Source of the DNA: a virus
Virus record (IMG/VR): IMGVR_UViG_3300008221_000014
Location: 1 to 37,246 of that record
Reading direction: 5' to 3' (one strand)
DNA: 37,246 bases
The translations under genes and the position numbers were made by a program. Positions 1-37,246 of this stretch are shown here, piece after piece (the stretch's first letter is position 1; each line of letters starts with the position of its first letter). The notes beneath the pieces are model-generated. The model saw nothing but the letters and a program-made list of their open reading frames with translations. It made no database searches and was not told the DNA's origin.

Positions 1-263
1 GGGGGTGTCTCTGCGAGGCGGGGGGTGGGTGTGTCACATATACACACGATCGAGGTCTTAACCCTGCCATCCACCCTGGATCCACCGTTAAACCCTACGT
101 AATAGGCGGGGAAGCGGGGACGCGAGGACAGTCGAGGGGGTGTCAAAGGGTTGGGGTGACGAGTGCCTAGTTCATTGTGCCCCCGCGCTGTTCGGTCCCG
201 TTATTTGTGTATATATTTTCGCGCTCCGCGCCCGTGAGTGGTTGAGCTATTCGAGGGCGGTAG

Positions 264-297
264 CCTCCGCTAGGGCTTCGGCTATTCCAGGTGGAGG
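264..297. other. Hairpin upstream of the early promoter
   Basis: CCTCCGC (264-270) can pair with GTGGAGG (291-297), seven pairs including one G-T. The loop contains a GGCTTCGGCT inner stem with a TTCG turn. It ends three bases before the CRP-type site. There is no T-run, so it is not a standard terminator. It could insulate the promoter or fold in an upstream transcript. Confidence 0.35.
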
Positions 298-300
298 TAG

Positions 301-316
301 TGTGACGTAGTTCACA
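301..316. promoter_or_regulatory. CRP/GlxR-type palindrome, copy 1
   Basis: TGTGA-N6-TCACA, a perfect match to the consensus recognised by CRP-family regulators (GlxR and Crp in actinobacteria). Its first base lies 96 bp before the ATG at 397. A TTGACG hexamer starts 26 bp after the site's first base. The second copy at 582 has nearly the same geometry. Binding by a host regulator is an inference. Confidence 0.65.
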
Positions 317-326
317 TGGATACAGC

Positions 327-356
327 TTGACGGCAGGGAACCGGAGGGAGTAGTCT
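327..356 (+). promoter_or_regulatory. Candidate early promoter 1
   Basis: TTGACG (327-332) lies 10 bp after the CRP-type palindrome. It is followed at 18 bp by a weak TAGTCT (351-356), with another possible -10, TATCGT, at 356-361. The -35 match is good and the -10 is poor, as is common at activator-dependent promoters. It would drive the coiled-coil gene at 397. Confidence 0.4.
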
Positions 357-396
357 ATCGTCTAACAGCTAATATCAACCGACGAGAGGTAAGACG

Positions 397-576
397 ATGA
401 CCAACTCACATGAAGAAAATAAAGCTCTGCGAGCGGAAATTACTCGCCTGGAGAATGAGTGCGTCCGACTAACAGCCGAACTCATGGATTCTAAGAAGGA
501 TAAGGCTATGGCGAAGTCAGAGGTTAGCAACCTTCGACTAATCCTCGAGACTTTGAGAGATTCGGATTCCAACTAG
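397..576 (+). CDS. Small coiled-coil protein
   Basis: 59 residues, first gene of the plus-strand operon; not recognised as a known family. The start is the ATG at 397, preceded by GAGAGG at a good distance. The sequence is rich in Glu, Lys and Leu and carries leucines at heptad-like spacing (residues 11, 18, 25, 46, 53), so it is predicted to be almost entirely a coiled coil, possibly a dimerising regulator or adaptor. The N-terminus contains His-Glu-Glu-Asn, also present near the start of the next gene and encoded by the same 13-base string, which suggests that both starts derive from a duplicated leader. It is preceded by a CRP-type site and promoter-like hexamers. Function unknown. Confidence 0.7.
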   Translation: MTNSHEENKALRAEITRLENECVRLTAELMDSKKDKAMAKSEVSNLRLILETLRDSDSN

Positions 577-581
577 ACGAC

Positions 582-597
582 TGTGATGCACATCACA
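582..597. promoter_or_regulatory. CRP/GlxR-type palindrome, copy 2
   Basis: TGTGATGCACATCACA, a perfect TGTGA-N6-TCACA and nearly a full palindrome. It starts 97 bp before the ATG at 679, against 96 bp for copy 1. TGGACA follows 26 bp after the site's first base, the same offset as TTGACG after copy 1. It appears to be a duplicated promoter unit. Confidence 0.65.
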
Positions 598-607
598 CCA
601 ACACAAC

Positions 608-637
608 TGGACAATAGCAACCGATCCATAGTATCGT
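608..637 (+). promoter_or_regulatory. Candidate early promoter 2
   Basis: TGGACA (608-613), 18-bp spacer, TATCGT (632-637). Position relative to the CRP-type palindrome matches candidate promoter 1. Both hexamers deviate from consensus, consistent with dependence on an activator. It would drive the gene at 679. Confidence 0.4.
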
Positions 638-678
638 ACGTCATAGCAGAAAAAAACCAACTAACGAGAGGCAAGACA

Positions 679-1278
679 ATGAGCATCAACATACATGAAG
701 AAAATCGTATGACCGACCTAGCTACAGCACGCGCAGAGGGTTACGAGGCACACCGCATTGAGACCAACCTGGCGGACAAAGCCAACACCTGGTACGCCCT
801 CACCCAAGGGATTGCCGCGCATGTCCAGGAGATGATCGTGGGCGGACAGCTGGACCTCGAGGACGAAGGGGAAGTGGCAGAGTGGGCCCATGAGAGTGCG
901 GACAGCCACCCAGCAACAATCTGGACCAGCATAGCGCTACACCTGTTCGCAACCGAAGATCACATCAGGGACTTGCAAGAAGAGCACCCATACGAGGGCG
1001 GCGACAACATGGAGATGCACATAGTCGACTTGGTGAGCGTGGCGGTCCGTATGGAATACGAGTACCAAGTCCGCGAGGCAATAAGGGAAATGGATCTTGC
1101 CAAGATGGCGGGGGAAGCCCTCGAGAACAACGACATGACGGTTGACTACACCGCAAGCGGGGCCACCGTAGTGTCCGGGATGATCGATGGTTACCTAGTA
1201 TCGGAGAACTACTACTACTACTCTCCGGCCGAAGCCATGAAAGACTTCACTGCTAAGCACATCGCAGGGAGAAGCTAA
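679..1278 (+). CDS. Hypothetical protein, early operon
   Basis: 199 residues; family not recognised. I chose the ATG at 679 because it follows a clear GAGAGG ribosome site in a leader matching that of the gene at 397. The longer in-frame reading from 583 would run through the CRP-type palindrome and promoter region and is unlikely. The protein is acidic and mainly helical, with no membrane segment. Near its C-terminus it has a run of four tyrosines followed by Ser-Pro. Only one base separates it from the zinc-ribbon gene at 1280, so the two are probably co-translated. A cytoplasmic early protein is the most that can be said. Confidence 0.75.
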   Translation: MSINIHEENRMTDLATARAEGYEAHRIETNLADKANTWYALTQGIAAHVQEMIVGGQLDLEDEGEVAEWAHESADSHPATIWTSIALHLFATEDHIRDLQEEHPYEGGDNMEMHIVDLVSVAVRMEYEYQVREAIREMDLAKMAGEALENNDMTVDYTASGATVVSGMIDGYLVSENYYYYSPAEAMKDFTAKHIAGRS

Positions 1279-1279
1279 G

Positions 1280-1489
1280 ATGAATAACAACACGGTTAAC
1301 CCGTACGACGTGATGGGATACGTCTACGAGGCTGACATCCATTGCCAAGCGTGCACGGAGGAAAGATTCCCGAACAACACGGAGTCCAACCCAGCTGTTG
1401 ATAATGAGGGGAACCCGATAGCTCCCTTGTTCGCCGAATACCACATCAACCATGAGCTGTGTGGATCTTGCGGGGGCTCTCTGTTCTGA
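1280..1489 (+). CDS. Small zinc-ribbon protein
   Basis: 69 residues. Two cysteine pairs, Cys-x2-Cys near residue 22 and Cys-x2-Cys near residue 62, are separated by an Asn/Pro-rich linker with the pattern Asn-Pro...Asp/Glu...Pro. This arrangement is common among small hypothetical proteins of actinobacteriophages and most likely folds around a zinc ion. It starts one base after the preceding stop and is probably coupled to it. Small phage zinc ribbons often bind DNA or host transcription proteins, but nothing here shows the partner. Moderately sure that it is a gene, not of its role. Confidence 0.75.
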   Translation: MNNNTVNPYDVMGYVYEADIHCQACTEERFPNNTESNPAVDNEGNPIAPLFAEYHINHELCGSCGGSLF

Positions 1490-1496
1490 TCAGTAA

Positions 1497-1537
1497 GCCC
1501 CGTATGATTTGCGGGGGGCAGGTGCATCGAGTCCCTG
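1497..1537 (+). other. Two adjacent small hairpins between early genes
   Basis: GCCCCG (1497-1502) pairs with CGGGG(G)GC (1512-1519) around a 9-base loop. CAGG (1519-1522) can pair with CCTG (1534-1537). They lie just after the stop at 1489 and before the next ribosome site. No T-run follows, so this is at best an attenuator or RNA-processing element. Confidence 0.3.
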
Positions 1538-1584
1538 TCCCACCGTTGACCATATCGGTCAGCTAGAAAACGATAGGAGACGCA

Positions 1585-1719
1585 ATGAGTGGAAACACGC
1601 GCAAGATGCTCAACATGAGCACGGCAGACTTTGACAGCGAACTAGATCGGGAGGCTAACGCTCGCCTGGTCCACCACCGTACGCACAAGAGCGACGCAGA
1701 GTCAATGGAGGTTAAGTAA
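1585..1719 (+). CDS. 44-residue hypothetical protein
   Basis: Starts at an ATG preceded by AGGAG at 6 bases, a strong ribosome site, and ends with TAA one base before the next gene. The product is short, polar and charged, with an Asp/Glu-rich middle and a His-His-Arg-Thr-His segment; no membrane segment or cysteines. Not recognised. The good ribosome site and tight junction with the next small gene support it as real. It follows a 95-base gap with two hairpins, so it may begin a sub-operon. Confidence 0.6.
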   Translation: MSGNTRKMLNMSTADFDSELDREANARLVHHRTHKSDAESMEVK

Positions 1720-1720
1720 T

Positions 1721-1888
1721 ATGAAGGATTGCATTCTGTGCCTCGAGGGCTTGCCCCTGAGTGCCTATGGGTTCGACAACCGGTACAACGATTGGCTAAG
1801 TCCCTCATGCTCCAGGTGTGAATCAAGATTAAGCCACCCTGCAGGCTCTGGGATCCGTTCGCATACGATCACACCAGGGACAGTCTAA
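1721..1888 (+). CDS. 55-residue two-knuckle zinc protein
   Basis: Begins one base after the preceding stop and ends in TAATG, overlapping the next start by one base. It has Cys-x2-Cys at residues 4-7 and Cys-x2-Cys at residues 30-33, a typical small zinc ribbon, followed by a Ser/Thr/Gly-rich tail. No ribosome site of its own is obvious beyond the end of the preceding gene, so translation is probably coupled. Role unknown; it is one of many Cys-pair microproteins in this operon. Confidence 0.6.
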   Translation: MKDCILCLEGLPLSAYGFDNRYNDWLSPSCSRCESRLSHPAGSGIRSHTITPGTV

Positions 1889-2043
1889 TGACCTCGCGGG
1901 GGGCCCGTATGGGCTCCCTCGTGGGTGCTGTCAGGGAAGCTAGGTTTATCTTGGCGCTAGTGAGGGTTATGATCTGGCGGGGCCACCGGATACAGCAACA
2001 CGCCGAAGGGGCACACGACTTGACAAGGGAAGACCGTCAATAG
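1888..2043 (+). CDS. 51-residue basic hypothetical protein
   Basis: The start overlaps the preceding stop (TAATG), which is the main support for it. The product is rich in arginine with a central hydrophobic stretch (residues 19-29) that could be an amphipathic helix or a marginal membrane segment. It was not recognised. A TTGACA hexamer lies inside its 3' end (2020-2025) and may belong to a promoter for the next gene at 2096. Confidence 0.5.
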   Translation: MTSRGARMGSLVGAVREARFILALVRVMIWRGHRIQQHAEGAHDLTREDRQ

Positions 2044-2061
2044 TACGTTAGTTATTAGCAA

Positions 2062-2080
2062 TCGGAACGCACCAGCCAAC
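2062..2080 (+). repeat. Leader repeat, copy A
   Basis: TCGGAACGCACCAGCCAAC, upstream of the gene at 2096. It is related to copies at 2297-2315 and 3397-3415. Sixteen bases before the GTG start is an AGGAAAGGA ribosome site. A TTGACA at 2020-2025 with TACGTT at 2044-2049 could be an associated promoter. Confidence 0.5.
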
Positions 2081-2095
2081 AGGAAAGGAAACAAA

Positions 2096-2275
2096 GTGAA
2101 GACCTTTATCATATCTGCGATAGTGTTTATATTCATAATGATCGGAGCTGAAGCGATGCAAAGCTACCATCAGTCAGAGCGCAATGCGGAGTTGTCCGAA
2201 ATGCAAGACGATCGTGACGCACTAGCTGAAAGGGTAGCACAACCAGGATGGTGTGAGACCGGGTGCGCACCCTAA
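2096..2275 (+). CDS. Small membrane-anchored protein
   Basis: 59 residues, GTG start with a strong AGGAAAGGA ribosome site 6 to 8 bases upstream. Residues 3-17 are a run of Ile, Phe, Val and Met forming one membrane segment or signal anchor; the rest is polar and probably coiled (many Glu, Gln, Arg). It ends with a Cys-x3-Cys motif near the C-terminus. It could be a signal-anchored protein facing the outside, perhaps a spanin-like or superinfection-exclusion protein, but no family is recognised. Confidence 0.6.
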   Translation: MKTFIISAIVFIFIMIGAEAMQSYHQSERNAELSEMQDDRDALAERVAQPGWCETGCAP

Positions 2276-2296
2276 TCTTTACTATGATACAATCAA

Positions 2297-2315
2297 TCGG
2301 TACGAACCAACCAAC
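2297..2315 (+). repeat. Leader repeat, copy B
   Basis: TCGGTACGAACCAACCAAC, just upstream of the AAAGGAG ribosome site of the gene at 2332. Just before it is TATGATAC (2283-2290), which resembles a -10 element; CATGATAC occurs in a similar place before the gene at 4191. Confidence 0.5.
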
Positions 2316-2331
2316 AATAAAGGAGAATGAA

Positions 2332-2655
2332 ATGATAGATACTAAAGAATGGAACACAGAGCTAGGCAATGTCCAGGCATACTTCGTAGCCACCGTGCTA
2401 AGCGGTTCGACAGGCGAGCTAATGCCATACCGGTCACAACTAGCACACAACCTAAGCGAAGAACTGTTCGCTAAGCACACAATCATTGGGATCGAGAAGA
2501 CCGGAGCCACGGTGGCAGAGTGGGGCTACGAGTACGGACCCAACGAGGAAGTAGACTCGATGACCGCCGAACTCCAGGGGATCCCGATCCACTCGATGAC
2601 CCAAGAGCACTACGAGGTTGTCGTTAATGAGATCGTCCGGTCGTGGTCACGATGA
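2332..2655 (+). CDS. Hypothetical protein, early operon
   Basis: 107 residues; family not recognised. The start at 2332 is chosen because AAAGGAG lies at the right distance and because upstream in-frame codons run through leader repeat B. It is acidic, soluble, with a mixed helix/strand look and a Trp-Gly-Tyr-Glu-Tyr-Gly segment mid-protein. The stop overlaps the next start as ATGA (2652-2655), so the small membrane protein that follows is probably translationally coupled. Confidence 0.7.
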   Translation: MIDTKEWNTELGNVQAYFVATVLSGSTGELMPYRSQLAHNLSEELFAKHTIIGIEKTGATVAEWGYEYGPNEEVDSMTAELQGIPIHSMTQEHYEVVVNEIVRSWSR

Positions 2656-2774
2656 CACTATTCGCAACCGTTATGGGAATTATGATGGTATGGGGCGGAC
2701 TCGCTCTAGTGATCGGTGCGTACCGGTCAGCCATGCAATCACACAACACCGACACCGAAGGAGACACACGATGA
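2652..2774 (+). CDS. 40-residue membrane microprotein
   Basis: Linked by ATGA overlaps at both ends (2652-2655 and 2771-2774). Residues 3-23 are strongly hydrophobic (Leu, Phe, Val, Met, Ile, Gly, Trp) and make one membrane helix; the C-terminal half is polar. Such single-helix microproteins in phages may be holin-like, or may modify host membrane proteins. The coupled junctions support it as real; function unknown. Confidence 0.6.
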   Translation: MTLFATVMGIMMVWGGLALVIGAYRSAMQSHNTDTEGDTR

Positions 2775-2965
2775 ATGAAGACACGATGGTCAAGTACACG
2801 CTAGCCCGTAAACTATACCTGTCCCTATGCGAGCACAAGGGATTCGAGCCACACGAAGAACCATATATCGATCCAGGTACCATGCGCTATGCCGCAATCG
2901 CGGTTGATATGCTAGGGTTCGATGACATGGTACTCGACACGATAAAGAATGGAGCAACCCAATGA
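2771..2965 (+). CDS. 64-residue hypothetical protein
   Basis: The ATG at 2771 lies in an ATGA overlap with the upstream stop and has GAAGGAGA nearby as ribosome site. The product has a charged N-terminal helix, a Pro/Glu-rich middle and a hydrophobic-amphipathic C-terminal half. No cysteine pairs or membrane segment. Not recognised. Its stop overlaps the acidic gene at 2962 by ATGA. Confidence 0.65.
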   Translation: MNEDTMVKYTLARKLYLSLCEHKGFEPHEEPYIDPGTMRYAAIAVDMLGFDDMVLDTIKNGATQ

Positions 2966-3120
2966 GTTACACACCTGAAGATGGACAGCTCGAGCCGATA
3001 GGCACATGGGATCTCGAAGACCCCCTGGAGAATGACCTAGGGGACGACTTCGACGAGGATCTTTACGAGGACGACGGGGACACCGACTACGACGCCTTCG
3101 ACCCAATGGATGAGAGCTAA
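2962..3120 (+). CDS. Extremely acidic 52-residue protein
   Basis: Coupled to the upstream gene by ATGA. By my count 22 of 52 residues are Asp or Glu, and there is no Lys, Arg or His at all, giving a net charge of about -22. Aromatic residues (Tyr, Trp, Phe) are interspersed. This composition resembles DNA-mimic proteins that block restriction enzymes, CRISPR effectors, nucleoid proteins or RNA polymerase. It could equally be a disordered acidic tail protein. The position in an early operon fits a host-takeover role. No family is recognised from sequence. Confidence 0.65.
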   Translation: MSYTPEDGQLEPIGTWDLEDPLENDLGDDFDEDLYEDDGDTDYDAFDPMDES

Positions 3121-3123
3121 GCC

Positions 3124-3348
3124 ATGGCATCCCTGCGTAAGACCTACGAGGTATTCGGATACCGTGTCTTCTCTGTCACTAAGACTAGACGCGGGGATCC
3201 GATGCCCATCATCGAGGACGAGGAAGATAGCGAGGACCTGCCCGAGGACCAGCTACTCAGACTCTCAACCTCGGATCACTCGTTCGGGTTCACGGACTAC
3301 GATCCCGTGTTCAGCGAGAGATACTGGGAAGAAGGGGAGGACGTATGA
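3124..3348 (+). CDS. Acidic 74-residue hypothetical protein
   Basis: Starts three bases after the acidic gene and overlaps the secreted lysozyme-like gene by ATGA (3345-3348). The N-terminal 25 residues are basic and strand-like; the remainder is acidic, with an Asp/Glu cluster at about residues 31-43 and Asp-Tyr-Asp near residue 59. No domain recognised. It may act together with the acidic neighbour, though this is only positional. Confidence 0.65.
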   Translation: MASLRKTYEVFGYRVFSVTKTRRGDPMPIIEDEEDSEDLPEDQLLRLSTSDHSFGFTDYDPVFSERYWEEGEDV

Positions 3349-3812
3349 TCGTGTCCCTAGTCCTAGCGGCGTCAATGGCGCTTGCGCCAGTAGCAGTCGG
3401 TACGAACCAGCCAAGCCTGGAGACTACTAGCAAGTACACCCTAATAGACTCCCCGGTATCGCTCTACCAAGGACGTATGTACGTCAAGAAAGACAACGAC
3501 CTGAGGTACTGCATTAGGTACAGGGAGTCACGTCATGCATACAGTGCGGACACTGGGAGTGGCAAGTACAAGGGTGCCTACCAGATGAGCCGTGAGTTCA
3601 AGGACGGGATGTCTTGGATGATCCAGCGGGACATGCGAGAGACGGGTACCCCTAAAGCTGAAGCCGTTAGGATTGGGGAGAAGTTGAGATCCACACCCGT
3701 TAATAAGTGGGCACCGTACTACCAAGACTATGCATTCTGGATGGGATGGGACAAGGGCAAGGGAAGATCCCATTGGGACGCAACCAACTACAGTATCAAG
3801 AGAGGATGCTAA
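3345..3812 (+). CDS. Secreted lysozyme-fold (Rpf/transglycosylase-like) protein
   Basis: 155 residues. Residues 1-19 form a short hydrophobic signal peptide ending in Ala-Val-Gly, so the product is probably exported. The core has Cys-Ile-x2-Arg-Glu-Ser (Glu61) followed by Tyr and a Tyr-x-Gly-Ala-Tyr-Gln box, the pattern of Rpf-type and transglycosylase lysozyme folds, in which this glutamate is catalytic. Cys56 and Cys155 could form a disulfide. It would cleave peptidoglycan glycan strands. It lies in the early operon, far from the holin/endolysin cassette at 16943-17935, so it may remodel the wall or act on superinfecting phages rather than lyse the cell. Leader repeat C lies inside its 5' coding part. 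Confidence 0.75.
   Translation: MIVSLVLAASMALAPVAVGTNQPSLETTSKYTLIDSPVSLYQGRMYVKKDNDLRYCIRYRESRHAYSADTGSGKYKGAYQMSREFKDGMSWMIQRDMRETGTPKAEAVRIGEKLRSTPVNKWAPYYQDYAFWMGWDKGKGRSHWDATNYSIKRGC
3397..3415 (+). repeat. Leader repeat, copy C (inside a gene)
   Basis: TCGGTACGAACCAGCCAAG, 17 of 19 identical to copy B, located within the 5' part of the lysozyme-like gene, where it encodes the residues just after the signal peptide. The other two copies are intergenic. Confidence 0.5.
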
Positions 3813-4147
3813 TGCTACTACCACGAAGAATGAATGGAAGTAAAGGTCGACCAGCACCTGAACCAGAGGTCAACCCAATCATCGAGACACTGTTCGGTGC
3901 TATCGCGAGAGGTGTGCCGATGGACATACGCGGGATCCCAACAGCCGTATGCCCATGTGGTTACGACATGTTCATAGCCTTAATACAGTTCGATGAGCAG
4001 GACAGGACGATCGAGCACTACATCACCGACGGAGTCTGTGCACTGTGCGGAACCCTGGTCACACTGCCCACCGAGATGGACGATACGGCGGGACTCGAGA
4101 TAGACCACGATGCTCAGCTTGATGACGAGGGTGTTGACAACGATTAG
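3812..4147 (+). CDS. Zinc-ribbon protein with acidic tail
   Basis: 111 residues. The start overlaps the preceding stop (TAATG) with GAGAGG just upstream; an alternative ATG at 3830 is possible. A Cys-x-Cys-Gly pair (around residues 47-50) and a Cys-x2-Cys pair (around residue 76) bracket a segment of about 25 residues, giving a zinc-ribbon core. The last 25 residues are strongly acidic. The N-terminus is basic. Role unknown; DNA or RNA polymerase binding would fit the fold. A TTGACA (4134-4139) sits in its 3' end and may serve a promoter for the next gene. Confidence 0.65.
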   Translation: MLLPRRMNGSKGRPAPEPEVNPIIETLFGAIARGVPMDIRGIPTAVCPCGYDMFIALIQFDEQDRTIEHYITDGVCALCGTLVTLPTEMDDTAGLEIDHDAQLDDEGVDND

Positions 4148-4160
4148 AATCCATGATACT
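4134..4160 (+). promoter_or_regulatory. Candidate internal promoter before the FCS-finger genes
   Basis: A perfect TTGACA (4134-4139) is followed at 15 bp by GATACT (4155-4160). The spacing is short. The ATGATAC string also occurs at 2284-2290, where it again precedes a CCAAC leader and a ribosome site. Weak evidence. Confidence 0.3.
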
Positions 4161-4190
4161 GTCACAACATACCAACAGAGAGGACACGAT

Positions 4191-4487
4191 ATGAATCAAA
4201 AGCTCAGAGAAACAACGCTCGCATCGCACTGCAACTACTGCGAGACCGGAAGCCATCACCCAGAGCTACATGGGTGGATCAAGTCGGGTATCTTTTGGTA
4301 CTGCACACAGTGGTGCATCGAGGGATACCTAAAGCTCAAGGGTAAGCAGATATGCAACTACTGCTACACCAGCACTGAGGGACACACTCGACCGGAAGGT
4401 TGGGTGGAAGCGGAGGACGAGATGTTCTGCTCAATCTATTGCGCAACGACATACTGGTCCAACTACGGGAAGGAGACATCATGGTAA
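4191..4487 (+). CDS. Double FCS/TRASH-like zinc-finger protein
   Basis: 98 residues; ATG at 4191 preceded by GAGAGGA. It consists of two repeats of one module: Cys-x2-Cys, about 13-15 polar residues, a Gly-Trp-(Ile/Val) segment, then an aromatic-Cys-(Thr/Ser)-x2-Cys close, followed by a helix with Tyr. The pattern resembles TRASH/MYM-type (FCS) treble-clef fingers, small metal-binding folds seen in metal-sensing and nucleic-acid-associated proteins. The following gene encodes a third, diverged copy. The 43-base upstream gap carries the CCAAC leader. Function unknown; metal binding is likely from the spacing. Confidence 0.65.
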   Translation: MNQKLRETTLASHCNYCETGSHHPELHGWIKSGIFWYCTQWCIEGYLKLKGKQICNYCYTSTEGHTRPEGWVEAEDEMFCSIYCATTYWSNYGKETSW

Positions 4488-4624
4488 ACCAGTGCCAATG
4501 GTGCGGCAACACACCAGAGACCACCACGCGCCCCTTAATTGAGGCTATGAACCTAATGTTCTGCCACAAGTTACACGAGAAAGACTTCCGCAAGTACTAC
4601 AACTACACCAGGGAAAGAGGCTAA
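4481..4624 (+). CDS. Single FCS/TRASH-like finger protein
   Basis: 47 residues. The ATG at 4481 lies seven bases inside the preceding gene and has GGAAGGAG upstream. It contains Cys-x2-Cys-Gly, then Leu-Met-Phe-Cys-x3-His, the same module as the two repeats of the preceding gene but with the last cysteine replaced by histidine. The C-terminus is basic and Tyr-rich. It is probably a duplicate that became a separate gene, and it is followed one base later by the WhiB-like gene. Confidence 0.65.
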   Translation: MVNQCQWCGNTPETTTRPLIEAMNLMFCHKLHEKDFRKYYNYTRERG

Positions 4625-4625
4625 C

Positions 4626-4973
4626 ATGTCAGATTCAGAGAGCAGGTACACCAGGGAACAACGAGTACGCAAGAGTGCAGTCAAGCCCTACAACAAGATC
4701 GAGTGGGAATCTGCCGGATGTTTAGGTATCGGGGAGACCGTGTTCTTCCTGGGACCAGGAGAATCCAAGACGTACAACCCAATGCTACGCAAGATCTGTG
4801 GGGAATGCCCGATCCTGGAGGACTGCCGCAACTGGGCACTAGCCCACGAGAAGTACGGCTTCCAGGGTGGCATGTCAGGGTACGAGCGCAAGGCTTATCG
4901 CATGGAACATGGTATCGAGTACGAAGATCCAAGTCTCGTTGCTTGGGCTGAGAATCTAGGACTAGGCTACTAA
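4626..4973 (+). CDS. whiB-like: WhiB-like transcription regulator
   Basis: 115 residues. Four cysteines are placed as in WhiB proteins: Cys32, then Cys58-x2-Cys61-x5-Cys67, which bind a [4Fe-4S] cluster. Downstream is Gly-Phe-Gln-Gly-Gly-Met-Ser, corresponding to the Gly-(Ile/Val)-Trp-Gly-Gly turn that contacts the primary sigma factor; here Trp is replaced by Gln. WhiB proteins are restricted to actinobacteria and their phages and act by binding region 4 of the host principal sigma factor. In mycobacteriophage TM4 such a protein represses host whiB2. It probably redirects host transcription early. The C-terminus has few basic residues, so DNA binding may be weak. Confidence 0.85.
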   Translation: MSDSESRYTREQRVRKSAVKPYNKIEWESAGCLGIGETVFFLGPGESKTYNPMLRKICGECPILEDCRNWALAHEKYGFQGGMSGYERKAYRMEHGIEYEDPSLVAWAENLGLGY

Positions 4974-4974
4974 T

Positions 4975-5262
4975 ATGGCCGCTGCATTCAACGCTCGCGT
5001 GGCTGAGGTCAAGGAGATCGTAGCCATACTCGACGACGAGCACGACGACATCGAGGATCTAGCCCGAGAGGTAATCAACAAGAGCCTGGAGCTAGTGTTC
5101 AACCGTGGGTACTACACTGTTGTAGTGGAGAATAGTTTGGGATGGTTCACACTAGGACCATACTTCACGCGCAAGCAAGCGGAGAATGCGAGGGACAGGT
5201 TCCCCGAACCAGGACCTGACCGGTCCAAGTACACAGTTTCACTAACAATAGTAGGGAGCTAA
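4975..5262 (+). CDS. Hypothetical protein next to WhiB-like gene
   Basis: 95 residues, starting two bases after the WhiB-like stop. It has an N-terminal acidic helix (residues 8-40) and a C-terminal half that looks like strands and one helix: Tyr-Tyr-Thr-Val-Val-Val, Trp-Phe-x-Leu-Gly-Pro-Tyr-Phe-Thr, a helix starting Lys-Gln-Ala-Glu, then Tyr-Thr-Val-Ser-Leu. This beta-beta-alpha-beta look is common in small actinophage proteins of unknown role. No cysteines, no membrane segment. Confidence 0.7.
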   Translation: MAAAFNARVAEVKEIVAILDDEHDDIEDLAREVINKSLELVFNRGYYTVVVENSLGWFTLGPYFTRKQAENARDRFPEPGPDRSKYTVSLTIVGS

Positions 5263-5266
5263 GATA

Positions 5267-5473
5267 ATGTTCGAGACAATCCGGTTCGGAAGATGGGAAG
5301 AATACGACGTGAACCTAGACCAAGAGTTAGAATACAAGGGATCGACAGTCCTGCAGATGTACTTGACAGCAGCATTAGATACTGGTAACGTTGAGGTATC
5401 AAGCAAGATTGAAGCCATACTAAAAAAGAGAGGGGAAGTTGATGGACGAAACACAAAGAAACGTGAAGGTTAA
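5267..5473 (+). CDS. Small protein, paralogue A of a tandem pair
   Basis: 68 residues. Its middle (residues about 25-55) aligns with the next gene's product: both have Ser-(Thr/Tyr)-(Val/Thr)-Leu, x-Tyr, then Gly-Asn-(Val/Met)-Glu and Ile-Glu-(Ala/Ser)-Ile-Leu-x2-Arg at the same spacing. The pair probably arose by tandem duplication. It is helical and charged with no cysteines. The 3' end overlaps the start of the paralogue by 32 bases. Function unknown. Confidence 0.65.
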   Translation: MFETIRFGRWEEYDVNLDQELEYKGSTVLQMYLTAALDTGNVEVSSKIEAILKKRGEVDGRNTKKREG

Positions 5474-5624
5474 TCACTTAACGTCAGCTCGTGAGGTTCT
5501 TGAGGGTAAGCATTCGTACACCTTGGAACTGTACTCAGCAGTAGCACAGAACTTTGGTAACATGGAAGCCTTCGATCTAATCGAATCAATACTACAGGAA
5601 CGAGAGGTGGGTTACGATGAATAA
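5442..5624 (+). CDS. Small protein, paralogue B of a tandem pair
   Basis: 60 residues. I chose the ATG at 5442 because GAGGGG lies six bases upstream; a TTG directly before it is also in frame. It shares the Thr-Leu-x2-Tyr...Gly-Asn-Met-Glu...Ile-Glu-x-Ile-Leu-x2-Arg core with the preceding gene. Overlap with its paralogue upstream and with an 18-residue ORF downstream suggests coupled translation. Function unknown. Confidence 0.65.
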   Translation: MDETQRNVKVNHLTSAREVLEGKHSYTLELYSAVAQNFGNMEAFDLIESILQEREVGYDE

Positions 5625-5673
5625 GCTCAAGGATCTATACGTCAACATCGAGCACGATAAGGATTCCGAATAG
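5617..5673 (+). CDS. Possible 18-residue peptide
   Basis: ATG at 5617 within the end of the preceding gene, preceded by GAGAGGTGG at 7-8 bases, ending TAG at 5673. The peptide is charged and helical. It is the last possible gene before the convergent terminator. Too short for confidence; the ribosome site is the only support. Confidence 0.35.
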   Translation: MNKLKDLYVNIEHDKDSE

Positions 5674-5935
5674 TCCATATGGCTAAACGGATAGGTACGG
5701 TTAGGCTTAATACCACATAGCCTGGTCGCACCGGGAGCATCGTTAGATGAGGGAAGGGAAGCTCTTATCTAGCGCAGGATGTGCCTCAGCAACAACAAGG
5801 AAACCCCCGCAACCTCCTACGACAGAGGGAACGGGGGCTTCTTTGTGTCTGCTTACTTAAACAACCTACCTGTAGCAGCCTTGAGGACCAGGGCTATGTC
5901 CATGAGTACATAAACAACCCTGTTCAGCAGCCACA
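5674..5935. other. Convergent intergenic region
   Basis: The plus-strand operon and the leftward operon meet here. Besides the terminator at 5802-5845, I see a small CATC-GTTA-GATG hairpin around 5738-5749 within GAGC...GCTC. No tRNA or credible gene is visible. Confidence 0.45.
5802..5845. terminator. Bidirectional terminator
   Basis: CCCCCG (5804-5809) pairs with CGGGGG (5832-5837), with an inner CCTC/GAGG stem. On the plus strand it is followed by CTTCTTTG; on the minus strand by TTTCCTTGTTG. It lies between convergent operons, where a shared terminator is expected. Confidence 0.7.
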
Positions 5936-6559
5936 TCAGTACATCTTACTAGGATGGGATCCACCAAGACGGTGGATGATTCGATTAACCGCACGGACCT
6001 CTGCTCGATTGACACCAGCCTCGTCCTTCTTGAGCAGCACAGCAGCCTCAGCGATCGAGTGGTTGAGACGGTACAGTGTAGATAGTGTGGACTGATCGAT
6101 AACACTTAGGCTGTAGAACGCTCCGCGTACATCAACGATAAGGGCGAGACGATCCCCACCTTCATTCGCTAGTCCCTTAGCCCGGATCTCACCGTCACTG
6201 GCATTGAACGATGTCCAGTCATCGGCATCCCATATGGATGGGAGGATGGAACGGACTAGCGGCTGAGAGTAGTAGTACTGATCTTCCTCAGCAGGTCCGA
6301 TAGTCCTTGCACGTTCCTTGCGAATCATATCAACGCAGTAGTTGTGACATGAGGCACTAACTTTGTTCAGTCCCTTAGCACCCTCCTCGCGCCAACCTAT
6401 AACCTCATCGGGGTGTGTCGACACCCACATGTAAGCCTCCCCAATGAGATCGTCGAGCTCCAGGATCCCCTTGTTGGAGTCGAACGCACGACGTGCACCT
6501 GCTCTAGCCTTCGCCAACTCTGCGGGCAGTACCTCGTTAGACCGTTCATAGTTTGCCAT
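5936..6559 (-). CDS. Sigma-factor-like protein
   Basis: 207 residues. Residues about 30-85 resemble sigma-70 region 2 (Leu-Asp-Asp-Leu-Ile-Gly-Glu-Ala, then Trp, and an Asp-Met-Ile-Arg-Lys-Glu-Arg-Ala-Arg helix). Residues about 150-200 look like a region-4 helix-turn-helix (Ser-Thr-Leu-Ser-Thr-Leu-Tyr...Ser-Ile-Ala-Glu-Ala-Ala...Val-Asn-Arg). It would direct RNA polymerase to phage promoters, or act as an HTH regulator. It is the last gene of the leftward middle operon, two bases after a shorter gene carrying a related region-2-like domain. The family call is by pattern, so a more distant HTH protein remains possible. Confidence 0.6.
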   Translation of the reverse strand: MANYERSNEVLPAELAKARAGARRAFDSNKGILELDDLIGEAYMWVSTHPDEVIGWREEGAKGLNKVSASCHNYCVDMIRKERARTIGPAEEDQYYYSQPLVRSILPSIWDADDWTSFNASDGEIRAKGLANEGGDRLALIVDVRGAFYSLSVIDQSTLSTLYRLNHSIAEAAVLLKKDEAGVNRAEVRAVNRIIHRLGGSHPSKMY

Positions 6560-6561
6560 TG

Positions 6562-6816
6562 CTATACTCCGAACTGTGCTATGTAGAGTTTGTGTGCTAC
6601 GGATTCACTAAGACGCAGTGCGTACAAGGCAAAGTGGTACACACCATCGAACAGTTTCTGTGAGTCCTCACCCTGCTCTGCAATCCAGGCATCCACCTTG
6701 CGAGGGTGATGCACTATCCACTCCTCACACTTACCAACGAGCACCTCGACATCGAACATATCGGCAGGGTACTTGGACAACGCAGCTTCTGCTGCACCCC
6801 TTGCAACACTTACCAT
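6562..6816 (-). CDS. Region-2-only paralogue of the sigma-like protein
   Basis: 84 residues. Residues about 20-60 align with the sigma-like neighbour: Leu-(Val/Ile)-Gly, x4, Trp-(Ile/Val), x2, His-Pro-x2-(Lys/Glu)-Val, x2, Trp, with an Ala-Arg-x-(Gly/Ala)-Ala pattern upstream. The region-4 HTH is missing. It is therefore a likely duplicate reduced to the core-binding-like domain and might compete with, or modulate, its neighbour. It overlaps the phosphoesterase by seven bases and ends two bases before the sigma-like start. The homology is read by eye. Confidence 0.6.
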   Translation of the reverse strand: MVSVARGAAEAALSKYPADMFDVEVLVGKCEEWIVHHPRKVDAWIAEQGEDSQKLFDGVYHFALYALRLSESVAHKLYIAQFGV

Positions 6817-7550
6817 GAGTAGAGATCACCTTCCACTACGAACGAACGGTTAACGATGGGCACTGCTACTGGGTATACGTTGTCGCCATCAACATACAGG
6901 ATGGAGAATCCCTGTTGCCAGTTGAATGTCTTCGCGTATGAAACCTTCAGCGGATCCATCAGGTTGCCAGCTTCGAGACCGTACATGGTGTTCATGTGAC
7001 CACCGTAGATACCGGTCGTGTAAGGGACCAGACCGAGACGGTGAGTGTGACCACACACCACGTTCATACCGGTCTTCTTGCTCAGTCCACTAGCAGTAGA
7101 CCCTGCGTTCTGCGATGTGCCAGACTCGTCACCATGTAGAGCCAACCAGTTAGGTGCAACCTCGAAGCCCTTAGGGTGGTGAGTAATGCCGAGTTCATCT
7201 AGGCCCCAGAAGTTCTCCAACTCTAACTCAGGTAGCCCGAGTAGCCCCGGCATACGACGTGAGATCTGTTGGAACAATCTGTCCGTATGGTTGGACCGGA
7301 TGGTGTGCTCGATCTGCAGGTCACGGAACACTTGACGAGTAGCGTCACGATCATCACCAATGGAACGCTCGAACTCAAGCTCGGTTCCTTGCGCCCACTT
7401 CGATATGGTCTGGAAGTCTTGCTCGTCACCGACTGTTACGACGGTATCGTCCTCAGTCTTGATGTCTGCTATCATTTGAGCGACACCAGCGACAGCGGCT
7501 TCATCATGGTAGGGTACTTGCAGATCTGATATCATAAATATACGGTGCAT
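6810..7550 (-). CDS. Metallophosphoesterase
   Basis: 246 residues. Motifs of the calcineurin-like phosphoesterase fold appear in order: Ser-Asp9-Leu-Gln near the start, Gly-Asp42-Glu-Gln-Asp45, Ser-Asn87-His88, His139-Gly-Asp, and Gly-His168-Thr-His170. These hold a two-metal centre that hydrolyses phosphoesters. The first motif is Asp-x-Gln rather than the usual Asp-x-His. Substrate unknown; in phages such enzymes may act on nucleic acid ends or cyclic nucleotides. The start directly follows the TAG of the Cys-rich gene and has AGAAGG upstream. Confidence 0.85.
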   Translation of the reverse strand: MHRIFMISDLQVPYHDEAAVAGVAQMIADIKTEDDTVVTVGDEQDFQTISKWAQGTELEFERSIGDDRDATRQVFRDLQIEHTIRSNHTDRLFQQISRRMPGLLGLPELELENFWGLDELGITHHPKGFEVAPNWLALHGDESGTSQNAGSTASGLSKKTGMNVVCGHTHRLGLVPYTTGIYGGHMNTMYGLEAGNLMDPLKVSYAKTFNWQQGFSILYVDGDNVYPVAVPIVNRSFVVEGDLYSW

Positions 7551-7697
7551 CTAATTACCTTCTTCCATTCTCGAGTGATCGCAATGACATATATATTCTT
7601 TACCTGCTGAAGTATCGGTCAGCACGGGCTTGCAGTTATAACAGGAGCCGAATGCGCAGTATCCACATACCCTGATCCCGTCCATCTCAAGCGGCAT
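7551..7697 (-). CDS. 48-residue Cys-rich zinc-binding protein
   Basis: ATG at 7697 inside the end of the DUF1599 gene (11-base overlap) and TAG immediately before the phosphoesterase ATG. It has Cys-x2-Cys (11, 14), Cys-x2-Cys (19, 22) and Cys-His-Cys (37-39) plus His41, enough ligands for one or two zinc ions. Not recognised. The perfect fit between flanking genes supports it. It could be a partner of the phosphoesterase. Confidence 0.6.
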   Translation of the reverse strand: MPLEMDGIRVCGYCAFGSCYNCKPVLTDTSAGKEYICHCDHSRMEEGN

Positions 7698-8364
7698 AAC
7701 TCTTCGGCCATACCCCACGACGTACCATCAATGCGATGACCGCGTAGTTCGCTATGTCGAGTAGGCTATCTTCGACCGACTCGTGGTTGGGCTCTGATCC
7801 ATCGGAGTTGTAGGTGAGGTTCTTCAACCGCTCCATCTTGTCCGACATGCGAACCAGGATCCCGTTCATTGCACCACCGGGTGCGTTGTTAATGTTATCG
7901 GGACCGTAGTCTACCTGCTTGCTGCAGAGCACGTCACACAGATCGTCGAAGATAACCTCTGCGTCGTCCTCGAACTTAGCCAAACTGTTCTTGACCTTAC
8001 GGTCCGCTGACTCTTCGCGCTCACTCTTATGTTGATTCTCTAACGAGGGGGCCGAACTCGGATCCCACCACGAACCAAGAACTTCACTACGTGCGGCAGC
8101 AATATCCCCAACCGCTTTGGATGGGCGGTAGTCCACCTGGTTGTCTCCTCTTACTTCACTGTACAGGAGCCTGCTTGCTTCGAGTGCCCGCTTATTGTAC
8201 TCAGCATCCGTGAGAGTACGTGGATGCGCCGGCTTCTCGTGACCAAGCTTTGGTTGATCCTCTGAGTCCATCACGTAACCAGGTAGGTTGGCGTAGTCTC
8301 TGTAGATACTGTTACTGTACACGATGGTCCCTACTTTCCTTGAATCTTTCGATGACTTCGACAT
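7687..8364 (-). CDS. DUF1599 (Nmad1-like) protein
   Basis: Up to 225 residues. The C-terminal 95 residues match the DUF1599 pattern: Lys-Gln-Val-Asp-Tyr-Gly, then Ile-Leu-Val-Arg-Met-Ser-Asp-Lys-Met-Glu-Arg-Leu, Glu-Ser-Val-Glu-Asp-Ser-Leu-Leu-Asp-Ile-Ala-Asn-Tyr-Ala. This all-helical domain, also called nucleotide modification associated domain 1, is related to MazG-like nucleotide pyrophosphatases and occurs in many phages. The N-terminal half is polar and probably disordered. The start is uncertain: ATG at 8364 overlaps the upstream gene by 53 bases, whereas GTG at 8322 has AGGGA upstream and overlaps by 11. Confidence 0.75.
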   Translation of the reverse strand: MSKSSKDSRKVGTIVYSNSIYRDYANLPGYVMDSEDQPKLGHEKPAHPRTLTDAEYNKRALEASRLLYSEVRGDNQVDYRPSKAVGDIAAARSEVLGSWWDPSSAPSLENQHKSEREESADRKVKNSLAKFEDDAEVIFDDLCDVLCSKQVDYGPDNINNAPGGAMNGILVRMSDKMERLKNLTYNSDGSEPNHESVEDSLLDIANYAVIALMVRRGVWPKSYAA

Positions 8365-8485
8365 ATTCTATTTGCTGATTCTCTTTCAGTTCTTTGTAAG
8401 CAAGAACCCCGACTGTCAGTTTGTATCCACCGACAATTATACCAAACACCATGATACCTACGAACAATATGATTAAGGTGCTCAT
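8312..8485 (-). CDS. 57-residue membrane microprotein
   Basis: Starts in an ATGA overlap with the upstream microprotein. Residues 3-20 are a clean membrane helix (Leu, Ile, Val, Phe, Gly); the remainder is charged and helical, with a Glu/Lys/Arg-rich tail. Its 3' end overlaps the 5' end of the DUF1599 gene. Together with the neighbour it forms a tandem pair of small single-helix proteins between primase and DUF1599. Function unknown; membrane anchoring of replication proteins or a holin-like role are guesses. Confidence 0.55.
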   Translation of the reverse strand: MSTLIILFVGIMVFGIIVGGYKLTVGVLAYKELKENQQIEYVEVIERFKESRDHRVQ

Positions 8486-8661
8486 AGTGGATCGTGTCCT
8501 CGTACGGTGTTGCGGTACTCTTTCATTGCCTCGAGTGTGCGGACACTACGTCGTGTCACGTACTCGTTGAAGTTTCTTATCGCGTAAGGTACGAGCACTC
8601 CGACACCAACCACACTAAGTGCTACTGCCAGGAATATCATACCGCCATACTCTTCACTCAT
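8482..8661 (-). CDS. 59-residue membrane microprotein
   Basis: ATG at 8661 overlaps the primase stop (TGATG) and its own stop overlaps the next start (ATGA). Residues 9-28 are hydrophobic (Ile-Phe-Leu-Ala-Val-Ala-Leu-Ser-Val-Val...), forming one membrane helix; the C-terminal half is basic and probably cytoplasmic. A longer in-frame reading upstream would run into the primase gene and was not used. Unrecognised. Confidence 0.6.
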   Translation of the reverse strand: MSEEYGGMIFLAVALSVVGVGVLVPYAIRNFNEYVTRRSVRTLEAMKEYRNTVRGHDPL

Positions 8662-9281
8662 CACAGCCCCAATCTCTTCTTGATTCCATCGGATCCTTCT
8701 TCCATGTACACGTCCGTTAGGTCCATACCATCGGGCATAGATACAACAACGGCCACGTCCAGAGCAGTAGCGATCTTCTTTCCGAGATCCCATCCTGCTT
8801 GATCTCCGTCGGTCAAGACGAACACCTTGTGATAGTCAGTGAATGCCCTGCGGTAGAACGGCTTCCATGCATTAGCACCAGCCAATCCTACTGTCGGGAT
8901 TCCACACACCGAGTTGGCGATTACGGTATCGAACTCACCCTCGGATATAGCAATGAAGTCTGAGTCGGTCTGGAATGCACCGACGTTGTACAGATGGGAG
9001 TCAGCACCATCGCGTGAAAGATACTTAGGTTCAGATGAGTCGACTAACGTGCGGAACCTGATCTCATTGACACAGGTGGGGGTGATGTAAGGGATAGAGA
9101 TCCTACCCCGGTACCGCTCGTGACCAATACGAGGGACACCAACGTAACCTATCTTATGTGCAGTGGCAGCTTCCCTAGTAATACCTCGAGCCATTAGGTA
9201 CTGTGCTAACTCGGGTGTCATCTGCGAAGCGTAATCATCGGCAGATAACCCTAGTTCGATCTTTGCATCAAGACTAATCAT
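8661..9281 (-). CDS. DNA primase, toprim subunit
   Basis: 206 residues. The toprim fold is shown by Ser-Glu114-Gly-Glu116-Phe-Asp and Thr-Asp158-Gly-Asp160-Gln-Ala-Gly, the acidic residues that bind magnesium in DnaG-type primases. A Tyr-Arg-Gly-Arg-Ile-Ser-Ile-Pro-Tyr motif upstream is typical of the N-terminal part of the primase catalytic core. The zinc-binding part is on the separate upstream gene, coupled by ATGA. Together they would make RNA primers for phage DNA replication. There is no helicase domain in this chain. Two-gene primases occur in actinophages. Confidence 0.85.
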   Translation of the reverse strand: MISLDAKIELGLSADDYASQMTPELAQYLMARGITREAATAHKIGYVGVPRIGHERYRGRISIPYITPTCVNEIRFRTLVDSSEPKYLSRDGADSHLYNVGAFQTDSDFIAISEGEFDTVIANSVCGIPTVGLAGANAWKPFYRRAFTDYHKVFVLTDGDQAGWDLGKKIATALDVAVVVSMPDGMDLTDVYMEEGSDGIKKRLGL

Positions 9282-9673
9282 CTCTTGCTCCTCCGTTCGC
9301 GAGGCTCTTGTCCTCGTTGGCTAGGCGGTACGTATCCACGCTTGCTCTTGCTCGAAGTCTTGCGACCTCCACGCTTCATGGCTTGCCCACTGTCAGCAGC
9401 ACCAGTGATCTGTTCACACTTAGCGACAGCGTCCTTGTACTCTAGTCCTTCGTAGTGTTGGACAACACCGATGGCGTCGTTCTTGAAGCCACACCCCTGG
9501 CAGAACACCTGACCTATGTCACTGGAGATCCTGCATGAAGCATGGCTGTCAGCATGCGCACCACACTTGATGGTCTGCCATACGCCACGAGGTGAGGGGA
9601 GGTCCCACTCGAAGTACTCGAGTACAGGCCAGATGTCGAACCTGAAGTCCGAGTCGGAACTCCCCCTACTCAT
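9278..9673 (-). CDS. DNA primase, zinc-binding subunit
   Basis: 131 residues. Cys37-x2-His40 and Cys58-x2-Cys61 form a CHC2-type zinc ribbon, preceded by a Trp-Gln-Thr-Ile-Lys-Cys strand as in primase N-termini and followed by helices. This domain recognises the template start site. The C-terminal 35 residues are basic (Arg, Lys, Ser, Gly) and probably bind nucleic acid. ATG at 9673, separated by one base from the preceding stop; its own stop overlaps the toprim gene by ATGA. Confidence 0.8.
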   Translation of the reverse strand: MSRGSSDSDFRFDIWPVLEYFEWDLPSPRGVWQTIKCGAHADSHASCRISSDIGQVFCQGCGFKNDAIGVVQHYEGLEYKDAVAKCEQITGAADSGQAMKRGGRKTSSKSKRGYVPPSQRGQEPRERRSKR

Positions 9674-9674
9674 A

Positions 9675-10247
9675 CTATTTACCTACCGTACCACAGCAGC
9701 AAGAGTTAACGCTGTACACGTACACTGCGATGACGGGAGCCTTACCTTTAGAAGCTTTAGAGGGCACCTTAGAGGGCTTCGCGGGCTTCTTGTGTGCCGG
9801 TGGTACTACCTTCTTAGATGGCTTAGCAGGCTTGCTAACCTTGCTAGGCTTACTAGGCTTAGGTGCTGACGGACGTGCCTCTTCGATCGGCTCTGCGGTA
9901 GGTGGAGTAACCACTACTGGTGGAGCGACGAACGGTGGGGTCACGATCACGGGTGGAACTACAACGGGTGGAACTGTAACTACCGGTGGAACAACTACGG
10001 GAGGAACAACGACAGGTGGGACTACCGGAGGGGGAGTCACTTTGTCGATGTGCTTATTGCCATCCTTGTTGTTCTGAGTGTTATGCTTGTCACCCTCGGA
10101 GTTGTTCTGCTGATTGTGATTCCCTGCCGCAGCTGCGGGATCGTACTTGCTAACGGCTCCCATCAGAAGGGCAGCCGTCGCTACGATTACCACAACCATG
10201 ATAACATATCCGGGTCTGGTGTTGAGTGACGCAAAGGTACTTCTCAT
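9675..10247 (-). CDS. Membrane-anchored Pro/Val-repeat and Lys-rich protein
   Basis: 190 residues. I chose the ATG at 10247 because GAAAGGA lies 6-8 bases upstream and a strong promoter precedes it. Residues 14-31 are a membrane anchor or uncleaved signal. Then come an Asn/Gln/His/Lys-rich spacer, about 65 residues of Pro-Pro-Val-Val-type repeats, a Lys-Pro-Ser-Lys-rich basic segment of about 50 residues, and a short end containing Cys-Cys-Cys. The layout suggests a surface protein whose rigid Pro region crosses the wall. It interrupts the replication operon and has its own promoter, like an accessory gene. Function unknown; exclusion or surface modification are possible. Confidence 0.7.
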   Translation of the reverse strand: MRSTFASLNTRPGYVIMVVVIVATAALLMGAVSKYDPAAAAGNHNQQNNSEGDKHNTQNNKDGNKHIDKVTPPPVVPPVVVPPVVVPPVVTVPPVVVPPVIVTPPFVAPPVVVTPPTAEPIEEARPSAPKPSKPSKVSKPAKPSKKVVPPAHKKPAKPSKVPSKASKGKAPVIAVYVYSVNSCCCGTVGK

Positions 10248-10282
10248 ATATATTCCTTTCAGTAGGTGTTTCATTAGGGTCT

Positions 10283-10311
10283 ACCATAGCTGGGTAAGTT
10301 TGTCTTGTCAA
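10283..10311 (-). promoter_or_regulatory. Sigma-70-type promoter for the Pro-rich gene
   Basis: On the minus strand TTGACA (plus positions 10306-10311), exactly 17 bp, then TATGGT (10283-10288). Perfect -35, four of six at -10. It lies in a 74-base gap, about 35 bp upstream of the ATG at 10247. Confidence 0.65.
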
Positions 10312-10321
10312 GTCCGACACG

Positions 10322-10660
10322 CTATAGGACCTCAGGCTTACGGTTGACCTCTAGTCTTTCGCGCTCATCAAGCACGTTAACTACGTCCGGGTTGCCGGTC
10401 AGTACCATGTCGTGCTCATTGTAATGGTGTGAGCAGAACAGTAGCGTCGTGCTGTTACTGAAGGTAACCTCGATCCATGCCTGGACACCGCAACGATCGC
10501 AACGATCAAGAGCGTTGAGTTTGTATGGCTCCTTCTCTGTGGCTACAAGTAGACCGGAACCTGACTCGGAAAACTTGACCACTACGTTACTGGTCTCGGT
10601 ATCATCTTCCATCCAGTCATCAAAATCCTCTGCGTACTCTTCATACTCATCCTCGTTCAT
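10322..10660 (-). CDS. DUF7455-like CxxC/CxHH protein
   Basis: 112 residues. An acidic N-terminal half (Asp/Glu/Tyr) is followed by Leu-x-Arg-Cys-Asp-Arg-Cys-Gly-x-Gln-Ala and Leu-Phe-Cys-Ser-His-His-Tyr, then a helix with Asp-Glu-Arg-x-Arg-Leu. The C-terminal half matches a small metal-binding domain that is widespread in actinobacteria (DUF7455) and is supporting evidence for the host. Its role is unknown. The start overlaps the resolvase stop (ATGA). The acidic N-terminal addition is unlike the short host proteins I know of. Confidence 0.7.
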   Translation of the reverse strand: MNEDEYEEYAEDFDDWMEDDTETSNVVVKFSESGSGLLVATEKEPYKLNALDRCDRCGVQAWIEVTFSNSTTLLFCSHHYNEHDMVLTGNPDVVNVLDERERLEVNRKPEVL

Positions 10661-11022
10661 GCGATCCCCTCTCCATGCAGTAGGTCCTTGAATGTTTCCA
10701 GAGTCATTGTAACACGACCGGTACTGGTTCCCTTACCCCGCCCCTTAACCATGACAACACCATAAGTAGTGCCGCCGTACTTCTCCTCATAGTTGTCAGC
10801 CTCAACCTCAGCCTGACGAAGGAAGTCTAGCATGTTCTCACGAGCAACGTTCTTCGCTTCAACCACAACAACAGCTCTGGACTTCAACGTGATGCTAACG
10901 TCACCGATATCCTTAGCACCTGCGCGTGGTAGACGACGAGCGTGAAGACCGCTGTCGTTACAGTACGACTCGATGTCGGATTCCCATTTGCTTCCCTTGG
11001 CCTTGTTGTAAGCGTTACCCAT
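10657..11022 (-). CDS. Hjc-like PD-(D/E)xK resolvase/endonuclease
   Basis: 121 residues from the ATG at 11022, which overlaps the ATPase stop as TAATG; a longer reading frame upstream was rejected. Motifs: Lys-Gly-x-Lys-Trp-Glu14 in helix 1, Arg-Arg-Leu-Pro-Arg-Ala-Gly, Asp38-Ile-Gly-Asp41, and Glu55-Ala-Lys57. This order is that of archaeal Hjc-type Holliday junction resolvases and related phage nucleases; Glu14, Asp41, Glu55 and Lys57 would bind metal and cut. It probably resolves recombination or replication junctions before packaging. Confidence 0.75.
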   Translation of the reverse strand: MGNAYNKAKGSKWESDIESYCNDSGLHARRLPRAGAKDIGDVSITLKSRAVVVVEAKNVARENMLDFLRQAEVEADNYEEKYGGTTYGVVMVKGRGKGTSTGRVTMTLETFKDLLHGEGIA

Positions 11023-11798
11023 TACATGTCCTCCAACAACATAGATGCACCATCGAACTTCATCCACACAGCGGTGCTGCCGGATGCGTCCGCTTGACCG
11101 TACCTGTTCTTGACGGGAGCAACAGCCATCCATCCTGGAGTATCGGATGCAACGGTTAGTACTAGGCTAGGAACCTGAGCGACCTTACCGTGCAATGCAC
11201 TACGAGGAGGGCACGGGTTGCTGCCGTATGACTCACTGGTGTGGTGAAGGATAAGGAACGTAGCGTTAGTCTCACGTGCCCACGACTTGCACTCTCGCAT
11301 CAACGACCGGAGTGAACCGAACTCGTCACCGTCATCGTGCGTAACATCGGTAGCGTTATCAACCACAATGAGTACAGGGTCGGAACCTTTCATCTCACGG
11401 TAGATCTCTATCTCATCCTCGACATCGTACAGTGACGGGTTGGAGTCGAAGCTCCAGGAGATGTGACCTGCATACTGAGCCAATAGATCCGATGCCCACT
11501 TCTGGTCGAGTGCCATACGTTCTTCGACCTCGCGTTGTGGTAGACCTGTAATCATAGCGAGTGATCTAATAGCCATAGTGGAAGCGTGACTATCCATGCT
11601 GAAGTATAGTGTTGGTTGCTGTGACTTAAGAGCGACAGCAAGAGCGATCGTTGACTTACCTGCACCAGGACTACCCGCAACCATGGAGATCTCTCCACGT
11701 CGGAGGCTTATACCCTTAGCCGTCCACGACTGGAACGGTATGTCTAGTGAAGCACCAGACTTATCTATCGATCGAACTGTACGAGTTAGAGTTTGCAT
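11022..11798 (-). CDS. RecA/DnaB-family ATPase
   Basis: 258 residues. Walker A is Gly42-Ser-Pro-Gly-Ala-Gly-Lys48-Ser-Thr; Walker B is Leu-Ile-Val-Val-Asp147-Asn. A Leu-Ile-Leu-His-His-Thr segment fits the sensor strand after it. Length and layout match the compact RecA-like proteins of actinophages, annotated variously as DnaB-like helicase or recombinase. It lies between a zinc protein and the resolvase, so recombination or replication is the expected role. ATG at 11798 follows AAGGATGGTAG. It lacks an obvious DnaB N-terminal domain. Confidence 0.8.
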   Translation of the reverse strand: MQTLTRTVRSIDKSGASLDIPFQSWTAKGISLRRGEISMVAGSPGAGKSTIALAVALKSQQPTLYFSMDSHASTMAIRSLAMITGLPQREVEERMALDQKWASDLLAQYAGHISWSFDSNPSLYDVEDEIEIYREMKGSDPVLIVVDNATDVTHDDGDEFGSLRSLMRECKSWARETNATFLILHHTSESYGSNPCPPRSALHGKVAQVPSLVLTVASDTPGWMAVAPVKNRYGQADASGSTAVWMKFDGASMLLEDM

Positions 11799-11833
11799 CT
11801 ACCATCCTTCCTAGTGTAGTGGTGGCGGTAGCC

Positions 11834-11857
11834 GTGTCCCCGGAGAAGTGAGGACAC
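11834..11857. other. Hairpin in the 73-base gap before the ATPase gene
   Basis: GTGTCC (11834-11839) pairs with GGACAC (11852-11857), extendable by flanking GGT/ACC. Transcripts of the leftward operon would not meet it before the ATPase gene; it lies between the ATPase start and the zinc-protein stop, with no T-run. Possibly an RNA-stability or processing element. Confidence 0.35.
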
Positions 11858-11871
11858 GACCACCATGTTAC

Positions 11872-12354
11872 TTAACCTGGGAACGAAGCAAACTCAGGTG
11901 ACTTCGAGTCAATGAACTGAGCCTTGCACTGATCAGGTGTACCCTTGGGTGTTGGGCACATGTATGCCTTCCACGGTCCACGAGCACTCACACCACTACG
12001 AGCCGTCATCGGTCCGTGTGCACAGTTCTTCGCCGCTGCTGCTGCGAACGCTGCCGGTGGTGCTGCTACTGGTGCTGCTGCTGGTGCTCCCCAAGTCGAT
12101 GCTGCGATAGGAGCTTCCGCTACTGGAGCCACTCCCGCTGCTGCTGCCGGTTGTACTGGTGCTAGAGCGAACGTGTCAGCGACTGCACTTGATCCACTGA
12201 GTTGCTGTTCGATCTCTGCGATGACCGCAATGCGATCTTGAATGATAGCAAGAGCGTAATCAAACGCTGCTTCATCCTTGCCGTACACGTTAATCAAGGT
12301 ACCTTTAGGTGTCTTGAAGTTTGCTTGAACTACTGTATCTGGTGCTGCACTCAT
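11872..12354 (-). CDS. Zinc-finger protein with Ala/Pro linker
   Basis: 160 residues. The N-terminal 55 residues look like a small alpha/beta domain. Residues 60-108 are a low-complexity Ala/Pro/Val linker. The C-terminal domain has Cys111-x-His113, Cys133 and Cys143 around a Trp-Lys-Ala-Tyr-Met-Cys-Pro...Gly-Thr-Pro-Asp-Gln-Cys motif, a zinc-binding tail found in actinophage proteins next to Cas4/RecB-like nucleases and RecA-like ATPases. A single-strand DNA binding role is plausible from context but not shown. It starts in a TAATG overlap with the nuclease gene. Confidence 0.65.
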   Translation of the reverse strand: MSAAPDTVVQANFKTPKGTLINVYGKDEAAFDYALAIIQDRIAVIAEIEQQLSGSSAVADTFALAPVQPAAAAGVAPVAEAPIAASTWGAPAAAPVAAPPAAFAAAAAKNCAHGPMTARSGVSARGPWKAYMCPTPKGTPDQCKAQFIDSKSPEFASFPG

Positions 12355-13034
12355 TAATTTACCTCCGCTAGTAATAGATCTTCATCGAACTTAGGACGAA
12401 CAATAGCAGGGTTCTGTGTGTAGCAGTGTTGCGACACGCCACAGAATCCACAGTTGAATCCAACCGAAGGTGTAAACACCTCGGACTTTATTAACTTGTA
12501 CGTGTCACGGAACCAACGACTCACCATCTCCGGTGGGTATTGATCCAGGTCGAACGGGTCGCTCATCTGTCCACCTCGAGCATTCCAGTACGCACCATAC
12601 TTGATGTCAACACCGAACTTCTCCTTGATGGCTAAACGATAAACCGCTAGTTGCAGTCCATCCTTGGATGCAGTGGCACCTGTCTTGATGTCAACGATGA
12701 TTAGTTCACCGGTAACTTTGTCACGGAACACCCTATCAACGAAACCTTTCAACGGGGTATCCAGTGGCAACATTACTTCGAGGCCCAGCTCGATGGCTGG
12801 ACGACCGTCAGGGTCAATCCAGATCTCTAGGTTAGGGTTAGCCATGCGCCATTCATAATAGTTCTTGGTGTACTTCTGACCGTTCTTGCGCCAGAACTTG
12901 TCATCCTCTTTGTTGGGGTTAGCCTTAGAGACTCTGCCTCCAGCCTTCCACTCAACGTCCTTGCCTTCTTCCATCTCGTTCTCGAAGTAAGTACTGAACT
13001 CCGCGAGACCTAGGGCTAGAGCCTTTTCACTCAT
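12354..13034 (-). CDS. Cas4/RecB-like nuclease, catalytic C-terminal part
   Basis: 226 residues. It has Gly-Phe-Val-Asp100-Arg-Val, Asp115-Ile-Lys117-Thr-Gly (PD-(D/E)xK motifs II and III), Gln128-x3-Tyr132, and Cys195-x2-Cys198-x5-Cys204. This is the C-terminal two thirds of a Cas4/AddB-type nuclease. The motif I histidine and the first iron-sulfur cysteine are absent from this chain and are found in the separate upstream ORF, joined by ATGA. It would process DNA ends for recombination. Either the enzyme is a two-chain protein, or a frameshift in the read sequence has divided one gene. Confidence 0.8.
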   Translation of the reverse strand: MSEKALALGLAEFSTYFENEMEEGKDVEWKAGGRVSKANPNKEDDKFWRKNGQKYTKNYYEWRMANPNLEIWIDPDGRPAIELGLEVMLPLDTPLKGFVDRVFRDKVTGELIIVDIKTGATASKDGLQLAVYRLAIKEKFGVDIKYGAYWNARGGQMSDPFDLDQYPPEMVSRWFRDTYKLIKSEVFTPSVGFNCGFCGVSQHCYTQNPAIVRPKFDEDLLLAEVN

Positions 13035-13228
13035 TGGGATACCCCTTGCTCTCTAAGTAACTGCCAATCAATCGCTTCTGTAGCCGAGTGAACTGCGGAC
13101 CCACCAGCAAAGTAGTAAGCCTTAGACTCGGATACTTTATCCACGCGCCCCAGCTTGTATTGCTGTGGGCACTTTTGGTATGTAGTCATACCTGAGTAAC
13201 TAATGTATAACGGTATCTGTGTGCTCAA
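13031..13228 (-). CDS. Cas4/RecB-like nuclease, N-terminal part
   Basis: 65 residues from a TTG start at 13228, which overlaps the preceding stop (TTGA) and has AAGGGAG upstream. It contains Ser-Tyr-Ser-x2-Thr-Thr-Tyr-x2-Cys20-Pro-x2-Tyr, the N-terminal signature of RecB/Cas4 nucleases in which this cysteine is the first [4Fe-4S] ligand, and Gly-Gly-Ser-Ala-Val-His47, motif I. The other three cysteines and the catalytic Asp/Lys are on the next ORF. It stops two bases after the next ATG begins. No classical slippery heptamer is seen at the junction. Alone it cannot be a complete nuclease. Confidence 0.75.
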   Translation of the reverse strand: MSTQIPLYISYSGMTTYQKCPQQYKLGRVDKVSESKAYYFAGGSAVHSATEAIDWQLLREQGVSQ

Positions 13229-13344
13229 CGTGTGCTCCCTTCTTGGTTCATGTATTCTTCCAGGCTGTATTCCCAGTACAGTACACCATCGGGGTATGCC
13301 TTGTCAAGCCACGCATCCCTAGACTCTAAACGCTTAACGATCAT
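13225..13344 (-). CDS. 39-residue hypothetical protein
   Basis: ATG at 13344 in an ATGA overlap with the upstream stop, TGA overlapping the TTG of the nuclease N-terminal ORF. It has a basic start and a Trp/Tyr-rich acidic second half (Tyr-Trp-Glu-Tyr). Both ends are coupled to real genes, which is the main support. Unrecognised. Confidence 0.55.
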   Translation of the reverse strand: MIVKRLESRDAWLDKAYPDGVLYWEYSLEEYMNQEGSTR

Positions 13345-13715
13345 AAGTCGCCCAAGTCAGCAACAATCTCGTCGAACGTCTTATTGGTAGCAACCTGTTC
13401 TTCGATTGCGGCTGTTAACTTACTAGCCACATAGGACTCGTACTCGCCCTCTAGTATGATCCGACAGTTATCAATCTCGATGAGGTACTCGGTCATCAGC
13501 AGGAGCCTCTGCCTCTCGTCAGCCAATGCTTGACAGGCGTCTGCAGCCTGTTCAGAACCCGTGTGATCCGCTATGTGCTGCTCTAGTGAACTTAGATCCC
13601 TATTGATCTCCATTCGGAGGAGGTTCGATATGAGAACGAGCTCACTAATGTCCAGGGTTACGCCCAGTATCGGCATCCCTTTCGATCCAGTGTGTGAAAC
13701 CTTAGCATTCTCCAT
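13341..13715 (-). CDS. Hypothetical helical protein
   Basis: 124 residues, ATG at 13715 with GAGAGG six bases upstream. Largely helical and acidic, with a likely coiled coil at residues 35-90 (Leu, Glu, Gln, Ala) and no cysteine pairs except one Cys in each half. It is the first gene after the 220-base gap behind the HNH gene and leads a run of overlapping genes into the nuclease. Not recognised. It may be a regulator or partner of the recombination module. Confidence 0.65.
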   Translation of the reverse strand: MENAKVSHTGSKGMPILGVTLDISELVLISNLLRMEINRDLSSLEQHIADHTGSEQAADACQALADERQRLLLMTEYLIEIDNCRIILEGEYESYVASKLTAAIEEQVATNKTFDEIVADLGDL

Positions 13716-13934
13716 GACTACCTCTCTCCAGTTTAAGACCCCTCTAAGGGCTTAGGAATTACTTGCATGTATCCACCCATCCGACCTGTTACAGCCCGTG
13801 AGCGTCGTTCCTAGCCCCTTTAGGAGCTATCTACTACCCCGACGAGCCCTATTACCGGGTGTGTAATCGGAGCCACCTTCCGAGCCTCATGTAGGCACTC
13901 TTCCTGAGCAACAGTTGTAACATTACAGTAGTCG
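13716..13934. other. Intergenic region behind the HNH gene
   Basis: 219 bases without a convincing gene. It has small hairpins (AGCCCCTTTAGGAGCT at 13815-13830; AAGACCCCTCTAAGGGCTT at about 13735-13753) and, at its right edge, a promoter-like pair reading leftward. It may separate the HNH gene from the operon. Confidence 0.4.
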
Positions 13935-13948
13935 TTAAGCTTTGTCAA
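13920..13948 (-). promoter_or_regulatory. Candidate promoter for the leftward middle operon
   Basis: Minus-strand TTGACA (plus 13943-13948, in the 3' end of the HNH gene), 17 bp, TAATGT (13920-13925). Perfect -35, poor -10. Placed to transcribe from 13715 through the recombination and replication genes. Confidence 0.45.
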
Positions 13949-14462
13949 CAGCGACACGCCAATTTGCCCAGAGTCTGTCACCCTTTGACTTGTTGCAGGA
14001 GTGACACAACGGAATGAGGTTGTCCAAAGTGTGTCCCCCGCCCTTGGATATAGGGACAAGGTGGTCTGCTTCCGAGGGTGAAGGGGCTGAGCACGCTGTA
14101 CAGGGCATGGAATGTATAGCCATAACATCCTTAGTGGTTACTAAACTAACTTCTCCACCTGCCTTGATTACCTTCCTGCGACCACAGTAGTTAGCCTGAT
14201 AAGCTTTTCTATCGGGAGTGGATTCATACTCAACCCGACGCGCCCTGTTAGTGGGATCGTCTAGCCACTTAGTAGTCCTAATCCTAGACTTCTCAAGGAC
14301 GATCTCCTTCTCCTCGGGAGACAAGTTGGCACTCCTTCTCTTTTGGTAAAGATTCAAGCAATCTCTGCAACTGTATTTAAGACCGTCAGAAGACTTTCGG
14401 TTTTCTCCAAAAGAGGAAACATCCTTCTCAATCTTGCAAGTTCCGCAAACTTTGGTGTTCAT
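13935..14462 (-). CDS. HNH endonuclease
   Basis: 175 residues from the ATG at 14462, which has GAAAGGA seven bases upstream. N-terminal Cys-x2-Cys and Cys-x2-Cys pairs (residues 6-9 and about 32-35) form a zinc knuckle, and the C-terminal HNH core has Cys-x2-Cys, Glu-Ala-Asp-His-Leu-Val-Pro, Gly-Gly-x-His...Asn-Leu-Ile-Pro-Leu-Cys-x2-Cys-Asn-x2-Lys. Such proteins nick or cut DNA; free-standing copies in phages are often homing endonucleases, while those near the terminase help packaging. This one lies at the operon boundary, flanked by two gene-poor gaps, which suits a mobile gene. Confidence 0.85.
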   Translation of the reverse strand: MNTKVCGTCKIEKDVSSFGENRKSSDGLKYSCRDCLNLYQKRRSANLSPEEKEIVLEKSRIRTTKWLDDPTNRARRVEYESTPDRKAYQANYCGRRKVIKAGGEVSLVTTKDVMAIHSMPCTACSAPSPSEADHLVPISKGGGHTLDNLIPLCHSCNKSKGDRLWANWRVAVDKA

Positions 14463-14508
14463 TGGCAATCCTTTCATTCATCGGCATTAATCGTTCAGCA
14501 CTACACGA

Positions 14509-14535
14509 AGGATACGGAGCGAAGCGGAGTATCCT
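14509..14535. repeat. Inverted repeat AGGATAC/GTATCCT
   Basis: Perfect 7-bp arms (14509-14515 and 14529-14535) around a GGAGCG-rich 13-base loop. Adjacent to the nested stem at 14536-14591. In the leftward direction it would lie in the 5' leader of the HNH transcript. Confidence 0.5.
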
Positions 14536-14591
14536 GAGTACCCGGTTCTTCCGGTGGGGGCTTGAGGCCCCACGTTCGGTGGCGGGTACTC
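14536..14591. repeat. Nested inverted repeat
   Basis: Outer arms GAGTACCCG (14536-14544) and CGGGTACTC (14583-14591) are perfect over 9 bp. Inside, GTGGGG (14554-14559) pairs with CCCCAC (14568-14573). Together with the neighbouring stem it could form a multi-arm RNA or cruciform. Confidence 0.55.
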
Positions 14592-14609
14592 GCTCATTTC
14601 ATTCGCTCG
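14590..14609. repeat. CGCTC-type 20-mer, copy 1
   Basis: TCGCTCATTTCATTCGCTCG; 17 of 20 identical to 36921-36940. Both copies lie in gene-free regions at the head of leftward transcription units. Confidence 0.45.
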
Positions 14610-14695
14610 TGTAACAAACAACATAAAGGAATAGTAAGGTTAAAAAGAACCTTATGCAAGCAGCGCTACTTCTTCCGCGTGTCGGAATTGGACAC

Positions 14696-14748
14696 AAAAA
14701 AAGAACCCCCAGACCGAACCCAATTAAGGGGACGATCCGGGGGATCCT
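14696..14748 (-). terminator. Intrinsic terminator of the late operon
   Basis: On the minus strand GATCCCCCGGATC (plus 14734-14746) pairs with GGTCTGGGGGTTC (plus 14703-14715), 13 positions with one mismatch and G-T pairs, an inner CCC/GGG stem, and then seven Ts. It lies 12 bases after the FmdB-like stop. Confidence 0.8.
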
Positions 14749-14759
14749 CTGGAACTTAT

Positions 14760-14936
14760 CTATTTGTCATTGCTATAAAAACCCGAGCCTCGAAAGCTAA
14801 GCCCGACGGGGGAGTATATTTTCCGTAACTCAATATCCCCGCACACAGGACACACCTTGAGCGAGTCATCCTTCATTGAATGCTTGATGTCAAGATGGTC
14901 TTCACATACTTCGCAGTAATATCTGTACGTCACCAT
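14760..14936 (-). CDS. FmdB-like zinc-ribbon protein
   Basis: 58 residues, ATG overlapping the upstream stop (TAATG). Pattern: Tyr-Arg-Tyr-Tyr-Cys8-Glu-Val-Cys11, Val-Cys29-Pro-Val-Cys32-Gly, and a C-terminal Gly-Leu-Ser-Phe-Arg-Gly-Ser-Gly-Phe-Tyr-Ser-Asn-Asp. This is the FmdB-family putative regulatory protein layout, including the ending Gly-x-Gly-Phe-Tyr-x2-Asp. Many actinobacteria and phages carry one; function is not settled, with transcription or ribosome-linked roles suggested. It is the last gene of the late operon, just before the terminator. Confidence 0.75.
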   Translation of the reverse strand: MVTYRYYCEVCEDHLDIKHSMKDDSLKVCPVCGDIELRKIYSPVGLSFRGSGFYSNDK

Positions 14937-16891
14937 TACGATAACCTGATCAGAACGGTGGCGATCCCACCAATGTTGTTACCACGATCACCCATACTAG
15001 GTGGCGTGACGCGCATCATCGAAACCTTCTCGATGTAAGCCTCAGCCTGTTCACCAGTAGTGAAGTCTTTCCAGATGAAGGTAGCCTGAGTATTCTCAAG
15101 TTGCTTCAACGCTTGATACCGAGCCCAGGATCCACCAACGGAACCAAACTGGTTACCATGCTTATCTGTCTCGAAGTCGAAGCACATCATAGGAACACTA
15201 ATCAACTCAGTACGAACTGGTGCAGGGAATCCCCGCAGTTGGTAACCAATCATCGAAGCTGAAGTGGCCTGACCAGCAGGAGCCGTCAGCACGTAAGCCA
15301 TATAAAGGTTGGGTACTGGACCTGGAGCAATAGCACTCAAGGAACCAATAACATCCTCGTTACTAGACGTAGTGGAAACGATCGAAGTCCAATCCCAATG
15401 GGTGGTCACGTTGCTAATGTTCGCGTACGCAGTAACTACACCATCGGCTTCACCTTCAGCAAGTAAGCGAATATCTCGCCACGCCTTAGATTCCATGGTT
15501 CCCAAACGAGTACGTCCAGTCTCCATCCAGCCCTGTGCAACGAACGTGTCCTGTTGACGATACAACCCTGTTCCATTAACAGTGAACCAAATATATCCAT
15601 CAGCGTATGTGACATTGTGACAAACACTAGCAACATCACTATCGGTAGTCATGTCCTCGGCAGCAGCAAACAGAAGTTCACGCCCATCCAAAGTCTGACC
15701 GAGGTTAACCCGATACAGTCCTGGACGGGACACGGCACTAGCAGCACTAGAGCCATTAGAACCAACCGCGCAGTAGACGAACTTACCGATGGCAACCATA
15801 TCGTGGACACCATCGGGGTTCTCAACACTAAGGGGACCAACGGTCAACGAACCATTAGTATCCATCGTCGAAACACGTAAGCCCTTACTCGAGCCGATCA
15901 CCAAATAGGTTCCAACATATGAGTAGATGGTATTAAGAACCTCACCTCGAGGCATCTCCGCAACAACCGAAGGCTGATCCAGGACGACCGTCGTGGCAGT
16001 TGAGGTGATCCCCATCTTCCACACCGAGGATGAATCAACGGCGTAGCCGGACAAGTAAAGAGCTACCGGTCCTTCGCTCGCATCATTCCACACGTACTCC
16101 TCGTTCGGGTGAGTGTAGTGAACAGCAGGGTGAGAGCCCAAGGTTCCACCACTAGGATCAAGATCTGTTATCTCGTGAACCTCGTGATTGCATACATAAA
16201 TTAGACGACCCTTAACATACCTAACCAGGGTTCTGGTTGTAGTGAACGTCGTAGCGGTCTTGTAGATCTTAGTACCTGCACCCGCAGGAAGATCGCCCTG
16301 CCATAAGCCAACAACATCGGCAGCGTACCACCGGTTACCGTCAGATGTGATGGAAAGGATTTCGTTAGCCCCACCCCACGTGATAGCAGAGATGGTTCCG
16401 TCGGTAGCGACATGCTCGAGAGTGGTACCTGTGGCGTGAATCACACCATCGCCCACACCGATAGAAAGCTGATGAGTGTCCGTATCTGTGTTAACGGTGT
16501 ACATCTCATTAAGCAAAGTCATCTTACCTGGAGTCCAAGGATCCACACCACCACCAGCTTTGTACCGGAACTGTGCATCCTCAGTCGAAACCTCGAGGGG
16601 CTCGGCAGTTAATAGTCCAGACCCGTAATGCCACGAAGCCTGCGACCTCAACCAAAAACCTGAATCGAGGGACTGCTCACCCGGATTGCGCTCGTCATCC
16701 ACACGGTCCTTACGGAACTGTGAAGTCTCACGCTGCATCGGGTACGACTTAGAGAAGCCGAACAGGAAGTTCAATCCTGCTATGGAACAGTCCCACGATA
16801 TGTGATCAGGCAAGTGGAGAGTGATGTTGCTATCAAGACTAGAACCGAGAAGGGTTGTTGGACCCTCGGTTATATCAAATAAGTTAGCCAT
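14936..16891 (-). CDS. Candidate tail nozzle / beta-propeller-like tail protein
   Basis: 651 residues, almost wholly beta-strand, with repeated strand-turn-strand units of 40-50 residues (for example Ala-Ile-Thr-Trp, Trp-Tyr-Ala-Ala-Asp, Leu-Val-Ile-Gly) at residues about 90-480 that look like a beta-propeller, and a C-terminal beta domain. No Gly-rich repeats. T7-type nozzle proteins (gp12) are built around a propeller of this size, so this may be the tail nozzle; a minor tail or receptor-binding protein is the alternative. It lies after the endolysin in the late operon, unusual for a nozzle gene. Confidence 0.5.
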   Translation of the reverse strand: MANLFDITEGPTTLLGSSLDSNITLHLPDHISWDCSIAGLNFLFGFSKSYPMQRETSQFRKDRVDDERNPGEQSLDSGFWLRSQASWHYGSGLLTAEPLEVSTEDAQFRYKAGGGVDPWTPGKMTLLNEMYTVNTDTDTHQLSIGVGDGVIHATGTTLEHVATDGTISAITWGGANEILSITSDGNRWYAADVVGLWQGDLPAGAGTKIYKTATTFTTTRTLVRYVKGRLIYVCNHEVHEITDLDPSGGTLGSHPAVHYTHPNEEYVWNDASEGPVALYLSGYAVDSSSVWKMGITSTATTVVLDQPSVVAEMPRGEVLNTIYSYVGTYLVIGSSKGLRVSTMDTNGSLTVGPLSVENPDGVHDMVAIGKFVYCAVGSNGSSAASAVSRPGLYRVNLGQTLDGRELLFAAAEDMTTDSDVASVCHNVTYADGYIWFTVNGTGLYRQQDTFVAQGWMETGRTRLGTMESKAWRDIRLLAEGEADGVVTAYANISNVTTHWDWTSIVSTTSSNEDVIGSLSAIAPGPVPNLYMAYVLTAPAGQATSASMIGYQLRGFPAPVRTELISVPMMCFDFETDKHGNQFGSVGGSWARYQALKQLENTQATFIWKDFTTGEQAEAYIEKVSMMRVTPPSMGDRGNNIGGIATVLIRLS

Positions 16892-16942
16892 CTACTTCAT
16901 CTCCATCTGTTTGTTAAACCTGAACGTTACTTGAATTGTTGA

Positions 16943-17431
16943 TCATCGTTTTAGTGCTCGTCTCCAACGCAACTTCTGCACAGGATTCCTGGTGAGGATG
17001 GGCAACGGCCAGACCTTACCGTTAGTCTCACCTGTTGTTGAGAACGAAACGTGGATATGCTGGAAGTGGGAATAGCCACTACCTCTAAAGACCCAGAACT
17101 TACGCTTGTAAGTACCCGAGGAGACCTGATCTTCATAAACTATATGAAGCAGTCGGTCCGCACCGGGCAAGCCTGAGATGGCGTATGCGTTCAACTGACT
17201 TGCAAGGACACGTGCTGTACGGCCCCTACGCCACTTACCGCGCTTACCCATGTTCTCGTCAATATCGATCGCATGGACCCAACCGCGAGAGTCTGGATTG
17301 TGGAAAGACTTACGCTGCGAATGAGCGCGATCTCCAATCCAACCATCTGAAGCTTTATCTCTGCCAGGGAACCTCTTGTTGATCTGATCCCGAAGACGCT
17401 CTCCACCCTTAACGAGTCTTGCCCTAGGCAT
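16943..17431 (-). CDS. Endolysin, M15-like peptidase
   Basis: 162 residues. Motifs Ser-Phe-His44-Asn-Pro-Asp, Val-His53-Ala-Ile-Asp-Ile-Asp and Gln-His125-Ile-His127-Val-Ser resemble the zinc ligands of phage peptidases of the M15/VanY-like group, which cut peptide bridges of peptidoglycan. No signal peptide; it would need the holin encoded directly upstream (TAATG junction). Both ends of the chain are basic, which could favour wall binding. There is no separate wall-binding domain. Catalytic class is from motif reading. Confidence 0.75.
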   Translation of the reverse strand: MPRARLVKGGERLRDQINKRFPGRDKASDGWIGDRAHSQRKSFHNPDSRGWVHAIDIDENMGKRGKWRRGRTARVLASQLNAYAISGLPGADRLLHIVYEDQVSSGTYKRKFWVFRGSGYSHFQHIHVSFSTTGETNGKVWPLPILTRNPVQKLRWRRALKR

Positions 17432-17661
17432 TAGAGTATACCCTTACGACCGAATGCCGGGGTACCTGTCTCGCCGCTCTTGCTAGCGACAAGGCTAGTT
17501 AGAATCGAGGTGAGTCCAGCGAACCCAGCAACGCTGAGTGCTTGAATAGGATCCAGTTCTAATAGTCCACTAACGTTCACTGCCCACAGTGCGAGTAATG
17601 CTTGCGCTGCTGTGCGAATCGCACGCTCCCCACTGTCTTTCCAGAATGTTAACTCAAACAC
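17431..17661 (-). CDS. Holin (r1t-type)
   Basis: 76 residues from GTG at 17661, which has GAAAGG eight bases upstream; a GTG at 17670 is also in frame but touches the ribosome site. Pattern Phe-Trp-Lys-Asp-x-Gly-Glu-Arg-Ala-Ile-Arg-Thr-Ala-Ala-Gln-Ala-Leu-Leu, then two membrane helices (about residues 15-32 and 40-60) and Leu-Thr-Ser-Leu-Val-Ala before a Gly/Thr tail. This is the layout of r1t-type holins in actinophages. It would permeabilise the membrane and release the endolysin encoded next. Confidence 0.8.
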   Translation of the reverse strand: MFELTFWKDSGERAIRTAAQALLALWAVNVSGLLELDPIQALSVAGFAGLTSILTSLVASKSGETGTPAFGRKGIL

Positions 17662-17935
17662 CTTTGCCACCTTTCATATGCCAATCAATGTGTGTATCCA
17701 ACTTGACGTTAACGTAACTCAAGTCATGTTCAATACGGTTGAGAGCGTCCTTCATGGAGCTCCCGCCATTAGTCTTATTCTCCTTGATCAGGAGTTTCAA
17801 CTTAGCATCCAGCAGATTGTTATCCGCCAGTGCTTCTTTGCGTGATTGATTATTAAGCCATCGAAGGTATCCACCGAGAGTTAGCAAGGTCAGTACTACT
17901 GACCCCGCCACCTCTACAAGGATTAACCAGCTCAC
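17654..17935 (-). CDS. Membrane protein of the lysis cassette
   Basis: 93 residues, GTG start in a GTGA overlap with the glycine-rich gene. Residues 2-24 form a membrane helix; the rest is a charged helix ending in Met-Lys-Asp...Ile-Glu-His-Asp...His-Ile-Asp-Trp-His. The ending resembles small DUF2746-like actinophage proteins found beside holins. It may be a second holin-like or regulatory lysis protein. Confidence 0.65.
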   Translation of the reverse strand: MSWLILVEVAGSVVLTLLTLGGYLRWLNNQSRKEALADNNLLDAKLKLLIKENKTNGGSSMKDALNRIEHDLSYVNVKLDTHIDWHMKGGKGV

Positions 17936-19626
17936 GTCGCGATCGGGTATCTGACAATGACGACACCAGAACCACCGGCACCAGAAAGTGACTCATCAGC
18001 GTAACCTCCGCCACCGCCACCGCCTGTATTTGCCGTGCCAGCGACACCCGCAGAAGTCGATCTGTGAGTACCAGCTCCTCCGCCACCGTTTCCACCGGCA
18101 GGTGCAGATCCCACGGCACCGCCACCGCCACCGCCACCGGAGAACGTAGAAGTTCCGTTGATGTAAGACTCTACTCCATCCCCACCTTCACTATCAGCGT
18201 CAGTGTTTCCAGCCTCAGCCGCACCACCGCCACCACTAGCATCGGACGAGGTGCCAACGCTACTACCACCAGAAGTTCCCTGATTGGCTATACCAGTACC
18301 GTTAGTACTAGTAGATGAACCTGCGCCGCCACCGGAACCTCCAGAGCCGCCGTCTATCGCACCGGCAGCGGCACTCGCTCCTCCGCCACCACCAGTAGCG
18401 GTAATATAACCGAGGAAAGATGAACCACCATCGCCGCCAGCTATGTTTGTAGAGATAGAAGGTGCGGTTCCACCAGCACCAACAACAACTGTATGGGAAG
18501 CAATCGCCAGAGTCGGGCTACTACTAATAACCCCTCCAGCTCCTCCACCTCCAGAAGCCGCTTTGGCAACTGCACTACTGCCCCCACCTCCGCCAGCTCC
18601 GACCACCAGTGCGTCGACTGACCCACCAGCGGTCACCACGAAAGTACCATCAGCCGTAAAAGTATGAACCTTGTAGGTCTGACCGCTGACACCGTTGGCA
18701 CCATCACCAACATAGGTTGTCTCAGTCCCGCCAGAAGCAAGTACACCTGTGGCTGAGCCACTGATGACCGTACGAACAACAACGACACCTGAACCACCAG
18801 AGCCGCCGTCAAACGTAGACCCATGACCGCCTCCGCCACCGCCGCCAAGACCGGCAGTTCCATCACTACCTGTAGCACCAGAGCCGCCGTTACCGCCGCC
18901 GCCCGCACCGCCAGTTCCGGCAGTGCCAGAGATAACAGAACCCCCGCCGCCTCCAGCGTATGTTATTGGGGAACCTGTTTGTAGACTAGAAGCAAGACCC
19001 GCACCGCCGTCACCGCCAACAGTACCAGTACCGTTAACACCGACGGCACTCATGCCGCCACCTCCGCCTCCGCCTCCGTTGCTAGATCCGAGTGTTGAAG
19101 TTCCACCACCGAAACCTTGCCGACCAGATCCACCAGCATGGGCACCAGCACCACCGGCTGCGCCAGCGCCGCAACCACCACTAAGTTCCAATGGAACGTC
19201 GGCGGCATTTGATTCGGCGCGTGAAGCACCGCCCCCGATACCTGTAATGCCTAGAAAGACACTATCAAGACCGATCATACTTGTGGTGTCGGTTACAGAA
19301 GTTCCACCGGGTCCACCAGTACCTACGGTTACGCTAACCGAACCGGATGCCACAAACACACCAGACTGTTCAACTAGCCCGCCAGCCCCTCCGCCCCCGG
19401 AGGGATCGTCAACACCGGCACCACCACCGCCACCAACAACAAGAACGTCAACGAACCCAGACGACGAAACCGTCAGAGTCCCGTCAGCCGTGAAAGTGTG
19501 CACCCCGTAGGTCACACCAGAATCTGCATAAGTGGTGTAAGTGCCACCGCCTGTCTGAGCGTACTTACCCGCAACGGGTATGGTTGAACCTGCACCCAGT
19601 GCAGTTGAAAGCTTTTGTATAGACAT
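17932..19626 (-). CDS. Glycine-rich tail adhesin with two modules
   Basis: 564 residues with two copies of a glycine-rich module (about residues 35-290 and 300-564). Each begins with a Thr-Phe-Thr-Ala-Asp-Gly-Thr strand, then Val-Asp-(Val/Ala)-Leu-Val-Val-Gly-(Gly/Ala) and long poly-Gly loops, with Val-Val-Val-Gly-x-Gly-Gly repeats, and ends with a Gly-Ser-Gly-Val-Val-(Val/Ile)-Val-Arg strand. Such domains form polyglycine-II sandwiches in phage adhesins and bind the host surface. It is coupled (TAATG) to a single-module relative upstream. Likely fibre tip or receptor-binding protein. Confidence 0.7.
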   Translation of the reverse strand: MSIQKLSTALGAGSTIPVAGKYAQTGGGTYTTYADSGVTYGVHTFTADGTLTVSSSGFVDVLVVGGGGGAGVDDPSGGGGAGGLVEQSGVFVASGSVSVTVGTGGPGGTSVTDTTSMIGLDSVFLGITGIGGGASRAESNAADVPLELSGGCGAGAAGGAGAHAGGSGRQGFGGGTSTLGSSNGGGGGGGGMSAVGVNGTGTVGGDGGAGLASSLQTGSPITYAGGGGGSVISGTAGTGGAGGGGNGGSGATGSDGTAGLGGGGGGGHGSTFDGGSGGSGVVVVRTVISGSATGVLASGGTETTYVGDGANGVSGQTYKVHTFTADGTFVVTAGGSVDALVVGAGGGGGSSAVAKAASGGGGAGGVISSSPTLAIASHTVVVGAGGTAPSISTNIAGGDGGSSFLGYITATGGGGGASAAAGAIDGGSGGSGGGAGSSTSTNGTGIANQGTSGGSSVGTSSDASGGGGAAEAGNTDADSEGGDGVESYINGTSTFSGGGGGGGAVGSAPAGGNGGGGAGTHRSTSAGVAGTANTGGGGGGGYADESLSGAGGSGVVIVRYPIAT

Positions 19627-20462
19627 TACACTACCACCCTAATAATTACGATTCCTGAACCGCCTGCGCCGCCTGCCCCCGAGGAGGAGTAGCCGCTCCC
19701 ACCGCCACCACCGCCAGTGTTCGCGGTTCCATCTGCGCCGTCGGGTGCTTGCCCCGTAGCGCCAGCCCCGCCGCCTTCAGTAGCAGTACCGCCGGTAGAA
19801 CCCGCAAAATATGCCGTGCCACCGCCACCTCCTGCATAACTCTGTGCGCTGCCCGTTAACAGGTTCCCAATAAGGCCGGTTCCTCCAGCGCCTCCGGTTG
19901 ACCCCGCAGAGTCACCGCCTACGCTTGAGTACCCGCCACCTCCGCCACTGGGGTCTGGTGATGTTGTTGATCCTGTACCGCCCGCATATCCTTGCCCCGT
20001 GGAACCTGAGCCTGCGGCGCCAGTACCAGCACCTTGCCCGCCACCACCCGAGCCACCGTTGAGACCATCAGCGGGGCCGTTCGACCCGCCACCGCCACCG
20101 CCTATGCCACTGTAGCCAGCGACACTAGAAGAGATACCATTGTTCCCTACGTTATTGTCATTGTTTGCGCCGCCAGCGCCCACCGTAACCACATGGGTTG
20201 CCACAGAGAAGTAAGCGTCCGTGATAAGTGCCACGCCACCGCCACCTCCGCCACCACCCGTGTAACCACCCGAGCCGCCCCCGCCGACGAGCAGCACATC
20301 AGCGAAGCCCGCCGAATCTATCGTAACGGTTCCATCCGCTGTCAGCGTAAGATATTTATAATCCACGCTACCAGAAGTGTACGTCCCTGTGGCCGTGTCC
20401 GTAAAATTCGCATTAGAGACCCCTCCCGTCAAACCGCTACCGGAGAACGAGGACAGTGCCAT
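19626..20462 (-). CDS. Glycine-rich tail adhesin, single module
   Basis: 278 residues with one module of the type found twice in the next gene: Leu-Thr-Ala-Asp-Gly-Thr-Val-Thr-Ile, Ala-Asp-Val-Leu-Leu-Val-Gly-Gly-Gly-Gly, many Gly-Gly loops, and a final Gly-Ser-Gly-Ile-Val-Ile-Ile-Arg strand. It starts in TAATG overlap with the small beta protein upstream. Probably part of the same adhesin complex; the two genes are likely duplication products. Antisense Pro-rich frames here are shadows. Confidence 0.65.
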   Translation of the reverse strand: MALSSFSGSGLTGGVSNANFTDTATGTYTSGSVDYKYLTLTADGTVTIDSAGFADVLLVGGGGSGGYTGGGGGGGGVALITDAYFSVATHVVTVGAGGANNDNNVGNNGISSSVAGYSGIGGGGGGSNGPADGLNGGSGGGGQGAGTGAAGSGSTGQGYAGGTGSTTSPDPSGGGGGYSSVGGDSAGSTGGAGGTGLIGNLLTGSAQSYAGGGGGTAYFAGSTGGTATEGGGAGATGQAPDGADGTANTGGGGGGSGYSSSGAGGAGGSGIVIIRVVV

Positions 20463-20797
20463 TAGGCTGTTATTTCAGTTAGGAACGCCGTGAAGTTACA
20501 CGTGGCAACAGACGATGAGACTCTAATGAACTTAGCAGCCTCCATCGTGATTCCTAGCGTCAGAGCGATTGTGTCGTTGCCAGCAATGGCAGCATCGTAC
20601 ACAAGGAACTCCGAGGTTCCTGGGGTACCAGCAGTATCATCCATACCGATACGAACAGTGATAGCCGAGGCTGACTGATTTGTTATGACCAATGAGGAGA
20701 TGACCGCCTCAGTCGAGGCAGGTGTCGTGTAGAGTGTTGCGTAAGTGCTTACTGCTGCCGTACCGACAACCTGTGCATATTTGTATACGTTAGTCAT
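20462..20797 (-). CDS. Small beta-sandwich virion protein
   Basis: 111 residues of alternating strands rich in Thr, Ala and Ser, with a pattern (Ala-Ser-Thr-Glu-Ala-Val-Ile-Ser-Ser-Leu-Val-Ile-Thr-Asn) typical of small jelly-roll-like phage proteins that decorate fibres or tail surfaces. No catalytic motif. It lies between a fibre-like gene and the glycine-rich adhesins, so it is probably a linker or accessory protein of the fibres. Confidence 0.6.
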   Translation of the reverse strand: MTNVYKYAQVVGTAAVSTYATLYTTPASTEAVISSLVITNQSASAITVRIGMDDTAGTPGTSEFLVYDAAIAGNDTIALTLGITMEAAKFIRVSSSVATCNFTAFLTEITA

Positions 20798-20800
20798 TGC

Positions 20801-21286
20801 TTATGCTCCCATCAATAGAAAAGTATTATGTAATCCTGAACCACTAGCTCCACCAATGGAAGCCCAATCAGAACCGTCCCACCCGTAGTACAGTAGAGTG
20901 TCTGATTCCCAGATGATCTGACCAGCAACGGGAGAACCCGGACGGGTACCCGAAGTGACAACAGTAACGTGGTTAACTGCTGCTTCGATGTGAGTGTTAG
21001 GCTCACGAACATCCCTAGCCGAGATGCCATGGTTAGCCTGCGCACCGTTGGAGTGTGAGACAGCAGTGGTGCTATCAACCCCACGAACAATCGTGAGAGT
21101 CAGACCGGTGTTGCTAGTGACCTCGACAACTTCTTCGTTAACCGTGTCTTGATCGATAATAATGGTGTAGGGCTTACTCGCGGGGAAACCCGTGGTAGCC
21201 GTAACAGCCATAGTTGTTTGAGTATTAGTCATCGAAGCCGTCAACGTAGTACGCTCAGCCGTAGAACTAAAATACCTTTGTGCCAT
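20801..21286 (-). CDS. Fibre-like virion protein
   Basis: 161 residues. N-terminal beta domain with Leu-Thr-Ala-Ser-Met-Thr, Thr-Met-Ala-Val-Thr, Gly-Phe-Pro-Ala-Ser-Lys-Pro-Tyr, and Val-Arg-Gly-Val-Asp-Ser-Thr-Thr-Ala, a pattern seen at the N-termini of many actinophage tail-fibre and virion proteins. The C-terminal part has Gly-x-Ile-Ile-Trp-Glu-Ser-Asp-Thr-Leu, as in fibre attachment regions, then a short Gly-rich end. Likely attaches the adhesins to the tail. Confidence 0.65.
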   Translation of the reverse strand: MAQRYFSSTAERTTLTASMTNTQTTMAVTATTGFPASKPYTIIIDQDTVNEEVVEVTSNTGLTLTIVRGVDSTTAVSHSNGAQANHGISARDVREPNTHIEAAVNHVTVVTSGTRPGSPVAGQIIWESDTLLYYGWDGSDWASIGGASGSGLHNTFLLMGA

Positions 21287-21296
21287 GTCTTACTCC

Positions 21297-22196
21297 TTAG
21301 CGAGTGTAGTGTGAGCGGATAGGATGTTCTTCTGTTTGTTTCTTAGCCTCAGCAGCGAGCCTCTGTGAGTACAGTTGGTACATGTATGCACCGAACTTCT
21401 GCGACCCACCCATACCCCGTGCGTTAGCAGCGAAGTCAGCCTCAGCAGTGTTACCTGCAAGGTGGGGAGTGTCGAACATGGAGGCTAGTCTGTAAATAGC
21501 ACCGTAGCGGATGACGTCAATGCAAGACTCAGGCAACCCGGTAACCGCAGCGAATCCCAAGGTGTGATCCGTTCCCAATTCAGCCGGTTCATGCGAGTAC
21601 ACTACGTGTACCTTAGTGCCGGTTGGTACCGCGTCATACAACGAGATTGAAGCTCCAGTTGCGAAGGAAGATGAAGGGGCGTCAGAGTCGATCCGGTAAC
21701 GCCGAGCAGGGATCCATTCCTTAGACGAACCACGAGTCTCGTAAGTGATCCTAATAACGTTAATCGCACCAGAGGGTAGTGAGTAAGTATTGGCACTACC
21801 AGTAGTGGTAATGGTTGTGTGTGCCTCTGCGTGAAGATTCGGCCACACACCCAGGACTGTTTCGTTCATTGCGTCAACCATCATGTTACGAGGGACCAGG
21901 GGGGCGGCAACCAAGCGGTCACCGATAGCTCCTGTAGCAGCAGTAGTCCCACGGTAACCTCTACCGTAAGGAGCGATCGTAACACTACCAGCGTTAGCGT
22001 CCACCGACGTAGCCTGCATCAATTCCTCATGGACTTCGATCAGTCCACGGGAGAGAATGGAAGCGTTGTCCACATAGATCGTGAGATCAGTAGTGTTGTA
22101 CGCGACAGTGACGTGGGTCTCTTGGTCCTGGTGAGTATCAAGACCGTACATGTGCATCAGGTTGTCATCGACGAGTTGCTCGATAGTCTTAGCCAT
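21297..22196 (-). CDS. Head-tail adaptor / tail protein
   Basis: 299 residues. It has a helical start, a beta domain (residues about 25-175) with a Gly-Arg-Gly-Tyr-Arg-Gly-Thr turn, and a helical C-terminal part including Ile-Arg-Tyr-Gly-Ala-Ile-Tyr-Arg-Leu-Ala and a long basic helix near the end. Size and position (between the capsid-side small genes and the fibre genes) resemble connector or tail-tubular-A-like proteins of short-tailed phages. This is inferred from position more than motif. Confidence 0.5.
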   Translation of the reverse strand: MAKTIEQLVDDNLMHMYGLDTHQDQETHVTVAYNTTDLTIYVDNASILSRGLIEVHEELMQATSVDANAGSVTIAPYGRGYRGTTAATGAIGDRLVAAPLVPRNMMVDAMNETVLGVWPNLHAEAHTTITTTGSANTYSLPSGAINVIRITYETRGSSKEWIPARRYRIDSDAPSSSFATGASISLYDAVPTGTKVHVVYSHEPAELGTDHTLGFAAVTGLPESCIDVIRYGAIYRLASMFDTPHLAGNTAEADFAANARGMGGSQKFGAYMYQLYSQRLAAEAKKQTEEHPIRSHYTR

Positions 22197-22516
22197 TACT
22201 TGTCATCCTTCTTAACTAATTTAGCGGCAGCGGGAGTTGTGATCATCTTAGCGGGAGGATCAGTCTGAGCGTTGTAAGGACGACCAAGAAGCTTAGTCGC
22301 GTTGAACGCCTCGTTCATCTTAGAAGTGGCGGTACCCTCAGGGCGTATGCCCTGTGCGCGTAACCTCTTGTAAGCAGGAAGTTCCCTGTTGGTAACCTCG
22401 AATACTTCCTTCAACGGTGAGGCCATAACAGCATTCACCTGGAGTTCAGAAGCCCGAGCGCAAGCACCCCACGACTCGTGATCCTTCGTCTTGCAACCTG
22501 TACGACATGCACTCAT
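22196..22516 (-). CDS. Small Cys-rich virion-region protein
   Basis: 106 residues. The N-terminus, Met-Ser-Ala-Cys-Arg-Thr-Gly-Cys-x-Thr-Lys-Asp-His-x-Ser-Trp-Gly-x-Cys-x-Arg-Ala, is a Cys-x3-Cys...His...Cys motif I associate with actinophage head-region proteins of unknown role; the middle has Glu-Leu-Pro-Ala-Tyr and Gln-Gly-Ile-Arg-Pro-Glu-Gly-Thr. Probably metal-binding. It is joined by TAATG overlaps on both sides, so it is expressed with the adaptor. Confidence 0.65.
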   Translation of the reverse strand: MSACRTGCKTKDHESWGACARASELQVNAVMASPLKEVFEVTNRELPAYKRLRAQGIRPEGTATSKMNEAFNATKLLGRPYNAQTDPPAKMITTPAAAKLVKKDDK

Positions 22517-22785
22517 TATATAACCTCCACGTAACTAGAATAACCTGCTGCGACAACCGCGTTATACTCAGCGGTAGTAAGATCGTTGTACTCGCTACCA
22601 CCGATGAAGAAGTAATCCGCAGCGTCTGCATCGACCTGCAAATATTCGCTTACCTCAGTACCTGTGGTTCCTGTGATGGAAAGAGAAAGACCACGGGAGA
22701 AAGTGTAGAACCCGAGTAGTCTCTTGAGACCGGGACCAGTAGGGTAAGAATGCTCCTCTGTGCCTAGGTTCAACTTATAAGCCAT
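22516..22785 (-). CDS. Small protein after the capsid gene
   Basis: 89 residues from the ATG at 22785, which has GGAAAGGA upstream; longer readings run into the hairpin and were rejected. Mostly strands, with Thr-Gly-Pro-Gly-Leu-Lys-Arg and a Tyr-rich C-terminal helix-strand. Position immediately after the capsid gene suits a head completion or decoration protein. Not recognised. Confidence 0.6.
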   Translation of the reverse strand: MAYKLNLGTEEHSYPTGPGLKRLLGFYTFSRGLSLSITGTTGTEVSEYLQVDADAADYFFIGGSEYNDLTTAEYNAVVAAGYSSYVEVI

Positions 22786-22804
22786 GATGTTTCCTTTCCG
22801 AAAG

Positions 22805-22846
22805 TTTGGGAGGAGAGCCCCGCACCGAAGTACGGGACCCCCCAAA
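22805..22846 (-). other. UUCG hairpin after the capsid gene
   Basis: On the minus strand CCCGUAC-UUCG-GUGCGGG (plus 22819-22836), with an outer TTTGGG/CCCAAA stem (22805-22810/22841-22846). No T-run follows. Located in the 74-base gap behind the capsid gene; could protect the capsid message or reduce read-through. Confidence 0.55.
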
Positions 22847-22859
22847 GTGGAACAGCTAC

Positions 22860-23798
22860 TTACGCGATGCTTGAGGAAGACTCAATACGGTAAGCGGCAC
22901 CTTGACGGTACATGCTGAAACCGGTCAATGCGTACCAACCGATTGGACGCTGACGCATCAACTGGTCGACTACTGGACCGATAACGACACCGGGCTCAAC
23001 GGCAGTTGCTTCAGCAACGGCTTGCGCTCCCAGGATGTTTGTGCGGTATACGTCAATCGCTGCGCCAACACCATCGGTGAGGACGATCGCGCGAGGGGTT
23101 TCGATGAAGTAAGCTCCACCGTATACGCCTGTTGCTTGATTGAGTACATCCATTTGATTCGCGTCCGTGTACTTACGAACGTCCTCGAATGACTGAGCAC
23201 CGGTCTCGTTGCGGAGATCGTGCGCTACGTCTGGGTGAATGTATCCGGCGTACAGTTGACCTGTCCGTGGGATAGCGTTCAATCCACGAAGCTTGGCGAC
23301 TGCCTTACGAACATCCAGACCAGTGATGACGTCATCAGCAGCGGTCGTGACGGTCGAGGTAGCAGGAGTTGCCCCACCTGTTGCGTACAGAACGTTCGTT
23401 CCACCATCAAGCACTGTGGCAATGATGTTGTCGAGCGAAGAGCTCATGTTGTATGCAATGATGTTTGCGATAGCAGGATCAACGTCGGAGAATCCGAGTT
23501 CACCAAGCTTGCGTGAAGCGGTAACAACGTTACCGTATTCCGCGAGAGTAACTGTGACCTGCGTCACGTCTGCAAGGGCGGTCGCTGTTGGGTCGGTCCC
23601 TTCCGTCAGTGTCGATACCTTGTCGGCCATTTCAGCGTGAAGTGAGAACACTACGCTGGAACCTGGCATCGCCTGAGCCACTGGACGCTTGTCCACGACT
23701 GCACGGTAGGTAGGAATTGAACGAAGAGCGAACTCAACGTACCGGTCGTAGGCTGCCTTTACTGTGCCGCCTAAAGCACTTGTACCTGTTATAGCCAT
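22860..23798 (-). CDS. Major capsid protein (N4-gp56-like)
   Basis: 312 residues. It resembles the N4-gp56 group of HK97-fold capsid proteins: Thr-Leu-Thr-Glu-Gly near residue 65, Val-Thr-Val-Thr-Leu-x-Glu-Tyr-Gly-Asn, Tyr-Ala-Gly-Tyr-Ile-His-Pro-Asp-Val-Ala-x-Asp-Leu-Arg around residue 185, and Gly-Gly-Ala-Tyr-Phe-Ile-Glu-Thr-Pro. A scaffold-like gene precedes it, as is usual. Good ribosome site (AAGGAG). Likely the main shell protein. Confidence 0.8.
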   Translation of the reverse strand: MAITGTSALGGTVKAAYDRYVEFALRSIPTYRAVVDKRPVAQAMPGSSVVFSLHAEMADKVSTLTEGTDPTATALADVTQVTVTLAEYGNVVTASRKLGELGFSDVDPAIANIIAYNMSSSLDNIIATVLDGGTNVLYATGGATPATSTVTTAADDVITGLDVRKAVAKLRGLNAIPRTGQLYAGYIHPDVAHDLRNETGAQSFEDVRKYTDANQMDVLNQATGVYGGAYFIETPRAIVLTDGVGAAIDVYRTNILGAQAVAEATAVEPGVVIGPVVDQLMRQRPIGWYALTGFSMYRQGAAYRIESSSSIA

Positions 23799-23848
23799 TG
23801 TTAAATCTCCTTGTGAGATAGATAGTTGTTTGTCGGATTAACCCAGGA

Positions 23849-24343
23849 CTAGAATGCCTGTGGGCCGTCTGCGTTGCCAAACAGTATTCTGTTCAACTCT
23901 GCAACACTCTGTGCTCCAGCGATCTGAGCGTCAACCTGACTAGCGTCTGCTGAGTGAGTTTGACCCCCCGCTTGAGTCTGAGAGATGCGGTTCAGTGCTG
24001 ATAGATCAACTGCTGGTGCTGCGCCCTCGGCTTCCACCTTGGGTTGTACTACTCCAAACAGATCACCATATTCGGTAACCCACTCGGTCACGCCTTCTTC
24101 AGACGTTACGTCATCAGGAATGAACGCGGAGATCTTCTCCTGCATTCCTAACTTCGCAAGTACGTCCTTAACGTTCCGGTCACGACTAGACTTGGCGACC
24201 TTTCCGTAATTGTCCTGAAGTTCCTTGTGCTGCTTCTTCAACGAATTGAATGCCTTGCGCAGGTCCTTCATACCATTACCATCGCTCGTACTTTGATCGT
24301 CATCATCAGTATCGTTCTCATCGTTCCATTCGTAATTAGACAT
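23849..24343 (-). CDS. Capsid scaffold-like protein
   Basis: 164 residues. Acidic disordered start (Asp/Glu/Asn run), a coiled-coil helix (residues 25-60), a second helical domain, and an Ala/Gln-rich tail. Directly upstream of the capsid gene in the transcript. Composition, length and position match scaffold proteins that direct capsid assembly and leave the head. No protease motif seen. Confidence 0.7.
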   Translation of the reverse strand: MSNYEWNDENDTDDDDQSTSDGNGMKDLRKAFNSLKKQHKELQDNYGKVAKSSRDRNVKDVLAKLGMQEKISAFIPDDVTSEEGVTEWVTEYGDLFGVVQPKVEAEGAAPAVDLSALNRISQTQAGGQTHSADASQVDAQIAGAQSVAELNRILFGNADGPQAF

Positions 24344-24384
24344 ACATACTCCCTATTCATGTGATTGAATCGTGAACCGCACGT

Positions 24385-24403
24385 TGTATCCGGGGAGGAT
24401 ACA
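24385..24403. repeat. Perfect 7-bp inverted repeat
   Basis: TGTATCC (24385-24391) and GGATACA (24397-24403), 5-base loop, in the 167-base gap between the internal-protein gene and the scaffold gene. No T-run. The gap has no gene that I can support. Possible RNA-processing site or regulator site before the scaffold/capsid genes. Confidence 0.45.
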
Positions 24404-24510
24404 GGTGGCTTTCACTACCGGACTTGATGCACCGAAGGGGCCGGTCGATCCCTCAATGGTGGAACGCAGGGTCGTGAGCCCAGTGCCCTCTTCGGGTACG
24501 TTCCTTAAAA

Positions 24511-25596
24511 CTAGATCTTGCCTTTATCACTAAGAGCGCGCCTACCGATACCAGCAGACCCACCGAACCTCGCACGTTCACGAGACTGAAGTTGCTTAAC
24601 CTTCTTGGTTGCCTTAGCATCCGCACCGCTGAATGCGAGGAGTGACTCACTATCGGTGAGTTCCGAACCCTCGAGGTCAGCCAGTCTGGAGGTTGAATCC
24701 CGAACGCCCACACCCTGCTCGATACGTTGACCGAGTTGAGCCATGTTAACGTCTTCGTCACCAGACAGACCACCAACGAGTTCACCAGCATTGACGTCAA
24801 TGTCGAGACCCTGCTTGAACGAGTAGCCACCAATAATGGCAGCGTTCGATATGGCATTGATCTTGTTCATAGTCTTCTCTGAATCCAGGGCGAACTCAAC
24901 CATAGTGGCAGAGTCTACACCGTAGAACTCTTGAAGCTTATCCTTGACATCCTGTGGTGTGTCAGCGACAACACGCTGAGCGTCACCAACGCGGGCTCGC
25001 ACCTCGTTCACAGATACACTGTAGTCCCCAACAAGGGCAGCGATACTGTCGTACTCGTCTTGAGTGCCCGTGGTGCCTAGGTAGTCTTTGATACCGGCTT
25101 CCCGGAAAACCTGACGGTAGTCAGTCTCCAGGTCGAGGTACTCTTTCTCGTTTGATATGTCCGTGATGCCCTTAGCGTGCATCTGAACCAGACCCTTAAA
25201 CCGAGCTTTGTACTCATCCGTCTTACGGAGGTTCTCCGCGATCACGTTCATGTTAGGGTTACGACCAACGAGTTCGTGCACTCGACCAGCGAGACTACCC
25301 ATACCGTAAGTGGTGAGCAGGTCAGTTAACGCAGCACGAGCACCTGTAAGTTGTTGCTGTAATGCTCTCTCGGCAGCCTCAGCAGCGTAGTCACGGACAG
25401 CAGGAGCAGCAGTAGCAGTAGCAGGAGCAGGACTCGTGTAGAACGGTTGAGTTTGATACACAGGTGCCTGGTCAAGGACGGAATCCCTTGACACGTTAGG
25501 GTCTAGTGTATAGGGTCCCGTTCCAGTGTTTGTGTTTGCTTTCTGTCCAGAAGAGACCTTCCTCCACTGACCTCCAGCATATGTGTATTCAGCCAT
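24511..25596 (-). CDS. Candidate internal virion protein A
   Basis: 361 residues, mostly helical. The first 75 residues are Pro/Thr/Ala-rich and disordered. Then comes a helix-rich region with Leu-Arg-Lys-Thr-Asp-Glu-Tyr-Lys-x-Arg-Phe, a motif seen in several phage structural proteins, and the end is basic. A related Ile-Arg-Lys-Thr-Asp-Arg-Tyr string occurs in the next upstream gene. Its location between portal and capsid suggests an internal or ejection protein. No enzyme motif recognised. Confidence 0.55.
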   Translation of the reverse strand: MAEYTYAGGQWRKVSSGQKANTNTGTGPYTLDPNVSRDSVLDQAPVYQTQPFYTSPAPATATAAPAVRDYAAEAAERALQQQLTGARAALTDLLTTYGMGSLAGRVHELVGRNPNMNVIAENLRKTDEYKARFKGLVQMHAKGITDISNEKEYLDLETDYRQVFREAGIKDYLGTTGTQDEYDSIAALVGDYSVSVNEVRARVGDAQRVVADTPQDVKDKLQEFYGVDSATMVEFALDSEKTMNKINAISNAAIIGGYSFKQGLDIDVNAGELVGGLSGDEDVNMAQLGQRIEQGVGVRDSTSRLADLEGSELTDSESLLAFSGADAKATKKVKQLQSRERARFGGSAGIGRRALSDKGKI

Positions 25597-25620
25597 TGAT
25601 TCTTCCTTCTCTAGCCATTA

Positions 25621-26595
25621 TCATCTGAAACCAAACATCTTAAGAAGTTCGGTACCGACATCCATCATCTCGTTCATAGCCTGAGGAGTCTTGTCATAAC
25701 GATCTGTCTTTCGGATCTCCTGATCAAACTCGTGCATCGGCATGATCCTAGCCTTGCCATCCGCACCGGTAGCCTGCATACCCTTGGCGAGTAGAGGATC
25801 GTCGAAGGTTATTGAAGCCTCAGGGACTCCGAGCATCCTAGACATTGTCTGACGATAAGGTGAAGCGATGTCGTATATGTCCTGTCCCGCAGCGATCTGG
25901 TCAGACCACCCTGGGAAAGCACCGGTCATGTACTGCTTACGAAGGTCCGACTTGACCGAATCGAAGGTAGCATCCTTAGCCGAGATTGAACGAACGTAGC
26001 CCTGGATTGAATCCGGGTTAAGGTTAATGCCGTTCTTGTTAGCCCACAGCGTCAAGTCATCCTCGAACTGACCAGCGTTACCGGAGAAACCGGTGTCAGC
26101 GTTGTAGTCCAGGTGCTCCATAGCGACCTTATTAGTCATCTGTGCGGGGCTTAAACCAAGCCTCCGACCATCTCTAACCAACTGATCTAACTCACTGTCA
26201 GTGAGCGTCCCACCCATCTTACGCACCTCATCGCGGAGAGTCTCACGTTCGGCTTCGATCTCCTGAGCGTAAAGCTCTGGGAACTTCTCGGCACGAGACA
26301 TGTCCTTGATCGCGGCAGCGGAGTAAGCCTGACCTAGCGAGGTCTCATCCATCTCAGCGTTGAACGCTTCTTGGTTGTATGACTCGGGTGCTTCCTTGTA
26401 TATAGCTAGGTACTTCTCCATGACCGCCAAAGCGTCACCATGATCCTCGAGTAAGGTTAGGTTGTAACCGGCTAGAGGTCCAGCGTTGCCTTCATTAGCG
26501 GTCTTGTTGAACGCCCTCTGCTCCTTCTTGGACACACGACCATTCTTGTTCAGGTCTCTTGGATCGCCCGCAGCGACCTTCTTGCCCTTAGCCAT
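25621..26595 (-). CDS. Candidate internal virion protein B with EF-hand loop
   Basis: 324 residues, largely helical. Near the N-terminus Asp14-Leu-Asn16-Lys-Asn18-Gly-Arg-Val-Ser-Lys-Lys-Glu25 fits the 12-position EF-hand loop (ligands at 1, 3, 5 and 12, Gly at 6, Val at 8), so calcium may be bound. The C-terminal half has Ile-Arg-Lys-Thr-Asp-Arg-Tyr, related to the motif in its neighbour. It overlaps the upstream gene by 8 bases. Probably packaged in the head or at the portal. Confidence 0.55.
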   Translation of the reverse strand: MAKGKKVAAGDPRDLNKNGRVSKKEQRAFNKTANEGNAGPLAGYNLTLLEDHGDALAVMEKYLAIYKEAPESYNQEAFNAEMDETSLGQAYSAAAIKDMSRAEKFPELYAQEIEAERETLRDEVRKMGGTLTDSELDQLVRDGRRLGLSPAQMTNKVAMEHLDYNADTGFSGNAGQFEDDLTLWANKNGINLNPDSIQGYVRSISAKDATFDSVKSDLRKQYMTGAFPGWSDQIAAGQDIYDIASPYRQTMSRMLGVPEASITFDDPLLAKGMQATGADGKARIMPMHEFDQEIRKTDRYDKTPQAMNEMMDVGTELLKMFGFR

Positions 26596-27505
26596 TCTTA
26601 CCCCTTAACCATGTGTCGAAGTTGCCCATCATCGTGGTGGCCTTAATGACCCCATCGGCTTCGTCCGTGTTAACCAAGGCATCCCGAATGATACTCTGCC
26701 TGCCATCGGCAGTGATACCTTCCTTGACGCTTACCTTCCCATCAACACTACTGTCCGTTATCCGGGGATCCTTCTTCTCAGCCTTGCGAACCTTCTTGAG
26801 CATCTTGTCGAACTCTTCGTCAGAGACGTTACGACCGACCAGCATACCTGCGGTCTGGTTCGCAATGTTCTTCAAGTCCTCAACGTTCATCTCAGTGACT
26901 GTGGACACTGGGCCACTGTAGGCCCCGCCTCCGCCAGCACCTGAAAAGCGATCGCCAGTGTACCCACGGTACGTCGAGGTAGTGGACCAGAAGTCCCCTA
27001 TAACGCCCCCTGAGGGGCTTAACCCGGCGATCTGTGCACTACGTACACGGACAGCATCCGACAGCGCAGACTCGATAGCAGAGCCGTCATCGGTCTTCTC
27101 TGGATCCAAGAACCGTCCACTCACAAGGGAGCCAACTAGGTTCTGAGACTCAGGACTTTGGGGATCAGACAGGTACCCGTTCACCATGTCACCGTAAGTC
27201 AGAAGAGCACCGCCACCAACATTGAACCTCTGCTCCGCAATGGCGAGAGTCGAGGTGTTGACATATGTCCCATCAGCAAGAGCCTGGATGGAGCCGTTCT
27301 TTCGAGCAGCATCCAATCCACGCTCGTTGCTGCTTTGATTACGAAGCTCCGTCTGTGCCGCAAGTTTCCTACTGGCTTCACCAGCCCTGTGACCAGGTGT
27401 ACCGACAGGTTGTTCCTTGGTTACCTCGGTCGTTCCAGCCGCTTCACCAGCCGGACCTTTACCGGTAGCCGCTACAGCCTTCGCTAGATCATCATCTTGT
27501 GCCAC
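26588..27505 (-). CDS. Candidate internal virion protein C
   Basis: 305 residues, GTG start overlapping the preceding gene by 14 bases. Disordered and charged first 75 residues, then a domain with Gly-Gly-Gly and Thr-Tyr-Arg-Gly-Tyr-Thr-Gly-Asp-Arg-Phe, and a helical Lys/Glu-rich end. No enzyme motif. With the two following genes it forms a set of three similarly sized proteins between the large internal protein and scaffold, likely ejection proteins. Confidence 0.5.
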   Translation of the reverse strand: MAQDDDLAKAVAATGKGPAGEAAGTTEVTKEQPVGTPGHRAGEASRKLAAQTELRNQSSNERGLDAARKNGSIQALADGTYVNTSTLAIAEQRFNVGGGALLTYGDMVNGYLSDPQSPESQNLVGSLVSGRFLDPEKTDDGSAIESALSDAVRVRSAQIAGLSPSGGVIGDFWSTTSTYRGYTGDRFSGAGGGGAYSGPVSTVTEMNVEDLKNIANQTAGMLVGRNVSDEEFDKMLKKVRKAEKKDPRITDSSVDGKVSVKEGITADGRQSIIRDALVNTDEADGVIKATTMMGNFDTWLRGKNG

Positions 27506-30500
27506 TTTGACTCACTTCCCTAAAATCATCTCTGTCTAAAAATTGATCAAACAGGTCAGCGAAAGCAATATTGCTATCACGTAGTTGAATGATACCGGAG
27601 TAGGCTTGCTGCCTAATGGCCTCTTTCTCCTCGTTGCTGTCGGTCGCGCGTATCGCAGAACCAGCAGCTTCACGAATGTTCAGGTAGAGACCTATGGCCC
27701 TAGCAGCTTTAGGTTGCAACTCGTTGAACTTGTCATTGTCAACCATTGCCCGAAGACCGTAAATGTAGTCACCAAGGTTAGACTCGAATGACTCCTGAGC
27801 CCTACCCCAAGCAGGGTAAAGAGCAGCAAGTCTGGACCGCTCGCCTTCACGGATGGCTTTGAGTCCCTCGGCACCATTAACATTAACGCTAGACAGACCC
27901 AGTTCCCTGAGCCTACCATCAATAATGTCGTTGGCCTCGGTCCACAACTTCCAGCCGTCACCGATCTCGTTCTTCTCAAGTACCTCAACGGAGCTCAGGT
28001 TCTCTTTAACCTTGTTACCGTTTATGGTGTACCTATTGAACTCTTGAGATACAGCCTGCGAGTAAGGTGCCTCATCAGAACCAATGTTAGCGAGCATGCC
28101 AACCAGTTTGGGATTGACAGACTCCAAGGTCTTGAGTAATTCACTGTTGCCCTTAACGTTGCTGAACACCTGAGTGTTCGCGTCAAGACCAGTAACGTTG
28201 TTAGTCCGACCACGAGTGATAGCAAGGAAGTCGGTACCGTACTTGTCAATGAACTTGAGTACCTTCTGATCGTAAGGAATATCATCGTTCTCGATAAGCT
28301 TCCTCCAACCTTGACGCTGCAAAGCGTAAGGTGACTCACGTTGAGACTGCCACGGTGCCGTCAATGCTGCACCAACCTGGAAGGTCCAGAACTTGTTCGC
28401 CTCTTCTTCGACGCGCTTCAAGTCCTTATCCGTTATGGTGGTGTCATTGATCTGAGCCTTGATGTAAGCGTCAGTCATCATCTGTGCCTTGAGGCTAGCG
28501 TAAGCGCCATCCTCGTTACCACTAACCATCTGCTTCAACTTACGTGCCCACGTTGGCATCATGTACTCTACGAGGTTAGTGTTCGGATCTCCCATGGGAA
28601 CGAACTCCCGGAAGAAACCTTCACCCATAGCATTCTTGATTATCTCTGTAGTCTCCGGCTTACCTCTGAGAAGCAATGCGGAGGGGACGGTGGACATAGG
28701 TCCAAGTCCCGGCCACCAAGCTTGCTCTCCTGGGAAAACGAAGTTCATACCCTGTTGGCGGAACTTCATCTTCTCGCCAGAGCCGATGTCGTTATCCGTC
28801 AAGAAGTCTTGAACTGCATCGGGAAGAATAACGAACGTATCGTTGTCCTTGAAGATACTGGAGTGTTCTACCTGATTGCCCTCGTCATCGAACACTAGAC
28901 CAAGGTTGTTGGGTATGTTGAACACCTTATCGGAAACACCAATCAGTGCTGGGTTCGCGTAGGCTATCTTGCTCCAGGTCTTGAGACTGTTCTCGAAAGA
29001 AGCAAAGAACGGTGATATGAACCTGAGTGACTCAGCGAAGTTGGACATCTCCAAGATCGTGTACATGACATCGTTGGTCTGAGCGAGAGCCGAAGAGTGA
29101 GCCGCCTTGTTAATGGAGGCTTTAACTGAGGATGTCATCTCGACACCTTGCTCAACGTTAAGGCTGAACAGTTGCTTCTGACGCTGCTTGTAAGCGTTGT
29201 TGTAGAAGGGGTGACGAAGAAGCTTAGTCTCTGGTACCGTACCGAGACCCCTCATAAATAAAGAAGTTGCCTCCTTGTACTTCTTCCAGACTCCACCGGA
29301 AAGACTCTGCCCATCTAGGTCAACTAAACGACCAGGTATGGTGGGAAGATCCCGACCAGCGAATGCCTTCTCGACCTGCAATGAGGTGGGCTTCGTTCCC
29401 GACACACTGTGCTTAGCGTACATTGCACGAGGTGCACCAACAGGAAGCTCGTTGTCCAGTCGTTTTATAACGCTGTCAACGTAACCCATACGTGTGGCTT
29501 GATCTGTCTCATTGGAGTAGTTACCACCCTTGAGTTCACGGTAGTACGAGTTACCCTCGTTGGAGTTGATCCAGTCTATGTGGTCCTGTCGAGTGAACTT
29601 AGGTGTTCCATCGGGGTTGGTGGCGAGAACACGCTTAGCGAACGCATCGCTCATGTACTTGTCATTGATCCGAAGAACGAACTCATCCCAGTAACCACCC
29701 ATATCAACTGCACTCAGTTTGGAGGGGTCCATTGGTACGAAGTCGTGACCACCAGTAACGTTCTGAATCTCACGGTTAGCACCGGCATCAATCGTACGAC
29801 GAGTGGTTGCCTCAGCGCTGGATAAGTCCCGGTACAAGTCACCGTCAGGTCCCTCGAACGTTGCTTGAAGGTCGTTCTCTTTCTGGAACTTAGACCTCTG
29901 CTCACCGAGTAGGTTACGCTTGCCCCTGGACTGTACAGCATTAGTTAGGTGACCATCGATCTTCTCTTTGATCGCTAGGGTCTCATCCATAAGATCCTGT
30001 ACCACACCACGCTGTGCGTTCTTAGCATCGCGAGCAACCTTAGTACGACCACCCATTGCTTTGAGTTCAGCGATGTTGTTGTCCAGTACCTTCTGGGTCC
30101 TGATGAGTTGCTTCTTTGCGCGCCTCGCAGCGAGGCTGTAAGAGATCTCTTCAGTCCGGTGGAACGTGTTCCTTGGGAGATTCATCATGGCTTTGCCGTT
30201 GACGGCAAGGTATCCTTGAGTCGCTAGGGCACGAAGTGCACCTTCACCTAGGTTACGCTGAGTGTATCCGAGACGCAGAAGTACGCTGACCTTCCATGCC
30301 GAGTTGATCTCGTCAAGAATATCAGTAGTCTTCGCTCCAAGTACAGGAACCTCCCGACCTCTAGGGTCGAGATTCTTTATGGACCAGCTCTTCAGTGCTT
30401 CAGAGTTCTGTCTAAGAACGTGGCCCATCTGCTTAGAATCCATCATGGGTACAGCAGAGTTGGTCTCGCGAAGGAACTCAGGAAGGACAGTCTGGTTGCC

Positions 30501-32366
30501 CAGTTCATCCACTGCGTACAGCTCTTTAGTCTTACGTGCGTTAGCAAGCTCCTTGCCGCGTGAGGCAGCATACCGAGCGGCTATTGACTTAGCGGTCGCT
30601 TCACCGATACCATGCTTGGCAGCTTGTTTTACTAGGTCTTCAACCTCCATCTTCGCAAGTACCAGAGCCTTCTCGCCCTCTGTGGGTGCGTCAACGAACT
30701 CGTTGAACAGCCGTGTAGAAGCCTTCTGATCCAAGCTGGATCCACGCAACCAGTTACCTACCTGCTTATTTCCACGCTCACCGTCAAGACCCTTGAGCAT
30801 GACGAATCCTGGAGGTGTACCCTTGCCGCCCCAACGAACAACGTTGATTGCACGACTACTTGAGGTACGCTCTAGTGCTTCAGCGACCCATCCAGTGGCA
30901 CCTCTACCGTTGACGTAGGACGAACGTGCGCCATTACTGCCTTTAGTTCCTAGGCTGCTAGTGGCTTTACCTTTCCTCCATGCGTTAGCGAGGTATGCGG
31001 CCTTAGCCGACATGTGGTTGCCACCCTCGGTAACCAGGTTCAGGGCTATCGGATCGAATGCCTCTTGAATCTCGGGGTCAGAAACGAAGTCCTTGTATCC
31101 TTGAGCGTCAGCAATGATGTCATCACCGGCAGCGATACCCTCAGGTGTTTGCGGTGGGTATGTACCATCCGCATTGCGGACACCCTTAACTGAATCGATG
31201 TTGTTGATGGAAGCCAGACGGTCGTATAGGTCTATGTCAATCGCACGGACATCTCCCCAAGCAGACACGTCACCTGTCAAAACCTTAAGTGTGGCAGCAG
31301 AGAGGTTGGGGTCCTCGATGCTAGTCTCTTTGAGAATGTCAACGATCTTCTTCTGGTTAGCCTTATTGGATCCGGTAACATATACACTAGTCTGAAGTGC
31401 AAGTCCGTCACCTTCCATAGCATAAACGAAGGCTTCGCCCTCAGCGGACCAGCCTTTAGTGTTACGAGCAGCGGCTATTCTCTCAGCGGCAGTAGCACCG
31501 GGTGCACCATTGATCATGGCGGCAGCCTCGTCTATCTGAGTGGAGTGAAGAGCAACCTGCTTCTGGGTCTGAATGCGCTTAGTCGTTAGACCAGCGGTAG
31601 CAGCAGCCTTGCCGCCCTTAGCACCGGTACGGATGAACGTACCAGCACCACCGAGAGCGATGGTTGGGTCTGTGGCTATCATAATAGCAGCGTCAGAGAA
31701 CCCTGAGAAGAACTGTCCGGCACCCTCAGACTCGAAGGCTGCCTTACGGTCCTGTAGGTTCTTAACATCGAAGCCCTTATCCTGGGCGGAGTTATCTGTG
31801 TCGATCTGTGCTAGACCGAGAGCGATAAGACTGAACGGAAGTAGAGCTGCTGTCGCGAGATCTCCCTCTCCACGCTCAAGCTTGCCAGCCTCGATTGCCA
31901 TAGAACCGACAAGAGCCTGACCGAACGAAACCTCATGTGCCTCATCCCACGTCAGAGTCTGAACTCCACCCGGCATTGCAGAGACTGCCGCTGCCGAGAG
32001 CATAGAAACCTGGGAAGAGAACCATTCAATACCATTGAACACAGACTCGCCACCGGAAAGACCGGCACCAAGTACTCGACCTACGGTCTGCTCATAGGCA
32101 CTACCGATGAATGTGTCCTCTAGCCACCCGGACTCTCCACGGACAGCCCCGCCCATGTCGTCAGGTACGAGATTGTCCATTAAGTTAAGTGTCTTAGAAA
32201 GGAAGGAATTGTCCTCTTCCTCTGCGGGGTTCGTGCCACCCTTCTCGTAGGATAAGGGCTCATCTCGAGGGACCTCAGGTAAACCCTGAAGCTCGATCTC
32301 TTCCTTCTGTTGCGTTGTGATAGGTGTGGTAGGTGACTGGAACTTACCATAATCTAATTCAGCCAT
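27492..32366 (-). CDS. 1624-residue internal virion / ejection protein
   Basis: The largest gene. It is mostly helical with hydrophobic stretches near the N-terminus (about residues 170-200 and 225-250) and a conserved-looking block around residues 1130-1190 (Phe-Ile-Ser-Pro-Phe-Phe-Ala-Ser-Phe-Glu-Asn-Ser-Leu-Lys-Thr-Trp). The N-terminal 50 residues are Pro/Gln/Glu-rich. No glycosidase or protease motif that I can name. Its place between portal and capsid, not after the capsid, argues against a tape measure and for an internal core protein injected with DNA to cross the envelope, as in T7 gp16-like systems. It starts two bases after the preceding stop. Confidence 0.6.
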   Translation of the reverse strand: MAELDYGKFQSPTTPITTQQKEEIELQGLPEVPRDEPLSYEKGGTNPAEEEDNSFLSKTLNLMDNLVPDDMGGAVRGESGWLEDTFIGSAYEQTVGRVLGAGLSGGESVFNGIEWFSSQVSMLSAAAVSAMPGGVQTLTWDEAHEVSFGQALVGSMAIEAGKLERGEGDLATAALLPFSLIALGLAQIDTDNSAQDKGFDVKNLQDRKAAFESEGAGQFFSGFSDAAIMIATDPTIALGGAGTFIRTGAKGGKAAATAGLTTKRIQTQKQVALHSTQIDEAAAMINGAPGATAAERIAAARNTKGWSAEGEAFVYAMEGDGLALQTSVYVTGSNKANQKKIVDILKETSIEDPNLSAATLKVLTGDVSAWGDVRAIDIDLYDRLASINNIDSVKGVRNADGTYPPQTPEGIAAGDDIIADAQGYKDFVSDPEIQEAFDPIALNLVTEGGNHMSAKAAYLANAWRKGKATSSLGTKGSNGARSSYVNGRGATGWVAEALERTSSSRAINVVRWGGKGTPPGFVMLKGLDGERGNKQVGNWLRGSSLDQKASTRLFNEFVDAPTEGEKALVLAKMEVEDLVKQAAKHGIGEATAKSIAARYAASRGKELANARKTKELYAVDELGNQTVLPEFLRETNSAVPMMDSKQMGHVLRQNSEALKSWSIKNLDPRGREVPVLGAKTTDILDEINSAWKVSVLLRLGYTQRNLGEGALRALATQGYLAVNGKAMMNLPRNTFHRTEEISYSLAARRAKKQLIRTQKVLDNNIAELKAMGGRTKVARDAKNAQRGVVQDLMDETLAIKEKIDGHLTNAVQSRGKRNLLGEQRSKFQKENDLQATFEGPDGDLYRDLSSAEATTRRTIDAGANREIQNVTGGHDFVPMDPSKLSAVDMGGYWDEFVLRINDKYMSDAFAKRVLATNPDGTPKFTRQDHIDWINSNEGNSYYRELKGGNYSNETDQATRMGYVDSVIKRLDNELPVGAPRAMYAKHSVSGTKPTSLQVEKAFAGRDLPTIPGRLVDLDGQSLSGGVWKKYKEATSLFMRGLGTVPETKLLRHPFYNNAYKQRQKQLFSLNVEQGVEMTSSVKASINKAAHSSALAQTNDVMYTILEMSNFAESLRFISPFFASFENSLKTWSKIAYANPALIGVSDKVFNIPNNLGLVFDDEGNQVEHSSIFKDNDTFVILPDAVQDFLTDNDIGSGEKMKFRQQGMNFVFPGEQAWWPGLGPMSTVPSALLLRGKPETTEIIKNAMGEGFFREFVPMGDPNTNLVEYMMPTWARKLKQMVSGNEDGAYASLKAQMMTDAYIKAQINDTTITDKDLKRVEEEANKFWTFQVGAALTAPWQSQRESPYALQRQGWRKLIENDDIPYDQKVLKFIDKYGTDFLAITRGRTNNVTGLDANTQVFSNVKGNSELLKTLESVNPKLVGMLANIGSDEAPYSQAVSQEFNRYTINGNKVKENLSSVEVLEKNEIGDGWKLWTEANDIIDGRLRELGLSSVNVNGAEGLKAIREGERSRLAALYPAWGRAQESFESNLGDYIYGLRAMVDNDKFNELQPKAARAIGLYLNIREAAGSAIRATDSNEEKEAIRQQAYSGIIQLRDSNIAFADLFDQFLDRDDFREVSQSGTR

Positions 32367-32368
32367 GT

Positions 32369-32530
32369 CTAACCTTCCACTCTAGGGTTGCCTTCAATTA
32401 ACTCTGAAAGGAACTGATCGCGCTCCTCTTGATTCTCCCACTCAACGTTAGCGAGACCCCACACCAAGCCCACACTCTTCATACCGACAGCCTGCGTGAC
32501 AGCGGATATGTTATCTTTAAGACTTGGCAT
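32369..32530 (-). CDS. 53-residue hypothetical protein
   Basis: ATG in TAATG overlap with the preceding gene and TAG two bases before the 1624-residue gene. Amphipathic start, then a Glu/Asn/Gln-rich helix containing Trp. Too short to classify. Both junctions support it as a real late gene; it could help assemble the large internal protein. Confidence 0.6.
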   Translation of the reverse strand: MPSLKDNISAVTQAVGMKSVGLVWGLANVEWENQEERDQFLSELIEGNPRVEG

Positions 32531-32994
32531 TATTCTCCTTGAAGGTTACGAAGCTGGCGAACGAAGCGAGTGAATCCGGGAGCGGTCCCTTCTTCATCGG
32601 CCATCTTCAACAACTGCGGTAAGTATTTGCCTATCATCTGAGCATCCGCACGGGACTCGTCAGACACGCTAGGTAGTTTCATTGGTCCAGCACCCGGACC
32701 CACACGGGAACCGTCTGTGACGGCTTCTCCCGGTCGCTCGGTATCGCTGAATAGGGGGGTAGCTTTGACTTGACCCTGACGCACGGAACTAGAAGAAGGA
32801 GCAGACCCACGGCTCTGAGATTGATTCATCTTCGCTGAGGTCTGAATCTCATTGAAGTCGTCGTTCTCGCCGTAAGGCATACCCGTCATCTTCGCTCCAG
32901 GTTGGCCGTCAGTACGGGAAGAACCAGCACCAGGGTTACTAACAGGAGAAGGATTGCGAGGTGTTCTCGCCCCTCCATGATTGCCATCAGCCAT
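32530..32994 (-). CDS. Disordered protein after the portal
   Basis: 154 residues. The first 110 are rich in Gly, Ser, Pro, Asn and Gln and are probably disordered; the last 40 form a helical segment (Ala-Gln-Met-Ile-Gly-Lys-Tyr-Leu-Pro-Gln-Leu-Leu-Lys-Met-Ala). Position after the portal suggests a portal-associated or assembly protein. No known domain. Confidence 0.55.
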   Translation of the reverse strand: MADGNHGGARTPRNPSPVSNPGAGSSRTDGQPGAKMTGMPYGENDDFNEIQTSAKMNQSQSRGSAPSSSSVRQGQVKATPLFSDTERPGEAVTDGSRVGPGAGPMKLPSVSDESRADAQMIGKYLPQLLKMADEEGTAPGFTRFVRQLRNLQGE

Positions 32995-33002
32995 CTTTAC
33001 TC

Positions 33003-34778
33003 CTAGATCTCGGTCTGACGTTTAACGCCAGCAGACATTTGGGCTTGACCCGAAGCACCCATGGATGCTAGTAGAGTCTGTACATCGGGACGACCACCCT
33101 CGGAAGAGAGGGCATCTAAAGAACCATCGCCTGCGGAGGGAGTGGCAGGAGGGATACCCTCTCCACCTTCATCCTCCACAGACGTGGGATCAGGCTCTGG
33201 AGGTGCGAATGCCTCCGCCACGATCTTCTCTATTGGGTCACCTTTTTGACGACCTATGATAATAGTAGAGAGCTTGGCTAAGGCATCGGCAGGGTCTTGC
33301 CCCTGAGCGGCCATTTGTGGGATGCTCTGAGCGTACATGGAGACAGCATTCTTCAATGCGTCCCGCATCTCCTCGACATCCACCTGTGTTTCTTCTTCTG
33401 AAGCGTTCAACGCGAAAGGCATTTGACGACGAAGGAAGTCACGTGAGATGAGCTTATCCCCACGAGCCTGCAAACCGAACACCAAGGCACGGTTAGGGTC
33501 TAGTCCGGCCATCAAGCCGTACTGTACATCTACAGTGTAGTCACCTTTAACGTCGCGTGAAGCCTTGTAGGAGACCTCGTAAGGTGCACCGTCAGCATTA
33601 CCGCGAATAGTTTTAGTTACATCACCAAATACGACCTCATCAACCATCAGTGCCTTACGCACGAGACGCTGGAAGGTGCGAGCGAACATGGCTTGACCTG
33701 TGCGAACCTGGGTATCGAAGCCAGACATGAGGGCCTGGACACCTTTACCTGTTACCGTACTGCCGTCAACGTTTCCATTGCGGGCATCTGGGTAACGTGA
33801 GCCTTGACGTAGTTCCTGATCAAGGATACCCTGCTGAGCGAACGCAGCATTGGGAACCTCAATGGGTACACGACGAACCTGATTACCCTGAGACGTACGA
33901 ATGATACTGTCAGGTCCGAAAGATAGTTCCTGAGCGTCAGGAGGAAGAACGATGGGGGCTTGGACAGCCTTCTGCGCAGCCTCAAGGGACAACAGGGCGA
34001 ACCTAGCCTTAGCAACCTGCACCGCAAGCACGTCATCGAACTGTCCGTGGCTATCGTCATCTAGTCCTGGACGTTGAGTCCACTCAAGTAGGCATTCTCC
34101 TGTGATGTTCTCTACCGACTCGAGGATCATGTTATCCGAACCAGGAAGGAAGATCATATCGACACTGCGGTCATGGTAACGAACGACCTCAACGAGGTCA
34201 TTACCGGTACGGTTCCCTAGGGCACCTGCGGCATGAGGGTATTGTGCTGACAATTCGTCACGTGAACGCCAGAAGCAGAAGAACCCAGCCTGGATCTCTC
34301 CCCAACGGTCAAACACTGGGTATGCCCCAATGGAGTCAAGGAAGGTGATACGTGGCATGTTCGTCTCGGGGTCCAACTCGATCAATGAGGGGACGAAGCC
34401 GTACGTGAAGTACCTATCGGCAGCAGTGTACATCTGTACCTGGACCGAGGAATGATCAATGTAGCCATTAACGATACGTGTACGCTTCTCAGCAAACAGA
34501 CGAGCGGTATCATTAGTCATCTTGGATGACGCACAGTTGAATGCAGGTAGAGGAGCAAGAACTTCAGAGAGATCTCTTGCAGCAACGTCGACCATGTTGG
34601 CTACAATGCCCTTATCGAAGGGACCTTCTGGGAATAGATCGGGGAATACGTCCCTCATGCGACCCTGGCGGACAGCAAGAACGTCCTGCATCCTACCATC
34701 GCGGGCAGCGAAGGTACTCTTAGTCCTGGTAAGAAGACCGTTGAGCTCACGCATCTCCAGCAAGTTCTTGTTCTCCAT
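33003..34778 (-). CDS. Portal protein
   Basis: 591 residues. The position directly after the terminase and the size are typical. Long helical stretches, a central domain with Leu-Leu-Ser-Leu-Glu-Ala-Ala-Gln-Lys-Ala-Val and a region Val-Thr-Gly-Lys-Gly-Val-Gln-Ala-Leu-Met fit the wing and stem of portals, and the last 80 residues are Pro/Gly/Glu-rich and disordered. It would form the 12-fold ring at one vertex for DNA entry. No protease or MuF-like fusion is seen. ATG at 34778 with AAAGGAG upstream. Confidence 0.8.
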   Translation of the reverse strand: MENKNLLEMRELNGLLTRTKSTFAARDGRMQDVLAVRQGRMRDVFPDLFPEGPFDKGIVANMVDVAARDLSEVLAPLPAFNCASSKMTNDTARLFAEKRTRIVNGYIDHSSVQVQMYTAADRYFTYGFVPSLIELDPETNMPRITFLDSIGAYPVFDRWGEIQAGFFCFWRSRDELSAQYPHAAGALGNRTGNDLVEVVRYHDRSVDMIFLPGSDNMILESVENITGECLLEWTQRPGLDDDSHGQFDDVLAVQVAKARFALLSLEAAQKAVQAPIVLPPDAQELSFGPDSIIRTSQGNQVRRVPIEVPNAAFAQQGILDQELRQGSRYPDARNGNVDGSTVTGKGVQALMSGFDTQVRTGQAMFARTFQRLVRKALMVDEVVFGDVTKTIRGNADGAPYEVSYKASRDVKGDYTVDVQYGLMAGLDPNRALVFGLQARGDKLISRDFLRRQMPFALNASEEETQVDVEEMRDALKNAVSMYAQSIPQMAAQGQDPADALAKLSTIIIGRQKGDPIEKIVAEAFAPPEPDPTSVEDEGGEGIPPATPSAGDGSLDALSSEGGRPDVQTLLASMGASGQAQMSAGVKRQTEI

Positions 34779-34789
34779 ATGTACTCCTT

Positions 34790-36670
34790 TTAATATCCAA
34801 TGACAGGGAATCTGCCGTTCGCTTCGATCTCGTTTAGGTTGATAGTACTTTGATTCTGCCTATCCCAAGGGGTCAGGAAGGCGTTCTTAGCATGAGACTT
34901 ACCAAAGCTACTACGTGCAGTAACCCTATCCCTACATCCCAACTCAGCGAACCATAGGGCCATGACAATATCTGTCTTCTGACCCTTAGGTGCATGAGGG
35001 GACCACGAAACCAACTGCTCGATCAAAGCCTTGGAAGACTCAGACTGGGCAGTGGAAGGAAGCTCAATCATCTGGTGACCATCATCATACCCAGAGAACA
35101 ACGTAGCCATAGAAGCGACACCGAAGTCGGCATCCTGCTTATTACGTCCAGTGTAGTGGGGCTTGATTAGGGTACCTCTAGCAGAACAATACTCATTCAG
35201 TTCACGATCGTGGGCAAGGAAGCCCTGGAAACCGTTAACCTCGATACGCCACTCAGCGACACCATACCTGTCAGTCCAGTTCTTAATGACATCCCTGATC
35301 TCCTCAGGAGAAGTCCTGGCCTTATTGTACATGTCTAGGACGTAACGCTTATTAGTGTTCGGATCTAAGCCAATCACTACCGCCGCAGTGTGACCCGTAG
35401 TGGCAGGGTCAAGTCCAGCGATAATAATAAGACCATCCATGCCATTAGGACGGCAGTTAGCCATACCCTTCGGGATAGCTCCCGTAAGCCGGTTACCATT
35501 GATACTAGCACGGAGTGCCTCCATCGTGAAGATAGACTCATCAGAAACTGACTGCTGCTGGTAAACCATGCTCCATACGCGAGGAGTCATGCGCTTACGC
35601 TTCTTACTTAAGCGAGGACCGTTCCACTTAATGAACTCACCGAGATCATCGGCTTCAGCATCAAGGTCCTTAGCGCCAATCTCAGGCACGTTAGTCTTAG
35701 GCCACAATGTGACCCACTTGTTAGGGTCATCGTCTGCGTCCAGAACCGCTGGCATAGCCAGGTAGGTCCAGGGTGATTCCTCATCAGGATACCTTGAAGG
35801 ATCTGTGAGTTCACTATATAGGTCTTTAGATTGCAACCGCGTACCCACAACGAGCAGGGCACCAGAAGCCGAGATACGTGAGACCACCTCCGATTGGATC
35901 CAGTCGATTTGCTTATCGAAGTCGTGAGCGTTCAACGAGTCAATAGCATCATCGAGAATAATAAGATCTGCACGTGCACCGTAAATCTGTCCACGGATAC
36001 CAAGAGCTTGGACCGTGGGGTCCTTCTCGCCACTATCACGGATAGATCCAGACACATAAATCATGTCCTGGTTCCAGGCTTCCGAGTCCTTGTCGTAGCC
36101 ACCAACTGGGCCATACTGACGAATCATGTCAGCATAGCGGGGGTGGGTAAGACGGGTCTTGATAGCGAAAAGCATCTTCTTAGCCATACCCTGAGTCTTA
36201 GAGACTAGCAGGATCCTGATATTTGGGTTCATGGCAATACGATAAGTCACATAGTTAATCGTGATAGAAGTCGTTTTACCATGCTCAGGTGGCATGTTAG
36301 CAATGATTAAATCTGGCTCGCCCTTAGAATATGTCATGGAAGGATGCAGCCAATTAGGTTCATTACCCTCGATCATGTCAACAACATTGGTCATGTGAGG
36401 GAATACCTTAGCCCCTAAATACTTCTCAGAGAACTCAGGGAAAGGGATAAACTCACCCTTACCATCCTTCGACATGGTCTTCATGTTCTTGATCCGTGCG
36501 ACCTCAGCAACGAACTCTGGGTCTTCCCTGCGCCACCTCTCGTAGGTGGTTATGTTCCTATCAACTGCTCTGACGGCTGCTCTAATTGTGAGGCCCTGCT
36601 GCAACTGTTCAAGGAACAAAATCTTGGCCTCCTCGACCGTCCCACTCTTCCTACCACCGGCTGTAGCCAT
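34790..36670 (-). CDS. terL: Terminase large subunit with N-terminal HTH
   Basis: 626 residues from ATG at 36670 (GGAG upstream; a TTG five codons earlier is possible). Residues 10-60 look like a small-terminase helix-turn-helix: Gln-Gly-Leu-Thr-Ile-Arg-Ala-Ala-Val...Ile-Thr-Thr-Tyr-Glu-Arg-Trp-Arg-Arg-Glu-Asp-Pro-Glu-Phe. Then Walker A Pro-Pro-Glu-His-Gly-Lys-Thr (127-133), Walker B Leu-Ile-Ile-Leu-Asp-Asp (ending about 241), and a nuclease domain with Gly-Leu-Asp-Pro-Ala and Lys-Thr-Asp-Ile-Val-Met-Ala. It packages DNA and cuts it. No separate small subunit gene is seen, so the HTH part may replace it. Confidence 0.9.
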   Translation of the reverse strand: MATAGGRKSGTVEEAKILFLEQLQQGLTIRAAVRAVDRNITTYERWRREDPEFVAEVARIKNMKTMSKDGKGEFIPFPEFSEKYLGAKVFPHMTNVVDMIEGNEPNWLHPSMTYSKGEPDLIIANMPPEHGKTTSITINYVTYRIAMNPNIRILLVSKTQGMAKKMLFAIKTRLTHPRYADMIRQYGPVGGYDKDSEAWNQDMIYVSGSIRDSGEKDPTVQALGIRGQIYGARADLIILDDAIDSLNAHDFDKQIDWIQSEVVSRISASGALLVVGTRLQSKDLYSELTDPSRYPDEESPWTYLAMPAVLDADDDPNKWVTLWPKTNVPEIGAKDLDAEADDLGEFIKWNGPRLSKKRKRMTPRVWSMVYQQQSVSDESIFTMEALRASINGNRLTGAIPKGMANCRPNGMDGLIIIAGLDPATTGHTAAVVIGLDPNTNKRYVLDMYNKARTSPEEIRDVIKNWTDRYGVAEWRIEVNGFQGFLAHDRELNEYCSARGTLIKPHYTGRNKQDADFGVASMATLFSGYDDGHQMIELPSTAQSESSKALIEQLVSWSPHAPKGQKTDIVMALWFAELGCRDRVTARSSFGKSHAKNAFLTPWDRQNQSTINLNEIEANGRFPVIGY

Positions 36671-36810
36671 AGTATCTGACTCCAATCAGTAGGGGGGTGA
36701 TAAGGGTGTTTCGGGAGGGGGGTGCTTTTTAAGTAAAAAATATTTTGGAAAGTTAGGCATTGGTCACGATTGTTCGGTTCCCGCGACCTAGAAAGTAAGG
36801 GTAAGGTAAG

Positions 36811-36826
36811 TGATGCTATGGCATCA
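36811..36826. repeat. Inverted repeat upstream of the late operon
   Basis: TGATGC (36811-36816), TATG, GCATCA (36821-36826): perfect 6-bp arms, about 140 bp before the terminase start. Operator-like, possibly for a phage or host regulator. Confidence 0.4.
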
Positions 36827-36920
36827 ATCGTACCTAGTTACGAAGGAGCGTAAGCGACTGAGTCACCGGTGTCCCGCCCCGCTCCTTGGGGTCGCGGAGC
36901 TCTAAGCGGAGCGGCTTACC

Positions 36921-36940
36921 TCGCTCTCTTCGTTCGCTCG
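36921..36940. repeat. CGCTC-type 20-mer, copy 2
   Basis: TCGCTCTCTTCGTTCGCTCG, 17 of 20 identical to copy 1 at 14590-14609. Both contain CGCTC at each end. Confidence 0.45.
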
Positions 36941-37035
36941 GTTGTTTCCGTTTCCGTTTCAGCCTCTACCCTATATTACGTGTTTCAGACCCTCCAATCC
37001 TGCATTCCGCGACACAACTGCGACATAACTCCTAC

Positions 37036-37064
37036 TTATCCACAGATATTACAGGTTATCCACA
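37036..37064 (+). promoter_or_regulatory. Two perfect DnaA boxes
   Basis: TTATCCACA at 37036-37044 and 37056-37064, same strand, 20 bp apart. Both match the bacterial DnaA box consensus exactly. With an AT-rich tract about 300 bp to the left, this is a candidate replication origin that uses host DnaA. Confidence 0.6.
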
Positions 37065-37184
37065 GTAATGTTAGCAACAGTCGGCACGTCCCAACCGACC
37101 CCCAACTTAATATAATGAGCAATAATGGAGAGACTATATAGTACTAGCGCGCGCGGGAAACACAAATGGAGGGGTCAAGTGTAG

Positions 37185-37210
37185 ACAGTTAACTGTGAAC
37201 TGTTAACAGT
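37185..37210. repeat. Two adjacent 12-bp palindromes
   Basis: ACAGTTAACTGT (37185-37196) and ACTGTTAACAGT (37199-37210) are each perfect palindromes centred on GTTAAC and are two bases apart. Typical of a dimeric operator pair near the right end. Confidence 0.6.
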
Positions 37211-37246
37211 TGACCGTAGGGTAATTTATTCCCGATAGTCACCGGA

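Follow-up and report, generated by a model that had tools for sequence, protein, structure and literature searches.

The question raised by this locus is whether two perfect palindromes ahead of the first early genes of a virus connect its early transcription to a regulator of the host. The window, that is, the whole 37,246-base stretch of DNA analysed here, contained exactly two perfect TGTGA-N6-TCACA sites, at 301-316 and 582-597. The distance from the first base of the site to the start codon was 96 bp for one early gene (ATG 397) and 97 bp for the other (ATG 679), and each -35-like hexamer began 26 bp past the first base of its own site. These positions and distances had been given in the initial annotation, and all of them were confirmed. 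Its chance expectation of 0.04 was recomputed as 0.069 perfect sites in the window by a dinucleotide Markov estimate, so the figure changed while the rarity stood. When up to two mismatches were allowed, matches to TGTGA-N6-TCACA were not in excess across the window (15, versus 21.3 in shuffles). Operator 1 carried a central TA, as in GlxR sites. Features of the window are collected in Table 1.

Table 1. Coordinates of candidate operators, promoter elements and genes in the window.
Feature	Position	Strand	Remarks
CRP/GlxR-type operator 1 (candidate), TGTGACGTAGTTCACA	301..316	+	perfect match
-35-like hexamer TTGACG, early promoter 1	327..332	+	offset 26 (N10) from operator 1
-10-like hexamer TAGTCT, early promoter 1	351..356	+	18-nt spacer; from sequence
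First early ORF, 59 aa	397..576	+	weak match, unknown PHROG phrog_20039; RBS-like ACGAGAGG at 382
CRP/GlxR-type operator 2 (candidate), TGTGATGCACATCACA	582..597	+	perfect match
-35-like hexamer TGGACA, early promoter 2	608..613	+	offset 26 (N10); sequence and promoter scan
-10-like hexamer TATCGT, early promoter 2	632..637	+	18-nt spacer; promoter scan
Second early ORF, 199 aa	679..1278	+	HEEN N-terminus and leader paralogous to first ORF; RBS-like ACGAGAGG at 664
WhiB-like regulator	4626..4973	+	PF02467, E=2.2e-10; phrog_472
Terminase large subunit (TerL)	34790..36685	-	query for finding relatives; divergent from early genes across joined ends

The early genes run rightward from 397, and all genes from about 5.9 kb to 36.7 kb run leftward. 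A related contig, L004, runs across both ends of the window; these are therefore joined, and a single intergenic region separates TerL from the divergently oriented early genes. Within this region, two perfect DnaA-box-like TTATCCACA sequences were seen 20 bp apart (37036-37064, at 37036 and 37056), a possible replication origin. The window also encodes a portal protein, a major head protein (by profile), a weak sigma-K-like protein and a metallophosphoesterase, and it is apparently a podovirus-like actinophage. Its TerL was 45-46% identical to those of Streptomyces Beephvirinae over 95-97% of the length. Since the terminase was closest to that group and a WhiB gene was present, the host is likely an actinobacterium, in agreement with the initial annotation, which had spoken of a lytic actinophage. 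The lytic part we infer only from kinship with the virulent phage Abafar and from the lack of an integrase among the window ORFs scanned. The second early ORF had no match in Pfam or PHROG, searches for relatives with the second early protein and with the WhiB protein found none, and a nucleotide search of phage records with the first 8 kb of the window gave no match.

The Streptomyces podoviruses Manuel, Immanuel3, WRightOn, FlowerPower and Abafar are examples of the Beephvirinae. They resemble the window in having homologous TerL, major head, sigma-K-like and metallophosphoesterase proteins, and paired CRP-type sites upstream of TerL. Between the window (5936-13034) and Beephvirinae such as WRightOn (28752-36218 in L038), however, the genes for replication (primase, RusA, DnaB and exonuclease) were reversed in order and direction with respect to the early genes, as if the block had been inverted. 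The window (1-37246) contained no tRNA genes, compared with about 20 in most annotated Beephvirinae examined. With homologous terminase and head genes, but with neither the same gene order nor the tRNA array, the window is, as judged from its genes, a distant relative of the Beephvirinae, and we did not file it as a member.

The leaders of the two early genes in the window are duplicated copies, with ACGAGAGG(T/C)AAGAC(G/A)ATG and the HEEN N-terminus common to both ORFs. Because the leaders are paralogous, the two sites cannot be counted as separate events, and the "matching geometry" to which attention had first been drawn is in part a product of the duplication. The arms agreed at 10/10 bases between the two sites, whereas identity over the rest of the promoters, with the -35 set aside, was only 38%.

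Conservation in related phages had been set beforehand as a check, with its lack in close relatives as the refuting outcome, and the result was divided: sites were found in four contigs of the clade (L009-L012), in L018, in ct2KA10 and in the Beephvirinae, but not in L004, the closest relative covering the region (TerL 83%). The homologous first early promoter of L004 consisted of TTGACA, 18 nt and TTGAAT, followed by AACGAGAGG ahead of the ATG, and the box was absent. Where the box would stand, L004 had the AT-rich sequence GGGAATTAAAGAAAGTTTGGAAATATCCC, which may be an UP element. In each of L009-L012 (TerL about 76%), a single perfect site lay about 0.8-1.3 kb away from TerL, and in L010-L012 this site matched site 301 at 15/16 bases; a -35 at offset 26 from the site was looked for in L009-L012 and was absent. 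L018 had one site in the TerL-early intergenic region, and ct2KA10 had two, 77 bp apart, upstream of the first early gene.

All eight Beephvirinae genomes examined (8/8) had a pair of sites, 46-57 bp apart and with 0-1 mismatch per site, in which the arms were kept and the N6 was variable. In the seven linear records, the sites were located some 30 bp into the direct terminal repeat. The second site preceded TATAAT, TATAGT or TATACT on the TerL side by 56-58 bp, with varying sequence between, and this distance we take to equal that of lac-type class I promoters. The Beephvirinae sites thus face a TerL-side TATATATATAAT element without a good -35, whereas the window sites face the early genes. 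By chance, about 0.07-0.08 perfect sites would be expected per genome, and roughly 0.002 per kb intergenic region. As far as sequence comparison can tell, the sites are a recurring feature of the TerL-early region in this clade, with orientation and exact promoter varying by subgroup. Stretches of the cultured actinophages TM4, TinyTimothy and Fryberger that were searched contained no perfect site.

Two further observations were made on these and other contigs. Early leaders of Beephvirinae contained TTGAGAACTCAA-like motifs (L038 at 43840 and 44464, L039 at 44922 and 45325, L046 at 43983 and 44389, L047 at 45056, and L051 at 45189), which presumably resemble the antitermination leader of actinobacterial rRNA operons. 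In L080 (a 57.6-kb contig, GC 0.66), L101, L093 and L078, 10-13 perfect TGTGA-N6-TCACA sites lay within 5-10 kb, far above chance; megablast of L080 against phage records gave no match, and blastn of another contig, L317, against phage records yielded nothing useful.

The architecture was defined as a class: box, N10, TTGACA-like hexamer, N17-18, TANNNT and, at about 80-116 bp from the box, a start codon. In IMG/VR, whose contigs are redundant fragments that may contain host or provirus pieces and for which our scan counts are lower bounds, paired boxes 30-60 bp apart were found in at least 120 stretches, versus 23 for the control palindrome ACACT-N6-AGTGT, and box-N10/11-TTGACA-N17/18-TANNNT at no fewer than 120 loci, versus 28 when a control palindrome of the same composition was joined to the same promoter. 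Among the matches listed, N10 outnumbered N11 by 59:4 in 63 non-redundant promoters, the start codon with a ribosome site was mostly 83-116 bp from the box (96-97 in the window), and a WhiB-like ORF, as counted with a crude regular expression, accompanied 32/119 box loci and 0/28 controls. Phages of the class ranged from 38 to 66% GC.

In the paired-site set, TTGAC occurred at offsets 26 and 37 with raw counts of 16 and 22, which fell to 3 and 6, against about 1 per offset, when redundancy was collapsed. Because this enrichment was modest, we used a scan with an open spacer of 1-31, so that the spacing was not chosen beforehand and the other spacings served as the internal control. Of the 61 non-redundant promoters among the matches listed, 19 had a spacer of exactly N10, as in the window (binomial P about 4e-14 if all spacings were equally likely), and 12 fell in a second mode at N20-22, a helical turn beyond N10. 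In about 30 phage promoters, a further palindrome resembling GACACGGCGTGTC (or GCGACACGCCG) stood between the -35 and the CRP-type box; this was seen in many promoters of the N20-22 or offset-37 type, e.g. L052, L065, L066, L120, L124, L168, L388 and L413.

A matrix was built from 24 non-redundant promoters of other phages, with the arms and -35 positions left out. Among all window positions, site 301 fell within the top 0.03% by this matrix, and site 582 within the top 0.34%. The logo had C and G adjoining the arms, a C immediately before the -35 and, 4-7 bp ahead of the -35, an AT-rich stretch; an A at position 8 makes it asymmetric. Both window sites carry its G (position 6), its A (position 8) and the C before the -35. 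Site 301 agrees with the class definition in every element, with TTGACG as -35, and site 582 is a looser fit, with TGGACA and TATCGT. The identity of the site, its preferred spacing and its recurrence in related and unrelated phages are established by these comparisons.

In 257 Gb of cellular genome contigs, the architecture gave 36 scattered matches, and no host taxon emerged from them. It was present in 1/296 genomes of the class around an actinomycete MAG, a class that is probably not the hosts', so that this count is weak evidence. The architecture is frequent in viral contigs and nearly missing from cellular genomes.

What protein might bind the box? GlxR, a CRP homologue, has the consensus TGTGA-N6-TCACA, and directly activates ldhA in Corynebacterium glutamicum; bringing the ldhA site to consensus raised ldhA expression (PMC7999487). 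As in the window, such GlxR operators are upstream of a sigma-A-type promoter, with activation reported (PMC7999487), but they serve host genes, whereas the window sites belong to a phage and are candidate operators by sequence alone. The window sites are identical to the GlxR consensus and are compatible with the Streptomyces Crp motif GTG(N)6GNCAC (PMC10033298). The phage logo agrees with the latter, since the base ahead of the right arm is G in 44% and the base that follows the left arm is C in 62%, and the phage sites differ from Streptomyces Crp sites in being near-perfect palindromes at a fixed spacing. No CRP homologue was found with a CRP query in the window, its relatives or the promoter-class loci searched, while the query found host CRPs as the positive control. 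A phage-encoded CRP was rejected for these sequences, and annotated phages seldom carry a CRP homologue. PF13545 was present in 59/60 genomes of one class, and weak matches in two genomes of ~1 Mb looked DtxR/IdeR-like, not CRP. A host protein is the simplest candidate for the binder of the box. We found no report of CRP sites in actinophages in the literature searched.

We consider it somewhat probable that these loci form a phage promoter class built on a host CRP/GlxR-type operator, with class-I-like activation. The two palindromes would be operators for a host-encoded CRP/GlxR-family regulator, placed at a fixed N10 before the -35 of two sigma-A-type early promoters born by duplication. 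The regulator, presumably when bound to cAMP, would bind with its centre about 54 bp upstream of the start and help RNA polymerase at the TTGACR-N18 promoter in a class-I-like manner, and early transcription would rise when host CRP is active, perhaps as a form of nutrient sensing, as the initial annotation had suggested. The preferred spacings are one helical turn apart and upstream of the -35, which suggests a DNA-bound protein in contact with RNA polymerase. Several results count against this explanation. With a centre near -54, the sites are not in phase with the class I positions of E. coli, e.g. -61.5, the -35 elements are already good, and a simple CRP dimer site does not require the asymmetric A at position 8. 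In addition, L004 lacks the box, the L009-L012 site lacks a -35 at offset 26, the stretches searched in TM4, TinyTimothy and Fryberger lack a perfect site, and cellular genomes hardly contain the architecture.

Repression and a different binding protein are real rivals. It is unlikely, though worth serious attention, that the box is the operator of another regulator, either phage-encoded or a non-CRP protein of the host (e.g. GntR, WhiB-associated or another HTH protein). This would agree with the rarity of the architecture in cells and its frequency in viral contigs, with the asymmetric logo and its AT-rich stretch, with the co-occurrence of WhiB genes, and with a GntR-like reading frame, read from sequence without a profile, that adjoins the L018 site. 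However, WhiB accompanied only about a quarter of the loci, and phages of 38-66% GC matched the exact CRP/GlxR consensus.

Rather unlikely is a host CRP that binds the box as a repressor or dual regulator, by which the early genes would be held down in starved cells and released in well-fed ones. The good -35 elements leave no obvious need for an activator, and in coliphage T1, where host CRP regulates phage genes, cAMP-CRP represses the pir, dam and recE promoters (PMC6737242). The T1 case differs from the window in that repression occurs in a prophage-like state in E. coli, the host belongs to another phylum, and no fixed N10 architecture was reported (PMC6737242). Against repression here, the sites are upstream of the -35 rather than over it, and the spacings N10 and N20-22 differ by about one helical turn, suggesting contact with RNA polymerase.

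That a single random palindrome was copied with the leader is very improbable: the paralogous leaders, the expectation of 0.07 for one perfect site and the missing site of L004 would fit, but arms kept above background, recurrence in relatives, the spacing preference across unrelated phages and the matrix match largely refute chance plus duplication as the full explanation. Hardly more credible is that the sites, near the genome ends, serve replication or packaging instead of transcription, to which the terminal-repeat position in Beephvirinae and the nearby DnaA boxes could point, since constant distances to -10 and -35 elements tie the sites to promoters and the second copy in the window is between two genes.

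The proposal of CRP/GlxR-type operators linked to early promoters was thus partly supported and is broader than stated: consensus fit, strong-promoter-like elements, recurrence and spacing favor it, while the absence of the box from L004 does not. With the activator explanation in mind, we tentatively extend it, as something quite possible but short of probable: many phages, many of them on Actinobacteria, may have wired early promoters to host cAMP-CRP via a box-N10-(-35) module of rigid spacing and helical phase, so that the onset of infection would depend on the metabolic state of the host, in a geometry that host genes hardly use. Control of phage genes by host CRP is known in E. coli, and little is established about the start of actinophage transcription. 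With a promoter class that is defined by sequence and occurs in many uncultured phages and, as a variant, in cultured Streptomyces phages, it can be tested directly whether phages sense the metabolism of their host. If CRP does bind the box, the motif could serve to annotate the early regions of uncultured phages, and cAMP physiology would be linked to the outcome of infection in actinobacteria.

Follow-up and report, generated by a model that had tools for sequence, protein, structure and literature searches.

The nuclease locus and its neighbours

The window, meaning the whole stretch of DNA analysed, is an IMG/VR virus record of 37,246 bases with a GC content of 52%. Its minus strand carries two ORFs in different reading frames, chain N (ORF1; 13228..13031), a 65-aa product with a TTG start that corresponds to the N-terminal part of an exonuclease, and chain C (ORF2; 13034..12354), a 226-aa product corresponding to the C-terminal part. 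The two are joined by an ATGA stop-start overlap at 13031..13034 (minus strand). Chain N is preceded by a Shine-Dalgarno (SD)-like site, AGGGAG (13235..13240, minus strand), and a second SD-like sequence, AAGGGG (13042..13047, minus strand), lies 7 nt ahead of the chain C start. The frame of chain C opens just 22 nt ahead of the end of ORF1, with its ATG placed right at the stop.

Both ORFs matched the same families, with scores above the gathering score of 22 for PF12705. Over the 247 positions of that profile, ORF1 covers 2-49 (23.9 bits) and ORF2 83-246 (46.2 bits); in phrog_1870, an exonuclease family of 313 positions, ORF1 covers 11-66 and ORF2 75-289 (5e-40). An earlier note on this DNA had proposed a single Cas4/RecB-like nuclease divided over two ATGA-joined ORFs. 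Independent and consecutive matching of the halves confirmed this proposal, and every residue that the note had named was found where it had been placed. Chain N carries Cys20, the first Fe-S ligand, and His47/Glu51 of RecB motif I. Chain C carries Glu82, Asp100, Asp115-x-Lys117, Gln128-x3-Tyr132 and Cys195-x2-Cys198-x5-Cys204. RecB motifs I (His), II (Asp) and III (Asp-x-Lys), along with Gln-x3-Tyr, are present in the window and invariant in split and fused relatives. The set of four cluster cysteines (C...C-x2-C-x5-C) is complete, with Cys20 on chain N and the other three on chain C, and is invariant where read. A single polypeptide is customary, but not formally defining, in PF12705/Cas4-like RecB nucleases, and here there are two ORFs. 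The CRISPR Cas4 equivalog TIGR00372 scored 33.9 bits against a curated cut-off of 65, and the neighbour genes scanned (phage helicase, primase, HNH) included no cas genes. Collectively, profile matches and predicted active-site residues confirm chain N and chain C as the N- and C-terminal parts of one putative Cas4/RecB-like exonuclease.

Directly upstream of chain N is an ORF whose translation gives 39 aa (13225..13344, minus strand); its TGA overlaps the TTG of chain N (TTGA), and it had no family match. Downstream of chain C, with an ATG close after the chain C stop, lies a Phage_gp49-like gene (mycobacteriophage L5/D29 gene 49; PF25690, 9e-9; 11872..12354, minus strand), situated between the nuclease and a DnaB/RecA-like helicase ATPase (PF13481/PF03796; 11022..11798, minus strand). 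The helicase is a conserved neighbour that is 48% identical to its counterpart in Caudovirales sp. ct2KA10, where a 127-aa ORF occupies the position of the Phage_gp49-like gene. Next in the cassette is a possible Holliday-junction-resolvase-like or PDDEXK protein (10657..11133, minus strand), suggested by position, with a weak PF24608 match below cut-off; in Thermobifida phage P318 a gene annotated as holliday junction resolvase adjoins the helicase. The DNA primase of the window also looks split, its CHC2 zinc-ribbon and Toprim parts lying on ATGA-linked ORFs at 8661-9281 and 9278-9673 (minus strand). An HNH/endonuclease VII-like gene (13935-14477, minus strand) sits approximately 700 bases upstream of the split nuclease and could bear on how the split arose. 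A WhiB-like protein (PF02467) encoded at 4626-4973 on the plus strand suggests an actinobacterial host.

Split and fused relatives

Related loci were collected by IMG/VR scans with the split chains and the neighbouring helicase as queries, and were classified by script using separate profiles for the N part and the C part. Among 216 loci with a C part, 139 were split with adjacent halves, 11 were split with a gene between, 62 were fused and 4 had no readable N part, proportions that are not an unbiased census because the queries were split sequences and a neighbour. The script thus assigned 150 of 216 loci as split, or 149 once L115 was set aside as a likely frameshift, a member of a fused clade whose two ORFs overlap by 137 nt. 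The cut falls at the same position across the 149. Dereplication left 80 adjacent loci (79 without L115), 8 with an insert and 41 fused. The four loci lacking chain N comprise L154 and L155, which lie at contig ends, L064, which lies near one, and L089, where a chain N-like sequence is found on the opposite strand at a contig end, away from chain C, possibly as an assembly artefact. The earlier note had favoured a two-gene enzyme over a one-base error and had named relatives as the place to look for the same split. The split is present in approximately 87 dereplicated relatives (8 with a gene inserted at the cut), which supports the two-gene enzyme and contradicts the possibility, also raised there, that relatives are all fused.

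Within the collection of named phages, chain C has its closest relative in the unannotated ct2KA10, which is likewise split (61 aa and 202 aa, with a 17-nt overlap and a relative frame that differs from that of the window). Despite sequence differences at several sites, its two records retain both ORFs and encode identical proteins. Among the named relatives examined, only the ct2KA10 records are split; the actinophages have a single gene. A DNA-level search of named phages gave no match, and GTDB genome contigs, when scanned, yielded no relatives of the lineage of the window itself in cells or prophages.

Separate ORFs of 41-134 aa lie between the chains in eight dereplicated loci (L040, L090, L158, L160, L168, L180, L204 and L229). 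Most overlap their neighbours by a few bases, and they are different, unrelated small ORFs. One is a transglycosylase-like protein (phrog_35836) and a 41-aa ORF shows a zinc-finger-like Cys pattern with weak matches; the remainder had no family match, and comparison with protein families revealed no endonuclease among the inserts. L167 and L168 are closely related in both nuclease genes, but the insert is found in L168 only. By eye, the 39-aa ORF ahead of chain N in the window (..VLYWEYSLEEYM..) is similar to the 50-aa insert of L168 (..FLYWSGTLDIWF..), and the two are possibly the same small gene located on either side of chain N.

Purifying selection on both chains is strong: in split relatives the median dN/dS is 0.038 (chain N) and 0.089 (chain C), computed on related pairs that are mutually non-independent. 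Cys20 and His47 of chain N are invariant in split loci, apart from one gap at Cys20 where the chain N match is incomplete, and position 51 is Glu or Asp. Glu82, Asp100, Asp115, Lys117, Gln128, Tyr132 and Cys195/198/204 of chain C are invariant in the 149 split loci. Split and fused states are clustered on the tree, the split label requiring 7 changes versus a shuffled mean of 31; with loci lacking chain N omitted, the tree requires 5 changes of state. A single split clade was not rejected by the AU test (p = 0.30) on this tree, which has long branches. As the family is otherwise typically single-chain, the fused gene is probably ancestral and its fission derived. Fused genes make up about a third of the dereplicated relatives and are also what the examined named actinophages carry, so function does not depend on the split.

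A probable single enzyme from two chains

We conclude that the window carries a genuine two-chain version, conserved in relatives, of an already known family of nucleases. We assign a probability of approximately 0.88 to the two genes encoding two subunits of one Cas4/RecB-like (PD-(D/E)XK, PF12705) exonuclease of an actinobacteriophage replication/recombination cassette. The best surviving alternative, which we nonetheless consider improbable, is that the split is real but the chains work apart, with chain C alone, for example, acting as a nuclease and chain N having another function. The metal-binding Asp and Lys residues are on chain C, and AF2 predicted its nuclease core well without chain N (pLDDT 82.9). 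Residues 190-214 of that model, the Fe-S loop, fell below 50, and wherever a split locus could be read its chain N had retained the Fe-S Cys and motif I His that fused enzymes have; both findings argue against separate functions. An AF2 model of the fused relative L198 (pLDDT 86.5) had higher confidence over the Fe-S region, at approximately 68-85 per ten-residue block. This contrast, from models whose alignments differ, is merely suggestive of a cluster site that needs chain N. Foldseek matches of the chain C and L198 models (ACE1, MGME1, Cas4, AdnA, AddAB and Dna2) correspond to the RecB-like nuclease fold. The position in L198 that corresponds to the split is in a loop (residues 60-69) linking helix 41-59 to helix 70-88, where the chain could be interrupted with no necessary effect on the core.

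Programmed ribosomal frameshifting that merges the ORFs into one protein is less probable again. It draws on the overlap of ORFs that together cover one domain family, and on offset-1 junctions (-8, -11, -17) that mostly lack an SD-like site. In each of the 139 adjacent pairs, a start codon occurs no more than 20 nt from the stop of chain N, and ATGA/GTGA is the commonest junction (59 of 79 dereplicated adjacent pairs), with an SD-like motif upstream in 56 of those 59 versus 13.7% of random positions; at the SD-like site of chain C, relatives mostly have AAGGAG or GGAG. In other lineages the chains overlap by 1 nt, or by 8, 11, 14 or 17 nt in the other frame; most junctions of the latter kind have no SD-like site. 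Against frameshifting, most lineages, that of the window among them, have a frame offset of 2 but others an offset of 1; no shift direction is common to all, and one single frameshift cannot explain the split. Furthermore, the offset-1 clade has kept its ATG though the N-frame codons that contain it vary (AAT GCA, CAT GCT), and loci with whole genes between the halves could not be read in this way.

A one-base sequencing or assembly error breaking a normal single gene in the window record has slimmer prospects still. Named phages that were read or annotated have one gene, and L115 looks like just such a case. However, the window junction, with its 22-nt opening and ATG at the stop, is unlike the 137-nt overlap of L115, and the same split recurs across numerous assemblies made independently, together with a suitably placed start codon, an SD-like site and a stop-start overlap. 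The junction sequence is identical in five assemblies from five metagenome data sets (L008, L009, L169, L170 and L172), and where a whole gene lies between the halves, neither a base error nor a frameshift can join them. Least probable is a decaying gene with chain C or chain N as a non-functional remnant, for although gene fragments are frequent in phage genomes, catalytic and cluster residues are conserved in all readable split loci and dN/dS is low in both chains. Sequencing error, frameshifting and decay were each tested and each rejected.

For the two-subunit enzyme we propose that the ribosome would end chain N and restart at the overlapping ATG for chain C, helped by the SD-like site inside chain N, and that such coupled translation would hold chain N and chain C near a 1:1 ratio. 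The motif I helix with its His and Glu, and the first of the Fe-S cysteines, would come from chain N; chain C would provide the Asp residues that bind metal, the Lys, Gln-x3-Tyr and the remaining three cysteines. From residue conservation and the structures of Cas4, the two chains would be expected to associate into one fold stapled by the cluster. Judged by family and neighbours, the enzyme may serve in DNA-end resection for phage recombination or replication. Residue conservation and analogy with Cas4 make one [4Fe-4S] cluster common to both chains most likely. We regard as possible, at somewhat under even odds, a more specific arrangement in which the enzyme cannot do without the cluster as a staple between its chains: either chain by itself would lack nuclease activity, and insertion of the cluster would both assemble the enzyme and activate it; selection would then keep the split to control a dangerous DNA-degrading activity, and the junction would be a landing place for small genes.

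Dozens of related uncultured phages encode as two adjoining genes a nuclease that other phages make as one protein. Its coding sequences suggest a nuclease split in nature, with an active site and a metal cluster that each derive from two chains, an arrangement kept over large sequence divergence. With it one can readily test whether two proteins can be held together by a Cas4-type 'iron staple', and as a nuclease that comes in two parts by nature it lends itself to complementation studies. A further caution is that phage enzymes of this type may be taken for broken genes by gene callers and quality filters, or their short half, here 65 residues, overlooked.

Comparison with known systems

Split phage enzymes as such are known, and we did not find a two-gene form of a Cas4/RecB-like nuclease described: no report of one from phage was found in the open-access literature, where absence is weak evidence. 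Cas4 phylogenomics placed mycobacteriophage and Propionibacterium phage members in PF12705, and the word 'split' is absent from the main text of that study (PMC5704561). Known split genes include NrdA-a/NrdA-b of Aeromonas phage Aeh1 and NrdJ-a/b of Thermus phage phiYS40 (PMC3653736). These are, as in the window, phage enzymes encoded in pieces, but they are ribonucleotide reductases, several of them tied to introns, inteins or homing endonucleases, whereas inserts at the nuclease junction had no endonuclease match.

The best PDB matches by fold and sequence were the AdnA nuclease domain and the Argonaute-associated Cas4-like ACE1. The former is fused to a helicase and the latter is a single chain, in contrast to the two chains of the window. 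In the Cas4 proteins SSO0001 and Pcal_0546, one N-terminal and three C-terminal cysteines bind one cluster, termed an 'iron staple' (PMC4176176). The window pair resembles them in its 1 + 3 cysteines, RecB motifs I-III and QhxxY (PMC4176176) and differs in that each Cas4 is a single chain; given the invariant cysteines and the Cas4 structures, an iron staple here would have to bridge two chains. Closest are the Cas4-family exonucleases of actinophages (PF12705, phrog_1870), such as those of cluster A mycobacteriophages (e.g. Pari), Cutibacterium phages (e.g. FD2) and Thermobifida phage P318, which are homologous throughout and share the same motifs. Several of these phages carry a DnaB-like helicase in the same cassette, as does the window. 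Those examined, however, encode the exonuclease as one gene and one chain, whereas in the window it is divided into two genes by a cut that separates motif I from the rest.
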